A stretch of 64,000 bases of DNA, from NCBI GenBank assembly GCA_016342685.1, contig JAEINU010000001.1, positions 888,169 through 952,168 on the forward strand, given 5' to 3'. A program made the position numbers and the translations under genes. Of this stretch, positions 1 to 64,000 are shown in pieces (positions within the stretch are counted from its first letter, which is position 1; each line of letters begins with the position of its first letter). The notes under the pieces were generated by a model. That model did no database searches. It was not told the origin of the DNA and saw nothing but the letters and a program-made list of their open reading frames with translations. This DNA comes from Bacteroidales bacterium (GTDB lineage: Bacteria; Bacteroidota; Bacteroidia; Bacteroidales; UBA12077).

Positions 1-16
1 CTTAAATATAGAAAGT

Positions 17-172
17 ATGAAATACAAATGTAAAGTATGTGGTCATATTTATGATCCAGAAGTAGGCGATCCTCAAAGTGGAATAGAAGCAGGAACAAAA
101 TTCGAAGATATTCCTGATGATTGGAAATGTCCAATTTGTGGAGTTACAAAAAAAGATTATTATCAAATGTAA
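17..172 (+). CDS. Rubredoxin (possibly the C-terminal domain of a larger protein)
   Basis: This 51-residue electron carrier binds one iron through two CxxCG-type knuckles, CKVCG near residues 5-9 and CPICG near residues 38-42. The acidic, aromatic stretch between them ([15 protein letters not shown]) is typical of rubredoxins. The length matches a free-standing rubredoxin starting at the ATG at 17. The reading frame is also open from 17 back to the window edge, so a rubredoxin domain fused to an upstream protein cannot be excluded. A likely partner is the flavodiiron protein at 23670, whose family takes electrons from rubredoxin; that link is inferred. The fold call is very secure; the start is not. 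Confidence 0.9.
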
Positions 173-178
173 ATTATT

Positions 179-211
179 AAGTTATAGCATCGTTTTCTTG
201 TGCTATAACTT
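179..211. terminator. Bidirectional hairpin terminator between rubredoxin and the tetR-type gene
   Basis: AAGTTATAGCA at 179-189 pairs perfectly with TGCTATAACTT at 201-211 around an 11-nt loop. It lies just after the rubredoxin stop and just before the 3' end of the convergent regulator gene, so it can serve both strands. Confidence 0.7.
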
Positions 212-214
212 TAA

Positions 215-775
215 CTAGTTAATTTTTACACTGTCCCAACTCGATTGAATTACTTTGTTGAGTAGCTCTTCGGTGGGTTCAATTTCTTCAAGTATTATCA
301 TTCTTGAAAAGCACGATATATTCCCAAAAATAAGGTTTATCATTAAAATCAAAGGAAGTTCTCTTAACATTCCAATTTGTATTCCAGACTCAATAAAATC
401 TAGTGCTTGCTGATAATGCCTTCTATTTATTTCTTTAATTTCCTTGTGTATTAGTGGAGAGTTTGCATAATCTTCTAAAAATTCAAATTTCTTTGGATTT
501 TCGGTAAAAAACGAAAAAAGATTATTACAAATAAGGAAGAATTTTTCTTTATAGTTTAATTCCAGATCTAGGTTTTGAATAATTGCTTTACCCATTTCCT
601 CTTTTAAATCAGAGTATAGAGTGTCTATTAGATCTTCTTTGCTTTTAAAGTAATGATAAATGGTTCCAGCAGCAGCATTGGATTTTTTAATAATTAGAGA
701 CATTGGAGTAGCATGAAATCCTAGTTCAGTGATTAACTCTAAGGTTGAATATAATATTTGTTCTCTTTTGCTCAT
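215..775 (-). CDS. TetR/AcrR family transcriptional regulator
   Basis: This 186-residue repressor-type regulator has an N-terminal TetR helix-turn-helix at about residues 5-50 (ILYSTLELITELGFHATPMS, then AAGTIYHYFKSKEDL). The all-helical remainder would bind an unknown ligand. GTIYHYFKSKEDL is the classic TetR recognition-helix signature. The gene converges on the rubredoxin gene, and no co-oriented target is adjacent. An imperfect palindrome 15 bases upstream of the ATG may be its own operator, suggesting autorepression. The ligand and regulon cannot be read from the sequence. TetR members of this size often control efflux or fatty-acid genes, but nothing here identifies such a target. Confidence 0.92.
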   Translation of the reverse strand: MSKREQILYSTLELITELGFHATPMSLIIKKSNAAAGTIYHYFKSKEDLIDTLYSDLKEEMGKAIIQNLDLELNYKEKFFLICNNLFSFFTENPKKFEFLEDYANSPLIHKEIKEINRRHYQQALDFIESGIQIGMLRELPLILMINLIFGNISCFSRMIILEEIEPTEELLNKVIQSSWDSVKIN

Positions 776-789
776 AAATTTAATATGGA

Positions 790-808
790 ATGTTTATTCG
801 GTAAATAT
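790..808. promoter_or_regulatory. Candidate TetR operator palindrome
   Basis: ATGTTTA, spacer TTCGG, TAAATAT form an inverted repeat matching at 6 of 7 arm positions. It sits 15 bases upstream of the regulator's start codon, where an autoregulatory TetR operator is expected. The site is inferred from symmetry and position only. Confidence 0.4.
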
Positions 809-868
809 ATAAACTCAATTATAATATTTCAACTTGATTGAAACGAAATTAGCTGAGTTTAAACAATA

Positions 869-901
869 AAAAAGCTGTCCGAAAATTTCAGACAGCTTTT
901 T
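869..901 (-). terminator. Rho-independent terminator of the subtilisin-like protease gene
   Basis: AAAAAGCTGTC at 869-879 pairs with GACAGCTTTTT at 891-901. On the minus strand the stem is followed by a T run, 19 bases after the protease stop codon. Confidence 0.85.
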
Positions 902-919
902 ATTATATTCTAGGATGAA

Positions 920-2527
920 TTATTTTTTTAATTCTGCGGCTAATTTTAATGCTTCGTAAGCACTTACAATTCCACCTGTTCTTGAAAGTTCGCTAAATGC
1001 AACTTTCTTAGGTTTTTTTGAATAATCACCAGGTTTATTAACTTCTAATTCAGGATATTTAATTGCCGATTTAACAATTAATTCTTTTACTTGAAGTGCT
1101 GTTAATTCTGGATAATACGAAATGATAAGCGCTGCAACACCACTAACTACTGGTGCAGAGAAGCTTGTTCCGTCTCCAATTTCGTATTTGCTTTCAGGAG
1201 CTAATGATTTAACTTGCACTCCAGGAGCAAAAATTTCTACCATTTCTTTACCATAATTTGTAAAGCTAGCGGCTAATTTTTCGTTGTTTTTTATTGAAGA
1301 AGCACCAACTGTAATGTATGTGCTAATTTGTTTTGTTTCAGTAATATTCTTAGTTGGATATTGTTTTACTTTATCAATATCAAAACCGTCGTTTCCAGCA
1401 GCGTGAACAATCAAAACACCTTTTTCTTCAGCATATTTGAAAGCATCATCAACTAAACTTTTATATGGAGAAAGCTCTTTTCCAAAACTCATATTAATAA
1501 CTCGTGCACCATTATCAGCAGCATAACGAATTGCTTTAGCAACATCTTTGTCACGCTCATCTCCGTTAGGAACAGTTTTTAAAGCCATAATTTTAACATT
1601 TTCGGCAATACCATCAATTCCTAGATCATTGTTTCTTTGAGCACCAATAATACCTGCTACAAAAGTTCCATGAAAAGCTTCAGGGCCATACACATTGTTA
1701 TTTCCATTTTCTGAAGCAATATCACTAACATCATCTCCAATAATTTCTCTTGCATCAAAGTTTACATTAAGATGATAGTTTAATTGTTCGTCCATCATTT
1801 CACCATATGTGTCAAATAATTCAGGATTGAAACCAAATTTAACAAATCGATAAAGGAATTTAATATCCTTTTTAAGATCCTTGTTAATAAGTTTTAAACT
1901 ATCTAAATCTTGTAGTTCAATTTCCTCTTTACCTAAAACTTTACTTACCTTATCATAAGAAGCGAAGTATTTGGTCTTAAATTTCTCAATTCTTTCTTTT
2001 TGTTTTTGAGCTTGCTTTAACTGCTTGCTATAACTTTTCTTTGCAGCTTTAAAAGATTTATAGGCTTCTTTATCTTTATCAGCAACTTGATCTGTTTTTA
2101 CACCGTTGAATTTTTTATAAATTCTAGTTACCTCAAGATTCTCAAAAGAAATATTTTCACCTTTTGAGTTTCCAAGGAAATTCCATCCATTTATATCATC
2201 GATGTATCCATTATTATCATCATCTATACCATTTTCAGGGATTTCATTTTTGTTAATCCAAATGTTTTCTTTTAAATCTTCGTGATTTATATCAATCCCA
2301 CCATCGATAACTGCTACAATTACTGTAGTAGATTTTTTATCTTTTAATAATTGATCGTAAGCTCTATAAACTTCAACACCATATACTTGATCATCAATTG
2401 GAGATTTGTTAAACCAGTTATGGTATTTTGCATCACGTTTTATTTCCATTGAATCTACCTGCTCTTGAGCAAAAAGGCCACTGAAAGTTACAAGTAGGGC
2501 AGTTAATAAATAAAGTGTTTTTTTCAT
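920..2527 (-). CDS. S8 family subtilisin-like serine peptidase, secreted
   Basis: This is a 535-residue exported protease with a Sec signal peptide at residues 1-20 (cleavage near LFA-QEQ). The catalytic triad is visible: Asp75 in VAVIDGGID, His286 in HGTFVAGI and Ser455 in GTSFSAP, with oxyanion Asn379 in AAGND. Between Asp and His lies an insert of about 200 residues that is longer than in subtilisin. It includes an acidic IDDDNNGYIDD stretch resembling a calcium-binding loop and a Lys-rich coiled segment at about 150-200. Such inserts are common in Bacteroidota S8 proteases. There is no obvious C-terminal sorting domain, so a periplasmic or secreted quality-control role is likely but inferred. 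The gene has its own terminator. Confidence 0.93.
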   Translation of the reverse strand: MKKTLYLLTALLVTFSGLFAQEQVDSMEIKRDAKYHNWFNKSPIDDQVYGVEVYRAYDQLLKDKKSTTVIVAVIDGGIDINHEDLKENIWINKNEIPENGIDDDNNGYIDDINGWNFLGNSKGENISFENLEVTRIYKKFNGVKTDQVADKDKEAYKSFKAAKKSYSKQLKQAQKQKERIEKFKTKYFASYDKVSKVLGKEEIELQDLDSLKLINKDLKKDIKFLYRFVKFGFNPELFDTYGEMMDEQLNYHLNVNFDAREIIGDDVSDIASENGNNNVYGPEAFHGTFVAGIIGAQRNNDLGIDGIAENVKIMALKTVPNGDERDKDVAKAIRYAADNGARVINMSFGKELSPYKSLVDDAFKYAEEKGVLIVHAAGNDGFDIDKVKQYPTKNITETKQISTYITVGASSIKNNEKLAASFTNYGKEMVEIFAPGVQVKSLAPESKYEIGDGTSFSAPVVSGVAALIISYYPELTALQVKELIVKSAIKYPELEVNKPGDYSKKPKKVAFSELSRTGGIVSAYEALKLAAELKK

Positions 2528-2560
2528 TTTTGTTTAATTTTTTTGATTTTAATATCAGAC

Positions 2561-2591
2561 GACAAAAAAAGAGAAAGGTTTACTTTCTCTT
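2561..2591 (-). terminator. Rho-independent terminator of the asparaginase-family gene
   Basis: AAGAGAAAG at 2569-2577 and CTTTCTCTT at 2583-2591 form a 9-bp stem with a 5-nt loop, followed on the minus strand by seven T residues. It lies 25 bases past the stop of the gene at 2616. Confidence 0.85.
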
Positions 2592-2615
2592 GATTGTTTT
2601 TCAAAATTGCTAAAA

Positions 2616-3590
2616 TTATTTAAAAATTCCTAGTTCTTTTTCACCTGTTGATTTTGTATATGCACGAAACATCATATTTGTATTAAATGTCATTGATATA
2701 TTTCCATTTTTGTCAACAGCAATTATTCCTCCATTGCCACCTGCATTCTTTAATTTTTGGTTTATTACCAGATCGGAAGCTTGTTTTAAGCTTAGTCCTT
2801 TATATTCCATTAAAGCTGAAATATCGTGCGCTACCGTATATCTAATAAAATATTCTCCATGTCCAGTTGCAGAAACAGCACAGGTTTCGTTATTTGCATA
2901 GGTGCCAGCGCCAATTATTGGAGAATCTCCAATCCGATTAAATTTTTTATTAGTCATTCCTCCTGTCGATGTACCTGCTGCTAAGTTTCCATATTTATCA
3001 AGAACTACACAACCTACTGTTCCATACTTCTCAGATTTTAGAATATTCTGCAAACTGTTCCAACGATCGTTGGTAAAAAAGTAGGATGAATCTACGATTT
3101 CGAGATTTTCTTGTTTAGCAAATTCAGAAGCTCCAATCCCCGACATCATAACATGTTCAGAATTATTCATGATCTGTATTGCTGCTGATATTGGATTTTT
3201 AATATATCGAACTCCAGCAACAGCACCCGCATTTAAATCCCATCCTTGCATGATAGAAGCGTCCATTTCATTTTGTCCTTTATGGTTAAAAACGGCACCT
3301 TTACCTGCGTTAAACAAAGGACAATCTTCTAAATAGTTGATTGTTTTTTCAATTGCTTCAATACAGGTTCCATTACTAGCAAGTATCTCTTCCCCAATTG
3401 ATAATGCATTATTTAGATGCTTTAAGTACTCTTTTTGTTTTTCCTCGCTTAAATCCTTTTGTTGTGTATTTCCAGCACCGCCATGTATTACAATTACATA
3501 TTCAGGAGTTATATTATTTTTTTCTAAAGAGTCAGTGCATGAGATGCTTATAAGAATCAATATTAAGTAGAAAGGTATGTGATTTTTCAT
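2616..3590 (-). CDS. Isoaspartyl peptidase / L-asparaginase family Ntn-hydrolase, lipoprotein
   Basis: This plant-type asparaginase / beta-aspartyl peptidase removes isoaspartyl residues or hydrolyses asparagine after autocleavage to alpha and beta chains. The nucleophile is the Thr of KYGTVG, which becomes the N-terminus of the beta subunit. The substrate loop GTSTGG and the N-terminal HGGAGN motif are present. I place the start at the ATG at 3590, because it opens directly on a lipoprotein signal (MKNHIPFYLILILISISC). The frame runs upstream to 3644, but those 18 residues would bury the signal. Proteins of this family are often glycosylasparaginases or peptidases, and the sequence does not settle the substrate. 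Membrane anchoring facing the periplasm is inferred from the lipobox. Confidence 0.9.
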   Translation of the reverse strand: MKNHIPFYLILILISISCTDSLEKNNITPEYVIVIHGGAGNTQQKDLSEEKQKEYLKHLNNALSIGEEILASNGTCIEAIEKTINYLEDCPLFNAGKGAVFNHKGQNEMDASIMQGWDLNAGAVAGVRYIKNPISAAIQIMNNSEHVMMSGIGASEFAKQENLEIVDSSYFFTNDRWNSLQNILKSEKYGTVGCVVLDKYGNLAAGTSTGGMTNKKFNRIGDSPIIGAGTYANNETCAVSATGHGEYFIRYTVAHDISALMEYKGLSLKQASDLVINQKLKNAGGNGGIIAVDKNGNISMTFNTNMMFRAYTKSTGEKELGIFK

Positions 3591-3699
3591 ATCATTAAAA
3601 TTTATCTTATTAAAGTGACAATATTTCATTAAACTAATATACAATATATTTACTTTTATGAGGTTTTTCAGTTTATCTTTTTAAAACACAATTTGTAAG

Positions 3700-5532
3700 A
3701 TGAAACAACGATTTAAGTTATTTGGTATATATTCAATTTTCTGGTTAGTATTTTTTGTTATTGCGCGATTGTTATTTTTATTTTATGAAAACTCCGTTTC
3801 TTTTGATTTAGGATTTAAAGAGTGGATTTTAACCTTTGCATATGGCTTTCGAATGGATTTATCTTCAACCGGCTATATAATGGGTATTGTAGGTGTCTTA
3901 TTTACATTCACTACTTTTGCAAATGGAGTATGGTTAAATAGAATCTTAAAGTCAATTACAATTATTTTCCTCGTTTTACTTTCGAGTATTGTTGTTGCCG
4001 ATTTGGAGCTTTATAATAATTGGGGGTTTAGGATGGATTCAACACCATTATTATATATTACTAAACCAAAAGAAGCAATGGCTTCAACAGAATTGTGGCT
4101 ATCATTCTTATTATTGGCTTCGACTGTAGGATTAATAATCCTTGGGGTTTATTCATATAACAGATTCATAAGACCAGTTGCATTAGAAATTGTTAAAAGC
4201 AAATTTTATGCTCCATTGGCATTCTTACTTTTAACTGGTAGCATGATTCTTCCTGTTAGAGGAGGAGTAGGAATTGCTCCAATGAATACAGGAATGGTGT
4301 ACTTTAGTGAAAATAAATTTGCCAATCATGCGGCTATAAATGTTGCTTGGAATGTAGTGAATTCCTTAGTTCACAAAAAAGATAATGGTCGTTCGATAAA
4401 GTTTATGGAGGAAGAAAAAGCGCATAACCTTTTTATGTCTTTAAATTCTGTTTCAGAAGAAAATACTTTAAAAGTTCTTAAAACAGAAAGACCAAATATT
4501 GTTCTTTTAATTTTGGAAAGTTTTTCGTCTAAAGTTGTTGGTGCTGTTGGAGGAAAATGGGATGCTACGCCAAAATTAAATCAATTGGCTAAAGAAGGTT
4601 TATTATTTAATAATTTCTATGCCAATGGCGATAGAAGCGATAAAGGATTGGTTTGTATTTTGAGCGGTTTTCCTGCTCAACCAAGAACTTCAATTATGAA
4701 AACACCAGAGAAAACGGAGTCTTTACCATCTTTATTCGATAATTTTAATAAGATAGGATACAAAACATCTTTTTACTACGGTGGAGATATTGATTTCGCA
4801 AATATGCGATCCTATTTTTTTAATGCTAAAGCCTCTGAAATTTTTAGTGATAAAAACTTTGATTCAAAATTTGTAGATTCGAAATGGGGTGTACACGATG
4901 AACATTTATTCGATCGATTATACAATGATTTAACAAGCGAAACAGATCCGTTTTTTACCGCTGCATTTACCTTGAGTAGTCACGATCCATTTGAAGTGCC
5001 CATGGATGATGTTTTTGAAGGCAGCGATAGAGCAACAAAATTTATGAATTCAGTTTATTATACAGATAGTTGTCTAGGTAGGTTCTTTGAAAGGATTAAG
5101 GAAACTGAAGTTTGGGATAATACCTTATTTATATTAGTTGCAGATCATGGAAGTCAGAGACCGGGAAAATCGCAAAATCACGAGCTAGATAAGTTTAGAA
5201 TTCCAATGTTATGGTTGGGTGGGGCATTAAAAGACAGTTTAACTGAATATAATTATGTAGGTTCGCAAATTGATATTCCTGCAACACTGTTAAATCAGCT
5301 TTCTATAAACTCAGATGATTATAGTTATAGTAAAGATTTATTTAATAGTTCATCAAAGAAATATGGTTATTATGTATTTAACGATGGATTTGCATTTATT
5401 ACCGATTCAACAAAGTTGATATATGATAATACAGGAAAACGATTGTTATTTTCAGAAGGAGATGTTGAAAATGATTTAATAAAGGCTAAAGCAATTATAC
5501 AAACTGTTTCTTACGATTATTTGCATCGTTAG
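3700..5532 (+). CDS. LTA-synthase-like membrane sulfatase-fold phosphotransferase
   Basis: This 610-residue inner-membrane protein has about five N-terminal membrane segments (residues 8-190) and a periplasmic alkaline-phosphatase/sulfatase domain (about 262-560). Visible metal and active-site residues are Glu273 (LLILESF), the putative nucleophile Ser313 in GDRSDKG, Asp482-His483 in ADHGSQ and a later His494. The family includes LtaS and OpgB, which transfer phosphoglycerol head groups. In a Gram-negative bacterium without lipoteichoic acid the likely acceptors are periplasmic glycans or envelope lipids, which is inference. LtaS uses Thr as nucleophile and this protein has Ser at the equivalent place. 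The 3' end overlaps the convergent kinase gene by 4 bp. Confidence 0.85.
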   Translation: MKQRFKLFGIYSIFWLVFFVIARLLFLFYENSVSFDLGFKEWILTFAYGFRMDLSSTGYIMGIVGVLFTFTTFANGVWLNRILKSITIIFLVLLSSIVVADLELYNNWGFRMDSTPLLYITKPKEAMASTELWLSFLLLASTVGLIILGVYSYNRFIRPVALEIVKSKFYAPLAFLLLTGSMILPVRGGVGIAPMNTGMVYFSENKFANHAAINVAWNVVNSLVHKKDNGRSIKFMEEEKAHNLFMSLNSVSEENTLKVLKTERPNIVLLILESFSSKVVGAVGGKWDATPKLNQLAKEGLLFNNFYANGDRSDKGLVCILSGFPAQPRTSIMKTPEKTESLPSLFDNFNKIGYKTSFYYGGDIDFANMRSYFFNAKASEIFSDKNFDSKFVDSKWGVHDEHLFDRLYNDLTSETDPFFTAAFTLSSHDPFEVPMDDVFEGSDRATKFMNSVYYTDSCLGRFFERIKETEVWDNTLFILVADHGSQRPGKSQNHELDKFRIPMLWLGGALKDSLTEYNYVGSQIDIPATLLNQLSINSDDYSYSKDLFNSSSKKYGYYVFNDGFAFITDSTKLIYDNTGKRLLFSEGDVENDLIKAKAIIQTVSYDYLHR

Positions 5533-8021
5533 CTAATCAACTTACTTATCATATCTAATAGAACAAATGATTTTATTGGTTTAGGAATGTATTCATCAAA
5601 ACCAGATTTTAAACAGGTATCTCTTTCATCTTTGTGAACATAAGCTGTTTGTGCTATTATTGGTAAGCTTGGTTTGATTTTTTTTATTTCTATCGTTGCA
5701 TTAATTCCATCCATTACTGGCATTCTAATATCCATTAAAATGATATCATAGTTATTATTTTTACAATGCTCAATTGCTTCATCGCCTTGTTTAACTCTTG
5801 TTAAATCGGCATATGTTCTAGATAAAGTTGCTTTAAGTACTTCGTAATTCGAATCTTCGTCTTCGGCAATTAGTATCGACTTTCCATTCCAATTGTAATT
5901 GCTAAAACTTTTAGTAGTTGCCGATTTTGATTGCAGAAGTTCTATCTTATTAGGGAGCGAAAAATAAAAAATTGAACCAATTCCAGGATGAGATTCTATC
6001 CAAATTTTACCGCCTAATAAATTAACTAGTTTCTGAGTAATTGTTAAACCAATTCCTGTACCTCTATATAAATTTGAACGATCTTCAATTTTTGTGAAAT
6101 GATCAAAGATTTGTCGTTTTTTATCATCAGCAATACCTATTCCTGTATCTCTGACGTAGAATGTTGGATTCTCAAATTGATCTATATCAAATCCAAATTC
6201 AATAAATCCCTTGTGAGTATATTTTAACGCATTACTCAGCAATTGTTCAAGAATTTGTTTAAATCGGATTTCGTCGGAGTTAATAAATGCAATATGATCT
6301 CCAAAAGGGTTATGCAACAATATTTCAATATGATCTTTTAATTCTTTGGATTTTTCATCCTGAATTTTTTCATATAATTCTGAAAGTAAAGATGAAACAT
6401 TGAATCTTCTATTTGATATTTTAAGTTCTCCAGCATCGATTTGTGAAATGTCAATTATATTATCCATTAATTTTATAAGCATATCGCTGCTTAAATTAAT
6501 TTGCTTAACAAATTCATTTCTCGATGCAATATCTGTATTTGGATCTGCTAATAAATCTGAAAAACCTACAATTGCGTTAAGTGGAGTTCTAACTTCGTGA
6601 GACATATTTGTAAGGAAAGCTGTTTTAAGCTTATCAGATTCTTCTGCCTTTTCTTTTGCCTCTTTCAGCTTTTGTTCTGATTCTATTTTATCTGTAATAT
6701 CTCTGAAGATTGCATAGATTGCTAATTGTCCTTCGTTTATTACAACCGGTGTTCCCCAGAGTGAAACGTTTACAGTTGTTCCATCTTTTTTGCGTCTTTT
6801 GGTTTCAGCTTTAACAATTTGTCCTTTTGCTATTTCCTTTGTCAGATTTAGAGCCTCCTGTTTTAAAGAAGGAATAGAAATTAAATCCTCTATTGATCTA
6901 TTTAAAGCCTCTTCTTTAGAATATCCGAAAAGTCTCGAAAATTCTGAATTAATATTTATTATTTCGCTAGAATTATTAACTATGGCAATTGCTTCAGGAC
7001 TGTTATCAAATAGTTCTTTAAAATATGCCTTCTCAATTTGCAATGCATTTTCAGAACGCATCTTTTGTATTGATGTACTTATTTGATTCGATAATATTTG
7101 AAGTGCTGTTAGGTCATTAATATCAAATGCAGACTCATTATCAAAACTTTGAACTCCCATAATACCAATTACACGATCTTCAATTAATAGTGGAACACCA
7201 ATCCATTGTTTAGACAATTTACCTGCTATAAATATTTCTTTTTCAGCTTGTAATTCAAGAATTTCTTTGTAGTTAAGAATACTTGATTCTTTATTTCTGC
7301 GAACATAATCAACTAAAGATTTTTCTGCAGGAAATGTTTTAAATGTTTCCTTATTATTTACAGTGTAGGGGACACTAAAATTATTATCTATCTCATTATA
7401 TAATGTTATATAAAAATGCTCCGCATCTATTATTGTTTTAAGATTTGATTTAATAATATGTATTAAATCATTAAGATTCTCGGTGTAATTTACTGCACTT
7501 GAAATATTATTTACAACATCTCTAATTTTCTCTTGACGTTTAAATTCAGTAATGTCTTCTCCCATTCCAAGAATGTATTTAGGATTTCCATTCTCATCAT
7601 TTATTACTGTTGCCGTAAGTTTTAAACAAAATATGCTTTGGTCTTTTTTTATGTAACGGTGTTCTGCCTGGTATTTTGATAGTTCAGAAGAAAACAATGC
7701 TTTAATAAAATGTAAAGCATTTGGTCTTTTTTCCTCAGGAATTAAATCCAAATATGTTAATGATTTTAGCTCACCTTTTTCATAACCGAAAAGATTGGAG
7801 AAGGATTTGTTTGTGCTTATAATGTTAGCGTCAGAATCTATTAAGGCCATTCCGATACCCGATTCTTCAAAAATTGAATGAAATAATTCTCCACCTCCAT
7901 TAATATATAGATCAGTTTGAAGAGATTTCTTATTTGACTTAAGAAATTCAATTTCGGAACGTAGTTCCTCTATCTCTTTTTTTAAACCTGTTTTTGTCTG
8001 ATCAATTTTAAAATTGCGCAT
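5529..8021 (-). CDS. Hybrid histidine kinase (PAS-GAF-PAS-HisKA-HATPase-REC)
   Basis: This 830-residue protein has no membrane segment and so is probably cytoplasmic. Domains in order: a short N-terminal coiled coil (about 12-40), PAS (50-165), GAF (170-315), PAS (330-445), HisKA with phospho-accepting His475 in NMSHEVRTP, a HATPase domain with DTGIGI and GTGIGL boxes, and a C-terminal receiver (about 714-830) with phospho-acceptor Asp764 in LMDIRMP. It should autophosphorylate on His475 and pass phosphate to Asp764, so a separate Hpt or response regulator is needed to complete a relay. No DNA-binding partner is adjacent, so it is an orphan kinase. The signal is unknown; PAS and GAF suggest a small soluble ligand or redox cofactor. 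Confidence 0.92.
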   Translation of the reverse strand: MRNFKIDQTKTGLKKEIEELRSEIEFLKSNKKSLQTDLYINGGGELFHSIFEESGIGMALIDSDANIISTNKSFSNLFGYEKGELKSLTYLDLIPEEKRPNALHFIKALFSSELSKYQAEHRYIKKDQSIFCLKLTATVINDENGNPKYILGMGEDITEFKRQEKIRDVVNNISSAVNYTENLNDLIHIIKSNLKTIIDAEHFYITLYNEIDNNFSVPYTVNNKETFKTFPAEKSLVDYVRRNKESSILNYKEILELQAEKEIFIAGKLSKQWIGVPLLIEDRVIGIMGVQSFDNESAFDINDLTALQILSNQISTSIQKMRSENALQIEKAYFKELFDNSPEAIAIVNNSSEIININSEFSRLFGYSKEEALNRSIEDLISIPSLKQEALNLTKEIAKGQIVKAETKRRKKDGTTVNVSLWGTPVVINEGQLAIYAIFRDITDKIESEQKLKEAKEKAEESDKLKTAFLTNMSHEVRTPLNAIVGFSDLLADPNTDIASRNEFVKQINLSSDMLIKLMDNIIDISQIDAGELKISNRRFNVSSLLSELYEKIQDEKSKELKDHIEILLHNPFGDHIAFINSDEIRFKQILEQLLSNALKYTHKGFIEFGFDIDQFENPTFYVRDTGIGIADDKKRQIFDHFTKIEDRSNLYRGTGIGLTITQKLVNLLGGKIWIESHPGIGSIFYFSLPNKIELLQSKSATTKSFSNYNWNGKSILIAEDEDSNYEVLKATLSRTYADLTRVKQGDEAIEHCKNNNYDIILMDIRMPVMDGINATIEIKKIKPSLPIIAQTAYVHKDERDTCLKSGFDEYIPKPIKSFVLLDMISKLIS

Positions 8022-8260
8022 ATATTAAATGGAATGTCTTGTATTCTTTATCAAAATTCCTGAATATTTTAGTTAAGAGCAAAAAAATCAGTACTAATGA
8101 TTGCTTATTTTGACAAATGGTGAAAACAACCATTCAATTTAATTAATTATGGTGATGAACATATTCAAAGAATTTGTGTTATTCAGAAAACAATGCCCAT
8201 TAATCGAATTATTTATCTGCAAAATCATAGAAACTTAATAAATCATAAAACAAAAAAATT

Positions 8261-9253
8261 ATGGCTGACGTAACTACAACTTACATGGGGTTAAAACTCC
8301 GAAACCCAATCATTGCTGCCAGTTCAGGCTTAACAAATTCTATTGAAGATATTAAAGAATTTGAAGAAAATGGAGCAGGAGCTATTGTTCTTAAATCAAT
8401 TTTCGAAGAAGATATTCGCAGAGAGTTGAAAGAGAGTATGATAACCATGAATAAGGATTCTTTTCTTTATCCTGAAACAATGGATTATTACGACAATTTA
8501 GAGGAGGACGATTCTTTGACTAGTTACCTTCGTTTGATTCGAGAAGCAAAACAATCGGTAAAAATTCCAATTATCGCAAGTATTAATTGTGTTACCGCCG
8601 AAAAATGGCCTTATTATGCAGAAACATTACAAGATGCTGGAGCTGATGCATTAGAATTGAATGTTTTTGTTATGCCCTCGGATTTTACACGCACTAGTGA
8701 GCAGAATGAAAAAGTATATTTTGACATTGTAAAAGAAGTTAAAAAGTTTGTTAAAATTCCTATTTCATTGAAAATTAGCTACTATTCTTCAAGTTTAGGT
8801 TCATTCATTCAAAACTTATCTGAAACAGGCATTGCTGGTTTAGTTTTATTTAATAGATTTTATAGTCCCGATATTGATATTAATAACTTTGATATTTTAT
8901 CCTCAAATGTAACAAGTTCGCAAAAGGAATTACCAATTTCTTTACGTTGGATTGGAATAATGCATAATAGAGTGGGATGTGATCTTGCTGCTTCTACGGG
9001 TGTTCATGATGGTTCAGCTATTATTAAGCAAATACTGGCAGGAGCAAATGCGGTACAAATGGCATCGGTATTTTATAAAAATGGTAAAGGTGTAATTAAG
9101 AATATGCTAGAGGATTTGAATGCTTGGATGAAACAACATAATTATAAATCTTTAGATGATTTTAGAGGTAAAATGAGTCAGGATAAATCTCAGAATCCTG
9201 CTGCCTATGAACGAATGCAATTTATGAAATACTTTTCTGGAAAAGGATTGTAA
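8261..9253 (+). CDS. Dihydroorotate dehydrogenase-like FMN protein
   Basis: This 330-residue TIM-barrel protein resembles class 1 dihydroorotate dehydrogenase. Supporting features are the N-terminal YMGLKLRNPIIAASSGLT, the internal ADALELNVF strand, the KISYYSS lysine strand and the GANAVQMAS phosphate-binding end. These Bacteroidota paralogues are generally annotated as DHODH-like rather than PyrD. The usual NxSCPN active-site Cys motif is replaced by LNVFVMPSD, so oxidation of dihydroorotate is doubtful. The true substrate is unknown. The gene is monocistronic, with about 240 bases upstream and a strong terminator downstream. Confidence 0.85.
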   Translation: MADVTTTYMGLKLRNPIIAASSGLTNSIEDIKEFEENGAGAIVLKSIFEEDIRRELKESMITMNKDSFLYPETMDYYDNLEEDDSLTSYLRLIREAKQSVKIPIIASINCVTAEKWPYYAETLQDAGADALELNVFVMPSDFTRTSEQNEKVYFDIVKEVKKFVKIPISLKISYYSSSLGSFIQNLSETGIAGLVLFNRFYSPDIDINNFDILSSNVTSSQKELPISLRWIGIMHNRVGCDLAASTGVHDGSAIIKQILAGANAVQMASVFYKNGKGVIKNMLEDLNAWMKQHNYKSLDDFRGKMSQDKSQNPAAYERMQFMKYFSGKGL

Positions 9254-9265
9254 TAATAAATATGG

Positions 9266-9288
9266 AGCCTGCTTAAAGCAGGCTTTTA
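9266..9288 (+). terminator. Rho-independent terminator of the DHOD-like gene
   Basis: AGCCTGCTT at 9266-9274 pairs with AAGCAGGCT at 9276-9284, and the second arm runs into a T run. It begins 12 bases after the stop codon. Confidence 0.9.
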
Positions 9289-9299
9289 TTCTTCTTTAG

Positions 9300-9386
9300 T
9301 TAAAAAATATTGAAGGTAATTCCTTCAAATTCATTTGATACAAAGTGGACTTTCCCATTTAAATATCTTTAACCAACTAATTTCAT
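9300..9386 (-). pseudogene. Possible remnant of a histidine-kinase C-terminus
   Basis: The 9254-9549 gap holds no intact gene. On the minus strand, MKLVG, a stop, then a 22-codon open stretch ending NGKVHFVSNEFEGITFNIF resembles the G2-box end of a kinase ATPase domain (KLV..LxGK...SxxxxGxTFxI). No start codon or preceding domain survives. A short frame upstream (MRKFNYDFSKDLF...) ends in a stop. The call rests on a very short, by-eye resemblance and may be chance. Confidence 0.25.
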
Positions 9387-9549
9387 GTTATAAGTTTTCA
9401 AATACAATCAAAACCTTTGGTTGAAAAAGATCTTTGGAAAAGTCGTAATTGAACTTTCTCATAATTACTTTGAGACTCTGTGTTATTTATACTAATTCTT
9501 AATAATATAGTATGTTTTATTTACCCAGATTTTTGCATTTTTGTAAACC

Positions 9550-10890
9550 ATGTATGCCATTATAGATATTGAAACAACGGGTTTAAGTCCGATAGCCGAC
9601 AGAATCATAGAAATAGCTATTTATGTTCATGATGGTAATAAGATTATTAATGAATACTCTACCCTAATAAATCCTGAAAGGTTTATTTCAGCAAATATTA
9701 CTCGAATAACTGGTATTACAAATGATATGGTAAAGGATGCACCCAAATTTTGGGAGGTAGCTAAAGAGATTGTAATTTTTACCGAAGGAAAATCTTTTGT
9801 AGCGCACAATGCTTCGTTCGATTATAATTTTGTTAGAAATGAATTTAAAAGCCTAGGTTATGATTACAAGAGAGACAAGTTGTGTACTGTAAAATTAAGT
9901 AGAAAAATTATTCCAAATCATAAATCATACAGCTTAGGGAAGTTATGTTCCGATTTAGGAATTGTAATTGATGGGCGACATAGAGCTGCGGGCGATGCAT
10001 TGGCAACGGTTAAGTTGTTTGAGATCTTATTAGCAACCGATTCTACATTGGGACAGTTAAATTCAAGTAAGTTTTATCACATCGATGCTTCTATAATAAA
10101 GAGCTTACCTGAAGAGCCTGGGGTATATTATTTTCATGATCATAATGGAGATGTTATCTATATTGGTAAAAGCAAGAATCTAAAAACGCGAGTTTTTTCT
10201 CATTTTAGCAACGAGAAAACGTCGAAAGCTCTTAAAATGGTCGATGAGATTCATAATATATCGTATGAATTAACAGGAAGCGAATTAGTAGCTCTTTTGT
10301 TAGAGTCAGACGAAATTAAATCGCAAAAACCCAAATACAATCGTCGACAGCGAAGAGCATCTAACCATTACGGGATCTTCAGTTATATTGATGAATCAGG
10401 ATATATTTGTTTTAGAACCGAAGGAATAAAAAAAGAGACTCCAGTTGTTTCATTTAATTCTGCAAAAGAAGCTCGGGATAGATTATATGTTTTATCTGAA
10501 AAATTCCAATTATGTCAAAAGCTTTGTAATTTATACGATACAACTGGTGCTTGTTTTTACTACCAGTTAAATCATTGCAAAGGGGCGTGTATTCACGAAG
10601 AATCTTCAGATGATTATAATCTACGAGCTCAATCGATGTTAGACGAGCTTTCCTACGATTGGCAAAATTTCTTTATTATTGATATGGGACGTAACGATAA
10701 TGAGAAATCTGTAGTAAAAATCGAAAATGGAAAATATATCGGGTTTGGATATATTGATACTGAATCTATGGGCAATAGTCTTGAGAATTTATCCGATGTA
10801 ATTAAAATTTATCCTGATAACAGAGATGTGCAACAAATAATCAGGACTTACCTTAAACAGCATTCAGTCGAGATGTTAATAAAATATTAA
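9550..10890 (+). CDS. DnaQ-like exonuclease fused to a GIY-YIG (UvrC-type) nuclease with a Cys cluster
   Basis: This 446-residue DNA repair-type fusion opens with a DEDDh 3'-5' exonuclease (residues 1-165): Asp6 and Glu8 in DIETTG, Asp91 in NASFDYNF, His144 and Asp149 in HRAAGDA. A GIY-YIG endonuclease domain follows (about 183-268), with GVYYF, YIGKSKN and catalytic Glu252 in ALLLESDEIK, as in UvrC and Cho. After it comes C326-x8-C335-x7-C343-x3-C347, whose spacing resembles the iron-sulfur cysteines that follow the GIY-YIG domain in UvrC. The C-terminal 90 residues match nothing I know. It lacks UvrC's UvrB-binding and RNase H-like halves. Incision followed by trimming of damaged or branched DNA is the inferred role. 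Confidence 0.88.
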   Translation: MYAIIDIETTGLSPIADRIIEIAIYVHDGNKIINEYSTLINPERFISANITRITGITNDMVKDAPKFWEVAKEIVIFTEGKSFVAHNASFDYNFVRNEFKSLGYDYKRDKLCTVKLSRKIIPNHKSYSLGKLCSDLGIVIDGRHRAAGDALATVKLFEILLATDSTLGQLNSSKFYHIDASIIKSLPEEPGVYYFHDHNGDVIYIGKSKNLKTRVFSHFSNEKTSKALKMVDEIHNISYELTGSELVALLLESDEIKSQKPKYNRRQRRASNHYGIFSYIDESGYICFRTEGIKKETPVVSFNSAKEARDRLYVLSEKFQLCQKLCNLYDTTGACFYYQLNHCKGACIHEESSDDYNLRAQSMLDELSYDWQNFFIIDMGRNDNEKSVVKIENGKYIGFGYIDTESMGNSLENLSDVIKIYPDNRDVQQIIRTYLKQHSVEMLIKY

Positions 10891-11094
10891 TTTCCTTATA
10901 ATAAAGTTTTTGATTGAGAATTAATTTATATTCGTAATAAACTAGAGTAGTCTTTTCTATATTTTATTTAATCAGACAATTAGCATAAAACAGTTCTGTC
11001 TTTACCTCATCGTTGAATTTGTATTTCGATCGATTCTTTGTATATTTAAAAATCCGTGAAACGGAAGATTAAACCCTAAATTACTTATACAAAG

Positions 11095-12252
11095 ATGATT
11101 AAAAAACTATTAATTCCAATAATTCTAATCGGTACAATCATATTGTTTTTATTTGGAAGTTGGCTTTTATGGTTTTTTAAAACCGAGAAACCAATCGATA
11201 TTTATATTCTGGATAAAACAGTTCCTACAGTTGATCGTACTGAGCATAAGTCATTTAATTGGATTTTGAATCATAATAAATATTCGAAGTCCAATGGCGA
11301 TTCTTATGATTTAAAATCTGATTATTATGGTTTCTTTCCATTAAACACAAAATCACAAGAGTTTGATTTTAGAAGTGTTCGTATTCATGAAATTGAGGAT
11401 GTAGCAAATGATTACGATATGGTTTATTATGCCGACACTTATGGAGTGTATTATAACGAATGGTATAAGCAAGGATCATCGGAAGTAAAGCACACTCAGA
11501 AAGTATATGGGGGACTAAATCAGAACGATTATCTGTTATTAAAAGAAATGAAACGCAAAAAGAAATTAATAATAACAGAATTTAATTTATACAATGCACC
11601 AACAAATGGCTTAATACGTGAAAAAGTTGAGAACTTATTTAGTCTTAAGTGGAGTGGTTGGACAGGGAAATATTTTGCAAGTTTAGATACGGTTAATGGA
11701 AATGCTTTTCCAAAATGGATCGTTAACCTATATAAGGAACAAAATAATAATCAATGGAAATTTAAAAACGCGGGAATTGTTCTAATTCATAAATTTGGAA
11801 CCATTGCAATCTTGGAACTTGAAACACATTTAATTGACGAAATTCCGCATATCATTGCGAATCAAGATGCGATAGATCGCTTTGGAGTGCCTGAAGAAAT
11901 TTTCTATTCTCAATGGTTTGATATTACCAACTCTGGCGAGCAAAACGAAATTCTTGCAAACTTTAAAATAAATGTTAATGCTCAAGGTGATTCAATTCTT
12001 AGGAGTTATAATTTAAAGCCAATTTTCCCTGCAGTAATTGAACACACCGGTGATTATAATTTTTATTATTTTGGTGGTGATTTTGCAGAAAATGACTTGA
12101 GCAGTAACACAGCATATTTCGAGGGTTTTCACAATTTAGCTTCAGTATTAAATAGAGATAATTATAACAATACATATACGTTTTTTTGGAAATTCTATGT
12201 CCCAATGATGACAACAATATTGGAGGATTATCAAAAAACACTTGAAAGATAA
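11095..12252 (+). CDS. Membrane-anchored protein of unknown function
   Basis: I do not recognise this 385-residue protein. One N-terminal membrane segment (about residues 5-28, LLIPIILIGTIILFLFGSWL) is followed by a large, presumably periplasmic domain rich in Tyr, Trp and Asn. The alternation of strands such as DMVYYADTYGVYY, KKLIITEFN and AGIVLIHKFGTIAILELE suggests an alpha/beta fold somewhat like class-I glutamine-amidotransferase-type domains, but no catalytic triad is evident. There is no lipobox. It stands alone: about 200 bases of non-coding sequence lie upstream, with no clear motif, and a strong terminator lies downstream. A function in the cell envelope is only a topology-based guess. 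Confidence 0.8.
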   Translation: MIKKLLIPIILIGTIILFLFGSWLLWFFKTEKPIDIYILDKTVPTVDRTEHKSFNWILNHNKYSKSNGDSYDLKSDYYGFFPLNTKSQEFDFRSVRIHEIEDVANDYDMVYYADTYGVYYNEWYKQGSSEVKHTQKVYGGLNQNDYLLLKEMKRKKKLIITEFNLYNAPTNGLIREKVENLFSLKWSGWTGKYFASLDTVNGNAFPKWIVNLYKEQNNNQWKFKNAGIVLIHKFGTIAILELETHLIDEIPHIIANQDAIDRFGVPEEIFYSQWFDITNSGEQNEILANFKINVNAQGDSILRSYNLKPIFPAVIEHTGDYNFYYFGGDFAENDLSSNTAYFEGFHNLASVLNRDNYNNTYTFFWKFYVPMMTTILEDYQKTLER

Positions 12253-12266
12253 CTTTAGTTAATCAC

Positions 12267-12300
12267 AAAAAAATCATACTATTTAGTATGATTTTTTTTA
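12267..12300 (+). terminator. Hairpin terminator after the 385-residue membrane protein gene
   Basis: A-rich AAATCATACTA at 12271-12281 pairs with TAGTATGATTT at 12284-12294, and the second arm extends into eight T residues. It begins 15 bases past the stop. Confidence 0.85.
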
Positions 12301-12363
12301 TACTTCGAAAAAGCATGTGTTTAATGAACGATTATAATTTCACTATTATAAATCTTAAACTCT

Positions 12364-12672
12364 ATGAAAAAATTTCTAAATGAAAAAATGTTTTATGGCT
12401 TACTTTTTGTTTTAACGCTGGTGGTTCTTCTTTCTTCGTGTGCAAATAAAGAATATATTGAACCTTGTCTGGATGGACGTACTTATGGTTTTTGGAGTGG
12501 ATTGTGGCATGGAATTATTGCTCCTTTTGATTTGGTGTTAATGCTTTTTAGAGATGATATTACAGTTTATGCACAAAATAATAATGGTGCTTGGTACGCT
12601 TTTGGATTTTTGATTGGAAGCGGTGGTTGGGGTATTCTTGGAAGCAGAAGCGCAAAAAATAAAAAAAAATAA
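12364..12672 (+). CDS. Small lipoprotein of unknown function
   Basis: This 102-residue protein has a lipoprotein signal ending LVVLLSSC (Cys26) and two later hydrophobic, glycine-rich stretches: FWSGLWHGIIAPFDLVLMLF and WYAFGFLIGSGGWGIL. The aromatic WHG...PF and GFLIGSGGWG patterns recur in short hypothetical membrane proteins of many Gram-negatives, none with a known role that I can name. It ends in a Lys-rich tail. The DUF4197 gene starts only 5 bases downstream, so the two are very likely co-transcribed. Confidence 0.8.
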   Translation: MKKFLNEKMFYGLLFVLTLVVLLSSCANKEYIEPCLDGRTYGFWSGLWHGIIAPFDLVLMLFRDDITVYAQNNNGAWYAFGFLIGSGGWGILGSRSAKNKKK

Positions 12673-12676
12673 GAAC

Positions 12677-13399
12677 ATGAAAAAAATACTTTTTATTCTG
12701 GTAGGTATTGCAATGCTAAGTTCATCGGCAAATGCACAATTTCTTAGAAACTTAAAAAAGAAAGTTGAAAAAACAATTACTGAATCAGATAAATCGGTTC
12801 TTTCTGAAGAAGAAATTGGAAAAGGATTAAAAGAAGCTTTAACAATTGGAATCGAAAAAGGTGTAGAGCAATTATCTAAACAAGATGGATATTTTAAAGA
12901 TCCAGAGATAAAGATTCCGATGCCTAAGGAGGCAAAATCGGTTGAAGAAAAACTTTGCGCAATTGGTCAGGGTAAAAAGGTTGACCAAGCTATCAAATCA
13001 ATGAATAGAGCAGCGGAAGATGCTGCGAGTGAGGCTAAGGGTTTATTTGTAGCAGCAATAAAGGAGATGACATTGAATGATGCTCTTGGAATTTTAAAAG
13101 GAGAGGATGATGCTGCAACCAGATATCTTGAGAATCATACAAGAGATCAACTTGTAGAAAAATTTAAGCCAATAATAAAAACTTCACTTAATAAAGTTGG
13201 AGCAACGAAGCATTGGAAAACAGTTTTTTCTTCGTACAACAAAATACCATTTATAAAAAAAGTAAATCCTAATCTTGATGATTATGTAACAGATCTGGCA
13301 ATAGATGGTTTGTTTATTCAAATTGCTAAAGAAGAGGTCGAAATCAGAAAAAATCCAGTTGCACGAGTAACAGATTTATTGAAGAAAGTATTTGGTTAA
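12677..13399 (+). CDS. DUF4197 family periplasmic protein
   Basis: This 240-residue exported helical protein has a signal peptide MKKILFILVGIAMLSSSANA, cleaved before QFLRNL. The pattern of GLKEALTIGIEKGVEQLSK near the N-terminus, the central FVAAIKEMTLNDALGIL and the later ATRYLENHTRDQL identifies DUF4197, a family of unknown function in proteobacteria and Bacteroidota. I chose the ATG at 12677 because it gives a clean signal peptide. The frame extends upstream to 12614, but only inside the preceding lipoprotein gene. It probably forms an operon with that lipoprotein. No catalytic residues are evident. Confidence 0.88.
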   Translation: MKKILFILVGIAMLSSSANAQFLRNLKKKVEKTITESDKSVLSEEEIGKGLKEALTIGIEKGVEQLSKQDGYFKDPEIKIPMPKEAKSVEEKLCAIGQGKKVDQAIKSMNRAAEDAASEAKGLFVAAIKEMTLNDALGILKGEDDAATRYLENHTRDQLVEKFKPIIKTSLNKVGATKHWKTVFSSYNKIPFIKKVNPNLDDYVTDLAIDGLFIQIAKEEVEIRKNPVARVTDLLKKVFG

Positions 13400-13439
13400 T
13401 TGAAAATTAGGTAGAACTAACATAATTATTTTATTTCAA

Positions 13440-14234
13440 ATGAGTATTGAAAATTTAAAACTAGTATATTTTTCACCAACAAAAACAACGCAAAGTGTAG
13501 TAAAGACAATTGGTAGTGGAACGAATATAAAGCATGTAGAGGAAATCAATTTAACCACTGGTTTCAAAGAAAGTGTTGAATTTGATAAGAATACATTAAC
13601 AATAATAGGAGTTCCTGTTTATGGGGGAAGAGTTCCTCTAGTTGCTTTTGAGCGATTAAAGTCATTAAAAGCAAATAATTCTCCCGTAGTTATCATAACA
13701 GTTTATGGAAATCGAGATTACGATGATGCATTGTTGGAACTGAAAGATTTAGTTAGCGATAATGGATTTATTGTTATTGCAGCTGCAGCTTTTATCGGGG
13801 AACATTCATATTCTACTTTAAATAAGCCAACTGCACAGGGAAGACCAAACTTCTCTGACTTAAAATTGGCTGAAAATTTTGGTGGTGAAATATTCGAAAA
13901 ATTGGTTCGAGTTTCATCTATAGATGAAATTAATGAATTGAAGGTTTCAGGGAATTATCCTTATAAAGAATTAAAAAATAAACCATCTCTTTCGCCTGAA
14001 ACAATATTAGATAAATGTATATTGTGTGGCGAGTGTATCGATGTTTGCCCAACGGGAGCAATTAATATGGATGATCAAATTCACACAATAAAGCAAGATT
14101 GTGTTTGGTGTTTAGCATGTGTAAAATTTTGTAAGCAAAATGCCCGAATAATGGATAATGAAATAATTGAAAATTTTAGAGATTGGTTAGTTGATAATTG
14201 TAGCGATCCAAAAGAAGTGGAGTTGTATATATAG
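13440..14234 (+). CDS. EFR1-type flavodoxin/ferredoxin fusion
   Basis: This 264-residue electron-transfer protein has a flavodoxin-like N-terminal domain (residues 5-155, with the FMN phosphate loop FSPTKTTQSV) and a C-terminal 2[4Fe-4S] ferredoxin domain. The cluster ligands are C193, C196, C199, C203 and C221, C224, C227, C231, in CILCGECIDVCP and CVWCLACVKFC. EFR1 proteins occur in anaerobes and are thought to exchange electrons between flavin and iron-sulfur carriers; their partners are not established. It lies downstream of the DUF4197 gene after 40 bases and converges on the purine permease, sharing a bidirectional terminator. Cytoplasmic. Confidence 0.93.
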   Translation: MSIENLKLVYFSPTKTTQSVVKTIGSGTNIKHVEEINLTTGFKESVEFDKNTLTIIGVPVYGGRVPLVAFERLKSLKANNSPVVIITVYGNRDYDDALLELKDLVSDNGFIVIAAAAFIGEHSYSTLNKPTAQGRPNFSDLKLAENFGGEIFEKLVRVSSIDEINELKVSGNYPYKELKNKPSLSPETILDKCILCGECIDVCPTGAINMDDQIHTIKQDCVWCLACVKFCKQNARIMDNEIIENFRDWLVDNCSDPKEVELYI

Positions 14235-14258
14235 ATTTTAATCTCAATAATAATGGAT

Positions 14259-14300
14259 AATTAATCCCCAAATCAACATATGCAGATTTGGGGATTAATT
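14259..14300. terminator. Bidirectional terminator between EFR1 and the NCS2 permease
   Basis: A perfect 16-bp inverted repeat, AATTAATCCCCAAATC (14259-14274) and its complement at 14285-14300, has a 10-nt loop. It lies between two convergent stop codons. Confidence 0.9.
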
Positions 14301-14303
14301 ATT

Positions 14304-15599
14304 TTATTTAATTATAAACTTGAGTATAAATAATACTGCTAGTATATACATAATTAAAGATACATCTTTAAACTTGCCTGTAAACACTTTTAATATAACG
14401 TAAGCTAGCATTCCAAAAACAATTCCTTCTGCGATACTATATGTTAAAGGCATCATTATAATTGTGAAAAATGCAGGAATTGATTCTGTATAATTATTCA
14501 AATCAATTTTTGTGATTGGAGATAACATAAATAATCCTACCATAATTAATGCTGGTGCTGTTGCAGCTCCTGGGATCATAATAAATAATGGAGCAAAGAA
14601 TAATGCAATAAGAAACATTACTGCAGTTGAAAAGGACGTAAGGCCTGAACGTCCGCCTTCGGCAACTCCAGCGGCACTTTCAACATAAGTAGTAACTGTT
14701 GATGTTCCTAACATTGCACCAAAAGTAGTACCTATAGCATCGGCAAAAAGAGCTTGTTTTACTCTTGGCACTTTTCCATCTTTCGTTAACATACCGGCTT
14801 TATCGGTTACACCTACAAGTGTACCAACAGTATCGAACATATCAACAAATAAGAATGTGAAAAGAACAATAAGCATATCTAATGTAAAAACCTGACTAAA
14901 ATCAAATTTCCAGAAGATAGGTTCTACTGATGGAGGTAAACTCACTAAACCTCCATCTGGAAGTTTAGTTACTCCTAGTATTAGGGCTAATATTGTTGAC
15001 GAAAGAATTCCTATCAAGAGTGAACCTTTTACATTTAACACAAGCAGAATTCCAGTCACTACGATTCCAAAGAATGCAACCCAAGCTGTATGTGACCCCA
15101 TATTTCCTAATTCAACCAAAACAGCATCGTTGTTAACAATAATTCCAGCGTTTTGTAATCCAATAAAAGCTATAAATAAACCAATACCTGCAGATACAGC
15201 ATGTTTTAGGTTTATGGGAATTGCATTTACAATTAACTCACGAATATTGAAAACCGTAAGTAGTATAAAAATTATTCCTTCAATAAAAACAGCAGTTAAG
15301 GCAAATTGCCAACTGTAATTCATCGATAGTACTACTGTAAAAGCAAAAAAAGCATTTAATCCCATTCCTGGAGCTAAGGCAAAAGGCAGTTTTGCCACAA
15401 ACGCCATTATAAGAGTGCCAATAATAGCACTTATTGCCGTAGCGGTAAAAAGTGCTTCTTTATTCATGCCGGTTGCACTTAATATATCTGGATTTACAGC
15501 CAGAATATATGCCATTGTCATAAAGGTAGTTATCCCTGCAAGTACTTCGGTACGAACAGTTGTTTTGTGTTGTTTAATTCCAAATAGTTTGTCTAACAT
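14304..15599 (-). CDS. NCS2/AzgA-type purine permease
   Basis: This 431-residue inner-membrane transporter has 12-14 predicted hydrophobic segments. The AzgA/GhxP-type signatures are clear: TTFMTMAYILAVNPDIL near the N-terminus, LAPGMGLNAFFAF and the later GTSTVTTYVESAAGVAEGGR. Members import adenine, guanine or hypoxanthine with protons. The specific base cannot be told from sequence. It is the second gene of a pair with the Tsx-like outer-membrane protein gene that starts at 16311, separated by 16 bases. Together they give outer- and inner-membrane steps for nucleobase or nucleoside uptake. I saw no purine riboswitch upstream. Confidence 0.93.
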   Translation of the reverse strand: MLDKLFGIKQHKTTVRTEVLAGITTFMTMAYILAVNPDILSATGMNKEALFTATAISAIIGTLIMAFVAKLPFALAPGMGLNAFFAFTVVLSMNYSWQFALTAVFIEGIIFILLTVFNIRELIVNAIPINLKHAVSAGIGLFIAFIGLQNAGIIVNNDAVLVELGNMGSHTAWVAFFGIVVTGILLVLNVKGSLLIGILSSTILALILGVTKLPDGGLVSLPPSVEPIFWKFDFSQVFTLDMLIVLFTFLFVDMFDTVGTLVGVTDKAGMLTKDGKVPRVKQALFADAIGTTFGAMLGTSTVTTYVESAAGVAEGGRSGLTSFSTAVMFLIALFFAPLFIMIPGAATAPALIMVGLFMLSPITKIDLNNYTESIPAFFTIIMMPLTYSIAEGIVFGMLAYVILKVFTGKFKDVSLIMYILAVLFILKFIIK

Positions 15600-15615
15600 C
15601 TTATTTATCTCCTAT

Positions 15616-16311
15616 TTAAAATATCCATTTAGCTCCAAGAGTTGGCATAACATTAAATCCTTCCATGTTAGCAAAATTATTGCTGAACTCGATTTCACTA
15701 CCTACGGAAAAATGATTGTTGATATGATACCACAATTGTGGTTCTGCAATAAAAATAAATTCAGAATCTGTTTTTCCATCGAAGTTAAAATCTGAATCTT
15801 CTTTCCAGAAATCGGCAAAACCACTAAAAGTTATTCTTTTATTAAGAAAATGCAGATACCATACAGTTGTTAATTGAAATGAAACATCCTGTTTGTCAAC
15901 AATATGTTTATACATTGCTTTAAAACTTATTCCTTTCGAGAAATCATTTGCACTAATAGAATAATCAATACCTGCTAGCCAAGAATCATTTATTCGATAG
16001 CCTAAATTTGTACTATCGACATTAAATTGACCAAATCCACCATTATATTCAACATGGATTCCAACTGGCATTTTCTCAGTTTTAAGAACTCTGGCAATTT
16101 CCATATAAGCAAGGCTAATTCCTTTAATATCGCCTACATTATAATCCATATCAACAAAAAAGAATGTATTACCTAATTTGTCGGGTTTAAACATTTCTAA
16201 GGTGGTGGTTACATATTCACGATCTTTACCAAAGTCGTAATGCACTTGTAAATTTTGCGCCAAGATTGAACTGCTGGCAAAAACAAAAATGATCATCAAA
16301 ATTTTTTTCAT
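15616..16311 (-). CDS. DUF5020 family Tsx-like outer-membrane channel
   Basis: This 231-residue protein has a signal peptide (MKKILMIIFVFASSSILA-QN) and an amphipathic beta-strand pattern ending in Phe (LGAKWIF), as expected for an outer-membrane barrel. The start of the mature domain (LQVHYDFGKDREYVTTTLEM, then FFFVDMDY) matches DUF5020, a group related to the nucleoside channel Tsx. Its position directly upstream of an NCS2 purine permease supports a nucleoside or nucleobase pore. The substrate itself is inferred from that neighbour. Confidence 0.85.
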   Translation of the reverse strand: MKKILMIIFVFASSSILAQNLQVHYDFGKDREYVTTTLEMFKPDKLGNTFFFVDMDYNVGDIKGISLAYMEIARVLKTEKMPVGIHVEYNGGFGQFNVDSTNLGYRINDSWLAGIDYSISANDFSKGISFKAMYKHIVDKQDVSFQLTTVWYLHFLNKRITFSGFADFWKEDSDFNFDGKTDSEFIFIAEPQLWYHINNHFSVGSEIEFSNNFANMEGFNVMPTLGAKWIF

Positions 16312-16467
16312 AAAGATTATTATTAATGGTTTAGTTTAAAAATATCTTACAAAATTTGAATTACATCTCTATTAACACAGATACATAGTATGATGTTTAA
16401 ATCGATCTCAATTTTTTGATTTGTTGGGTGATAATAAGGATAATGGAATCAGATTAAGTTTCTTTAC

Positions 16468-17166
16468 TTATCCAATTTCACCAATTTGTTGAAGTTTTTG
16501 TTTGTCGATAATTTCAATTTTCTTTTCCTTAACATTCAGGATGCCTTCCTTATTAAATTTCGACAAGGTATTGATAACACTTTCTTTAGAGTAACCAAGC
16601 ATATTGGCCATTTCTATGCGGTTTACTGGAAGTGTAAAAGAGTTGGATTGGTAAATTCGGCTAAAGTCTAATAACAAAATTGAAAGTGATCCTTCAATGT
16701 TTTTATGATTAAAACGCGAAATGCGATGAATTAATTCACTTGTTAAAACGGACATATGTTTAATGATATGACAGGCAAAATCTCCATTTTGATGAACAAA
16801 TTTCTCGAATAAGTTCATGTCGAATAAACTAATTTTAGTTTTTTCTAGAGCAACAGATGAAAAATCAAAATTATGGCTGGCAAATGTACAGATTATCCCA
16901 ACAAATGATTTTGGAGCAACCATGCTAATTGTCGACATTTGCCCATCTGTCAGTACATCAAGCTTTGCAAGACCACTCTCCATATACATAATATTACTTG
17001 CAACCAATCCTTTTTTTATGATTGTTTCGCCAGCTTCAAATTCAATTTCCATTCTATTTCCTAACAGCTCTTTTTTTTCGTTATCCGTTAATGCATTTAA
17101 ACAATCTTCAGCTGTTATAATATTATTTGGATAATTTTTATCTGATTTTTTAAATCCGTCAAGCAT
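16468..17166 (-). CDS. Crp/Fnr family transcriptional regulator
   Basis: This 232-residue regulator has a cyclic-nucleotide-binding-type beta-roll at about residues 28-140 (EFEAGETIIKKGLVASNIMYMESG) and a C-terminal winged helix-turn-helix at about 165-225 (NRIEMANMLGYSKESVINTLSKF). Only three scattered cysteines are present (22, 93, 131), so it lacks the four-Cys oxygen-sensing cluster of true FNR. The RxxR/E cyclic-AMP pocket is not obvious either. It may sense another ligand or haem. It is transcribed divergently from the osmC-like gene and could control it; that is inferred from position. Confidence 0.92.
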   Translation of the reverse strand: MLDGFKKSDKNYPNNIITAEDCLNALTDNEKKELLGNRMEIEFEAGETIIKKGLVASNIMYMESGLAKLDVLTDGQMSTISMVAPKSFVGIICTFASHNFDFSSVALEKTKISLFDMNLFEKFVHQNGDFACHIIKHMSVLTSELIHRISRFNHKNIEGSLSILLLDFSRIYQSNSFTLPVNRIEMANMLGYSKESVINTLSKFNKEGILNVKEKKIEIIDKQKLQQIGEIG

Positions 17167-17187
17167 GATATGTATAGTTTAATAAAA

Positions 17188-17199
17188 TCAATTAATTGA
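17188..17199. promoter_or_regulatory. Perfect 12-bp palindrome between divergent Crp/Fnr and OsmC genes
   Basis: TCAATTAATTGA lies 22 bases upstream of the Crp/Fnr start codon, in the shared 179-base divergent region. It could be an operator. It is short and AT-rich, so chance is possible. Confidence 0.25.
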
Positions 17200-17305
17200 A
17201 TTACATATTGGATGATGCAAAATTACATCTTATTGTATAAATAATTAAATGTTATACAGCTTAAATAAAAGATGTTAAAAATATCACAGAACAAAAAACT
17301 CAAAA

Positions 17306-17313
17306 TATCTTTG
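17306..17313 (+). promoter_or_regulatory. Bacteroidota-type -7 promoter box for osmC-like gene
   Basis: TATCTTTG matches the TAnnTTTG consensus of Bacteroidota primary sigma-factor promoters exactly. It lies 32 bases before the ATG. No clear -33 TTTG was seen, so the call is tentative. Confidence 0.4.
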
Positions 17314-17345
17314 CTGTGAAATAATTAACAAATAAATATCAAGAT

Positions 17346-17780
17346 ATGGCAGATTTAAGATTTAGAGTGAAAGCTCATAGCGAGAATCCAACAAAAACTA
17401 TAGTAAAAGCAAGAGGATTCGAAATAGTTATTGATGAACCAGAAGATTTAGGTGGAACGAACCAAGGTGCAAACCCTGTTGAGTTTGTATTAGCAGCTTA
17501 TGCAGGATGTTTAAATGTAATGGCTCATGTTTGTGCAAAGGAATTAGGTTTTGAAATGCGTGGAATTAAAATCGATATTGTAGGAAATTTAAATCCAGCT
17601 CGATTATTTGGACAATCGTTCGAAGAACGTGCTGGTTACAAAGAAATAAAAGTAGTTTTAAATCCAGATTGTGATGCAGACGACGCTACCAAAACTAAGT
17701 GGTTAGCTGCTATTTTGGATCGTTGCCCAGTGGGTGATAACCTAAAACATGTAACAGAAATTAAGGCCGAGCTTAAATAG
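17346..17780 (+). CDS. OsmC/Ohr family peroxide-detoxification protein
   Basis: This 144-residue protein is of OsmC type. Two conserved redox cysteines are present, one in the central helix (YAGCLNVMAHV) and one near the C-terminus (DRCPVGDNL), which is the catalytic Cys pair of thiol-dependent organic hydroperoxide reductases. The N-terminal GGTNQGANPVEFVLAAYAGC segment is the family signature. It would reduce peroxides in the cytoplasm and fits the oxidative-stress theme. It stands alone with its own promoter-like box and terminator, opposite a Crp/Fnr regulator that may control it. Confidence 0.92.
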   Translation: MADLRFRVKAHSENPTKTIVKARGFEIVIDEPEDLGGTNQGANPVEFVLAAYAGCLNVMAHVCAKELGFEMRGIKIDIVGNLNPARLFGQSFEERAGYKEIKVVLNPDCDADDATKTKWLAAILDRCPVGDNLKHVTEIKAELK

Positions 17781-17803
17781 TAATTCAAGCTTTCAATATT
17801 AAG

Positions 17804-17833
17804 GGTCGTATCAGTATTGATACGACCTTTTTT
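17804..17833 (+). terminator. Rho-independent terminator of the osmC-like gene
   Basis: GGTCGTATCA at 17804-17813 pairs with TGATACGACC at 17818-17827 around GTAT, and a six-T run follows. Confidence 0.9.
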
Positions 17834-17976
17834 GTTTTAATTAATTGTCTAATTTCAAAAGACGATAATATTTTAGTTCTTAGAATTTATTTTAAACATA
17901 TTTCTTTCAAATTTGTATTTATTAATAATTATTATTCAGGCTAATAAGCTAAGAATGTTAAGGTAATTTTAACAAT

Positions 17977-18798
17977 ATGGGAAATATGAAAACAGAACAA
18001 ATTTTAGATCAACTTCTTGAGATTTCAATGCAATACGGACCTAAATTAATAGGTGCATTGGTTGTTTTATTAATTGGTTTATGGATTATTAAAATTATTA
18101 CAAAAGGCTTAAAGAAAATGTTGACAAAGCGAAATAGTGATAAATCGTTAACATCATTTTTAATGAGCATGGTAAACATACTATTAAAGATTTTATTAAT
18201 AGTAAGCATTTTAGGTATGTTGGGTATCGAAATGACCTCTTTTATTGCAATATTAGGAGCTGCAGGTTTAGCTGTCGGCTTGGCACTTTCAGGGACTTTG
18301 CAGAATTTTGCAGGCGGAGCTATGATTTTAGTTTTTAAACCTTTTAAGGTGGGCGATCTTATCGATGCTCAGGGATATTTAGGAACTGTTAGTGAAATAC
18401 AGATTTTTAACACCATATTAAAAACTCCCGATAATAAAACAATAATAATTCCTAATGGGGGTTTGTTTAATGCTTCATTAACAAATTATTCAACGGAGGA
18501 GCGAAGAAGAGTGGATTGGACCATCGGAATTGCATATGGCGATGATATTGATAAAGCGAAGAAAGTTATTCAAGAATTATGTAATGATGATACAAGAATT
18601 TTAAAAGACCCAGAAGTGTTTATTGCTGTTGCAGAATTAGCAGATAGTTCAGTTAATATAGCCGTTAGAGCTTGGGTTAATGCTGCAGACTATTGGCCCG
18701 TTTTTTTTCAGATGAACGAGAATGTTTACAAAACATTTAATAAGGAAGGTTTAAATATTCCATTTCCACAAATGGATGTGCATTTGCATAAGCAATAA
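17977..18798 (+). CDS. mscS: Small-conductance mechanosensitive channel, MscS family
   Basis: This 273-residue inner-membrane channel has three membrane helices: about 20-42, 60-82 and the pore helix TM3. TM3 has the Gly/Ala pattern AILGAAGLAVGLALSGTLQNFAGG at about 92-115. The cytoplasmic beta domain starts with FKVGDLI and includes VPNG-like IIPNGGLFNASLTNYS. Length and motifs match classical E. coli-size MscS. It opens under membrane tension to release solutes on osmotic downshock. The ATG at 17977 is used here; an internal Met four codons later is also possible. Two hairpins follow the gene. Confidence 0.93.
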   Translation: MGNMKTEQILDQLLEISMQYGPKLIGALVVLLIGLWIIKIITKGLKKMLTKRNSDKSLTSFLMSMVNILLKILLIVSILGMLGIEMTSFIAILGAAGLAVGLALSGTLQNFAGGAMILVFKPFKVGDLIDAQGYLGTVSEIQIFNTILKTPDNKTIIIPNGGLFNASLTNYSTEERRRVDWTIGIAYGDDIDKAKKVIQELCNDDTRILKDPEVFIAVAELADSSVNIAVRAWVNAADYWPVFFQMNENVYKTFNKEGLNIPFPQMDVHLHKQ

Positions 18799-18800
18799 TG

Positions 18801-18884
18801 ATTTAGTGTAGATTTTTTATTGAATTCACACTAAATTTATTTTAGTGATATAATCAAAAATAGCTCTGTTCGCAGGGCTATTTG
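18801..18884 (+). terminator. Tandem hairpins after mscS
   Basis: ATTTAGTGT at 18801-18809 pairs with ACACTAAAT at 18828-18836. A second hairpin, AATAGCTCTG / CAGGGCTATT (18859-18868, 18873-18882) with a TTCG tetraloop, follows. Either may terminate mscS; the second also precedes the omega-amidase gene. Confidence 0.6.
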
Positions 18885-18950
18885 CTTATATGAATGTATA
18901 AACCTGAAACTTATTTATATCTTTGGATTATAAAATTAATTGCACTTATT

Positions 18951-19730
18951 ATGACCGATATTCTTAATGTATCTTGTATTCAAACAGATTTAGAGTGGGA
19001 GAATGTAGATTCTAATCTAAATCATTTTTCTAATAAACTAGAGCTTTTATCAAAGGATTCTGAAATTGTTATACTTCCAGAAATGTTTACAACAGGCTTT
19101 TCTATGAATTCTGTAGAATTAGCAGAACCTATGAACGGTAAAACTTTTACTTGGATGAAAGAACAATCGCAAAAACACAATAAGATAATTATTGGAAGTG
19201 TTATTGCTACTGAAAATAATAAATTCTATAATAGATGTATTACCATGCTTCCAAATGGAGAATATTATACCTACGATAAAGGACATTTATTCCGAATGGA
19301 AAAGGAACATGAAGATTTTACGAAAGGAGACAGCAAAACAATATTTAAACATAGTGGTTGGAGAATATGTACTATGATATGTTATGATTTGCGTTTTCCG
19401 GTTTGGAGCAGAAATCAAAACGATTATGATTTGTTGGTTTATATAGCGAGTTGGCCCGAGAGTAGAAGAGAAGTTTGGAATACTCTGCTTAAAGCAAGGG
19501 CTATTGAAAATCAGTCGTATGTTGTTGGTGTTAATCGAATTGGACAAGATGGAGAAGGAATAAGCTATTCTGGAGATACTGTAATAATAAATCCAAAGGG
19601 ACAGATTATTACAAAAGCAAATGATCATAAAGATGAAATAATTGAAGCAAAATTATCGTTGAAAGATTTGGAACAATTCAGAGAAAAATTTCCTGTATTT
19701 CTGGATGCCGACAATTTTAAAATACTATAA
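18951..19730 (+). CDS. Nitrilase-superfamily omega-amidase (YafV/Nit2-like)
   Basis: This 259-residue cytoplasmic amidase belongs to the carbon-nitrogen hydrolases. The Glu-Lys-Cys triad is visible as Glu44 (ILPEMFTTGF), Lys110 (YDKGHLFRM) and Cys144 (ICYDLRFP). These motifs and the length match E. coli YafV, which hydrolyses alpha-ketoglutaramate-type omega-amides and repairs by-products of glutamine transamination. I use the ATG at 18951; an upstream TTG-extended frame from 18894 adds a non-homologous tail. The rel gene starts 4 bases after the stop, so the two are probably co-transcribed. Confidence 0.92.
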   Translation: MTDILNVSCIQTDLEWENVDSNLNHFSNKLELLSKDSEIVILPEMFTTGFSMNSVELAEPMNGKTFTWMKEQSQKHNKIIIGSVIATENNKFYNRCITMLPNGEYYTYDKGHLFRMEKEHEDFTKGDSKTIFKHSGWRICTMICYDLRFPVWSRNQNDYDLLVYIASWPESRREVWNTLLKARAIENQSYVVGVNRIGQDGEGISYSGDTVIINPKGQIITKANDHKDEIIEAKLSLKDLEQFREKFPVFLDADNFKIL

Positions 19731-19733
19731 AAG

Positions 19734-21977
19734 ATGTTACCTAAAATAAATTTCGATAAAAAAACCGAAGGAAAAATTACCGATAGGGAACGAAAAAAAA
19801 TAATCAATAAATACCGAGAGTTATTAAAACTATCAGAAAATTTTACGAATAAAAAAGAGTTAGAGTTAATTCGAAAAGCATTTGATATTACTTTAAATGC
19901 TTATGAAGAAAAGAGAATAGCTTCTGGGTCTCCTTATATTTTAGAAGTTCTAGAAACGGCAAGTCTGGTTGTTGAGCAGATTGGTTTAGGAACTAGGTCT
20001 GTTGTTGCAACCTTGCTGTATCAGGCCGTTATTGATCACAAAATCACCTTAGATGAAGTTGAAAAGGAATTCGATAAAGCAATTGCATTAATTGTAGATG
20101 GCCTGGTTAAGATTTCCGATATCAATACAAAAACAGAAGCAACGCAAGCCGAGAATTTCCGACAAATGCTCTTAACTCTTGCCGAAGATGTTCGAGTAAT
20201 TTTAATAAAACTTGCTATTCTTTTGCAAGATATGCGGGGATTAAATTATATGCCCGAAGAGTATCAAATTAAAACTTCGCTTGAAACTTTTTCTTTATAT
20301 GCACCCTTGGCTCATCGTTTGGGATTGTATAATATTAAGTCGGAACTCGAAAATTTATCTTTAAAATATACAGAGAAAGAGGTATACAAAGAGATTATTA
20401 AAAAGCTAAAGAATACGACAGCAAAACGTGAGCGATTTATTAAAAAGTTTCTTGCTCCAATCGAAAAAGAATTAAATGAGCAAGGCTTCGATTATGAGAT
20501 AAAAGGTCGACCAAAATCTGTTTATTCTATTTGGCAAAAGATGAAAAAACAAGGTGTTGAATTCGAAGAGGTGTACGATATTTTTGCTATTCGTATTATT
20601 CTTAATTCAAAACCATCTAAGGAAAAATCTGATTGTTGGAGAACTTATTCTGTTGTTACAGATTTTTATCAACCTAACCCCAAGCGTTTACGTGATTGGA
20701 TTTCAATTCCTAAAACAAATGGGTATGAATCCTTACACACTACTGTTGTAGGACAAGAGGGGAAATGGGTAGAGGTGCAAATCCGAACCAAAAGAATGGA
20801 CGAAGTTGCAGAGAAAGGTTATGCAGCACACTGGAGATACAAAGGGGTTAAAGCCGAAAAGGGAATTGATTCGTGGATGCAGAAAGTTCGCGATGTAATT
20901 GAATCTAATAATACATCAACAGCTGAAAGTATTGATGATTTAAAGTTAAATCTTTACAATAAAGAAGTTTTTGTATTTACACCTACAGGTGATTTAAGAA
21001 AACTTCCGGCTGGCGCTACTGTTTTGGATTTTGCTTATGATGTGCATTCCGATGTTGGGAATAAATGTGTTGGAGCTCGAATAAATCATAAAAACGTTAC
21101 AATAAAGCAGGCATTGCAAAATGGCGATCAAATCGAAATAATAACATCGAAAAGTCAGAAACCAAAAACTGATTGGTTAAATTTTGTTGTTACGTCTAAG
21201 GCAATAACAAAAATTAAATCCACTTTAAAGGAAGAAAAATATAAAGAAGCCGAAGCAGGAAAAGAATTGCTAAAGAGAAGATTAAAGAATTGGAAGATTA
21301 AATTCGACGACCATCTAATTCTTAAAATCTTAAAACATTATAAATTAAAGGTTCCGGTTGATTTATATTATGCCCTAGCTACCGAAAAAATCGAAATTAC
21401 CGATATAAAAGAATTGCTGACAGAAAAGAAAAGTGAAGATAAAGAGCAGCTAAATAATACGGAGAAAAAAAGCGAACAGGTAGAAAAGGAAGAGGAATCT
21501 TCGAGTTCATCTGGCAATTATTTAATAATTGATAATAATATAGAAAATATTGATTATAAGTTAGCTAAATGTTGTAGCCCTATATTTGGAGATTCAATTT
21601 TTGGTTTTGTAACCGTAAGTGAAGGCATTAAAATTCACAGAACGAATTGTCCCAATGCAAGGCAACTGGTCGAACGATATAATTATAGAATTATAAAAGC
21701 TCAATGGACTAAATCGGCCTTACATAAATCATTTCAGGCAACCATAAAAGTAACTGGGATTGACGAAATGGGAATGTTGAGCAAGATATCTGATATCATT
21801 TCAAAAGATTTGAAAGTAAGTGTCAGATCAATTACTATGGATTCTTCCGATGGAATGTTCGATGGAAATATTAAACTTTCAATTGATAGCACAAAACATC
21901 TTGAAATGCTAATGGCAAAGCTGAAAAAGGAAAAGAGTGTATTGAAAGTAACTCGTGTAGATTCTTCCGAAAACTAA
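19734..21977 (+). CDS. relA: Long RelA/SpoT homologue with degenerate hydrolase domain
   Basis: This 747-residue (p)ppGpp enzyme has, in order, an HD-type domain (about 45-190), the synthetase (240-370), TGS (410-470), a Cys-containing zinc-finger-like region (AKCCSPIFGD and TNCPNA) and ACT (675-745). The synthetase looks active: GRPKSVYSIWQKM, YDIFAIRI, PKTNGYESLHT and EVQIRT. The hydrolase motifs are lost. The usual LLHDxxED reads LLYQAVID (94-101), and the usual ADRLHNMR reads AILLQDMR. It should therefore make but not degrade alarmone, like E. coli RelA. The synthetase loop RLRD (318-321) is basic, as in bifunctional Rel rather than RelA. A second, hydrolase-competent enzyme elsewhere in the genome is expected. 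Confidence 0.93.
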   Translation: MLPKINFDKKTEGKITDRERKKIINKYRELLKLSENFTNKKELELIRKAFDITLNAYEEKRIASGSPYILEVLETASLVVEQIGLGTRSVVATLLYQAVIDHKITLDEVEKEFDKAIALIVDGLVKISDINTKTEATQAENFRQMLLTLAEDVRVILIKLAILLQDMRGLNYMPEEYQIKTSLETFSLYAPLAHRLGLYNIKSELENLSLKYTEKEVYKEIIKKLKNTTAKRERFIKKFLAPIEKELNEQGFDYEIKGRPKSVYSIWQKMKKQGVEFEEVYDIFAIRIILNSKPSKEKSDCWRTYSVVTDFYQPNPKRLRDWISIPKTNGYESLHTTVVGQEGKWVEVQIRTKRMDEVAEKGYAAHWRYKGVKAEKGIDSWMQKVRDVIESNNTSTAESIDDLKLNLYNKEVFVFTPTGDLRKLPAGATVLDFAYDVHSDVGNKCVGARINHKNVTIKQALQNGDQIEIITSKSQKPKTDWLNFVVTSKAITKIKSTLKEEKYKEAEAGKELLKRRLKNWKIKFDDHLILKILKHYKLKVPVDLYYALATEKIEITDIKELLTEKKSEDKEQLNNTEKKSEQVEKEEESSSSSGNYLIIDNNIENIDYKLAKCCSPIFGDSIFGFVTVSEGIKIHRTNCPNARQLVERYNYRIIKAQWTKSALHKSFQATIKVTGIDEMGMLSKISDIISKDLKVSVRSITMDSSDGMFDGNIKLSIDSTKHLEMLMAKLKKEKSVLKVTRVDSSEN

Positions 21978-21998
21978 TTTTTTTGGAAAAGAAATGTT

Positions 21999-22006
21999 TA
22001 AATTTG
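21999..22006 (+). promoter_or_regulatory. Candidate -7 box upstream of the 225-residue barrel gene
   Basis: TAAATTTG matches TAnnTTTG exactly, 57 bases before the ATG. A TTTG lies only 13 bases upstream of it, closer than the usual -33 spacing. Confidence 0.3.
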
Positions 22007-22062
22007 TAGTACAACAAACAAATTAACAATTTCATTCGTTTAAGATTTAAAGTTGATTTGAT

Positions 22063-22740
22063 ATGAAATACAGAATAATATTAATTGTAGTAGCCATATT
22101 TGTTAGTAATTCTGCTATATCACAGGTTTTTCCTTTGCTTCCTAAATATTATCAACCACTAGATTCAGCTGTTTTGGCAGAGAATGAATCAGAGGAAGAA
22201 AAAAATGAAACATTAATTAAAAAACACGAGAAATTATCATACTCTATAGCTGTCGGATCTGGTTTTAGTAGCTTTGGTAACGATGTAACTATGATGAGTT
22301 CTTATATTGCTCCATCCTTACACATCGAAATTAGTCCAAAACTACACTTAGCGGTCGATGGTTTTATCATGCAAAGTAATATTAATGGCTTAGATGGTGC
22401 CTATGCAAATGACTCAAGATATTTTCTATATTCTTCTCCCCATAATTATGGAATTACAGGAATGGCTTATTATCAATTAACCGACAAATGGAGTGTTTAC
22501 GGCGATGGATCATATTTTGATAACCAGTCATCTTCAATAGATAATTATAGATTTGATGCTTATGATAAAGATTATAAGTCAGTTTCTATTGGGGTTGGAT
22601 ATCATGTTAGCGACAATGTTCAATTTAATATTCAATATCGTTACTCAAATGGCATTGATCCAGTAAGAAATTCTTATTCTCCTTTCCATCGCTCTGGTTT
22701 TGGATATTACGACTCTCCATTTGGTATGGTGGGGTATTAA
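22063..22740 (+). CDS. Secreted protein, probable small outer-membrane beta-barrel
   Basis: I do not recognise a named family. The 225-residue protein has a signal peptide (MKYRIILIVVAIFVSNSAIS-Q) and then a charged stretch with EESEEEKNE-type acidity. From residue 60 on, alternating polar/hydrophobic strands such as YSIAVGSGFSSFG, LHIEISPKLHLAVDGFIM and VSIGVGYHVSDNVQFNIQYRYSNG suggest a small outer-membrane barrel. The C-terminus (FGMVGY) ends in an aromatic, as in barrels. The DUF3108 gene begins within about 11 bases, so the pair is likely one envelope operon. Confidence 0.75.
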   Translation: MKYRIILIVVAIFVSNSAISQVFPLLPKYYQPLDSAVLAENESEEEKNETLIKKHEKLSYSIAVGSGFSSFGNDVTMMSSYIAPSLHIEISPKLHLAVDGFIMQSNINGLDGAYANDSRYFLYSSPHNYGITGMAYYQLTDKWSVYGDGSYFDNQSSSIDNYRFDAYDKDYKSVSIGVGYHVSDNVQFNIQYRYSNGIDPVRNSYSPFHRSGFGYYDSPFGMVGY

Positions 22741-22750
22741 AATATCTACT

Positions 22751-23566
22751 TTGAAAAACAAACTTATTTTAGCAATCATTTTCTTTTCACTTACCTCAAT
22801 CGTAAGTGCTCAAAATATTGTTGATCAGTTTCCTGTATTTAAGTCTGGCGAAAAAATCACCTATAAAGCAGTTTACAATTGGGGAATTATATGGATAAAT
22901 GCCGGATTTGTTGAATTCAATGTGAACGAAACAAAATACAAAGATCAGGAAGTATATCATTTTAACAGTTTTGGTTCAAGTATTCCATCTTACGATTGGT
23001 TGTTTAAGGTGCGAGATTATTTTCAATCTTATGCTAAAAAAGATGATTTAACTCCATTTTACTTCGATAGAAATACATACGAAGGTGGATTTAGGGTACA
23101 TAATCGATTTACATTCGATTACAATACTGAATCTATTTATTCAAAAACGAAAAATACCGATACACCCTATAAAGAGGATACAATAAATCTTGAACAAAAT
23201 ATTTACGATGTAGTTTCGGGTGTTTATTATGTGCGGAATTTGGATTTTACTTCTTATCAGATTAATGATACAATTCCTATTAAAATGATTATCGACAATG
23301 AGATTTTTGACTTATATCTAAGATATTTAGGAAGGGAAACAATTAAAACACACGATAAACGAACGTTTAAAACAATTAAATTTTCTGCATTACTTATCGA
23401 AGGAACGATTTTTAGTGGGGGCGAAGACCTGTTTGTATGGGTTAGCGATGACTTAAACAGAATTCCTATCTTGGTTGAAGCAAAAATCAGAATAGGTTCA
23501 GTAAAAGCGACTTTAAATACAACCGAAAATCTTAAATTTCCATTAAGCTCCGAAATTAAAAAATAA
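22751..23566 (+). CDS. DUF3108 domain periplasmic protein (TTG start)
   Basis: This 271-residue exported protein has a signal peptide (KNKLILAIIFFSLTSIVSA-QN) followed by the DUF3108 pattern: FPVFKSGEKITYKAVYNWG, then AGFVEFNV and later SYDWLFKVRDYFQSY. DUF3108 proteins are common in Bacteroidota and have no established function. No ATG fits the start. TTG at 22751 puts the signal peptide at the very N-terminus and leaves an 11-base gap to the previous gene. A TTG at 22700 would overlap that gene and bury the signal. An envelope role is inferred from export and neighbour. Confidence 0.85.
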   Translation: MKNKLILAIIFFSLTSIVSAQNIVDQFPVFKSGEKITYKAVYNWGIIWINAGFVEFNVNETKYKDQEVYHFNSFGSSIPSYDWLFKVRDYFQSYAKKDDLTPFYFDRNTYEGGFRVHNRFTFDYNTESIYSKTKNTDTPYKEDTINLEQNIYDVVSGVYYVRNLDFTSYQINDTIPIKMIIDNEIFDLYLRYLGRETIKTHDKRTFKTIKFSALLIEGTIFSGGEDLFVWVSDDLNRIPILVEAKIRIGSVKATLNTTENLKFPLSSEIKK

Positions 23567-23624
23567 ACCACTTTTTACTGTTTTATAATATCCGATCAAA
23601 AGTCTATAAACTTAATTTTCATAG

Positions 23625-23632
23625 TATTTTTG
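23625..23632 (+). promoter_or_regulatory. Candidate -7 box for the flavodiiron gene
   Basis: TATTTTTG matches TAnnTTTG exactly and is 37 bases before the ATG. No good -33 element was recognised. Confidence 0.4.
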
Positions 23633-23669
23633 CAGAAAAGAATGTATAACTAAACAGAAATTTAACACG

Positions 23670-24872
23670 ATGCATAATACTGTTAAGATAAGTGATAAAA
23701 TATTTTGGATTGGAGAAAACGATCGCAGAACAGAATTGTTTGAAAATATGTGGCCTTTGCCAAATGGCGTTTCGTATAATTCTTATTTAATTGTTGATGA
23801 AAAAACAGCTTTAATCGACACATTGGAATATGGTTCGTCTGATGATTATCTCGATAAAATCGAAAATCTTATAGGGAAAGATCGTAGCTTAGATTATCTG
23901 ATTATTAACCATATGGAACCCGATCATTCAGGATCGATAAAGATGGTTGTGAATAAATATCCAAATGTAAAGTTGGTAGGCAATATTAAAACTTTCAAAA
24001 TAATTGAAGCATATTTTGGGTTTAAAGATAATTGGTATCAGGTTGAAGATGGAAGCGAATTGGATTTAGGATATCATAAACTAAAATTTGTAATGACACC
24101 TTGGGTTCATTGGCCGGAAACCATGATGACTTACGACCTAACGGAAAAAGCACTGTTCTCGGGAGATGCATTTGGATGCTTTGGAACCTTAGATGGTGGT
24201 ATTTTCGACGATGAAATTGAGTTTGAAGATTATTACGAACAAGAAATGCGTCGATACTATTCTAACATTGTTGGAAAGTATAGCAATATGGTGCAAAAGG
24301 CGTTTAAGAAATTAGAAGGAGTTGATATAAATTGTATTTGCCCAACGCATGGTCCAATTTGGCGTGCTGATGTGAATAAGGTACTCGGGTTATATAATAA
24401 ATGGAGTAAATACGAAACCGAAGAAGGTGTTGTAATCATTTATGGTTCGATGTATGGGAATACAGCAAAAATGGCCGATTCCATAGCACGAAAATTATCC
24501 GAAAAAGGAATTAAAAAAATCAGAATATACGATGCCTCAAAAACTCATTTATCATATTTAATTAATGAGATTTGGCGTTATAAAGGTGTAATATTAGGAA
24601 GTTGTGCATACAACTCAGGAATGTTACCGACAATGGAAAACTTAACCCGAACATTAGAACATATGGGAGTTAAAGATCATTTGCTAGGATTGTTTGGATC
24701 GTATAGTTGGAATGGTGGAGGAGCAAAAAGTTTGTATCGATTCCAGGAAAATGTTCAATGGGATTTAGTTTCGGATCCTCTAGATACAAAAGGAATTCCA
24801 GATGATGAAGCCTTTGAAAAATGTGAAATTATTGCAAGTGCAATGGTAGAAAAGTTGAAAGCCAAAGTTTAA
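23670..24872 (+). CDS. fprA: Flavodiiron protein (FprA family A-type flavoprotein)
   Basis: This 400-residue cytoplasmic enzyme reduces O2 to water or NO to N2O. The N-terminal metallo-beta-lactamase-like domain carries the full diiron ligand set: His81, Glu83, Asp85 and His86 (HMEPDHSGS), His147 (WVHWPE), Asp166 (GDAFG) and His227 (PTHGP). The C-terminal flavodoxin domain begins near residue 253, with the FMN loop YGSMYGNTAKMA. It is the standard two-domain class A form without fused rubredoxin, so it needs an external rubredoxin such as the one at 17-172. Its presence indicates protection of an anaerobic metabolism against oxygen or nitric oxide. Confidence 0.96.
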   Translation: MHNTVKISDKIFWIGENDRRTELFENMWPLPNGVSYNSYLIVDEKTALIDTLEYGSSDDYLDKIENLIGKDRSLDYLIINHMEPDHSGSIKMVVNKYPNVKLVGNIKTFKIIEAYFGFKDNWYQVEDGSELDLGYHKLKFVMTPWVHWPETMMTYDLTEKALFSGDAFGCFGTLDGGIFDDEIEFEDYYEQEMRRYYSNIVGKYSNMVQKAFKKLEGVDINCICPTHGPIWRADVNKVLGLYNKWSKYETEEGVVIIYGSMYGNTAKMADSIARKLSEKGIKKIRIYDASKTHLSYLINEIWRYKGVILGSCAYNSGMLPTMENLTRTLEHMGVKDHLLGLFGSYSWNGGGAKSLYRFQENVQWDLVSDPLDTKGIPDDEAFEKCEIIASAMVEKLKAKV

Positions 24873-24964
24873 ACAAATCTATTAATATCCGTGTTGTAAT
24901 TTTATAGCACCCATTTTTTGTAATAGTATATTATTTATCTTTATTGTTCTAAAAAAAAATAGAT

Positions 24965-25354
24965 ATGGATTTTGATTTAAAACTCGGAATAAAACATACA
25001 TCTAGTCAGAAAGTTAGCTATGCCGATACTGCTGCTAAATATGGTTCTGGACTGGTTGAAGTATTTGCAACACCTGCAATGATTGCTTTAATGGAAAATG
25101 CAGCTTTAAAAACAGTTCTTCCTTTTTTGGGAGATGAACACAATACCGTTGGTTTTGAAATAAATGTAAAACATCTAAAACCAACACCTGTTGGAATGAT
25201 GGTTGACTGCACAGCTACACTTATTGAAATTGACGGTAAAAAGCTTGTTTTTAGTGTGGAAGCGAGCGACGAAGAAGGAAAAATAGGAGAAGGAACGCAT
25301 ACTCGTTATATTATCAATGCTAAAAAGTTCATGGATAAGTTAAATCAAAAATAG
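24965..25354 (+). CDS. Hotdog-fold thioesterase (FlK-like)
   Basis: This 129-residue hotdog-fold protein has [30 protein letters not shown] followed by [19 protein letters not shown], the pattern of FlK-like acyl-CoA thioesterases. The Thr/Glu pair in [11 protein letters not shown] corresponds to the region of catalytic residues in that family. The acyl-CoA substrate is unknown. It is 5 bases upstream of the SagB-type gene and is probably co-transcribed with it, though no biochemical link between them is evident. Confidence 0.85.
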
Positions 25355-25359
25355 AAATT

Positions 25360-26007
25360 ATGAATCGAATGAAATTATTTTTAGTAGCATTGGGGTTCTT
25401 TCTAATAAATAGCTCCATAGCACAAGAAATTATTAGTTTGCCAACACCTACAAAAACGGGAGGTAAGCCTTTAATGGAAACTTTAAATGAGCGAAGCTCA
25501 AGTCGTGATTTTATTGATCAGGTTTTAACACAACAACAATTATCCGATTTGTTATGGGCTGCTAATGGAATAAACAGAGCTGAGAAAAACAAACGAACAG
25601 CACCTTCATCACATAACAATCAAGATATTGTAATTTACCTAACCACAGGTTCAGGTTTATTTTTATATAAAGCTGATGAGCATAGTTTAGTTCAATTATC
25701 TGGAACAGATATGCGTACGATTGCCGGTAATCAGGACTTTGTAAAGAAAGCTTCTGTGAATTTGATTTATGTTTCTGATTTTGATAAACTTGGAAAAGGA
25801 TCTGATGAATCAAAACTTGTTACTGCAGCAACACATTGTGGATTTATTGGTCAGAATGTTTATCTGTATTGTGCTTCGGAAGGTTTGATTTCGGTTTTTC
25901 GAGCATGGATTAATAAAGAGAAAATCGCAGAGGCATTGAATTTGAAACCAAATCAGCATGTAGTTTATAGCCAATCGGTTGGATTTTCTAAAATGATAGA
26001 CGAATAA
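25360..26007 (+). CDS. SagB/ThcOx-type nitroreductase-fold protein, exported
   Basis: This 215-residue FMN nitroreductase-fold protein carries a signal peptide (MKLFLVALGFFLINSSIA-QE). The family pattern is seen in RSSSRDFIDQVLTQQQLSDLLWAANGINR, the RTAPSSHNNQ FMN-phosphate segment and the C-terminal AATHCGFIGQNVYLYCASEG. SagB/ThcOx members oxidise azolines in toxin biosynthesis, but these stand-alone Bacteroidota forms lack cyclodehydratase or precursor genes nearby. The true substrate is therefore unknown. Export of a flavin enzyme implies a periplasmic or lipid-anchored location, which would need flavin export or folding there; this is inference. Confidence 0.85.
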   Translation: MNRMKLFLVALGFFLINSSIAQEIISLPTPTKTGGKPLMETLNERSSSRDFIDQVLTQQQLSDLLWAANGINRAEKNKRTAPSSHNNQDIVIYLTTGSGLFLYKADEHSLVQLSGTDMRTIAGNQDFVKKASVNLIYVSDFDKLGKGSDESKLVTAATHCGFIGQNVYLYCASEGLISVFRAWINKEKIAEALNLKPNQHVVYSQSVGFSKMIDE

Positions 26008-26052
26008 TTTTTTAATGAATAGCCAAAGGCTAAAAGCAAATAGTTTAAAAAA

Positions 26053-27225
26053 ATGAGATATAATTTTGAAGAGATAGTAAATCGAGAAAATACCGATTCT
26101 GTAAAATTCGATTTACGAAAAGTGATATTTGAAAAGGAAGATGTAATTCCTATGTGGGTTGCCGATATGGATTTTAAAACACCCGATTTTATTATTAATG
26201 CAATTAAAGAGCGTACTAAACATGAGGTTTTTGGTTATAGTATTCGTTCTAAATCATATTTTGATTCAATTATAAACTGGCTTGATCGCAGACACAATTG
26301 GAAAATTGAATCTGATTGGATTTCTTTTAGCCCAGGAATTGTTCCCGCAATAAACATGGCTGTTTTAGCTTTTACAAATCCCGGCGATAATATTATAGTT
26401 CAACCTCCGGTATATTTCCCATTCTTCTCCGCAATTCAGAATAATGATCGAAATCAAATCGAAAACCCATTAGTTTTAAAAGATGGTCGTTATTGTATCG
26501 ATTTTGATGATTTAGCAATAAAGCTAAAAGATGCAAAAGTTTTGTTGTTATCAAATCCACATAATCCTGGTGGTTCTGTTTGGACAAAAGAGGAACTTCA
26601 AAAAATGGGTGAATTATGTGCTGATAATAATGTATTGATTTTCGCTGATGAGATTCACGCCGACTTGGTTTTTGAAGGATTTAAATACACACCAATCGCA
26701 TCAATATCAGAAGAAATTGCTGATACAACAATTACTTTTATAGCGCCAAGTAAAACATTTAACATTGCTGCACTGGCAACATCATCGGTAATTGCTTCAA
26801 ATAAAGAAGTCAAGGAAAAATACGATAAAGTATTGGATACGATTCATGTAGGCATGGGGAACGTATTTGGAACTGTTGCTTCTGAAGCTGCTTATACCTA
26901 TGGCGACGAGTGGTTAAGTCAATTAATGGAATATTTATCGGACAACCTCGATTATGCCGAAAATTATATAAAAACGAATATTCCAGAAATAACTTTAATC
27001 CGCCCAGAGGGAACTTACTTAGTTTGGTTAGATTGTTCTAAATTAAATCTTAAAGGAAAAGATCTTAAAGATTTTATGATTCAGGATGCTTCTCTTGGAT
27101 TTAACGATGGAAGAATGTTTGGAACAGGAGGCAATGGATTTATGCGAATGAATATTGCTTGTCCAAAACAAACACTCGAAAAGGCTTTAGTAAATTTAGA
27201 GAAAGCAGTAGCTAGTATCCGTTAA
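26053..27225 (+). CDS. patB: MalY/PatB family aminotransferase (cystathionine beta-lyase)
   Basis: This 390-residue PLP-dependent enzyme of fold type I has its Schiff-base lysine at Lys234 in IAPSKTFN and the cofactor-pairing Asp199 in FADEIHADL. SNPHNPGG (167-174) and the N-terminal MWVADMDF are typical of the PatB/MalY branch. Members cleave C-S bonds of cystathionine or cysteine to give homocysteine or H2S, ammonia and pyruvate. Sequence alone cannot distinguish this from other lyase substrates. It follows the SagB-type gene after 45 bases, including a weak 5-bp hairpin, so it may be a separate unit. Confidence 0.92.
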   Translation: MRYNFEEIVNRENTDSVKFDLRKVIFEKEDVIPMWVADMDFKTPDFIINAIKERTKHEVFGYSIRSKSYFDSIINWLDRRHNWKIESDWISFSPGIVPAINMAVLAFTNPGDNIIVQPPVYFPFFSAIQNNDRNQIENPLVLKDGRYCIDFDDLAIKLKDAKVLLLSNPHNPGGSVWTKEELQKMGELCADNNVLIFADEIHADLVFEGFKYTPIASISEEIADTTITFIAPSKTFNIAALATSSVIASNKEVKEKYDKVLDTIHVGMGNVFGTVASEAAYTYGDEWLSQLMEYLSDNLDYAENYIKTNIPEITLIRPEGTYLVWLDCSKLNLKGKDLKDFMIQDASLGFNDGRMFGTGGNGFMRMNIACPKQTLEKALVNLEKAVASIR

Positions 27226-27353
27226 TTGTTAATTTTTGTAGTTTATTCAATACGAGATTAAGATATTCTATAAATGTGAGTGTTATGGCTTGGTTTTTGT
27301 TTAATGTATGCTTTGTTTTATTACTCAAGTTTATTAACCAAAATTTAACGATT

Positions 27354-28766
27354 ATGAGAAAACTACTACTTATTATTGCAATTAGTATTACTCCTTATTT
27401 ATTAAAGGCCCAGTTAGATACATTTGATCTTTCCTCTTACAAGTTGCCCGATATAAAAACACATCGATTAGATTTAAATTTTGATATGGATGGTTCAAAT
27501 TCAAAAAGAGATAGTTATCAAAGGATGGGAACAGATTACTATTCTAAATCAAATAGTATAAATGGAAATGTAGGTGCAAATTATAATTTTTACCGAAATA
27601 GCTATAAATATCAGGGAAATCAAAATTATTTACTACAGTTTAATGGAAAATTTAGAGACGACAAAGATAGAAATAGTTTATTGCGAGAATCGAATGGATT
27701 TCAAACTAATTATTCTGTTAATAGTGAGAATAGATTTTATTTAAACAATAAATTGTTTTTTGAGTCTAATCTGAAACTATATGGAAATTATTATAGCGCT
27801 GATAATAAATCAGAATCTTCTGAATCTGACAGTAAAAATAAAAGAATTAATATTTATGTACCAATTGGGATAGGAATTGGGAGAGTAGAACAAGTTCAAG
27901 ACTCTTGGTTAGCAATTTATATTTTAGATGAACTTAATAAAAATGGAAAGTTAACTAGAATTCCTACTCATACAGAAGTTATAGAGTTTTCCGAAGTTAT
28001 TTCGGCATTAAAAAAAGAACGTTTTTTTGATGCTCGGTTACAAAAAATAAAAGAGATAGAAAAAGTTGATTCGTTTTTGCAAACAAAAGGATTAATTGAT
28101 ATACCTGATTCAAGATATTTTACTATTGTTAATGATAATTGGGATCATGCGGCGCAGGTTATTAGAAATTCAGGAACACGATTTTCTTTTAAAATTGAAT
28201 CAGGCTTTTCTTCTTATACTAATTTAAGCACATACGAGAGTGAATCTTATTCTTATGAAGATAAAAACAGAAATACAGAATATGGTATAAGATCTGGTCT
28301 TTATTTTGTTAGTGAAAAACCAATTAATATATATTGGCAAAGAGGTTTTAATTTTAATGTATCAGGGGGGTATCTTTATGGTGCTGAGGAAGATGTTGCT
28401 AATGATTCCAAAGTTGAATTACAATCTCCAGAGTTAATTTCAGAGGTTAATTATTCCTTAGACTTTTATCCTAATACAAGAACAAGTCTAAATTTTGACG
28501 TAGGCATAAATTTCTTAAATTCTTTTGGTGAAGAGGAAGTAGATAATCAGACAATTGATATTAATCATTTTGAAATTGTTCCAAGTTCTAATCTCTCGTT
28601 AAATTATTATATTTCTCCACAGCTTTTGTTTAATATAAATTACAGAATCTATTATCGTTATATGGAATCAAACTCGGAATACTATAAAAATATGTATGAT
28701 GATTTTTTGCAAGAAGAATATTTGAATCAAAATATAAATATTGGTTTTATATATAAGTTATTTTAA
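27354..28766 (+). CDS. Probable outer-membrane beta-barrel protein, function unknown
   Basis: This 470-residue exported protein starts at the ATG at 27354, giving the signal peptide MRKLLLIIAISITPYLLKAQ. Upstream in-frame codons to 27276 encode an unlikely hydrophobic extension. The mature part alternates Tyr/Asn/Ser-rich strands (GNVGANYNFYRNSYKYQG, NFDVGINFLNSF, LLFNINYRIYYRY) and ends with strand-like NINIGFIYKLF, including the terminal Phe typical of barrels. A helical segment with Lys/Glu interrupts it at about residues 180-250. I can name no family. The downstream gap is filled by a dispersed inverted-repeat element. Confidence 0.75.
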   Translation: MRKLLLIIAISITPYLLKAQLDTFDLSSYKLPDIKTHRLDLNFDMDGSNSKRDSYQRMGTDYYSKSNSINGNVGANYNFYRNSYKYQGNQNYLLQFNGKFRDDKDRNSLLRESNGFQTNYSVNSENRFYLNNKLFFESNLKLYGNYYSADNKSESSESDSKNKRINIYVPIGIGIGRVEQVQDSWLAIYILDELNKNGKLTRIPTHTEVIEFSEVISALKKERFFDARLQKIKEIEKVDSFLQTKGLIDIPDSRYFTIVNDNWDHAAQVIRNSGTRFSFKIESGFSSYTNLSTYESESYSYEDKNRNTEYGIRSGLYFVSEKPINIYWQRGFNFNVSGGYLYGAEEDVANDSKVELQSPELISEVNYSLDFYPNTRTSLNFDVGINFLNSFGEEEVDNQTIDINHFEIVPSSNLSLNYYISPQLLFNINYRIYYRYMESNSEYYKNMYDDFLQEEYLNQNINIGFIYKLF

Positions 28767-28769
28767 ACG

Positions 28770-28907
28770 ATAAGGTGCTGTCAAAAAAGTAGAAAAGTTG
28801 TTCATATTTAGATAAACTCAATATGACAAACTGTTTTAATCAATATGTCACATTGAGCCTGTCGAAGTGTTGTAATTTAATAAGGGGCTTTTTTGATAGC
28901 TCCTTAT
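28770..28907. repeat. Nested inverted-repeat element, copy 1
   Basis: Outer arms 28770-28789 and 28888-28907 are reverse complements at 18 of 20 positions. Inner arms 28811-28828 and 28846-28863 match at 14 of 18. The core CATTGAGCCTGTCGAAG is shared, with changes, with the second copy near 63711. The element fills the gap between two convergent stop codons and its right arm abuts the stop of the permease gene. It can fold as a long hairpin on either strand and could act as a bidirectional terminator. No open frame or transposase is inside. Confidence 0.8.
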
Positions 28908-31270
28908 TATTCATACTTCAAGCATTCTGCAGGATTAACTCGAATTGATTTGTACGTTTTATAACTAATTGTTAAAATTGAAATGGTAAATAGTATAATG
29001 AATGATAAAGGAAAAATCCACCAATGAATTACACTTTTATAGGCAAACCCTTGTAGCCACTTATTCATTACGATATAACTAATGGGAAATGAAATAATTG
29101 TGGCAATGCATAACCATATTAACAAATCTTTCGATAAACTAATAAATAAATTCAAATTCGAAGCACCTAACACCTTTCTTATTCCGGTAGCTTTAGTTTT
29201 CTTTTCAAGAATAAAAGAAACAATTCCAAATAAACCTAAACTTGCAATTAAAATTGAAAGTATTGTTAATATTATATATAGGGTACTAATTTTTTCTTCT
29301 TTTTCGTAATGTTCGTTAATCTTTTGTGATAAGATATTAACATGGGTTGGTAAATCTGGAGAAAGTTCTGATGTTTTTTTCTCGACACTTTGAATAACTT
29401 GAGTTTGGTTTTTATTGTTTGTTTTAATTGACATCACAGAAAGATTTTCGGTTCCAAATCTGAAAAAGATTGGTTCTATGGGAGAATGCAGCGATTGATA
29501 ATTGAAATCTTCCATAACACCAATAATGCGATGTACATAATTAGAATCTTTTCTTGCTGAAATAAGTACTTTTCCAATAGGGTTTTTTATTCCCAATAAT
29601 TTAATTGCTGCCTGATTGGCTATAATTGCATTATCGTGATCTGTTGAAAAATCTCTGGAGAAATTTCTGCCTTTTGATAGATTAATTTTATAAAGCGGAA
29701 TAAAATTATCATCCACCCATATAGTTCTTATCATATAATCCATCGTGTTTTCTGTTGTCACCGAATCTTCAAGGATATATGGTTGTTGTCCAGATAAAAT
29801 ATTATCAATGTGGACTGATGAAAAACAAATATCATTAACTCCGGGAATCGATTTATACTCTGCTTTTGTTGATTCCGTTGTTTGAATTGTTGTAATAAGT
29901 AAATTTTCTTTATCAAAACCTAAATCTTTATTTTTAACATAACGCATTTGTATCATTACAATAAGAGTTGCAATAATCATAAAGATAGATAATGAAAATT
30001 GTGTAATCACTAATGCTTTTCTAATGAAGGAACCATTCTTTTTATTCCTGAATAATGCTTTTATTGCATAAATAGGTTTGAACGATGATAAATAAATCGC
30101 TGGGTAAAGTCCAGATATAATTCCTGTAAATAATATAACCGTGATTAGGAAATAAAGCATTTTATTAGTTTGAAATGGAATATCAATTCCTAAAAATGTC
30201 TCGAAAATATTCCATGTATAATATACAATTACGATAGAAATACATACGGATATTATTGTATAAAGCAAAGATTCAACTAGAAACTGAACAATAAGATCTA
30301 TTCTTTGTGCTCCGACAACTTTTTTCAATCCAACTTCTTTTGAACGATATTCAGCACGTGATGAGTAAATATTCATAAAGTTTACTCCAACCATTAGCAG
30401 AATCAATAGTGCAATGCCTATTAAATAATATAACTGTTGTATATTACTCGTTTTTGCAACTTCATGTAATCTGTCCGATTTCAGATGAATATCATTTATA
30501 GCTTGTAATTTGAATTGTACAATATTTGCCCAGCTTTCTCCCATCCTTTCAATACTAAAATTATGAAAAGATTGTTCCAATGTGATTGGATCGGTACCTT
30601 CTTCAAGGAGAATATAATTAAACAGGCTTAATGCTCCCCAGTTATTTCGATTAAAACCTCTAATGCTATCTGGAGTTGCAAGGAAATCAATATCTAAGTG
30701 CAGATTCGATGGTGTATTTTTAATAATTCCTGAAACAGTATAATCCCAAGTGTTATGCACAACGATGGTTTGATTTATTGGGTTTGAATTACCAAAGTAC
30801 TTTTTAGCCATGCGTTCCGATATAACTATTTTAAAAGGACCATTTAGAACATCTTTAGGATTCCCTTGAATAAGGTCAAATTGAAAAATATTAAAAAAAG
30901 AAGAATCAGCAAACCAAAAATTTGATTCAAATGTAGATATATCATCTACTTTAATATAAGTCTCAAAACTGGGGGTTATACTTGTTGTTGCAAGAATCTC
31001 GCTGAAATATTCATTAGCGGATTTTGTAAATAGACTGGACGACATGGCCGTATTCATTACATTCCCATTTTGTTGAGGAACATCAGTTACTATCCTATAG
31101 ATATTATTGTGATTGGGGATTGTTTTATCGAAAGAAAATTCAAAGCTCACATAATTTATTAATATTATGAAAGATGTAATTCCGATTGTTAAGCCTATTA
31201 TATTGATTAAGGAGTCAACTTTATTTTTGAATATGTACTTTATCGTTTGGCAAAAATATCTATATATCAT
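28907..31270 (-). CDS. FtsX/MacB-type ABC transporter permease
   Basis: This 787-residue inner-membrane permease has two MacB-like modules. An N-terminal helix (about 18-40) and a periplasmic core domain lead to three helices near 275-390. A second periplasmic domain then leads to the last FtsX helices at about 665-780. Motifs such as YRSKEVGLKKVVGAQRIDLIVQFLVESLLY and KKTKATGIRKVLGASNLNLFISLSKDLL are typical coupling-helix segments. Relatives export peptides or lipoproteins, or act as mechanotransmission systems. No ATPase subunit is adjacent, so its MacB/LolD-like partner must be encoded elsewhere. A terminator for the upstream sensor gene separates the two. Confidence 0.9.
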   Translation of the reverse strand: MIYRYFCQTIKYIFKNKVDSLINIIGLTIGITSFIILINYVSFEFSFDKTIPNHNNIYRIVTDVPQQNGNVMNTAMSSSLFTKSANEYFSEILATTSITPSFETYIKVDDISTFESNFWFADSSFFNIFQFDLIQGNPKDVLNGPFKIVISERMAKKYFGNSNPINQTIVVHNTWDYTVSGIIKNTPSNLHLDIDFLATPDSIRGFNRNNWGALSLFNYILLEEGTDPITLEQSFHNFSIERMGESWANIVQFKLQAINDIHLKSDRLHEVAKTSNIQQLYYLIGIALLILLMVGVNFMNIYSSRAEYRSKEVGLKKVVGAQRIDLIVQFLVESLLYTIISVCISIVIVYYTWNIFETFLGIDIPFQTNKMLYFLITVILFTGIISGLYPAIYLSSFKPIYAIKALFRNKKNGSFIRKALVITQFSLSIFMIIATLIVMIQMRYVKNKDLGFDKENLLITTIQTTESTKAEYKSIPGVNDICFSSVHIDNILSGQQPYILEDSVTTENTMDYMIRTIWVDDNFIPLYKINLSKGRNFSRDFSTDHDNAIIANQAAIKLLGIKNPIGKVLISARKDSNYVHRIIGVMEDFNYQSLHSPIEPIFFRFGTENLSVMSIKTNNKNQTQVIQSVEKKTSELSPDLPTHVNILSQKINEHYEKEEKISTLYIILTILSILIASLGLFGIVSFILEKKTKATGIRKVLGASNLNLFISLSKDLLIWLCIATIISFPISYIVMNKWLQGFAYKSVIHWWIFPLSFIILFTISILTISYKTYKSIRVNPAECLKYE

Positions 31271-31336
31271 AGTTTTTTTAACAAAGATAACTAAAAGAAT
31301 TAGTTATGCAACTAGAGTAGATAGTTACTTTGAATA

Positions 31337-31367
31337 AAAAAAGAAGTTAATCAAATTAACTTCTTTT
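31337..31367 (-). terminator. Rho-independent terminator of the HAMP-GAF sensor gene
   Basis: AAAGAAGTTAAT at 31340-31351 pairs with ATTAACTTCTTT at 31355-31366 around CAA. On the minus strand it ends in a T run, about 20 bases beyond the stop of the gene at 31389. Confidence 0.9.
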
Positions 31368-31388
31368 AAATTAGGATTTTATATTGTT

Positions 31389-33116
31389 TTATTCATCATC
31401 CTCGTCGTCCTCAATTGTAGAAATAAATCCACCACTGAAATTACCATCGAGTTTTTTAACGAATGATTCTTGTTGTTTTTTAAACTTTTTGAATTCTTCA
31501 ACTTGTTTTTCCAATTCTGTTTCACGTCGAGCCGATTCTTCTTGTGTTGCCTGCAACTCTTCCATATTTTGTCTCATTTCTTCTTCCTGAGCTCTCATTT
31601 CTTCAGCTTGTTGCTTTGTAGTTTCCAGTAATCGAGCTGTTCTAATATTTGTTTTTACAGTAGAAAGTGTCGAAGCGATGTTTTCACCAATTTTTTCAAC
31701 AAAATCAATCTGATATTTTGGGAAGTCTTTAAACGATGCCATTTCAATAACACCATAAACATTTTCATTTACAATTAAAGGTACAATCAATAAACTCTTT
31801 GGATTATCATCGCCCAAACCCGATGTAATTGTAATATAATTATTTGGTATTTCAGTCATAAAGATTGTTTCGCTCTCTTGAATGGCTCTCCCAATTAATC
31901 CTGTTCCCATTTCAATTCTTTTTTCCAAAAATTTCTTTCTGTTGAATGCATATGCTGAACTCATTTCAATAAAAGGATTGTCAATATCATCGTCGTTAAC
32001 TAAAAATAATCCACCCTGATTTGCGTCACAATATTTAACCAGATTGCTTATAATTTCATAAGACAGTTTTTCAATATCATCGTTATTTTGACGAAGAAGG
32101 TCACTAAAATTAGCAACTCCTTGAGCTGCCCAGTTTCTCTGATCATCTTCTTTTTTTCGTCTGGTTGCTTCTTCAGCAGCATGTTTTAGGTTTGTTCTCA
32201 TTTCCAATAGAGTATTACCCAAATCATCGTCCTCACTTAGCGGTACAAACGGACTCTCAAAATTTTCTTTCCCAATTTCTAAAGCAAAATCGGTTGTTTC
32301 TTTTAAGCCTCTAATTAAAGAATTTAAGGCTGCAGCCATTTCACCAATTTCATCGTTACGTTCTTTAATTTGTTTTTTAGGCATAATTCCTTTACCCATG
32401 GAAATAAGAACGTCTTTTATATTAATAATTGGTTTAATAATCATTTGGGCAAGATACAAAGCAATAATAACAGCAATAATGATTAATATAATTCCAGAAA
32501 CGTAAATGAAATTTTCCAAATTACTGAATGAATCTGCCATTTGAATTCGAGCTTCGTCAACTTTTTTAGAGTGAGTTCTACTTAAATCATCTAATTTATT
32601 AAGAATAGAGTTGCTGAGATTAATAATATCACCACCTTCTTCAACCTTGGTGTATATATCGGTCATTAAAAGAAAAAAGTCATCATAGCTTTCAATTGTA
32701 CTAAGTTTATTCATAACATCCTGATGCATTGGGGTCAACGTATCTTGAATTGTAACATAAATTTGTTCGTAGAATTCTTGCTCTTCTTTCGTCCATTTAT
32801 TCGATATTTTTAATATATGATCATTAATATCAGGAATGTCATTTCGCAATAATTCTCTTAACTTGTTTTTATCAGGAGTATCAGCTTGTTTTTCTATATA
32901 TACCCAGTTTTTGATTAACATTTTAGAGGAAATCATCATGTTTGATAATTCTCTTACTAATTCAGAGGATGGGACATATATACTAGAGATTTGATTATTT
33001 ACAGCAATACTTTTATTTAAAGTTTTGTTTATTAAATAAATATTAATAAAAATTGCTACAGTAACAATTCCAAACCCAAAGATTAATTTTTTGGCTATGT
33101 TAAATTTAAACTTCAT
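31389..33116 (-). CDS. HAMP-GAF coiled-coil sensor without kinase or MCP output
   Basis: This 575-residue inner-membrane protein has TM1 (about 10-30), a helical periplasmic sensor (31-200), TM2 (203-225), HAMP (225-280, IKPIINIKDVLISMGKG...NDEIGEMAAALNSLI), a GAF domain (about 345-485) and a Gln/Glu-rich coiled coil (about 490-560). It ends in a strongly acidic tail with SGGFISTIEDDEDDE. There is no HisKA, HATPase, receiver, GGDEF or methyl-accepting hairpin. The coiled coil with MRAQEEEMRQNMEEL is the linker that usually precedes PAS-kinase modules in Bacteroidota, so the protein stops where an output would begin. It may work by protein-protein contact with a soluble kinase. It is monocistronic. 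Confidence 0.85.
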   Translation of the reverse strand: MKFKFNIAKKLIFGFGIVTVAIFINIYLINKTLNKSIAVNNQISSIYVPSSELVRELSNMMISSKMLIKNWVYIEKQADTPDKNKLRELLRNDIPDINDHILKISNKWTKEEQEFYEQIYVTIQDTLTPMHQDVMNKLSTIESYDDFFLLMTDIYTKVEEGGDIINLSNSILNKLDDLSRTHSKKVDEARIQMADSFSNLENFIYVSGIILIIIAVIIALYLAQMIIKPIINIKDVLISMGKGIMPKKQIKERNDEIGEMAAALNSLIRGLKETTDFALEIGKENFESPFVPLSEDDDLGNTLLEMRTNLKHAAEEATRRKKEDDQRNWAAQGVANFSDLLRQNNDDIEKLSYEIISNLVKYCDANQGGLFLVNDDDIDNPFIEMSSAYAFNRKKFLEKRIEMGTGLIGRAIQESETIFMTEIPNNYITITSGLGDDNPKSLLIVPLIVNENVYGVIEMASFKDFPKYQIDFVEKIGENIASTLSTVKTNIRTARLLETTKQQAEEMRAQEEEMRQNMEELQATQEESARRETELEKQVEEFKKFKKQQESFVKKLDGNFSGGFISTIEDDEDDE

Positions 33117-33209
33117 AATATGCTTTGATTGTTGAAAAAAACGTTAATAATTAAGCGAAACTAAGATAAGAATTAATTTTTTAGATTGATTAAATATCCC
33201 AAAAATTAT

Positions 33210-33247
33210 TCAAATAAAGTAGACATGATTTTATAAACTTTATTTGA
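33210..33247 (-). terminator. Inverted repeat downstream of truA, probable terminator
   Basis: TCAAATAAAGT at 33210-33220 and ACTTTATTTGA at 33237-33247 are perfect complements with a 16-nt loop. They lie 14 bases past the truA stop, with a T-containing stretch after them on the minus strand. An operator for the next gene is an alternative. Confidence 0.45.
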
Positions 33248-33260
33248 GCATGTACTAATT

Positions 33261-34016
33261 TTAAGAAATAAAAATGCATTCAGGATATTCAATGGAACTC
33301 AAGAATAATCCTTGCGAAGGGACTGAAACACCAGCATTGGATCTATCCTTACTTTCTATAATTTTGGTAAAATCATCAATTGTGATTTTGTGTCTTCCAA
33401 TTTCTAATAAGGTGCCAACTATGGCGCGAACCATATTTCTTAAAAAACGATCGGCTTTTATGGTAAAAATTAATTTGTGATTTTCTTGTTCCCAATAAGC
33501 TTCTAAAATCTTACAGTTATTCGTCTTAACATCGGTATGTAATTTACTAAAGCTTGTAAAATCAGTATAATCTAATAGTAAATTGGCGGCCTTATTCATT
33601 TTCTCAATATCCAATGTTTGAGGAATAAAAGTTGAAGATTCTAATAAAAATGGATCTTTTTCTTGATGAATATAATAATTGTAAGTCCTGCTCATTGCAT
33701 CAAAACGCGCATGTGCATCATTTTTTACATATTTAATATTGTGTATCGCAATATCTTTAGGCAAATAGCTATTTAATTTAAAAACAAATTTCTTATCTAA
33801 ATGAATATTTTGATATGTAGAATTAAAATGAGCAATGTAATTTATTGCATGAACTCCTGTATCTGTTCTTCCAGCTCCACTAATTTCAATATCTTCGCGT
33901 AAAATTGTTGAAAAAGCTTTTACTAAAACTTCTTGTACAGAAATGGCATTAGGCTGTATCTGCCATCCGTGATAATTAGTTCCTTTATAACTTAATTGAA
34001 TAAAATAACGGTACAT
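33261..34016 (-). CDS. truA: tRNA pseudouridine(38-40) synthase TruA
   Basis: This 251-residue enzyme isomerises uridines 38-40 in the tRNA anticodon stem. Catalytic Asp52 sits in GAGRTDTGVHA, the universal TruA motif. The N-terminal YKGTNYHGWQIQP and the later FLRNMVRAIVGTLLEIG are also diagnostic. Length is normal. An exact TAAATTTG promoter box lies 23 bases upstream of the start codon. Housekeeping gene, unrelated to its neighbours. Confidence 0.97.
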   Translation of the reverse strand: MYRYFIQLSYKGTNYHGWQIQPNAISVQEVLVKAFSTILREDIEISGAGRTDTGVHAINYIAHFNSTYQNIHLDKKFVFKLNSYLPKDIAIHNIKYVKNDAHARFDAMSRTYNYYIHQEKDPFLLESSTFIPQTLDIEKMNKAANLLLDYTDFTSFSKLHTDVKTNNCKILEAYWEQENHKLIFTIKADRFLRNMVRAIVGTLLEIGRHKITIDDFTKIIESKDRSNAGVSVPSQGLFLSSIEYPECIFIS

Positions 34017-34038
34017 CTCACTTATTATAAATTCACTA

Positions 34039-34046
34039 CAAATTTA
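34039..34046 (-). promoter_or_regulatory. Candidate -7 box for truA
   Basis: On the minus strand the sequence reads TAAATTTG, an exact TAnnTTTG match, 23 bases upstream of the truA ATG. The same octamer stands at 21999. Confidence 0.4.
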
Positions 34047-34204
34047 AATTTATTATAATATAAATATATGGCTTAGTTAATTATTATAATGAATTATTTA
34101 AATCAAATTAAAAAAAAATGTATTAACTTGAATTTATTTGCTGAAATATAGTGTTTTGAAATAAGATCATGTGATAGAAATTAGTATTAGCTGAAAATAA
34201 AATT

Positions 34205-36745
34205 ATGAAAGCTAACGAATTATTATATCGAAAATTATTTGAATCGGCTTCAGAAGCTTTAATTATTATTGATGCAAATTCAGGTGTAATAATAGATGTA
34301 AACTCATCTGTTTCATCATTTTTTGGATATCGTAAAAATGAGTTAGTAGAAAAAGTAGTTTGGGAAATACAACTTTTTAAGAAAATTGTAAAAAATGAAG
34401 AGAGTTTTTTAAAATTGTCAAAATGTGACCTTCCAATTTATCGTGATTTTCCAATTTCAACCAAAAACACGAAAATTATTTTATATGAACTAGTGATTAG
34501 TAGGTATACAATAAATGCAAATAATATATTACTATTTAGTTTTAGTGATATTGCAGAAAAAAAAATGGCCGAAAATGAATTAATGCTAAGTAAAGAGCAA
34601 TTTAAAAGTTTTATGTATTCAGCTACAGATGGGTTTATTTTATTTGATTCTGATTTAAATCATATTGATATTAATAAAAAGGCTCTGGATATAATAGGTC
34701 TTTCACGTAGAGATGTTATTGGTAAAAATTTAATCGATATAGTTCCTAATATAAAAGTTTCTGGTAGATATGATGAATACAAAAAAGTTATTGAAACAGG
34801 AGGAAAATTCATTAAAATTTTCAAACCGCATTCTAAATTTGGTGATAAATATATTGAGCTAAAAGCCTTCAAGGTACATTCAGGACTTGGAATGATTTTA
34901 AATGATATTACAGAACGCAAACAAATAGAAAAAGAACTACAAGAAAGTGAAGAAAAACTCCGAAATATTTTTGAAAATAGTACGAATTTATTTTATTCAC
35001 ATACTGCTGATCATATACTAACATATATAAGCCCTCAAGTAAAACAAATTCTTGGTTGCTCTCAGGAAGACGCCATGGTTAATTGGACAAATTTTACATC
35101 AAATAATCCGATAAATGATATTGGATTTTATAATACAGTAAAAGCAATTGAAACAGGTAAACAGCAACCACCTTATGAACTGGAACTAATACATAAAAGT
35201 GGAAGGAAAGTTATGACAGAAGTTCGAGAAGCTCCTGTTGTAAAAAAAGGTAAAACAGTTTCTATTGTAGGAGCACTAACCGATATTACTGAATGTAAAA
35301 AAACTGAAGAGCGACTAAACCAATCATTGTCAATATTGCGCTCAACATTAGAATCAACTGCTGATGGGATTTTAGTAGTTAATAATGATGGTAAATGGAC
35401 AAGCTTTAATCAGAAGTTTATTAAAATGTGGAATATCTCAAAGGATTTAATAGATTCTGGTGATGATAAAAAAGCGGTTGACTCCATATTAACACAATTA
35501 AAATACCCTGAATTCTTTATAAATAAAGTTAAAGAATTATATGCTCATCCTGAGGAATACAGCATTGATGTAATTGAAAAGATGGATGGAAGGATCTTCG
35601 AGCGATATTCACAACCACAGCATAATAATGAAAAGATAGTAGGAAGAGTTTGGAGTTTTCGTGATATAACAGAGCAAAAAATGACAGAAAAGGCGTTGAG
35701 AGAAAGTGAAAAAAATCTCTCAATGATTTATAAGACTACAACCAATATATTGTTCCAAATTGGAGTTGAACCCAATGATTGTTATCGCTTTCTGATGGTT
35801 AATAAAGCTTTTTTAACATCTGTCGGATTAAGAGAAGAGCAAATTATTGGAAAAATTACAAATGAAGTAATACCAAAGTTTTCAATTAATTTGGTACATA
35901 GTAAGTATAAAGAAGCTATACGTAAAAAGAAAACCGTTCAGTGGGAAGAAACATCAAAATATCCGACCGGAGATAAATTTGGAATTGTATCAGTATCTCC
36001 AATCTTCGATGAGAATGGAAAATGTGTTTATCTTATAGGATCTGTTAATGATTATACAGAACGTAGGATGGTGGAACTACAATTAAATAAATCTAATAAA
36101 AAACTTCGTGAAATGACCTTACATATGCAAGAAGTTATAGAAAACGAAAGAATGAAAATTGCTCTTGATTTGCATGATGATTTAGGTCAGAAGCTTACAG
36201 CGTTAAATATGGATTTATCATGGCTTAAAGGCAGAACAATAAAAGATATACCTCAATTATCTGATAAACTAAATGAGATGACAGATCTCCTAAACTCAAC
36301 AATACAAGATGTACAGAAAATCGCAACAGAATTAAGACCTTCGATATTAGATGATTTAGGACTAATTCCCGCAATAGAATGGCTTTTAAAAGAATATAAA
36401 AGTAAAGCAAAATTAAAATATCAATTTAATATATCCCCACAGGGACTAGTAATTAAAAAACGTTTAACGGTGGCAATATTTCGAATAATACAAGAAGCAC
36501 TTACAAATGTAGTAAGACATGCTAATGCTACACTAGTAAAGGTTGATATTATAAAAGAGAACAAGTTATTAAGTATTGCTATAGAGGATAATGGAAAAGG
36601 AATAACAAAAAGAAATATTGAAGATTCAAAATCATTTGGACTAATGGGAATAAAAGAACGTGCCAATGTTTTTAAAGGAGAAGTAAAAATAAGTGTAGAA
36701 CCAAATAAAGGAACTAAACTAAAAGTTAAAATACCTTATGTGTAG
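34205..36745 (+). CDS. Five-PAS NarX/DesK-type histidine kinase
   Basis: This 846-residue kinase has no membrane helix, so it is probably soluble. Five PAS domains occupy about residues 8-120, 125-240, 245-365, 372-500 and 505-630. A HisKA_3 domain follows, with His657 in ALDLHDDLGQKLTALN, and a HATPase domain (755-846, IEDNGKGI and FGLMGIKERANVFKG). This kinase type pairs with NarL-family regulators, and such a gene overlaps it by 8 bp downstream (ATGTGTAG). Translational coupling makes them a cognate pair. Stacked PAS domains suggest several cytosolic inputs, possibly redox or a small molecule; none can be named. The chemosensory cluster follows on the same strand. Confidence 0.93.
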   Translation: MKANELLYRKLFESASEALIIIDANSGVIIDVNSSVSSFFGYRKNELVEKVVWEIQLFKKIVKNEESFLKLSKCDLPIYRDFPISTKNTKIILYELVISRYTINANNILLFSFSDIAEKKMAENELMLSKEQFKSFMYSATDGFILFDSDLNHIDINKKALDIIGLSRRDVIGKNLIDIVPNIKVSGRYDEYKKVIETGGKFIKIFKPHSKFGDKYIELKAFKVHSGLGMILNDITERKQIEKELQESEEKLRNIFENSTNLFYSHTADHILTYISPQVKQILGCSQEDAMVNWTNFTSNNPINDIGFYNTVKAIETGKQQPPYELELIHKSGRKVMTEVREAPVVKKGKTVSIVGALTDITECKKTEERLNQSLSILRSTLESTADGILVVNNDGKWTSFNQKFIKMWNISKDLIDSGDDKKAVDSILTQLKYPEFFINKVKELYAHPEEYSIDVIEKMDGRIFERYSQPQHNNEKIVGRVWSFRDITEQKMTEKALRESEKNLSMIYKTTTNILFQIGVEPNDCYRFLMVNKAFLTSVGLREEQIIGKITNEVIPKFSINLVHSKYKEAIRKKKTVQWEETSKYPTGDKFGIVSVSPIFDENGKCVYLIGSVNDYTERRMVELQLNKSNKKLREMTLHMQEVIENERMKIALDLHDDLGQKLTALNMDLSWLKGRTIKDIPQLSDKLNEMTDLLNSTIQDVQKIATELRPSILDDLGLIPAIEWLLKEYKSKAKLKYQFNISPQGLVIKKRLTVAIFRIIQEALTNVVRHANATLVKVDIIKENKLLSIAIEDNGKGITKRNIEDSKSFGLMGIKERANVFKGEVKISVEPNKGTKLKVKIPYV

Positions 36746-37388
36746 CATAGTTGAAGAAATAAAAGTATTAATTACAGATGATCATCCCATAGTTCGTAAT
36801 GGAATAAAACAGATACTTAATGATTGTTCTGATATTAACGTTGTATGTGATGTTAGCAATGGACATGAGTTACTAAATGAATTAAAAAATATTACTGTTG
36901 ATGTTATTTTATTAGATATTTCAATGCCAGGTAGAAACGGATTAAGCTATATAAAGGAAATTAAGAATATAAAACCCGAAGTTGCAGTTCTAATGTTGAG
37001 TATTTATTCTGAGGAACAATATGCCTTAAGGTCCTTAAAACTTGGTGCTTCAGGTTACTTAACAAAGTCAAGTACTCCTGATGAATTAATTACAGCAATT
37101 CGAAGAGTTGCCAAGGGTAAAAAATATATAACAACAATACTTGCTGAAAAAATAGCTATGGATGTTGGTAATGTACATGACAAGCCAGCTCATAATTTAC
37201 TTTCAGATCGAGAATTGGAAGTGATGTGTATGTTAGCAAATGGAAAGTCAAATAGTGATATTGCCACGGAACTTTCTCTCAGTCCTAAAACAATAAGTAC
37301 ATATCGCGAACGTATTTTGGAAAAGATGGATTTGAAAAGCACTGCAGAAATAATTCGATACGCAATTAAGGAAAGTTTAGTCGATTGA
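36738..37388 (+). CDS. NarL/FixJ-type response regulator
   Basis: This 216-residue two-domain regulator has a receiver at about 9-125, with Asp60 in ILLDISMPGRNG, acidic pocket ITDDH and the conserved Lys in GYLTKSS. A LuxR-type helix-turn-helix follows at about 150-210, with LSDRELEVMCMLANGKSNSDIATELSLSPKTISTYRERI recognisable as the GerE signature. The start ATG lies inside the end of the kinase gene, so synthesis of the pair is coupled. It should activate or repress unknown promoters after phosphorylation by the adjacent five-PAS kinase. Confidence 0.95.
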   Translation: MCSIVEEIKVLITDDHPIVRNGIKQILNDCSDINVVCDVSNGHELLNELKNITVDVILLDISMPGRNGLSYIKEIKNIKPEVAVLMLSIYSEEQYALRSLKLGASGYLTKSSTPDELITAIRRVAKGKKYITTILAEKIAMDVGNVHDKPAHNLLSDRELEVMCMLANGKSNSDIATELSLSPKTISTYRERILEKMDLKSTAEIIRYAIKESLVD

Positions 37389-37675
37389 GTTATTCAAATT
37401 CTATAATTATTAAGAAAAATATAACTGCCTAATATATATAGTTATAGGAAAAGACCTACACGATTATCAGTATTTGTCCTATATTATAATGGTATGAATT
37501 GATGTAACTTTCATATAATTAGATATTTGCACTAACGGTTGAGAGTTTATGGTGTTAAGTAGTTTATGTTCAATTAATTGTAACCTAAACGTCTCTTTGT
37601 ATTAAGAAAGGGAGATGAGTTATTTTACAGTATTAAAATAGTCGTAAATTAATTTGTCAATTTAATAGATGCTTA
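37389..37675. other. Intergenic region before the chemosensory operon
   Basis: These 287 bases hold no gene. They contain only weak, imperfect inverted repeats (TATAGG near 37441 with CCTATA near 37478; a broken CTCTTT/AAAGGGAG pair near 37593-37614). The chemosensory operon promoter probably lies here, but I could not pick a convincing box. Confidence 0.4.
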
Positions 37676-38146
37676 ATGTTAAAGAAAAATAAATATGTAA
37701 TATTTTGGTTAGATAATCAAAAGTTTGCACTTCATCTTTCAAATGTTGAGAGAGTTGTACGTATTGTTGAAGTTAGTCCTTTATCAAAAACTCCTAAGTA
37801 TATTTTTGGAACTATCAATTTTCAAGGAGAATTTTTACCTGTTATAAACCTTCGAATACTATGTGATCTGAATGACCGAGATATTGATTTGAATGATCAA
37901 TTAATTATTACAAATACAACTAAAATTAAAGTTGCTCTATGGGTAGATTGTGTGAGTGATATTATTGAACGAGAAGATGAAGAAATAATTGAATCCGATA
38001 AAATATTAATGAAATCTAAATACAATGAAGGAGCATTCAAATTTAATGACGAATTAGTTGTAATTCATGATCTTGATACATTCTTGAACTTTAACGAAAA
38101 ATCACTTTTAAAATCTATAAACAAAAAGAAAGTGGTTAATATATAA
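37676..38146 (+). CDS. cheW: CheW-like coupling protein 1
   Basis: This 156-residue protein is essentially one CheW domain: YVIFWLDNQKFALHLSNVERVVRIVEVSPL, YIFGTINFQGEFLPVINLRIL and the closing VVIHDLDTFLNF strand. CheW proteins link a chemoreceptor to a CheA kinase. It is the first gene of a run that also encodes CheR, a second CheW, a receptor, CheA and CheB. Two CheW proteins are a hallmark of Wsp-type pathways (WspB and WspD). Its C-terminus is a short Lys-rich tail. Confidence 0.92.
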   Translation: MLKKNKYVIFWLDNQKFALHLSNVERVVRIVEVSPLSKTPKYIFGTINFQGEFLPVINLRILCDLNDRDIDLNDQLIITNTTKIKVALWVDCVSDIIEREDEEIIESDKILMKSKYNEGAFKFNDELVVIHDLDTFLNFNEKSLLKSINKKKVVNI

Positions 38147-38192
38147 TTTAAATTGAAACTAAAAGTTTCAAAAAAGTAAATTTTAAAAAGCG

Positions 38193-39671
38193 ATGAAAAA
38201 TAAGCTTTCTAAAATAGTAATTACGGATTTGAGAAAATACTTGTTGGCTCATTTGGGATTAAATTTTTCTGAGAAGCGGGAAACGGAATTAATACAAAAA
38301 TTAAAACCAGCAGCAAAAGAGTTTGGATTTAAAGATGTTTCCGAATTTGCTCAATGGCTTCTAAGAAATGGTTTATCCAATAAACAACTTGAGATTTTAG
38401 CTAGTTATTTAACTATTGGGGAAACTTATTTTTTAAGAGAGAAGAAGAGTTTTGATTTTTTGGAGAAATCATATTTACCAAGTATAATTCAAAAAAGAAC
38501 GGGTAAAGATAAGCAAATTAGAATATGGAGTGCTGGTTCTGCATCTGGAGAAGAAGCTTATTCAATTGCAATAACTCTTCTAAAAATTATTCCGAACATT
38601 AAAGATTGGAATATAACTATTCTGGCTACTGATATCAACCCAGATATGCTAAAAAAAGCCAAAAAAGGAATTTATACAAAATGGTCTTTTCGTAATAATC
38701 CAGATTGGTTTATTTCTAAATATTTCCAAAAAGTAGAAGGCAATTTATTTCAGATTCTACCTGAAATAAAGAATATGGTAACATTTTCACCTCTAAATTT
38801 GGCAAAAGATATTTATCCATCTTTATTGAATAATACAAATGCGATGGATATTATCTTTTGCCGAAATGTATTAATTTATTTTTCTCAAGAAGGAATTAGA
38901 GATGTTACAAATCGATTATATAAATCCCTTTTACCTGATGGAGTACTAATTGTTAGTCCTGTTGAAATGTCAAATTTAATATCTCCAAAATTTGCTAAAA
39001 TTAATTATGAAGGATATACAATTTACCAAAAAGGATTAATAAAAGATACAAAAGAGAGTTTGAAAAAAAATCAATTGCAAAAACTAACGGATAAATACAA
39101 ATTAATACAATCTACATTTAATCAATCAGTTAAAAAGAGAGTCATTTCGAATAAACCCATTAAAGAAATCGAAATCGAAAAGAATTCAAATTACAAACAA
39201 GCTATTATTTTATTTGAGCAAGGATTATTTGAACAAACTGAAAATCTTTTAAGCAAATTATTAGCAGATGATAAAGAAAATCACAAACAAATAATTTCTC
39301 TGTTAGCAAAGACAAAAGCAAATTTAGGAAAGTTAGAAGAGGCTAGATTATTATGTGATAAAGGCCTGGAAATTGATAAAACAGATTATAGTTTGTACTA
39401 TCTGAATGCAACAGTAAAGCAAGAACAAGGAAACGATGAAGAGGCTATTTCATCATTAAGAAGAGCAATTTATTTTGATCACAACTTTGTTTTAGCACAT
39501 TTTTTATTGGGAAACCTAAGCATTAAGAGGGGGAATATTGCAACAGGACAAAAATATATTAATAATGCGATAAATATTCTTTCTAATCTTGATTCAGACG
39601 ATATAGTTCCTGAATCTGATGGATTAACTGTTGGACGATTTACCGAAATAATAACAGCACTTAAAATTTAG
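38193..39671 (+). CDS. cheR: CheR chemoreceptor methyltransferase with C-terminal TPR repeats
   Basis: This 492-residue protein has an N-terminal CheR domain (about 1-275) and a TPR region (about 330-480). The SAM-binding motif is IRIWSAGSASGEEAYSIAI (about 110-128), followed by LATDINPDML and IIFCRNVLIYFSQEG. Three or so TPR units (KQAIILFEQGLFEQTENLLSKLL and DYSLYYLNATVKQEQGNDEEAISSLRRAIYF) follow. CheR-TPR is the architecture of WspC. It would methylate glutamates on the receptor encoded at 40278, opposed by CheB at 44407. The TPR part probably docks it to the receptor array. Confidence 0.94.
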   Translation: MKNKLSKIVITDLRKYLLAHLGLNFSEKRETELIQKLKPAAKEFGFKDVSEFAQWLLRNGLSNKQLEILASYLTIGETYFLREKKSFDFLEKSYLPSIIQKRTGKDKQIRIWSAGSASGEEAYSIAITLLKIIPNIKDWNITILATDINPDMLKKAKKGIYTKWSFRNNPDWFISKYFQKVEGNLFQILPEIKNMVTFSPLNLAKDIYPSLLNNTNAMDIIFCRNVLIYFSQEGIRDVTNRLYKSLLPDGVLIVSPVEMSNLISPKFAKINYEGYTIYQKGLIKDTKESLKKNQLQKLTDKYKLIQSTFNQSVKKRVISNKPIKEIEIEKNSNYKQAIILFEQGLFEQTENLLSKLLADDKENHKQIISLLAKTKANLGKLEEARLLCDKGLEIDKTDYSLYYLNATVKQEQGNDEEAISSLRRAIYFDHNFVLAHFLLGNLSIKRGNIATGQKYINNAINILSNLDSDDIVPESDGLTVGRFTEIITALKI

Positions 39672-39682
39672 AAGAAGTAGTT

Positions 39683-40261
39683 ATGGTAAAACAAAATGTA
39701 AAGGAAATTATCAAAAAGCCTGAGAATAATACAGGATTTAAAGATGCTATTAGAAAGAGAACTATACTTAAACATAGAGCCGATCTTCTAAAAATTAGTG
39801 TTAACAAAGAGGAAGTAGCTAGAGAACAATTAGAAGTTCTTGAGTTTATGTTGGCAAGTGAAAAGTATATTATAGATTCAAGTTTTGTTATTGAAGTAAT
39901 TCCATTAAAAGATTTAACACCACTGCCTTGTACACCGGAATTTATTTTAGGAATAATAAATATTAAAGGAAGAATATTGGCCGTAATTAATATAAAGAAA
40001 TTTCTGAATCTTCCTGAAAAAGGAATAACAAATTTAAATAGAGTCATCTTATTAAAATATCAGGATATTGAACTGGGAATTTTAGCTGATGAAATAACCA
40101 GAAGTACGAAAATTTATCCAGATAAACTTCAAGCAACTAATACTACTCTCAAAGGAATTCAAAACGATTATCTAGTTGGTATAACCGAAGATCGATCAAT
40201 CCTCTTAAATATAAAAAAAATCTTAACAAGTAAAATGATCATTATAAATGATGAAGTTTAA
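39683..40261 (+). CDS. cheW: CheW-like coupling protein 2 with N-terminal extension
   Basis: This 192-residue protein has about 50 N-terminal, charged residues ([19 protein letters not shown] and onward) before a CheW domain (about 52-185; [51 protein letters not shown]). The extended N-terminus resembles WspD. It starts 11 bases after cheR and ends 16 bases before the receptor's ATG, so it is within the operon. How it divides labour with the first CheW is unknown. Confidence 0.92.
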
Positions 40262-40277
40262 ATTAGGAGAAAAGATT

Positions 40278-42011
40278 ATGAAAAAATTATCAATAGGAAT
40301 AAAGATAGCATTGAGTTTCGGAATTGTAATACTACTACTACTCTTTATCGGGCTAATATCATATCAGAATCTAACTCGATTAAAATCAGAAGCTGATTGG
40401 GTTTCGCATACTCATGATGTTTTACACAATATTGAGTTTGTATATGGTGATTTAAAAGATGCAGAAACAGGACAACGAGGTTATATAATTACTGGTTTGG
40501 AAAAATATCTCGATCCATATAATAGTGCAATTGTTAATCTTGAGAAAGATATTAATTATCTCGAAAAATTAACAAGTGATAATGCTAACCAGCAACAACG
40601 AATTGAAAGATTAGAAGCCTTAATTTCAGAAAAACTCAAAGAGCTTGATGAAACTATTAAATTACGTAAATCTGGTGGTTTTGATGTTGCTCAAGAGTTA
40701 GTTATTACTGATGTTGGTAAGAAAGTAATGGATGATATTCGTGTTGTACTTACCGAAATGATTGATGAGGAAAATGAATTGCTTAATGAGCGATCTAAAC
40801 GTAGTGATGATGAAACTCAAACAGCTAAAAGTGGAATTATTATAATTATTATAGGAGCTTTTCTGATTGTCATATTCTTAAGTGTATACTTAACAAGGAT
40901 TATTGCACGACCTATTGGAGTGATTTCAAAAATTGCAAATCGAATCTCATTGGGAGATTTAAGCCAAGAGATTATAATTAATCAAAAAGATGAAATAGGG
41001 AAATTGGCAGAATCATTCAAAACTATGCAAAAGAGTATGCAGGAAAAAGCAGTTCAGGCAAAAGCTATTTCAGAAGGCAACTTAAAAATTGATATAAACC
41101 CTCTTTCAGATGAAGATACTATGGGCACAGCATTTAAAATTATGGTTGAGCGTCTTCGCAGTCAGATAAATGAAATAACCGAAGGGGTAAATGTTTTAGC
41201 TTCTTCAACAAGTGAAATTATGGCATCGGTAACACAGATGGCATCCAGTGCAGCCGAAACAGCTACTTCAGTTAGCGAAACAACTACCACGGTTGAAGAA
41301 GTGAAACAAACAGCCGAAATTTCGAACCATAAAGCAAAGGAAATATCAGAAAGTGCTATTAAAACATCTGAAATATCAAGAGAAGGAACAAAGGCAATTA
41401 ATAATACCATTGAAGGTATGAATAGGATAAAACAACAGATGGGATCGATTGCTAATATGGTTGTAGATTTAAGTGAACAGAGTCAGGCTGTTGGAGATAT
41501 TACTACTACGGTAAATGATCTTGCCGAACAATCAAATCTATTGGCCGTGAATGCCGCTATTGAATCGGCAAAAGCAGGAGAACAGGGAAAAGGATTTACT
41601 GTAGTAGCACAAGAAATTAAAAATTTAGCAGAACGTTCCAAAGAAGCAACTACACAGATAGGTGGTATTTTAAAAGATATTCAAAAATCGGTTAGTTCTG
41701 CTGTAATGGCAACAGAAGAAGGAGGGAAAGCTGCAGAAGAAGGTTTAAAACTTACTGTTATTTCAGGTGAAACTATTAAAACACTTTCTGATAGTGTTGA
41801 TGATGCATCTAATGTAATGATTCAAATTGCTGCATCAAGCCAACAACAACTTGAAGGAATGGATCAAATGGTTTCTGCAATGGAAAATATAAAAGAATCA
41901 AGCGTGCAGGCTGCGGCAAGTACTCAACAATCTGCAGATTCGGTTAATGAATTAAAAAAACTTGGAGATAAACTTAAGGAATTAATGAATCAATATGAGT
42001 TAGTTAAATGA
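40278..42011 (+). CDS. Methyl-accepting chemoreceptor with CHASE3 sensor
   Basis: This 577-residue receptor has TM1 (about 8-28), a periplasmic CHASE3 domain (30-170, with [13 protein letters not shown]), TM2 (about 183-205), HAMP (205-260) and the cytoplasmic signalling coiled coil (300-577). The tip is the canonical hairpin ([29 protein letters not shown], about 420-450). There is no C-terminal CheR-docking pentapeptide, which fits a TPR-containing CheR. I use the ATG at 40278, where an AGGAG lies about 8 bases upstream. The frame runs back to 40248 inside the CheW gene. CHASE3 ligands are unknown; WspA-type receptors respond to surface contact. Confidence 0.94.
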
Positions 42012-44317
42012 ACGAAAAAGAGGAATTTAGGAAAAGAATCTTAAGGACATTTAAAATTGAAGCTGAAGAGTGTATTCAAAATATGACTTCAAATTTAATT
42101 GAATTAGAAAAAGACCCTTTAGAATCTCGTAAAATGGAGTTAATCGAAGCTACGTTCAGGGAATCTCATAGCCTTAAAGGAGCATCTCGTGCGGTTAATA
42201 TAAGTGGAATAGAAACTGTTTGTCAGTCCATAGAAAATATATTTTCTGTTTTAAAAAATGAAACTCTCGAATTACTCCCTAATGTTTTTGATGGGCTTCA
42301 TTTAGCAATAAATATTCTTAGCGAGATACTAATTAATCCTACAGATGAAATCAATGATGATCTAAGCGAAAAAATTTCTGAAATTATTATTAATCTGGAA
42401 AATATTGAGCTAAGTAAAATAGAAGATATTGTAATTTCCAAAATAAAAAAAACAAAAACTATCATTAAAGAATCATCAAAGAATGATGAAATAGAGGAAC
42501 TAAAAGTTGATAAAAAGGAATCTCTTTCTGAAATAAAGAGGCTGTCAAGCGAAACCATCCGTGTTAATATTAGAAAATTAGATGATTTATTATATCAGGT
42601 TGAGGAAATGCTTTCGTTAAAATTAACAACCATTCAACACAGTGAAGACATAAAATCTATTTTTCAAAAAATGAGTATTTGGAAAAAGGAATCTTCAAAA
42701 GTAATTCCGCTTATGAGGGATGTTTTGCAGGAAATGGAATTAAAACAAAAAAACAATAATCTTTCTAAAGATGAAGAGAATATTAAAAAACTTATTCGAA
42801 TTTTCGAATGGACGATTGATTTTTATAAAATCATAGAAAACCAGTTGCTTGAGCTGAAAAAGAAATCTTTTCAGGAATCATATGATACAGGGGTAAAAAT
42901 TGAAAACCTTTTAGATGATATTAAAAAAATAATATCAATTCCTTTTTCGTCTATTTTAGATGTTTTTCCAAAAGCAGTAAGAGATTTGTCAAAGGACAAA
43001 GGTAAAAAAATAGAACTTGTTGTTAAGGGCGATGATATTGAGATTGATCGAAGAATATTGGAGAAAATACAAAACCCATTAATGCATCTTATCAGGAATT
43101 GCATTGATCATGGTATTGAAAAACCAAATATTAGAAAACAAAAGAATAAGCCAGAAATAGGGATAATAAAGATCAGTATTGATCGACTTGAAAACAATAA
43201 TGTGGAGTTATGTATTTCTGATGATGGTAAAGGAATAGATTTAGAGAATCTGAAAAAAAAGTATATAAATCAAAAGAAGATTGAACAAAAAAATACTGCT
43301 GATATTACAACAAATAATCTTTTATCATATATATTTAAATCGGGTGTTTCAACCAGTAGCATTATAACTGATATGTCGGGTAGAGGGTTAGGTTTAGCTA
43401 TTGTACAGGAAAAAATTGAACAGCTAGGTGGTTCCATTTCTGTTAATACAGAAAAAGATAAAGGAACAGAATTTAAGATTCAAATATCATTATCGATTAT
43501 TACATTCAGAGGAGTTCAGATTCGTGCTGGTGATATGAAATTTGTCATACCAACGTCAAAAATAGAACGAGCGATAAGAGTAAAAAAATCAGAAATAAAA
43601 ACTGTCGAAAATAAAGCAACTATTCCATTTAATGGAGCTGTAATTCCTTTAGTTAACTTAAATGATGTTTTAGAGTTTACTAAACAAGAAAATGATAGCG
43701 ATTATGTTTTAGTAATAATTTTAGGATCACTGGGAAATCAGGTTGGATTTGTGGTTGATGAAATTATAGATGAAGAGGAAGTTTTGGTAAAAAGTTTTAA
43801 TAAACACCTAAAACGTATTAGAAATATATCAGGAGCTACTGTATTGGGCTCAGGGAAAGTAATACCTATTCTTAATGTTTCAGATCTTTTAAAATCAGCA
43901 GTAAAAGAAACTTCTTTTGTTATACAACAAAGCGATGTTGAAAAAGAAAATGGAAAGAAATCTGTTTTGGTTGTAGAAGATTCGATTACTTCTAGAATGC
44001 TTCTGAAAAATATATTAGAAACTGCAGGTTATTTGGTCGAAACAGCAATTGATGGTGTGGAAGGTTTTACAAAATTAAAGGAAGAAGATTTTGATTTAGT
44101 TCTTTCTGATGTTGATATGCCAAGAATGAATGGATTTGATCTTACTTCAAAAATTCGTTCCGACGAAATTCTATTAGAGAAACCTATTGTTTTGGTTACA
44201 TCTCTTTCAAAGCGCGAGGATCGAGAACGAGGGATGGAGGTTGGAGCCAATGCCTATATCGTTAAAAGCAGTTTTGATCAAAGTAACCTGTTAGAAGTTA
44301 TTGATAGATTAGTATAG
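42008..44317 (+). CDS. cheA: CheA-type kinase with C-terminal receiver (WspE-like)
   Basis: This 769-residue protein has an Hpt domain (1-105) with His54 in [11 protein letters not shown], an acidic linker, an unusually long dimerisation helix region (about 180-320), HATPase (320-490; [25 protein letters not shown]), a CheW-like P5 domain (495-630) and a receiver (645-769) with Asp701 in [12 protein letters not shown]. No P2 docking domain for CheY/CheB is evident. The CheA-REC architecture matches WspE and FrzE. Its start overlaps the receptor stop (ATGA), so translation is coupled. Phosphate from His54 could go to its own receiver, to CheB, or to the receivers of the 1078-residue kinase. 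Confidence 0.94.
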
Positions 44318-44406
44318 CAATTAACAATGAATAATTTGTAGCATGAATAGTGTGCCCAACGAGTTAAAATAAGATATAAAACAGCATAAATTACAGATAA
44401 AATATT

Positions 44407-45507
44407 ATGATAAAAGTATTAATAGTAGAAGATTCAAGGGTAGTAAGCGAATATTTAAACTATATTTTAAGTTCAGATCCTGAAATTCAGATTGTTGGGA
44501 ATGTTAGTAATGGACGACAGGCAATAGAATTTTTAAAAAAGAAAAAACCTGATGTTATTACGATGGATATAGATATGCCAATAATGGATGGGCTTGAAGC
44601 AACGCGTATAATTATGTCAACTACTCCTGTTCCAATTATAATTGTAACTGCCAGCAGAAATGCGAAGGAAGTAAGCATTTCAATGGAGGCATTAGCAGCA
44701 GGAGCACTTTCAGTTGAAGAAAAACCGCGGGGAATAGGCCATCCCGATGAAGAATTTCAAGCCAGGAAATTAATCAAGATAGTAAAGTTAATGTCTGAAA
44801 TTAAGGTTGTTACTCGTAAGTTTTATATGATTAATAAATCAGAATCAAAATTAGATGTTAAAATATCAAAGCATACTATTGGTGATTTAAACAAAAAGAA
44901 AATTGTTGTTGTAGGATCATCTTCAGGAGGTCCACTTGTTCTTCAAAAAATATTTTCTAAAATCACTCAAGAATTTCCTTACCCAATTCTGGTTGTTCAA
45001 CATATAGCGGTAGGTTTTATTGATGGTTTGATAAATTGGCTTAGAAACACTTTGTTAATTCCGATTCAGGTTGCTACAGATAATGAAGTTTTAAAATCAG
45101 GACACATCTATTTTGCACCTGATCATCATCAAATGGGAGTAAGTAATAGTGGCAAAATCAATTTAGATAAAAGTGATAGCTATAATGGATTATGTCCATC
45201 AGTTGCTTACCTTTTTAAAAGCGTTGCCGAAGAATATGGAAAGCATGCAATTGGAATTATACTTACCGGTATGGGTAGCGATGGTGCAAATGAACTTAAA
45301 ATTTTAAAAGACGCAGGTTCTATTACTATTGCTCAGGACAAAGAAAGTTCTATTGTTCATGGAATGCCAGGTGTTGCAATTAGACTAAATGCAGCGAATT
45401 ATATAATGAATCCTGTAGAGATTTCAGATGTTTTATTAAATATAGAACAATATTTTACAAGTATTAACGAGAATCTTCATGAAAATATAAGTAAAAAAGG
45501 AGGTTGA
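44407..45507 (+). CDS. cheB: CheB receptor methylesterase/deamidase
   Basis: This 366-residue protein has a receiver at 1-125 (Asp54 in ITMDIDMPIMDG) and a C-terminal methylesterase domain at about 160-350. The catalytic Ser (172) lies in VVGSSSGGP, the His (199) in VVQHIAVGF and the Asp in GMGSDGANEL. It removes methyl groups added by CheR-TPR and is activated by phosphorylation of Asp54, giving adaptation. It corresponds to WspF. The last codons of the gene contain a strong AGGAGG that serves the next gene. Confidence 0.95.
   Translation: MIKVLIVEDSRVVSEYLNYILSSDPEIQIVGNVSNGRQAIEFLKKKKPDVITMDIDMPIMDGLEATRIIMSTTPVPIIIVTASRNAKEVSISMEALAAGALSVEEKPRGIGHPDEEFQARKLIKIVKLMSEIKVVTRKFYMINKSESKLDVKISKHTIGDLNKKKIVVVGSSSGGPLVLQKIFSKITQEFPYPILVVQHIAVGFIDGLINWLRNTLLIPIQVATDNEVLKSGHIYFAPDHHQMGVSNSGKINLDKSDSYNGLCPSVAYLFKSVAEEYGKHAIGIILTGMGSDGANELKILKDAGSITIAQDKESSIVHGMPGVAIRLNAANYIMNPVEISDVLLNIEQYFTSINENLHENISKKGG
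45498..45503 (+). promoter_or_regulatory. Perfect Shine-Dalgarno sequence AGGAGG
   Basis: AAAGGAGG ends at 45503, six bases before the ATG at 45510. It is complementary to the 16S 3' end. Strong Shine-Dalgarno sites are rare in Bacteroidota, so this one supports ATG 45510 over the overlapping TTG at 45504. Confidence 0.7.
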
Positions 45508-45509
45508 TT

Positions 45510-48500
45510 ATGAAACATAATATGAAAATATTAATTGTTGAGGACAGTAGAACTCAGGCAGAAGAACTGAAGTATATTTTAGAACGTAATGAATATATAG
45601 TGCAACATGCTTTAGATGCTAATAAAGCAATGGATTTATTAAATAAATATGAGCCGGATGTTATTATTAGTGATATTATCATGCCCGGAAAAAATGGATA
45701 CGAATTATGTAGAGATATTAAGTCTGATAGTAAGTTAAAAAACATTCCTGTTATTCTTTTAACTTCTCTTTCTGATCCTTCAGATATAATAAAAGGTTTA
45801 GATTGCGGTGCCGATACTTTTATTACAAAACCTTATAGTGAAAATTTTCTCCTTTCGAAAATTGATTATTTAATTATGAATTTTAGGATGAGAAAACATC
45901 AAAGTACTGATATTGGTTTAGAAGTCTATTTTACAGGAAAAAAACATTTAATAACATCTTCACGTTTGCAAATTGTCGACCTTCTTTTTTCAACATACGA
46001 AAATGCAGTAATTAAAAATGATGAACTCAGAACCGCAAATAATCAATTAAAGTTAACACAATCGCAGTTAAATGATTTAAATAAAAGCCTTGAAAATAAG
46101 GTTATACAGAGAACACATAATATTAAAAATATAAATGCCGTTCTTCGGGCTATTCGAGATATAAATCAGCTCATTATTAAAGAAAAAAATCGCAAGAAAT
46201 TAATTAGAAAAGCTTGTAATATAATTATAAAATCTAATGTCTTTCAAAATGTGTGGATTGCACTTACAGATAAAGATAATAAAGTAACAGATTTTTTTGA
46301 AAATGGAATAAAAAGTAAACACCATAAATCTTTCAAAGAAATGTTTCATGACTCTATTCCATTTTGTATGAAAGAAGCTCTTAAAACTGATGATATTTTA
46401 TTAATTGATGAAAAAACTAAGGAGTGTGGTACATGTCAAAGGAAATTACTAAGGGATAGTATTAATAATGTAGAGATGATTATAGCATTAAAATCAAAAA
46501 CAAAGTCTTATGGTGTTATAATGGTAACGATGCCTAAACATTTTATCGAAGATGAAGAACAGCAACGTTTATTTAAAGAAATAGCCCAAGATATTACTTT
46601 TGGCTTGTATAATATCGATTTAGAAGAGCAACGAACCCTCGCAGGAGAAAGGCAAGCTCTTACAGCAAAAATTTTATCTATACTAAGTAGACAAAATGAA
46701 TGGCAAAGATTAATAAAAGATATTATCAAAGTATTAAAAGATTATACAGGATTTGATGCTATTGGAATAAGAATGCAAGATAATCATGATTTTCCTTTTT
46801 ATGAATCAATTGGTTATTCATCAGAATTTTTAAAATCGGATAATATGTTGTGTTCAAAAGATGCAAATAATGAATATATTAGAAATGAAAATGGTGAAGT
46901 GGTTTTAAAATGTTTATGTGGAAAGGTTATATCAGGAGGTATTCATAATCATCAACCATATTATACAAAAATAGGAAGTTTTTGGTCAAACAATTTAAGT
47001 AAATTAATTGAAAGCAAGGTAATTAAAGATTTAATTATTCCTGAAGGTATTTTATGTCAGTCAGAAGGCTATGAATCAATTGCATTAATTCCTCTACGAT
47101 CAGGAACAAAAACAATTGGCTTATTAAAATTGAAAGATAAACGTTCTAAGCAATTTAATTTGGAAAAGATTCATTTCTTTGAAGAAATTGGTCATACTAT
47201 TGGGATTGCATATAAAAGGATGCAAGCAGAGAAACTACTTAAAGAAAGTGAACAACGATTTAGATCCAGTTTGCAAAATTCAAAAACAACAGTTTCTAAT
47301 CAGGATTTAGATTTAAAATATTCTTGGGTATATAATTCCTATCTTAATCTTGAAGATCACCAAGTAATTGGAAAAACTGATAAAGAGATCTTTAGTGAAG
47401 ATGATGCAAATACTTTAATCGAACTGAAAAAAATAGTATTAAGAACAAAAGAAAAAATAAATAGAATTATTAAGCTAAAAGTTGATGGAAAGGTAAGTTA
47501 TAAAGATATTACATGCGAACCTATATTAAAAAATAGTGATGAAGTAATAGGGATCGCTAGTATTTCAACAGATATTACAGAGTTAGAGAAAGCAAAACTG
47601 AAAGCCGAAGAAAGTGATAAACTGAAATCTGCATTTTTAGCAAATGTATCACATGAAATTCGAACACCATTGAATGGTATAATAGGCTTTTCAAAACTGT
47701 TAGTTGTTTCAGATATACCAAAAGAAAAAGCAGAAAGCTTTGTTGATATAATAAATGAAAGTTGTCAGCAACTTTTAAGAATAATTGATGACATTCTTGA
47801 TATCTCAAGAATTGAAACAGGCCAGTTTGAAATTACGAAAGAAGATTTTTATTTAAATGATGTTTTCAAATTATGTTTTAATGAATTTGAGCCTAGATGT
47901 CTAGAAAAAGGATTAAAATATAGTTACTATAACAATGTTCAGAAGGAATTACAATTTATTAATACAGATAAAATTAAATTAAGTCAGATATTGAATAATT
48001 TAATAAGTAATGCTATTAAATTTACCGAAATAGGAGAGATTTTTATAGGTTGTGATTTAAAAGCTGGTTATTTGGAAATAAGCGTAAAGGATACTGGAAT
48101 AGGTATAAGTGAAGAAGATAAAGAAAAAGTATTTGATCGATTTTGGCAAGTAGAAGTTGATTTTGCACGAACATATGGAGGTACAGGTTTAGGATTGTCA
48201 ATTGTAAAGGCTTATGTCGAGGCATTAGGTGGTACCATTGGAGTAAAATCAAAAATTGGTAAAGGGACTGAAATGTATTTCAGGTTACCACATACAATGC
48301 AGGAAACAAATAATTCTATTATTTCAGAAATGAAGAAAGTATCAATAAATAATGATTTGAAAGACAAGGTTGTTCTTGTAGCTGAAGACGAAGAAATGAA
48401 TTTCCAATATCTATACGAAATTCTTAGTGATAAAAAAATGAAAGTTTTAAGAGCTAAAAATGGTGAAGAAGCAATAGAAATGTGCAGTTCAAATCATGTA

Positions 48501-48746
48501 GATATGGTATTTATGGATATAAAGATGCCTGTGATGGATGGATATACTGCAACCAAAATAATAAAAAAGAAATTTCCTAATTTAATAGTTATAGCCCAGA
48601 CAGCTTTGGCTACATATAATGATAGGGAAAATGCCTTAGAAGCAGGTTGTGATAATTATATTTCGAAACCAATTAATTATGAAGAATTAGTTAAAACAAT
48701 TGAAGCTTATTTTAAAAAGAATAAAAAATCCATCAAATCCATTTAA
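45510..48746 (+). CDS. Double-receiver hybrid kinase (REC-GAF-GAF-PAS-HisKA-HATPase-REC), presumed pathway output
   Basis: This 1078-residue soluble protein starts with a receiver (about 4-122; Asp in VIISDIIMPGKNG), then a coiled coil (150-200), two GAF-like regions (about 205-350 and 370-560; the second has an insert with paired cysteines in LKCLCGK), PAS (575-690), HisKA (His715 in NVSHEIRTP), HATPase (DTGIGI, GTGLGLS) and a C-terminal receiver (about 955-1070; FMDIKMPVMDG). It takes the place of the WspR diguanylate cyclase in a Wsp-like gene order. The N-terminal receiver could accept phosphate from CheA and so gate the kinase. No GGDEF or DNA-binding domain is present, so the final output lies elsewhere. 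Confidence 0.93.
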   Translation: MKHNMKILIVEDSRTQAEELKYILERNEYIVQHALDANKAMDLLNKYEPDVIISDIIMPGKNGYELCRDIKSDSKLKNIPVILLTSLSDPSDIIKGLDCGADTFITKPYSENFLLSKIDYLIMNFRMRKHQSTDIGLEVYFTGKKHLITSSRLQIVDLLFSTYENAVIKNDELRTANNQLKLTQSQLNDLNKSLENKVIQRTHNIKNINAVLRAIRDINQLIIKEKNRKKLIRKACNIIIKSNVFQNVWIALTDKDNKVTDFFENGIKSKHHKSFKEMFHDSIPFCMKEALKTDDILLIDEKTKECGTCQRKLLRDSINNVEMIIALKSKTKSYGVIMVTMPKHFIEDEEQQRLFKEIAQDITFGLYNIDLEEQRTLAGERQALTAKILSILSRQNEWQRLIKDIIKVLKDYTGFDAIGIRMQDNHDFPFYESIGYSSEFLKSDNMLCSKDANNEYIRNENGEVVLKCLCGKVISGGIHNHQPYYTKIGSFWSNNLSKLIESKVIKDLIIPEGILCQSEGYESIALIPLRSGTKTIGLLKLKDKRSKQFNLEKIHFFEEIGHTIGIAYKRMQAEKLLKESEQRFRSSLQNSKTTVSNQDLDLKYSWVYNSYLNLEDHQVIGKTDKEIFSEDDANTLIELKKIVLRTKEKINRIIKLKVDGKVSYKDITCEPILKNSDEVIGIASISTDITELEKAKLKAEESDKLKSAFLANVSHEIRTPLNGIIGFSKLLVVSDIPKEKAESFVDIINESCQQLLRIIDDILDISRIETGQFEITKEDFYLNDVFKLCFNEFEPRCLEKGLKYSYYNNVQKELQFINTDKIKLSQILNNLISNAIKFTEIGEIFIGCDLKAGYLEISVKDTGIGISEEDKEKVFDRFWQVEVDFARTYGGTGLGLSIVKAYVEALGGTIGVKSKIGKGTEMYFRLPHTMQETNNSIISEMKKVSINNDLKDKVVLVAEDEEMNFQYLYEILSDKKMKVLRAKNGEEAIEMCSSNHVDMVFMDIKMPVMDGYTATKIIKKKFPNLIVIAQTALATYNDRENALEAGCDNYISKPINYEELVKTIEAYFKKNKKSIKSI

Positions 48747-49132
48747 TAAATTTTTAATCAATTAATGTCAATATACAAAACATCTGTCAGTTTAATAAAT
48801 TAAATACAAACCTTTTTTACATGTTATTGTATCTGTTTTTTATACTCTTGATAGTTTATCAACTAAGCTAACAATTAATAACGTTTTTTTTTTTTTTTTT
48901 TTTGTAATCGTCTAATTTTCAATAAACAAGAAGTAGATTTCGTGGGGTTTTATCTTAATCTTTTATAGATTTAAAGGAAATAGAAAAGTATAATATTGAC
49001 CGTATATTTTTTATTCATTTTTTCTATTATGAAAGCTTTATTGATACATTTAAAACTATTAGTTTTGATCTTGAAAATAATAATGATTTTCTAGGTATTA
49101 GATTATTAAACGAGGAAATATTCTAAGTAATA
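48747..49132. other. 386-base gap: 20-T tract and a 55-codon in-frame open stretch
   Basis: Two things stand out. First, a homopolymer of 20 T residues at 48884-48903. Second, an open stretch of 55 codons at 48959-49123, closed by TAA at 49124-49126 and in the same frame as the kinase gene that starts at 49133. Its translation (SFIDLKEIEKYNIDRIFF... LLNEEIF) has no ATG, GTG or TTG start. It may be a gene remnant or chance in AT-rich DNA. No terminator hairpin was recognised. Confidence 0.35.
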
Positions 49133-51592
49133 ATGGTTAAAGTAAATAAAATTGGACTTTATAATAAATTGGATTTGTTAATATCATTTTTTCATCCAAA
49201 ATCACAGACGATTAAAAAAAGAAGTAAGACTAGGAAGAAGCTATTTTTGGAAAATTGTAATTCGTTGAATGTTATAGATTTTATTGGGAAATCAATAGTA
49301 AATAATACCTATTATTGGGAGTGTTTGATTGATCAGGATGGAAATTACCTTCATGTTTCGCCCGCATGTGAAAAAATATGTGGATATAAACCAGATCAAT
49401 TTGTTAATAATCCAACATTTATTATTGAAATTACGCATCCATATTATAAAGAAAAAGTCAAAAAACACTTTTGTTATAATAAGGATGAAATTCTAAGTAA
49501 CTATTTATTAGAGTTTAAAATTATCAGAGAAGATGGTGTTGAATGTTGGATAGAGCATAATTGCAAGTCTGTTTTCGATAATAATGGAAATTACTTGGGT
49601 AGACATGAGCATTACAAAGATGTTACTGAGTATAAAAAACGCCTTTATGAGTTAGAAAAAAGGGAAAAGAAATATAGAGATATTGTTGAACTAACAATTA
49701 ACGCAATTTCATGTACAAATCAAGAAGGTTATTTTACTTTTTTTAATATGCAATTCTCTAATTTATTTGGTTATAGTTTCGATGAAACTAAAGAATTAAG
49801 ATTTTTAGACTTAGTTCATCCAGACGATAAGCAAAGAATTCAGGAAAAACACGAAAAAAGATTTATTAATAAAGAATCTGTATCTAACTATGATTTTAAA
49901 GGAATTAAAAAGGATGGAACCATAGTTTATATTGGTATAGCTGTTAGCTATATTGTTAATCTTTATGGTGAAAATGATGGGTCAATATCATATTTGAGAG
50001 ATATTACCGAACAAAAGATTGCTAATGAAAAGATAAAAATATTTGCACAGACAATCGAAAGTATCAGCGAAGGAGTTTGTATTGTTAATACAGATCATAA
50101 AATATTTTATATAAACAAGGCCATGCAAAATATGTATGGTTATTCTACAGAGGAGATAATAGGGAATACTCCTAAAATTTTAAGTCCGAATACACCAAAA
50201 GTGGTTTCCGATACTATATATAATGAAGCATTAAATGGCGGTTGGAAAGGTGTTGTGTGGAATGTCAAAAAAGATGGATATGTTTTCCCTGTTGATCTTA
50301 CAACTTCTTTAGTTAAGAATGCAAAAAATGAAACAGCAGCAATTGTCGGTATAGCAAGGGATGTAACGGAAAGAATGCAATCCGAAAAATTTAAAAAAAT
50401 TAAGTTCAATATTTCTCAAGCTCTTGCAAATAATATAAAACTTGATGTTTATATTTCTTTCATTATTGATCAATTAAAAGGAATTGTAAATATATCTAAC
50501 TATTATTTTGCACTTTATGACAAAGAAAATGATTCATTTAGTACTTCATGTATTTTAGATGAAAAGGATAAATTTCTTAGTTGGTCGGCAAATAAGACAT
50601 TATCAGCGCTTGTAGTTAAAAACAAAAAATCTCTACTTGTAAATAGAGAAGAAATTGATAGAATGGTTCAAAATAGTGAGATTGATATTGTTGGAACTGA
50701 ATGTGAATCATGGTTGGGAGTTCCTGTTAGTGTTCTTGGAAAAACGAGTGCGCTTTTTGTAATCCAAAGTTATAAAAGTAAAAACTCATATAAAATTAAA
50801 GATCTGGAAATCTTAGAGTTTGTTTCAGATCAATTAGGTAAGTTGATTGAGAGAAAAAAGTATATTAAAGATTTAAAAAAGGCTTTAAAAAACGCACAGG
50901 AATCAGATCAGCTTAAAACAGCTTTTCTAGCAAATATGAGTCACGAAATAAGAACCCCTTTAAATGGATTTCTTGGTTTTGTAAAATTGTTAACTTCTGT
51001 TGGTAACGATGAAGAAAAAAGAAACCACTACATTGATATCATAAATAAATGTTCAACGCAACTGCTTTCTATTATTGGTGATATTATGAATATATCGAAG
51101 ATAGAAACTGGTCAAATAGAAGTAAATATTGAGAAATTTGAAATAAACGATCTCCTGAAATCATTATTTGAAATACATAAATATCAATTTGATGAAAAAA
51201 AAATCGATCTAAGATTACTGCCTGATTTATCTAATAAACCCAAAGAGATTAATACAGATAAAAGAAAATTGATTCAGATACTTTCAAATTTACTAAGTAA
51301 TTCACTGAAGTTTACTGAGCAGGGATTTACTGAATTTGGATATGACATTAGATCTAAGACTTTTGAATTTTATGTTAAAGATTCAGGTATTGGTATTGAA
51401 AACTTTCAATGTGAAAAGGTATTTGAATGTTTCCGACAAGTAGAACTTGAGTACACAAGAAAATATGGAGGTAATGGTTTAGGCCTTTCTATTTGCAAAG
51501 GATTTGTTGAGCTTTTGGGAGGAGAAATATGGTTAGAATCAGAAATAGGAAAAGGCTCAACATTTTATTTTACATTGCCATATAATAAATAA
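49133..51592 (+). CDS. PAS-PAS-PAS-GAF histidine kinase without receiver
   Basis: This 819-residue soluble kinase has a basic N-terminal segment (1-45), three PAS domains (about 50-165, 175-290 and 300-415), GAF (425-570), HisKA with His604 in NMSHEIRTPLNG, and a HATPase domain (700-817; DSGIGI, GNGLGLS). Unlike the kinase at 45510 it ends after the ATPase domain, so it must signal to a separate receiver, perhaps one of those in the chemosensory cluster upstream. In the second G box the usual GTGLGL reads GNGLGL. It has its own upstream region of 386 bases and is probably transcribed separately. Confidence 0.92.
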   Translation: MVKVNKIGLYNKLDLLISFFHPKSQTIKKRSKTRKKLFLENCNSLNVIDFIGKSIVNNTYYWECLIDQDGNYLHVSPACEKICGYKPDQFVNNPTFIIEITHPYYKEKVKKHFCYNKDEILSNYLLEFKIIREDGVECWIEHNCKSVFDNNGNYLGRHEHYKDVTEYKKRLYELEKREKKYRDIVELTINAISCTNQEGYFTFFNMQFSNLFGYSFDETKELRFLDLVHPDDKQRIQEKHEKRFINKESVSNYDFKGIKKDGTIVYIGIAVSYIVNLYGENDGSISYLRDITEQKIANEKIKIFAQTIESISEGVCIVNTDHKIFYINKAMQNMYGYSTEEIIGNTPKILSPNTPKVVSDTIYNEALNGGWKGVVWNVKKDGYVFPVDLTTSLVKNAKNETAAIVGIARDVTERMQSEKFKKIKFNISQALANNIKLDVYISFIIDQLKGIVNISNYYFALYDKENDSFSTSCILDEKDKFLSWSANKTLSALVVKNKKSLLVNREEIDRMVQNSEIDIVGTECESWLGVPVSVLGKTSALFVIQSYKSKNSYKIKDLEILEFVSDQLGKLIERKKYIKDLKKALKNAQESDQLKTAFLANMSHEIRTPLNGFLGFVKLLTSVGNDEEKRNHYIDIINKCSTQLLSIIGDIMNISKIETGQIEVNIEKFEINDLLKSLFEIHKYQFDEKKIDLRLLPDLSNKPKEINTDKRKLIQILSNLLSNSLKFTEQGFTEFGYDIRSKTFEFYVKDSGIGIENFQCEKVFECFRQVELEYTRKYGGNGLGLSICKGFVELLGGEIWLESEIGKGSTFYFTLPYNK

Positions 51593-51772
51593 AAAAATCT
51601 AATTTACTTATCGTTTTAGTATCTGTTATAATCCTTAATCAAGAAGGAACTACTTTATAAATTCTTAAAATCCTTTAACATATTTTAACACTAAAATGCT
51701 TTAATATTGTGCATGATTATATTTGACAGAGTATAATTTTTTTCAATTATTTTTTAACAAACTAAAATTGTG

Positions 51773-51780
51773 TATCTTTT
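51773..51780 (+). promoter_or_regulatory. Candidate -7 box of the moxR-bat operon
   Basis: TATCTTTT differs from TAnnTTTG at the last base and lies 16 bases before the moxR ATG. T-rich sequence (TTTTTTAAC) stands about 15-25 bases upstream. Tentative. Confidence 0.3.
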
Positions 51781-51796
51781 CAAAAATTAAAAAACT

Positions 51797-52792
51797 ATGA
51801 ACGAAACAGTTGATATAAAAGAGCTGAATGATAGAATAGAAAAGGAAAGTTCATTTGTTGACATGATTAAAATGGAAATGGGCAAGGTGATTGTTGGACA
51901 AAAACATCTTGTAGATTCTTTATTAATTGGACTCCTTTCTGATGGGCATATTTTATTAGAGGGTGTTCCTGGTTTGGCAAAAACATTAGCAATTAATACA
52001 TTATCAAATGTTGTGAAAGCTGATTTTAGTCGAATTCAGTTTACTCCAGATTTGTTGCCAGCCGATTTAGTTGGTACGATGATCTATAGTCAGAAGAAAG
52101 AAGAGTTCCAAGTGAAAAAAGGACCTGTTTTTACAAATTTTGTATTAGCCGATGAAATTAACCGTTCTCCTGCAAAAGTACAAAGTGCTTTGCTAGAAGC
52201 AATGCAGGAACGCCAAGTAACAATCGGAGAAACTACATATCAATTACCGCGACCGTTTTTAGTGATGGCAACACAAAATCCTATTGAGCAAGAAGGAACA
52301 TATCCATTACCAGAAGCACAGGTTGATAGATTTATGCTTAAAGTAGTGGTTGATTATCCTAAATTTGAAGAGGAGAAATTAATCGTTCGTCAGAACATAG
52401 CTAAAGAATTTCCTAAAGCAACAGCAATATTAAGTCCAGAAAACATTATTAATGCTCGTAATGTTGTTAAAGATGTATATATCGACGAAAAAATTGAACG
52501 ATATATATTAGATATAGTTTTTGCAACAAGATTTCCTGAGAAATATGGCTTAGAAAAATTTGCTCCAATGATTAATTACGGTGGTTCGCCACGTGCAAGT
52601 ATTAATTTGGCAATGGCATCAAAAGCATTTGCATTTATTAAACGTCGCGGATATGTTATTCCTGAAGATGTTAGAGCTGTAAGCCACGATGTATTGCGTC
52701 ATAGAATTGGATTATCATATGAAGCCGAAGCAGAAAATATTACTAGCGAAGATATTATTACGGAAATTTTAAATACGATTGAAGTTCCTTAG
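51797..52792 (+). CDS. moxR: MoxR-family AAA+ ATPase, first gene of the bat operon
   Basis: This 331-residue AAA+ ATPase has Walker A in GVPGLAKT, Walker B in VLADEINRSP, the MQERQVTIG segment and sensor ATQNPIEQEGTYPLPEAQVDRF, all typical of MoxR. MoxR proteins act as chaperones with von Willebrand factor A partners, and here DUF58, BatA and BatB follow directly. In Bacteroides this operon contributes to oxygen tolerance and envelope integrity. Cytoplasmic. About 200 bases of AT-rich sequence precede it and probably hold the operon promoter. Confidence 0.96.
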   Translation: MNETVDIKELNDRIEKESSFVDMIKMEMGKVIVGQKHLVDSLLIGLLSDGHILLEGVPGLAKTLAINTLSNVVKADFSRIQFTPDLLPADLVGTMIYSQKKEEFQVKKGPVFTNFVLADEINRSPAKVQSALLEAMQERQVTIGETTYQLPRPFLVMATQNPIEQEGTYPLPEAQVDRFMLKVVVDYPKFEEEKLIVRQNIAKEFPKATAILSPENIINARNVVKDVYIDEKIERYILDIVFATRFPEKYGLEKFAPMINYGGSPRASINLAMASKAFAFIKRRGYVIPEDVRAVSHDVLRHRIGLSYEAEAENITSEDIITEILNTIEVP

Positions 52793-52811
52793 GGTATCTT
52801 ATAACTGAAAA

Positions 52812-53228
52812 ATGAAAAAAATAATTGTACTTCTGTTAATTGTAGTCTCGAGCTTAAACGTTCTTGCACAAAATTTTGTTGGTAAGCATAAATTGCAAAT
52901 CAAAAAAGAGATGAAACTAAATCATAAAGATTTCTATTTTGCAAAAGAGGTCTTGAGTAAAAATAGTTTTATCAAATTTGAAGATTACGATGGTTATCGA
53001 ACATATTTGTTTGTACTCGACGATGATGGATATTGTAAATATCACATGTTAATGTGCGATTATAGTTTACTTAAAAATACAATTGACTCATTAAATAGTC
53101 ATTACGAGTATAAAAACAATTTAATATGGTACGATTATATATCAGGTAATCAGGATTTTGTTGTTAGAATAAAAAAAGAAGAGTGGTATTTTTCTATTAT
53201 CACTAAGAAGCTCGATGTGAAAGATTGA
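52812..53228 (+). CDS. Small exported protein inserted between moxR and DUF58
   Basis: I do not recognise this 138-residue protein. It has a signal peptide (MKKIIVLLLIVVSSLNVLAQ) and a mature part of about 118 residues rich in Lys, Asp and Tyr (FYFAKEVLSKNSFIKFEDYDGYRTYLFVLDDDGYCKYHMLMCDY), with two Cys that could form a disulfide. It is 19 bases after moxR and 17 bases before the DUF58 gene, on the same strand, so it is embedded in the operon. The usual order has DUF58 directly after moxR. A role linked to the Bat complex is inferred from position only. Confidence 0.8.
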   Translation: MKKIIVLLLIVVSSLNVLAQNFVGKHKLQIKKEMKLNHKDFYFAKEVLSKNSFIKFEDYDGYRTYLFVLDDDGYCKYHMLMCDYSLLKNTIDSLNSHYEYKNNLIWYDYISGNQDFVVRIKKEEWYFSIITKKLDVKD

Positions 53229-53245
53229 TGTATAACCTAAATTAA

Positions 53246-54130
53246 TTGGTTGTGGAAGCTTCAGAACTACTGAAAAAAGTAAGAAAAATAGAGATCAAGA
53301 CAAGAGGCTTGTCTAGAAATATATTTGCAGGAGAGTATCATAGTGCATTTAAAGGTCGAGGAATGGCTTTTAGCGAAGTGCGAGAATACCAGTATGGCGA
53401 CGATATTCGGAACATAGATTGGAACGTAACTGCTCGCTTTAATCATCCCTATATTAAGATCTACGAAGAAGAGCGTGAGTTAACAGTAATGTTACTTGTC
53501 GATGTGAGTAATTCAAGAGTGTTTGGAACACAATCTCAACTAAAGAAAAATCTTATAACTGAGATTTCTGCTGTTTTATCTTTTTCTGCAATACAGAATA
53601 ACGATAAAATTGGAGTTATTTTATTTAGTGATAAGGTAGAAAAATTTATTCCCCCTAAAAAGGGGAGAACACATATTTTGAGAATTATTCGTGAGCTAAT
53701 TGAGTTTAAGCCTGAGAATAAAGAAACAGACATCTCTGAAGCATTGCGATATCTAACAAATGCAATTAAGAAAAGAAGTACTGCGTTTATTATTTCCGAT
53801 TTTATTGATGATAAAGATGGAACTCCGAGATTCGACGAGGCAATCCGGATTGCAAATAGAAAACACGATCTAATTGGGTTAAAAATTTATGATAAACGAG
53901 AAAAGGAACTTCCATCTGTTGGGATTATTCGAATGAAAGATGCAGAAACTGGAGAGTACGCTTGGGTCGATACTACCAGTAATAGCTTGCGTAGAAATTA
54001 TGCCAATTGGTATAAAACAATGGAAGAATCGGTAAATGAAACTTTAGTAAAAGCCGGAGTCGATTTTGTCTCAATTGCAACAGATCAGGATTATGTTAAA
54101 CCATTAATTAATTTATTTAAAAAGAGATAA
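53246..54130 (+). CDS. DUF58 domain protein of the bat operon
   Basis: This 294-residue protein has the DUF58 signature GEYHSAFKGRGMAFSEVREYQYGDDIRNIDWNVTAR (about residues 27-62), followed by a von Willebrand A-like fold starting VMLLVDVSNSRVFG. DUF58 proteins accompany MoxR and VWA proteins in nearly all such operons; their biochemical role is unclear. No ATG fits. TTG at 53246 or GTG at 53252 are the candidate starts, either giving an N-terminus of the length seen in relatives. No membrane segment is present. Confidence 0.92.
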   Translation: MVVEASELLKKVRKIEIKTRGLSRNIFAGEYHSAFKGRGMAFSEVREYQYGDDIRNIDWNVTARFNHPYIKIYEEERELTVMLLVDVSNSRVFGTQSQLKKNLITEISAVLSFSAIQNNDKIGVILFSDKVEKFIPPKKGRTHILRIIRELIEFKPENKETDISEALRYLTNAIKKRSTAFIISDFIDDKDGTPRFDEAIRIANRKHDLIGLKIYDKREKELPSVGIIRMKDAETGEYAWVDTTSNSLRRNYANWYKTMEESVNETLVKAGVDFVSIATDQDYVKPLINLFKKR

Positions 54131-54144
54131 TTGAATCTTAGTTT

Positions 54145-55155
54145 ATGGTACGAATTTTAAATATATATATATTCACCTTAGTTGTTTTTGCAATCAGTAT
54201 TAATACACTAAGCGCTCAAACAGTAAGCGTAGAAGCTAAATTGGATACAACAGAATTTCTTATTGGCGATCAGGTTGGATTAGAATTACATGTAAAACAA
54301 CCAGTAAATGTTGATGTTGCAATCCCTATTTTTGATTCCGAACTTACAAATCAGATTGAAATAGTAGAACAATCTGAAAACGATACTAGTTTATTGGAAA
54401 ACGGAGATTGGTTAATTAAGAAGCGAATATTAATAACTGCTTTTGATTCGGGATATTACGCCTTACCTCCAATTCCAGTTTTATATTATAGCGATACAAT
54501 TAAAACAGAGCCTTTACTTTTTAAGGTAAATACAATAAAAGTAGATACTTCGCAAGCTATTAAAGATATAAAAATGCCATATGCAGCACCTTTAACTTTC
54601 AAGGAAGTTTTACCTTGGGCTGGAGGAACAATTGGCGTGGCTCTTTTAATACTAGTATTAGTATATGTATTTAGAAAAATTAAACGTAATGAGCCAATTA
54701 TTAGGCGATTAAAACCAAAAGAGCCAGCTCACATTATAGCATTACGAGATTTGACTAAGCTAAATAATGATAAGTTGTGGCAAAAAGAAAGAATCAAGCT
54801 TTATTACACTGAGTTATCAGATATTCTGAGAGTTTATCTTTGGAATAGATATTCGATTAGAACAATGGAACGAACTAGTGAGGAGATTTTAGAATCTCTT
54901 AAAATTTCCGATTTTAAAAATGATGAATTATTTGATGAGTTGCAATCTATTTTTAAAATATCTGATTTAGTGAAATTCGCTAAATTCAAACCTTTACCAG
55001 ACGAGAATGCTACATGCATGAATAATGCATATGATTTTGTTGAGAAAACAAAACTCATTGTAGTTGAAAAGGAAGAGGAAATACAAATTGAGAATGAGCA
55101 ACAAAAAGTAGAGTCTGGAAATAAGGAGCTTATTGAAAAGATAGATAGCAAATAA
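54145..55155 (+). CDS. Membrane protein of the bat operon, function unknown
   Basis: This 336-residue protein has a signal peptide (about 1-24, ending NTLSA-Q), a periplasmic beta-rich domain (25-150; VSVEAKLDTTEFLIGDQVGLELHV resembles the start of BatD domains), one membrane helix (about 158-177, GGTIGVALLILVLVYVF) and a cytoplasmic helical tail with PAHIIALRDLTKLNNDKLW. The tail resembles DUF4381-type segments found next to VWA proteins. It probably anchors or bridges the Bat complex. It lies 14 bases after DUF58 and 18 bases before batA. Confidence 0.8.
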   Translation: MVRILNIYIFTLVVFAISINTLSAQTVSVEAKLDTTEFLIGDQVGLELHVKQPVNVDVAIPIFDSELTNQIEIVEQSENDTSLLENGDWLIKKRILITAFDSGYYALPPIPVLYYSDTIKTEPLLFKVNTIKVDTSQAIKDIKMPYAAPLTFKEVLPWAGGTIGVALLILVLVYVFRKIKRNEPIIRRLKPKEPAHIIALRDLTKLNNDKLWQKERIKLYYTELSDILRVYLWNRYSIRTMERTSEEILESLKISDFKNDELFDELQSIFKISDLVKFAKFKPLPDENATCMNNAYDFVEKTKLIVVEKEEEIQIENEQQKVESGNKELIEKIDSK

Positions 55156-55173
55156 TTATTTGAATTAGAACCA

Positions 55174-56166
55174 ATGAATAATATAACCTTTGCAAATCCA
55201 AATTTATTGTATCTATTAATTATAGTAGTACCTATAATTGTATGGTATGTCTTCAATAATAAAAGAACTCATGCAAGTATTCAGGTATCAACAATAAAAG
55301 GAATTGGACAAAATCATTTAACATATAAACACATTCTAAGACACGTAGTATTTGGTTTTAGAATTCTGGCAATTGTTCTTATAATATTTGCAATTGCAAG
55401 GCCACAATCGATATTAAGCTGGCGAAATGAGGAATCTGAAGGTATAGACATTGTATTGGCTTTAGATGTTTCGAGCAGTATGTTAGCACGTGATTTTCAG
55501 CCAGATCGACTGGAAGCTGCAAAAGATCTTGCAATTCAGTTTATTGCAGGGCGGAGCAACGATCGAATTGGATTGGTGGTTTTTAGTGGAGAGAGTTTTA
55601 CACAATGTCCATTAACAACTGATCAAGCTGTTTTAATCAATCTTTTTAGAGATTTAAAAAGTGGAATGATTGAAGATGGAACAGCAATAGGAATGGGATT
55701 AGCTACTGCTGTTAGTCGTATAAAAGATAGCGATGCACAAAGTAAAGTAATTATTTTATTAACGGATGGAGTTAATAATCAAGGTGCTATTGCTCCTGCA
55801 ACAGCAGCTGAATTAGCTCAAACTTTTGGCATAAGAGTTTATACAATTGGTGTAGGAACCGAAGGAATGGCACCATATCCAGTGAATACTCCTTTTGGTA
55901 TTCAGTTCAAAAATATGCTAGTAGAAATCGATGAGGAAATCTTACAAAACATAGCTACTAGTACTGGAGGTGAGTATTTTAGAGCTACCGATAACAATAA
56001 GTTAAAGCAGATATATGAACAAATAGATCAGCTCGAAAAATCGAAAATAGAGGTGAAAGAGTTTAGTCAGAAAGATGAAGAATTTCTACTATTTGTTCTA
56101 TTTGCAGCACTTTTGCTTTTATCTGATATGATATTAAGAAATACATTATTAAGACAAATTCCATAA
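55174..56166 (+). CDS. batA: BatA, von Willebrand A membrane protein
   Basis: This 330-residue protein has membrane helices at about 10-28 and 55-75, a VWA domain (about 88-270) with the metal-ion MIDAS motif DVSSS (VLALDVSSSMLARDF), the GTAIGMGLATAV threonine motif and LLTDGVNN, and a C-terminal helix at about 300-318. The layout and operon position identify BatA of the Bacteroides aerotolerance operon. It probably binds partners in a metal-dependent way in the periplasm. Its closest relative is the next gene, batB. Confidence 0.95.
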   Translation: MNNITFANPNLLYLLIIVVPIIVWYVFNNKRTHASIQVSTIKGIGQNHLTYKHILRHVVFGFRILAIVLIIFAIARPQSILSWRNEESEGIDIVLALDVSSSMLARDFQPDRLEAAKDLAIQFIAGRSNDRIGLVVFSGESFTQCPLTTDQAVLINLFRDLKSGMIEDGTAIGMGLATAVSRIKDSDAQSKVIILLTDGVNNQGAIAPATAAELAQTFGIRVYTIGVGTEGMAPYPVNTPFGIQFKNMLVEIDEEILQNIATSTGGEYFRATDNNKLKQIYEQIDQLEKSKIEVKEFSQKDEEFLLFVLFAALLLLSDMILRNTLLRQIP

Positions 56167-56196
56167 ACGTGGAATACAAACTTTGAACTAAGGAAA

Positions 56197-57234
56197 ATGT
56201 TTAGATTCGGAAACCCAACATATTTATACATACTTTTAATAATACCTTTATTAATTGTTTTATTTGCAATAGCACAGCATTTTAAAAAGAAAGCTTTGGC
56301 AAAATTTGGTGATATGAGCGTTATTGAGCAGCTTATGCCATTTGTTTCAAAAAGCCGACCATTGCTAAAATTTATCTTTCTAAGCCTTGCAATTATCTCT
56401 ATTATTTTTGCTTTGGCTGATCCGCAATTTGGATCAAAACTTGAAAAAGTAAAACGAAAAGGAGCTGAAATTATAATTGCTTTAGATGTTTCAAATAGTA
56501 TGCTAGCTGAGGATATTAAACCTAATAGATTGGAAAGAGCAAAACAAGCAATTTCTAAATTAGTGAATAAAATGGAGAATGATCGTATTGGCTTAATTGT
56601 TTTTGCTGGTGATGCATATATTCAAGTGCCGGTAACATCGGATTATTCGGCGGCAAAAATGTTTTTATCCTCAATAAATACGAATATTGTTTCGAAGCAA
56701 GGAACCGCAATTGGTTCTGCAATTGATTTAGCTATGAATTCTTTTACACCTGAAAGTGAAATGGAAAAAGCTTTAATCGTTATTACCGATGGAGAAAATC
56801 ATGAAGATGATGCTATTAAAGCAGCTGAAATAGCCCATGATAAAGGAATTACAATTCATACGATTGGAATGGGAAGCCCAGAGGGTGCGCCTATTCCTTT
56901 AAAGAGAACATCAGGACAAGATGGATTCCAGAAAGATAACGAAGGTAATACTGTTGTTAGTAGATTAGATCAAGCAGCTTTGCAAGAAATTGCATCTGTT
57001 GCAGGAGGTGTTTTTATACGAGCGAATAATACTCAAACTGGTTTAAATAAACTATTTGATCGTATTAATAGCATGGAAAAGAAAGATATGGAAGAAAAAA
57101 TTTATACGGATTTTGAGCATCGTTTTCAATATTTATTGGGTATTGCTCTTTTCTTTATCCTTTTAGATATTTTTATTCCTGAACGAAAAAGTAAATGGTT
57201 TAAGAATTTTAATCTTTTTAAAATTAACGAGTAA
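56197..57234 (+). CDS. batB: BatB, von Willebrand A membrane protein
   Basis: This 345-residue paralogue of BatA has N-terminal helices (about 7-26 and 57-74), a VWA domain with MIDAS DVSNS (IIALDVSNSMLAEDI), GTAIGSAIDLAM and VITDGENHEDDA, and a C-terminal helix (about 307-326). An AGGA lies five bases upstream of the ATG. The BatA-BatB tandem reflects duplication; they may form a heteromer. The stop is separated from the batC start by 2 bases. Confidence 0.95.
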   Translation: MFRFGNPTYLYILLIIPLLIVLFAIAQHFKKKALAKFGDMSVIEQLMPFVSKSRPLLKFIFLSLAIISIIFALADPQFGSKLEKVKRKGAEIIIALDVSNSMLAEDIKPNRLERAKQAISKLVNKMENDRIGLIVFAGDAYIQVPVTSDYSAAKMFLSSINTNIVSKQGTAIGSAIDLAMNSFTPESEMEKALIVITDGENHEDDAIKAAEIAHDKGITIHTIGMGSPEGAPIPLKRTSGQDGFQKDNEGNTVVSRLDQAALQEIASVAGGVFIRANNTQTGLNKLFDRINSMEKKDMEEKIYTDFEHRFQYLLGIALFFILLDIFIPERKSKWFKNFNLFKINE

Positions 57235-57236
57235 TC

Positions 57237-57965
57237 ATGAGGTGGTTTAAAATATTACTGATATATACTTTTGCAATGATCGCAGTTACAGCGGTCGCAC
57301 AGAAAGAACGTAAATATTTACGTCAAGGAAACAGTGAGTTTGAAGATGCTAATTATCAAAACTCAGAAGTTTCGTATCGCAAAGCCGTTGATCTTGAGGA
57401 AAATAAAACCCATCAGCCTGCTTTCAATGTTGGCGATGCTCTTTATAAGCAGGAAAAGTACGAGGATGCAATTGCTCAATTTGAAAGCATTGCTGATTTA
57501 GATCTGTCGAAAGAGGAAAAAGCGATGATCTACCATAATTTAGGAAACTCGTTGTTGCAAAGTAATAAATTGAAGGAAAGTGTCGACGCATACAAAAAAG
57601 CTTTAAAGAATAATCCAAATGATTTAGACACTAAATATAATTTGGCTTATGCTCAGAAAAAATTAGAACAACAGCAAAAGCAAGATCAAAATAAGGATAA
57701 GAACGAGGATCAAGATAAAAAAGATCAAAACCAAGATCAGCAAGATCAGGATCAGAATAAAGATCAACAAGATCAAAATAAAGATAAGAATAAACAAGAT
57801 CAGCAAGATCAAAAAGAACAACAGCAGCAGCAAAAGCAACAAATATCTAAGGAAGATGCAGAACGAATTTTGCAGGCTATAGCTAATGATGAGAAAAAAA
57901 CTCAGCAAAAAGTGAAAGAGGAAAAAGCTGCTGCAACGAAGGTTAAAACCGAAAAAGAATGGTAA
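57237..57965 (+). CDS. batC: BatC, TPR protein with Gln/Asp/Lys repeat tract
   Basis: This 242-residue periplasmic protein has a signal peptide (about 1-21), TPR repeats (about 28-140; YRKAVDLEENKTHQPAFNVGDALYKQEKYEDAIAQF, then YHNLGNSLLQSNKLKESVDAYKKAL) and a low-complexity tract of Q, D, K and N (about 145-200). It ends in a conserved tail, ISKEDAERILQAIANDEK, with KEKEW-like basic end. The tract is encoded by imperfect GATCAR hexamers. It likely serves as a flexible linker between TPR and tail. Operon position supports BatC. Confidence 0.93.
   Translation: MRWFKILLIYTFAMIAVTAVAQKERKYLRQGNSEFEDANYQNSEVSYRKAVDLEENKTHQPAFNVGDALYKQEKYEDAIAQFESIADLDLSKEEKAMIYHNLGNSLLQSNKLKESVDAYKKALKNNPNDLDTKYNLAYAQKKLEQQQKQDQNKDKNEDQDKKDQNQDQQDQDQNKDQQDQNKDKNKQDQQDQKEQQQQQKQQISKEDAERILQAIANDEKKTQQKVKEEKAAATKVKTEKEW
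57664..57843 (+). repeat. GATCAR-type imperfect hexamer array inside batC
   Basis: Many units of GATCAA, GATCAG or GATAAG are interspersed with AAA and CAA codons and end in CAGCAGCAG. It encodes a Gln/Asp/Lys linker. The array is in frame, and its length is free to vary by six without breaking the gene. Confidence 0.85.
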
Positions 57966-57991
57966 TCATTTAATTAGTAATTATAATTAAT

Positions 57992-59809
57992 ATGAAACGT
58001 TGGTATTTTATAATTTTAATCATATTTGCAAAATGTACATTTGCTCAAGATGTATCATTTAAAGCATTGGCACCTGAGGTTGTGGAAGTCGGACAACAGT
58101 TCAGACTCACATATTCAGTGAACGCAAAAGCTCAAAATTTCTCGGCACAAGCAGTTAACGGAATAAATGTTTTGGCAGGGCCAAGTACTTCACAATCAAA
58201 CAATGTTAGTATTGTTAACGGAAAGGTTACTCAAAATTTTGAATTAAGATATACTTACATTGTGCAAGCAATGAAAGAAGGCAATTTTACAATTCCTTCA
58301 GCTGAAGTTATAGTAGAAGGAAAAGTGTATAAGTCCAATCCTCTTAAAATAGAAGTGATTAAGGGAAATGCCGCCCAAAATAAGAAATCAGTAAATGCAG
58401 CAGGTATTAATCAAGCTCAAGCAAATAACTCAACTCAGGTTTCCAAAGATGATTTATTTTTAAAGGTTTTAGTTAACAAAACAAAGGTGCATCGAGAGGA
58501 ACAAGTTATTGTTACAGTGAAACTATATTCACGTTTAAGGGTTACACAATTGGGTGCGCCAAAGTTTCCAGCTTTTGATGGATTTGTTTCTGAAAGAATA
58601 AAGCTTCCACCTTTAAATAGTTTAAATGAGGAGCGTATAGGCAATGATATTTATTTAACTGGAGTATTGGAAAAGTTTATTCTTTATCCTCAAAAAACAG
58701 GGGATCTCAATATTGGTAATTATTCTCAAGATATTTTTTACCATAAGTCAACAAATAGAAGATCGCGAAATATGTTTGATGATTTATTTGGAATGGTTGA
58801 GACTGAAAAAATAAATGTTTTAAGTAATGATGCAATAATTCACGTTTCCTCGCTGCCATCAAATAAACCTTATAATTTCTCAGGAGCTGTTGGTAAATTA
58901 AAATTGACAGCATCCATAGACAATAATAGTGTTAAAACGAATGATGCGATTAATCTTAAAGTAAAACTATCTGGATCTGGAAATATAAAGTATATCAATC
59001 CTTTGGAAATAGAGTTTCCTTCGGATTTTGATGTGTATGACCCTAAAATAAATGATAATATAAAATATTCAGAACAAGGAGCTATAGGAAATAAGTCCTT
59101 TGAATATCTTATGATTCCAAGACATGCTGGCGACTTTACAATTCCTGCATTTAGTTTTACTTATTTCGATACAGAACAGGATCAGTATAAAACAGAAAAA
59201 GCAGGACCATTTAAAATTACAGTTGCTAAATCAGAGGGAGATACAACTGTTACCGTATCATCGGTATTTAATAAAGAAGATGTTCGTTTTTTTGGTAAAG
59301 ATATTCGATTTATTAAAAAGAATGAGAATCCTTTAAAGCCAATTAATAAATTCTTTTTTGGATCCTTAGGATTTTACTTAGTTTATATAATCGGATTTTT
59401 AATTTTTATTACCGTATTCATTTTTCGAAAAAAGATGATGAAACAAAATGCAAATGTGATGTTGGTTAAAAATAAGAAGGCTAATAAATTTGCACGCAAA
59501 CGTTTAAATAAAGCTTCAGGATTTATGAAGCAAAATCAGAACGAATCATTTTATGAGGAGTTAGTAAAAGCTTTATGGGGATATATTAGCGATAAGTTGG
59601 GAATCCCGGTTGCTGATCTTTCGAAAGATAACGCTCGTAATGAAATGATAACAAGAGATGTAGATCAAGAATACATAGAACAAGTTTTAAGTATTATTGA
59701 TAGATGCGAATATGCGCGTTATGCTCCAGATACGGCAGAGACCAAAATGGATGTTTTATATAACGATGCTATAAAGGTGATAAGTAAATTACAACAAAAA
59801 CTGAAATAG
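57992..59809 (+). CDS. batD: BatD, large periplasmic/membrane protein
   Basis: This 605-residue protein has a signal peptide (about 1-19, KCTFA-QD) and several beta-sandwich modules. The first starts VSFKALAPEVVEVGQQFRLTYSVNAKAQNF; a second at about 150-290 has VNKTKVHREEQVIVTVKLYSR; a third is at about 300-415. One membrane helix follows (about 462-482, GFYLVYIIGFLIFITVFIF), then a cytoplasmic tail (KFARKRLNKA through YARYAPDTAETKMDVLY). Architecture and position match BatD/BAM-type oxygen tolerance proteins. The extracytoplasmic modules probably bind envelope proteins. It starts 27 bases after batC. Confidence 0.94.
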   Translation: MKRWYFIILIIFAKCTFAQDVSFKALAPEVVEVGQQFRLTYSVNAKAQNFSAQAVNGINVLAGPSTSQSNNVSIVNGKVTQNFELRYTYIVQAMKEGNFTIPSAEVIVEGKVYKSNPLKIEVIKGNAAQNKKSVNAAGINQAQANNSTQVSKDDLFLKVLVNKTKVHREEQVIVTVKLYSRLRVTQLGAPKFPAFDGFVSERIKLPPLNSLNEERIGNDIYLTGVLEKFILYPQKTGDLNIGNYSQDIFYHKSTNRRSRNMFDDLFGMVETEKINVLSNDAIIHVSSLPSNKPYNFSGAVGKLKLTASIDNNSVKTNDAINLKVKLSGSGNIKYINPLEIEFPSDFDVYDPKINDNIKYSEQGAIGNKSFEYLMIPRHAGDFTIPAFSFTYFDTEQDQYKTEKAGPFKITVAKSEGDTTVTVSSVFNKEDVRFFGKDIRFIKKNENPLKPINKFFFGSLGFYLVYIIGFLIFITVFIFRKKMMKQNANVMLVKNKKANKFARKRLNKASGFMKQNQNESFYEELVKALWGYISDKLGIPVADLSKDNARNEMITRDVDQEYIEQVLSIIDRCEYARYAPDTAETKMDVLYNDAIKVISKLQQKLK

Positions 59810-59826
59810 AATAGGAGATAACAGAT

Positions 59827-60582
59827 ATGAAAAAGATACTATTTTTTATCGTTTCTATAACATCGGTTCTGTATTTGAATGCTCAGGAAACAGATAATTT
59901 ATTAGAAAAAGCGAATAGCTTATTTATAGATGGTAAATATCAGGAAGCTTCAGAAACTTATGAGAATATTCTCAAACTTGGTTATGAATCATCGGATTTA
60001 TATTACAATTTAGGAAATGCATATTATAAACAGAATGTTATTTCGCAATCAATTTTGAATTACGAAAAAGCATTACTTCTTGCTCCAAACGACGACGATA
60101 TAAAATATAATCTCGAACTATGCAATCGATTGGTAATTGATCAAATTGAAACTTTACCAGTGTTTTTTATCACTGGATGGATTCGAAATTTGAGGAATCT
60201 TTTCTCATCGGATTTGTGGGCTGCGATTAGTATTGTATTATTTACATTGGCATTAACCTTCATTTCATTTTATTTTTACAGTAAAGGCATTAGTTTTAAG
60301 AAATTATCGTTTTGGCTCGGCTTTGTACTAGCAGTATTTTCATCTATTTCTTTTGTTTTTTCAAATCAACAAAAGAATACTATTATATCCGGAAAAACAG
60401 CAATTGTTCTGAGTCCTTCAGTTACGGTAAAAAGCTCTCCAGATGCAAGTGGAACCGATTTATTTGTTATTCACGAAGGTACAAAAGTTTCTATCGATGA
60501 TAATATATCAGAGTGGAGCGAAATTAAACTTAGCGATGGTAGCAAAGGATGGATAAAACTTGAAGATTTGGGTATTATATAG
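59827..60582 (+). CDS. batE: BatE, TPR and SH3 membrane protein
   Basis: This 251-residue protein has a signal peptide (about 1-19), TPR units (about 22-100; LLEKANSLFIDGKYQEASETYENILKLG and LYYNLGNAYYKQNVISQSILNYEKALLL), two membrane helices (about 133-155 and 160-180) and a C-terminal bacterial SH3 domain (about 190-250; VKSSPDASGTDLFVIHEGTKV, WSEIKLSDGSKGWI). This is the standard BatE layout. A GGAG lies about 10 bases before the ATG. It ends the bat operon; 173 AT-rich bases without a recognised terminator follow. Confidence 0.94.
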   Translation: MKKILFFIVSITSVLYLNAQETDNLLEKANSLFIDGKYQEASETYENILKLGYESSDLYYNLGNAYYKQNVISQSILNYEKALLLAPNDDDIKYNLELCNRLVIDQIETLPVFFITGWIRNLRNLFSSDLWAAISIVLFTLALTFISFYFYSKGISFKKLSFWLGFVLAVFSSISFVFSNQQKNTIISGKTAIVLSPSVTVKSSPDASGTDLFVIHEGTKVSIDDNISEWSEIKLSDGSKGWIKLEDLGII

Positions 60583-60755
60583 TTGCTTATATAATTCTAA
60601 CCTTTGTTGGAATCATTCTATATTATTATAAAATTCTAAACTTTAATTTAACAATTCTTCTCATTTTTTAAAGATTTAGTATATTAATGTGCTGAAAGCT
60701 ATATGTAAACAAATGCATATCGATTTTGGAATTAATAAACTTAAACTATTTTAAT

Positions 60756-61097
60756 ATGAGACCCTTTAAAGGACTTTTTCCACTTGCAACATGGCTTATG
60801 CGCTTTAGTGTTGTATTTTTTGTTTTAACTAGATACTGGAATACGTTTGTACAGTTCAATTTTCAAAGTATCTTATTTTATGTATCTGCAATATTTATTG
60901 TATTTACAGTTTTACTATTTATAGGCGGTTTTCTTCATAAAAGTAACCTAACGGTTTTTTCATCATTCATATTAATTTTAGTTACGGGTTACCATGCTTT
61001 CTTAAATTTAGAATCGAGATTAGATCATAATTTTGCCGTATTTGTTGTCCTTGGTTCTATTTATGTATACTTTTTAACTACTGGTAATAAAAAGTAA
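60756..61097 (+). CDS. Small integral membrane protein of the AOR operon
   Basis: This 113-residue protein is almost entirely hydrophobic, with about four membrane helices (roughly 8-25, 35-57, 65-82 and 90-107). I do not recognise a family. The ATG at 60756 is preferred over an upstream TTG at 60726. It lies 6 bases before the ferredoxin gene. It might anchor the redox proteins or hold haem, but only His54 (FLHKS), His75 (GYHAFL) and His86 (LDHNF) are obvious candidate ligands, so this is speculation. Confidence 0.75.
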   Translation: MRPFKGLFPLATWLMRFSVVFFVLTRYWNTFVQFNFQSILFYVSAIFIVFTVLLFIGGFLHKSNLTVFSSFILILVTGYHAFLNLESRLDHNFAVFVVLGSIYVYFLTTGNKK

Positions 61098-61103
61098 TTC
61101 TTT

Positions 61104-61775
61104 ATGAGTAACTATAAAATTTATACCCGAAGGCATTTTCTTCAGGATGTTACTTTGGGAGGTGGAGGATTAATAATTCTTGGTGCATTAGGCTTTCGAA
61201 TATTTAAAGATCAAGAAAGAAATCTAATTAAAGCTATTAGTATTGATTTTGAGAAATGTGCAGGATGTCGAACTTGCGAAACTGTTTGTTCAGCATTTAA
61301 TAATCCTATTACAATAGATGGAGAACAAATGAATGGATTAGGAAATCCGTATTTATCAAATATTAAAGTTCATCATTTTAATCCGGATGTAGATGTTCCG
61401 GTAACTTGCGCCTTATGTGATGATACTCCTTGTATCAACGCTTGCCCTGTTTCCCCTGATTTAATTACAGGACGAAAAGCATTATATCGTGATAATAATA
61501 TGACGATAAAGAATGATATTGAACGTTGTATAGGATGCAAGCAATGTGCAAAAGCATGTGAAAATTTACGAGGCGGAATAATCCATCCAAATCCTATTAC
61601 AAACAAGCCAGAACGAATGTGTACATTATGTGATGGTAATCCGAGTTGTGTTGATAATTGTCCGTTCGGAGCTTTGGCATATGTTGAAATGCCTATTGAT
61701 CGTGATTTAGAGAACTTGGCACCTGCTAAAATTGCAGAAAAGCTTATTGAACAACTGTATCAATTAAATGTTTAA
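61104..61775 (+). CDS. Four-cluster [4Fe-4S] ferredoxin subunit with Tat-type N-terminus
   Basis: This 223-residue iron-sulfur protein has 16 cysteines in four sets (C52/55/58/62, C102/105/110/114, C142/145/148/152 and C173/176/182/186), enough for four [4Fe-4S] clusters, as in DmsB/PhsB and E. coli YdhY. The N-terminus reads TRRHFLQ (8-14) followed by a Gly/Leu hydrophobic stretch (18-31), a good twin-arginine signal. It precedes an aldehyde:ferredoxin oxidoreductase by 6 bases and would be its electron partner. The Tat signal implies periplasmic or membrane-anchored location, while the AOR subunit has no signal of its own. Confidence 0.93.
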   Translation: MSNYKIYTRRHFLQDVTLGGGGLIILGALGFRIFKDQERNLIKAISIDFEKCAGCRTCETVCSAFNNPITIDGEQMNGLGNPYLSNIKVHHFNPDVDVPVTCALCDDTPCINACPVSPDLITGRKALYRDNNMTIKNDIERCIGCKQCAKACENLRGGIIHPNPITNKPERMCTLCDGNPSCVDNCPFGALAYVEMPIDRDLENLAPAKIAEKLIEQLYQLNV

Positions 61776-61781
61776 AAAATC

Positions 61782-63596
61782 ATGGCTATTAAAGGATATT
61801 ACGGAAAGTTACTAGATATAAATCTTACGACAGGGGAAATAAAGAAAACAGAAATACCAGAAGAAGATATTAAGAGATTTATTGGAGGACGAGGTTTAGG
61901 GACAAAAATTCTTTGGGATAAACTTCCAAACCCGGGAGTTGACCCTTTTTCACCCGAAAATGCGCTTTTATTTATGCCAGGACCTTTTTCTGGCTTACCT
62001 ATTCCATCATCATCACGAACATGTGTTGTGACAAAATCTCCCCGCACTTCGGCGATAAATACAAAATATAAACATGGTTCGACGGTAAGTTATTCAAATA
62101 TGGGTGGATTTTTCGGACCTGAAATTAAATTCGCAGGTTACGATGGGATTTGTGTTACGGGGAAAGCAGATAAACCTGTATATATAAAGATTGAAGACGA
62201 TAAAGTTGAGATTCTTGATGCTACCAAATTCTGGGGCATGGGAACTGAAGAGCTTGATAATGCTCTAATTGATGAATTAGGCGATCGAAAATTTGAGTCG
62301 TGTTATATTGGTCCTGCAGGAGAAAATCTGGTACCAATGGCTTGTATTTTAAATACTGCAGCGAGAGCAGCTGGTCGGGGAGGAACAGGTAGTGTTATGG
62401 GCTCTAAGAATCTTAAAGCAATTGCAGTAAAAGGAACACAATCACCGAAGTTGGGTGATCATAAAAAATACTTGGAATTACTATCACAAGTTAGAATATC
62501 ATTTCGAGATGATAATAAAGACTCATTAAAATGGTGGCGTTATGGAGGAACTGCTAATGCTTTAGAAAGCTCAAGTAAAAATGGAACTCAAGCGGTTAAA
62601 AATTACAGTGAGGGCACGTATGAAGAGATCGAAAAAATTGGAACAGAGGCAAATCGAGAAAAAGTATGGAAACGCGATTTTGCTTGTTTTTCCTGTGCTT
62701 TGGCATGTAAAAAATCAGGAATAGCAAAAGGATCATACAGTGTTATGGTTCACGATGGTCCGGAATATGAAACAGGTACAATGTTGGGTGCCAATCTTTT
62801 AATTTCCGATTTAACAGGATTGCAAAAGTTAATAGCCGTTTCCGACGATTATGGAATTGATATTATTTCTGTTGGAAACACAATAGGTTTTCTAATGGAA
62901 GCTTACGAAAAAGGAATTATTGATAAGAGTGATCTAGATGGAATGTCATTAAATTGGGGCGATGTACAGGCATCATTAGAAATGATTCGTAAAATATCTA
63001 CTAAAGAAGGAATTGGAGAGCAAGCATCTAAAGGCGTGAAATATCTTGCAGAACATTTAGGACATGATTCTCATAAGTTTGCAATACATGTAAAAGGTCA
63101 TGAATTAGCAGCATGGAACGTTCCTGTGAACTCAGATTATTGGAGTATAACTTACGCAACAAGTAATCGTGGTGCATGTCATATGAATGGAGGCTCCCCA
63201 GAAAGTCAAGATTTAGCTGCACTGCGAGATTCAATTGCAGCATGCAGTTTTGCCAGTAGTTGGTACAAAGAAGAGTTAAGTTATTCTCAGTTTCTTTCTG
63301 TCATTACTGGATTAGAATGGACAGAAGAAGATTTTGCAAAGGCTGGGACACGAATCTTTACTTTAGAGAAAATGTTTAATTATCGCGAAGGTTTTAACAT
63401 TGAAGATGACACATTACCTCCTAAGTTTTTCGAGAACAAATTTACGGTTGGCGATCATAAAGGCGCAATTGTCAACAGAAGTGAATTTAAACGGAATCTG
63501 CGCGATTATTACAAATTGCGTGCTTGGGATACAAGAACATCTAAACCTAAAGATGAAACTTTAAAAGATCTTGATCTTGATTTTACAATTGCTTAG
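61782..63596 (+). CDS. aor: Aldehyde:ferredoxin oxidoreductase family enzyme (tungstopterin)
   Basis: This 604-residue enzyme of the AOR family binds a tungsten- or molybdenum-bispterin and one [4Fe-4S] cluster. Cluster ligands are probably C302, C305 and C309 (CFSCALAC) plus C488 (SIAACSF). Pterin-binding signatures are AGRGGTGSVMGSKNLKAIAV (197-216) and YATSNRGACHMNG (458-470). Members oxidise aldehydes to acids with ferredoxin as acceptor, or run in reverse. The ferredoxin subunit precedes it. The pair resembles E. coli YdhY-YdhV, whose substrate is unknown. No molybdopterin biosynthesis gene is in the window. Confidence 0.95.
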   Translation: MAIKGYYGKLLDINLTTGEIKKTEIPEEDIKRFIGGRGLGTKILWDKLPNPGVDPFSPENALLFMPGPFSGLPIPSSSRTCVVTKSPRTSAINTKYKHGSTVSYSNMGGFFGPEIKFAGYDGICVTGKADKPVYIKIEDDKVEILDATKFWGMGTEELDNALIDELGDRKFESCYIGPAGENLVPMACILNTAARAAGRGGTGSVMGSKNLKAIAVKGTQSPKLGDHKKYLELLSQVRISFRDDNKDSLKWWRYGGTANALESSSKNGTQAVKNYSEGTYEEIEKIGTEANREKVWKRDFACFSCALACKKSGIAKGSYSVMVHDGPEYETGTMLGANLLISDLTGLQKLIAVSDDYGIDIISVGNTIGFLMEAYEKGIIDKSDLDGMSLNWGDVQASLEMIRKISTKEGIGEQASKGVKYLAEHLGHDSHKFAIHVKGHELAAWNVPVNSDYWSITYATSNRGACHMNGGSPESQDLAALRDSIAACSFASSWYKEELSYSQFLSVITGLEWTEEDFAKAGTRIFTLEKMFNYREGFNIEDDTLPPKFFENKFTVGDHKGAIVNRSEFKRNLRDYYKLRAWDTRTSKPKDETLKDLDLDFTIA

Positions 63597-63609
63597 AATA
63601 TAAATAACG

Positions 63610-63757
63610 AGGATGTCCTCTAAAAAGAAGAAAAGTCATTCATCTTTATGCTTCGTATAAGAAAACTCCGACAAATTCAGGGTGACAAATAGATAGTAAT
63701 CAATATTTCACACTGAACTTGTCGAAGAGTAGTCTTTAAGAAAGACTTTGAACATCC
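63610..63757. repeat. Nested inverted-repeat element, copy 2
   Basis: This is a diverged copy of the element at 28770. Inner arms 63669-63687 and 63706-63724 match as complements at 16 of 19 positions. The core CACTGAACTTGTCGAAG parallels CATTGAGCCTGTCGAAG of copy 1, and the left flank (AGAAAAGTCATTCAT region) also aligns. The outer arms (GGATGTCC near 63611, AACATCC near 63751) are weaker. It again lies between two convergent genes. Confidence 0.7.
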
Positions 63758-63770
63758 GAATTTATCCTAA

Positions 63771-64000
63771 TTAAGGAATTTGATTTTCAAATAATTTAAA
63801 TGGATTCACCTTACTAAGATTCATACTAAATCTTATGCGTTCGTAGAATTTGTCAAATACAGCATCGCTATAATCATTTAATTGCTTAGACATAAATAAT
63901 GGTAATGAAACTATTATTGATTTGCCTGCAATTCGATACTGAATTCCACATTCCCATGCAAATTTTTCAGAGTTTTCATATGTCATATAATCGTCGGGGG
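63771..64000 (-). CDS. C-terminal part of an unidentified protein, cut by the window edge
   Basis: About 75 codons on the minus strand, open to the window edge, end at 63771. The visible part includes WECGIQYRIAGKSIIVSLPLFMSKQLNDY and IRFSMNLSKVNPFKLFENQIP. Alternating strands ending in a basic/aromatic tail look like the C-terminal domain of a large Bacteroidota envelope protein, possibly the end of an M1-type metallopeptidase or a barrel, which I recall only loosely. No catalytic motif is present in the piece. Confidence 0.55.
   Translation of the reverse strand, partial: PDDYMTYENSEKFAWECGIQYRIAGKSIIVSLPLFMSKQLNDYSDAVFDKFYERIRFSMNLSKVNPFKLFENQIP

Follow-up and report, generated by a model that had tools for sequence, protein, structure and literature searches.

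Chemosensory clusters that hand their signal to a kinase are already published, in the form of kinase outputs in clusters with a CheR-TPR protein, WspH in Burkholderia, and phosphotransfer from CheA3 to CheS3. In R. centenum, CheA3 phosphorylates REC1 of CheS3, a protein with a second N-terminal receiver that lacks a phosphorylatable Asp and with an HWE kinase domain (accessible part of PMC3868531). In Burkholderia, the hybrid kinase/receiver protein WspH takes the place of the GGDEF protein WspR, and its output is called unknown in the accessible part of PMC8552884. Among 'alternative cellular function' (ACF) clusters with CheR-TPR, about 40% of the regulators carry HisKA/HATPase, and multidomain outputs are described as typical of the non-motility class (accessible part of PMC3447774). 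The string 'bacteroid' occurs 0 times in the main text of PMC3447774, and we found no report of such a cluster in Bacteroidota in the open-access literature, supplementary tables aside.

We analyzed a 64,000-nucleotide stretch of a Bacteroidales genome (the window; GenBank assembly GCA_016342685.1, contig JAEINU010000001.1, positions 888,169 to 952,168), in which an initial annotation had described a Wsp-like pathway of seven genes ending in a large hybrid kinase. All seven genes are open, collinear and on the + strand, and Pfam confirmed the proposed domain outline. The operon begins with the coupling protein CheW1 (37676..38146; CheW E=9e-23), followed by a CheR methyltransferase fused to TPR repeats (38193..39671; CheR 4e-49, plus TPR families), CheW2 (39683..40261; CheW 1.5e-25) and a chemoreceptor with CHASE3, HAMP and MCP signalling domains (40248..42011; CHASE3 8e-46, HAMP 7e-14, MCPsignal 8e-35). 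Next comes CheA-REC (42008..44317), identified by Pfam, key residues and clade position, with Hpt (His54), HATPase, CheW and receiver (Asp701) domains; Pfam made no H-kinase_dim call in this protein. CheB (44407..45507) consists of a receiver (Asp54) and a methylesterase domain (CheB_methylest 5e-52) and was, of the five cluster proteins scanned, the only one above the NCBIfam cut-off. The output kinase (45510..48746) completes the set. The initial annotation had described 4-bp overlaps or short gaps at several joints; the joint between the receptor and CheA alone is a 4-bp overlap, CheW2 and the receptor overlap by 14 bp, and the other gaps measure 46, 11 and 89 bp. Just upstream, also on the + strand, Pfam identified a multi-PAS HisKA_3 kinase (34205..36745) paired with a NarL-type regulator (REC-LuxR, 36738..37388).

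For the kinase, the most likely start codon is ATG 45510, 2 bp after cheB, because it is preceded by an AAGGAGG stretch; a start at TTG 45504 would overlap cheB. Numbered from the ATG, it carries a first receiver, REC1 (45525..45887, phospho-acceptor Asp55), a conserved linker (45888..46106), a GAF-like region, a GAF and a PAS domain, a HisKA and HATPase_c transmitter (47625..48293, His715; 6e-21 and 3e-28) and a C-terminal receiver, REC2 (48372..48701, Pfam Response_reg, Asp1003), all on the + strand. Of the two GAF domains proposed earlier, Pfam recovered a single partial match (residues 517-569, counted from the TTG), with no stretch passing alone; the first is assigned solely through homology to relatives that have a Pfam GAF at this place (for example L102, L103 and L104). 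The linker is predicted to form a beta-hairpin (135-150) and a long helix (152-199), as judged from the alignment and from a model of REC1 and linker built from one sequence, in which the hairpin has low confidence and blocks of the linker lie at pLDDT 41-54. A fold search with this model identified REC1 simply as a receiver of the ordinary type, the best match being 3gt7, the receiver of a Syntrophus histidine kinase, at 48% identity.

The gene set recurs in 24 further genomic loci and on one Niveispirillum plasmid; among these, L040 lacks CheR, L110 lacks CheB, and some loci end at contig or stretch ends. The hits of a single-protein scan of genome contigs, 15 loci, came from the receiver domain or from CheA's C-terminal half and were left out of use. 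One CheA clade comprises 26 loci, and in 25 of them the neighbor of CheB (or CheA) is a protein that begins with a receiver, confirming the conserved linkage that the initial annotation had proposed to look for. These neighbors comprise 23 histidine kinases, one SpoIIE-type phosphatase and one bare receiver; in the remaining locus, L119, CheB lacks a neighboring receiver protein. REC1 is retained while the output part changes from kinase to hybrid kinase to SpoIIE phosphatase, and it stays constant as the sensor domains of the output kinases vary. The double receiver, which the initial annotation had put in its title, is not the core feature, as the adjacent protein has a C-terminal receiver in just 7 of the 25 loci. 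Searching with the window's CHASE3 as query, we detected this domain in only 3 of the 26 clade loci (the window, L039 and L119), so that the input domain seems to vary and the suggested sensing of the surface or envelope is unsupported. A NarL-type regulator lies upstream in 4 of the 22 clade loci whose upstream sequence could be inspected (the window, L099, L102 and L104), too few for a fixed partner; it is possible that the window's own regulator acts downstream of the kinase.

In the CheA tree, the window's protein fell within its own 26-row clade (support 99/99), apart from E. coli CheA, the genome's second CheA and multi-Hpt CheAs, so the grouping with flagellar or pilus classes that would have counted against the initial annotation was not seen. 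WspE-type references, by contrast, formed a separate 8-row clade (100/100). This tree, which holds few named references, was thinned by removing 8 duplicates, 3 long branches (L122, L126 and L128) and 14 rows from distant groups; a 71-row tree with only the duplicates removed, and with L122, L126 and L128 kept, returned the same core and Wsp clades. In the CheB tree (made without L128 and loci L066, L067 and L083-L098), WspF-type proteins again formed a separate clade (7 rows, 100/100) and the window's CheB lay in its own. Together with the different gene order, these placements speak against the Wsp membership proposed earlier, although a sister relation of core and Wsp CheAs was not rejected (p-AU 0.095). 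A clade of the core with L127, which lies near it with support 84/66 on a very long branch, had p-AU 0.44. The window's operon shows the features of the ACF type: a CheA outside the flagellar/pilus (Tfp) groups, a multidomain response regulator (REC1 fused to HisKA/HATPase) and, as an associated feature, CheR fused to TPR.

The held-out profile of REC1 and linker, made only from sequences outside the order (Bacteroidales), found 18 copies at at least 189 bits in 198 genomes of the order, the best 16 candidates per genome being scored (best 5 in the search for CheA). Such strong copies were present in 11 of the 12 genomes that carry this CheA and in 1 of the other 186. The twelfth carrier, G168, whose output is a phosphatase, reached 148 bits with the receiver alone covered, and the next genome 132; the sole non-carrier with a strong copy, G180, has it cut by a contig end. 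In an earlier search all 12 carriers and G180 had scored at least 170 bits and the next best 138 (Fisher p 2e-18 for that pattern), but the carriers' scores were there partly by construction, because the profile included sequences of 11 of these carriers, and our claim of co-occurrence rests on the held-out profile.

The E-D-D-T-K acceptor set of REC1 is intact in all 28 REC1 domains examined. The REC2 set is likewise intact in 9 of 9 domains examined, allowing for a D in place of E in L102 and an S in place of T in L104, so that residues alone cannot choose between the receivers. Helix 1, however, is 54% identical between operons in REC1 (24 operons) versus 19% in REC2 (9 operons). Likeness of REC1 to the CheB receiver within an operon, tried as a test of docking, gave no signal: REC1 is no closer to the CheB receiver (29%) than is CheA's own receiver (28%), and shared docking is thus invisible at the level of identity. 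Taken together, adjacency in relatives, the co-occurrence of REC1 and linker with this CheA and the conservation of helix 1 in REC1 but not REC2 support REC1 as the output target of CheA. The earlier proposal that CheA addresses the N-terminal receiver thus gains comparative evidence, its phosphotransfer step being inferred, and a contact of purely regulatory kind could also account for all three patterns.

We therefore favor, at a probability of about 0.6, an ACF chemosensory pathway in which CheA would signal to REC1 of the adjacent hybrid kinase, which would then run its own relay. In the pathway that we infer, from the signal through every phosphotransfer step and the sign of the REC1 effect to the downstream partner, the receptor/CheW array would control CheA, and phosphate from His54 would pass to three receivers: CheA's own (Asp701), a likely sink; that of CheB (Asp54), for adaptation through CheR/CheB methylation; and REC1 (Asp55). 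Phosphorylated REC1 would switch the HisKA/HATPase unit up or down through the conserved linker and helix, and kinase phosphate may proceed through REC2, either to a pair of Hpt protein and response regulator or straight to a regulator whose gene is adjacent or elsewhere. A bolder and rather doubtful version makes REC1 with its hairpin-helix linker a dedicated CheA output plug with interchangeable fused outputs across the clade. With such a plug and no GGDEF found, the array would command the kinase, which here might use REC2 to pass its phosphate to the only free Hpt protein of the genome. A single chemosensory array would then feed into a shared phosphorelay hub in place of c-di-GMP.

Phosphate could also run the other way: CheA, by phosphatase action or by way of its own receiver, would then mainly drain the kinase branch or set its phosphate, and would not donate to REC1. 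Che3 of M. xanthus is described as a phosphatase of CrdA, and the window's CheA does have its own receiver; but helix 1 is conserved between operons in REC1 and not in REC2, and in R. centenum no phosphate flowed from CheS3 to the CheA3 receiver (both cases from the accessible part of PMC3868531), and we consider it unlikely. Slightly less probable still is a kinase that is an independent sensor, merely co-transcribed, with CheA signalling to CheB and a regulator elsewhere. Its own GAF/PAS input domains and the missing output protein in L119 would fit, but the co-occurrence of REC1 and linker with this CheA, their near absence from the other genomes examined and a REC1 that stays constant while sensor domains vary speak against it.

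We think it less probable again that the operon steers motility (gliding, for instance) as in ordinary chemotaxis, by way of a CheY encoded elsewhere. The array components are complete and single-domain receivers exist elsewhere in the genome; but a second chemosensory cluster, with single-domain receivers, CheD and a CheA with H-kinase_dim, is a better candidate for taxis, no flagellin was found in the genome, and multidomain outputs point to the non-motility class (PMC3447774). As the initial annotation had stated, the cluster has no GGDEF domain (Pfam) and no stand-alone CheY among its seven genes. Its parts list is that of Wsp, yet a true Wsp system with its c-di-GMP enzyme elsewhere is very hard to credit given the separate CheA and CheB clades and gene order. 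The genome search found no GGDEF domain in the 4.77-Mb genome (control matches in 8 of 14 genomes) or in any of the 11 other carriers in the order, which refutes this system unless the GGDEF protein sits in an unassembled part. As far as this search shows, the output cannot be c-di-GMP from a GGDEF protein, in agreement with the initial annotation.

The locus offers a compact comparative case of which receiver an array kinase addresses when it feeds a second kinase, here in a genome with no GGDEF found. Its clade, in which minimal REC-HisKA-HATPase outputs have 420 residues, lends itself to studies of how a receiver switches a kinase. Compared with known systems, it shares CheR-TPR and a multidomain receiver protein with ACF clusters (accessible part of PMC3447774). 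Like Pseudomonas-type Wsp, for which we labeled L121, L129 and L130 as proxies, it unites a receptor, two CheW, CheR, CheA-REC and CheB in one operon (L121, L130), but their order is receptor-CheW-CheR-CheW-CheA-CheB, against CheW-CheR-CheW-receptor-CheA-CheB here, and L121 has an annotated diguanylate cyclase output. As in Burkholderia, a hybrid kinase replaces WspR (accessible part of PMC8552884), in agreement with the domains of our proxy L120 (B. stagnalis, an unannotated record that we labeled). The L120 CheA, however, lies in the Wsp clade, unlike the window's, and wspH is 5' of a receptor-first operon, whereas the window's kinase gene is 3'. R. centenum Che3, like the window, has CheA-REC, CheB, CheR, two CheW, a receptor and an adjacent kinase with an N-terminal receiver. 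The window's gene order, CheW-CheR-CheW-receptor-CheA-CheB-kinase, matches that of a Che3/CheS3-like cluster, the proxy L127 from Indioceanicola, to which we gave the Che3-like label. The L127 kinase is REC-REC-PAS-HWE, like CheS3, whereas that of the window combines HisKA with a C-terminal receiver whose Asp is intact.

The operon comprised seven genes on the + strand, with Pfam domains that bore out the set described in the initial annotation: CheW1 (37676-38146), CheR-TPR (38193-39671), CheW2 (39683-40261), a CHASE3-HAMP-MCP receptor (40248-42011), CheA with Hpt, HATPase, CheW and REC domains (42008-44317), CheB (44407-45507) and the large hybrid kinase ending at 48746, for which we preferred start ATG 45510 over TTG 45504 because AAGGAGG precedes the ATG. 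The joints, in gene order, were 46 bp, 11 bp, a 14-bp overlap, a 4-bp overlap, 89 bp and 2 bp. Phospho-sites were present in CheA (His54, Asp701), CheB (Asp54) and the hybrid kinase (Asp55 in the N-terminal receiver, REC1; His715; Asp1003 in the C-terminal receiver, REC2). Pfam made no H-kinase_dim call in the operon CheA and called this domain in the genome's second CheA. A multi-PAS-GAF HisKA kinase without a receiver lies at 49133-51592, 386 bp downstream of the operon. A NarL-type regulator lies upstream of the operon in the window (34205-37388 region) and in three fetched loci (L099, L102, L104), whose NarL proteins were 37-50% identical to the window's; another NarL of the same genome was 33% identical.

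The operon had been called Wsp-like. When the best 5 candidates of each of 198 order genomes were scored, CheA matches at E up to 1e-60 were found in 12, own included (the carriers). A class profile search matched 13 of 395 genomes, with full-length CheA in our own only, and some match was seen in 113 of 395 phylum genomes. Regions around 20 high-scoring phylum places, which were not strictly the top 20, were fetched; the window's clade includes 12 of these, a lower bound for its phylum members. Reference loci were taken from named plasmids, and on several unannotated records the labels Wsp, WspH and Che3-like are our own, from domains and gene order.

In trees built on the CheA core (HATPase+CheW), window CheA fell in a clade of 26 rows (SH-aLRT 99 in one tree, 99/99 in another): the window, 12 loci from 11 order genomes, 12 from other phylum classes and Niveispirillum L119. 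Wsp references (Azoarcus L121, Cupriavidus L129, Mesorhizobium L130, Burkholderia L120) formed a separate clade of 8 rows (100/100) with four phylum rows (L090, L112, L114, L115), and the CheB tree gave the identical split, 25 rows versus 7. A constrained tree uniting core and Wsp rows had a p-AU of 0.095, at which rejection was not reached. By these sequence tests the system is not Wsp, and membership was not borne out. The Che3-like reference L127 lay near the core on a very long branch. L119, an alphaproteobacterial plasmid cluster with the window's gene order and a CHASE3 receptor, may reflect transfer between phyla. In the WspE clade, L112, L114 and L115 have receiver-first outputs, that of L112 being REC-SpoIIE rather than GGDEF by Pfam and that of L115 similar by eye. 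L113 (12383-15713), of a different CheA group, has two receiver outputs, of which one also carries a nucleotidyl cyclase domain.

A receiver-first protein adjoins CheB in 24 of 26 clade loci and CheA in L110, where no CheB was found, giving 25 of 26 in all; none was adjacent in L119. For 19 of the 25 loci these proteins were examined by Pfam, and for the remaining 6 by domain phmmer alone. HisKA was found in 23 of 25, although in L040 the contig end precedes HATPase; L038 carries a SpoIIE phosphatase domain after the receiver, and L100 a receiver with nothing further. The smallest form, of ~420 residues, was REC-linker-HisKA-HATPase. GGDEF was found in 0 of the 19 Pfam-scanned proteins. Adjacent proteins with a C-terminal receiver were seen in 7 of 25 loci. 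The N-terminal receiver is thus the constant part of the clade's output, and a double receiver represents a local elaboration. The kinase beside the operon proved conserved, and the double receiver is not the core feature.

We then asked which receiver takes the CheA signal. A held-out profile of REC1 and its conserved linker, made from 11 loci all outside the order, was run on the 198 order genomes, and the best 16 candidates of each were scored. It found 18 copies at >=189 bits in 12 genomes, a cut chosen after the gap was visible and among genomes that are kin. These were 11 of the 12 CheA carriers plus G180, an 84%-complete genome whose copy is truncated by a contig end. The twelfth carrier, G168, with a phosphatase output, scored 148 bits for the receiver alone, and the best remaining genome 132 bits. 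An earlier profile containing rows from 11 carriers gave a similar pattern, with G168 at 171 bits.

The E-D-D-T-K set was kept in 28 of 28 REC1 domains examined, and an acceptor set also in all 9 REC2 domains examined, two of which have a conservative substitution. Identity between 24 operons was 51% for REC1 (helix 1, 54%), 62% for CheA-REC (64%) and 48% for CheB-REC (35%); for REC2 it was 34% (19%) in 9 operons, in 3 of which the domain came from the locus's second kinase. REC1 thus seems to have retained a partner surface common across operons, and REC2 does not. REC1 was no more like CheB-REC than CheA-REC was, which counts against this reading. Taken together, co-occurrence and conservation make CheA signaling to REC1, the central proposal of the initial annotation, well supported by comparison.

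The GGDEF search that annotation had called for found none in the 4.77-Mb own genome (domain search; control matches in 8 of 14 genomes), nor in the 11 other order carriers (0/12); of 12 carriers belonging to other classes, 10 had one or two. No flagellin was found in the own genome (control matches in 4 of 14), which has 10 MCP and 10 CheW domains. A second chemosensory cluster lies on its contig C9 at about 469,700-478,700 (L050, G000:C9:465001-484900); besides the CheA that has an H-kinase_dim domain, it encodes single receivers, CheW, CheR, CheD and CheB. Three Hpt domains were found, two in the CheAs and one free; the latter is a 120-residue protein on C23 (L137, 8601-9319) adjoining a STAS protein.

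The operon belongs to an already described kind of system. CheR-TPR clusters are on record in which around 40% of the regulators are REC-kinases (PMC3447774), CheA domain variety includes frequent P2 absence and receiver gain (PMC10542144), and N-terminal-receiver kinases are defined as hybrid response regulators (PMC9239204). Burkholderia WspH is described in PMC8552884 as a hybrid kinase replacing WspR, without the c-di-GMP rise found in P. fluorescens wsp mutants. For CheS3, PMC3868531 reports REC1 as a target of CheA3. Transfer appeared only in the absence of CheA3's own receiver site, and its authors inferred that it inhibits CheS3.
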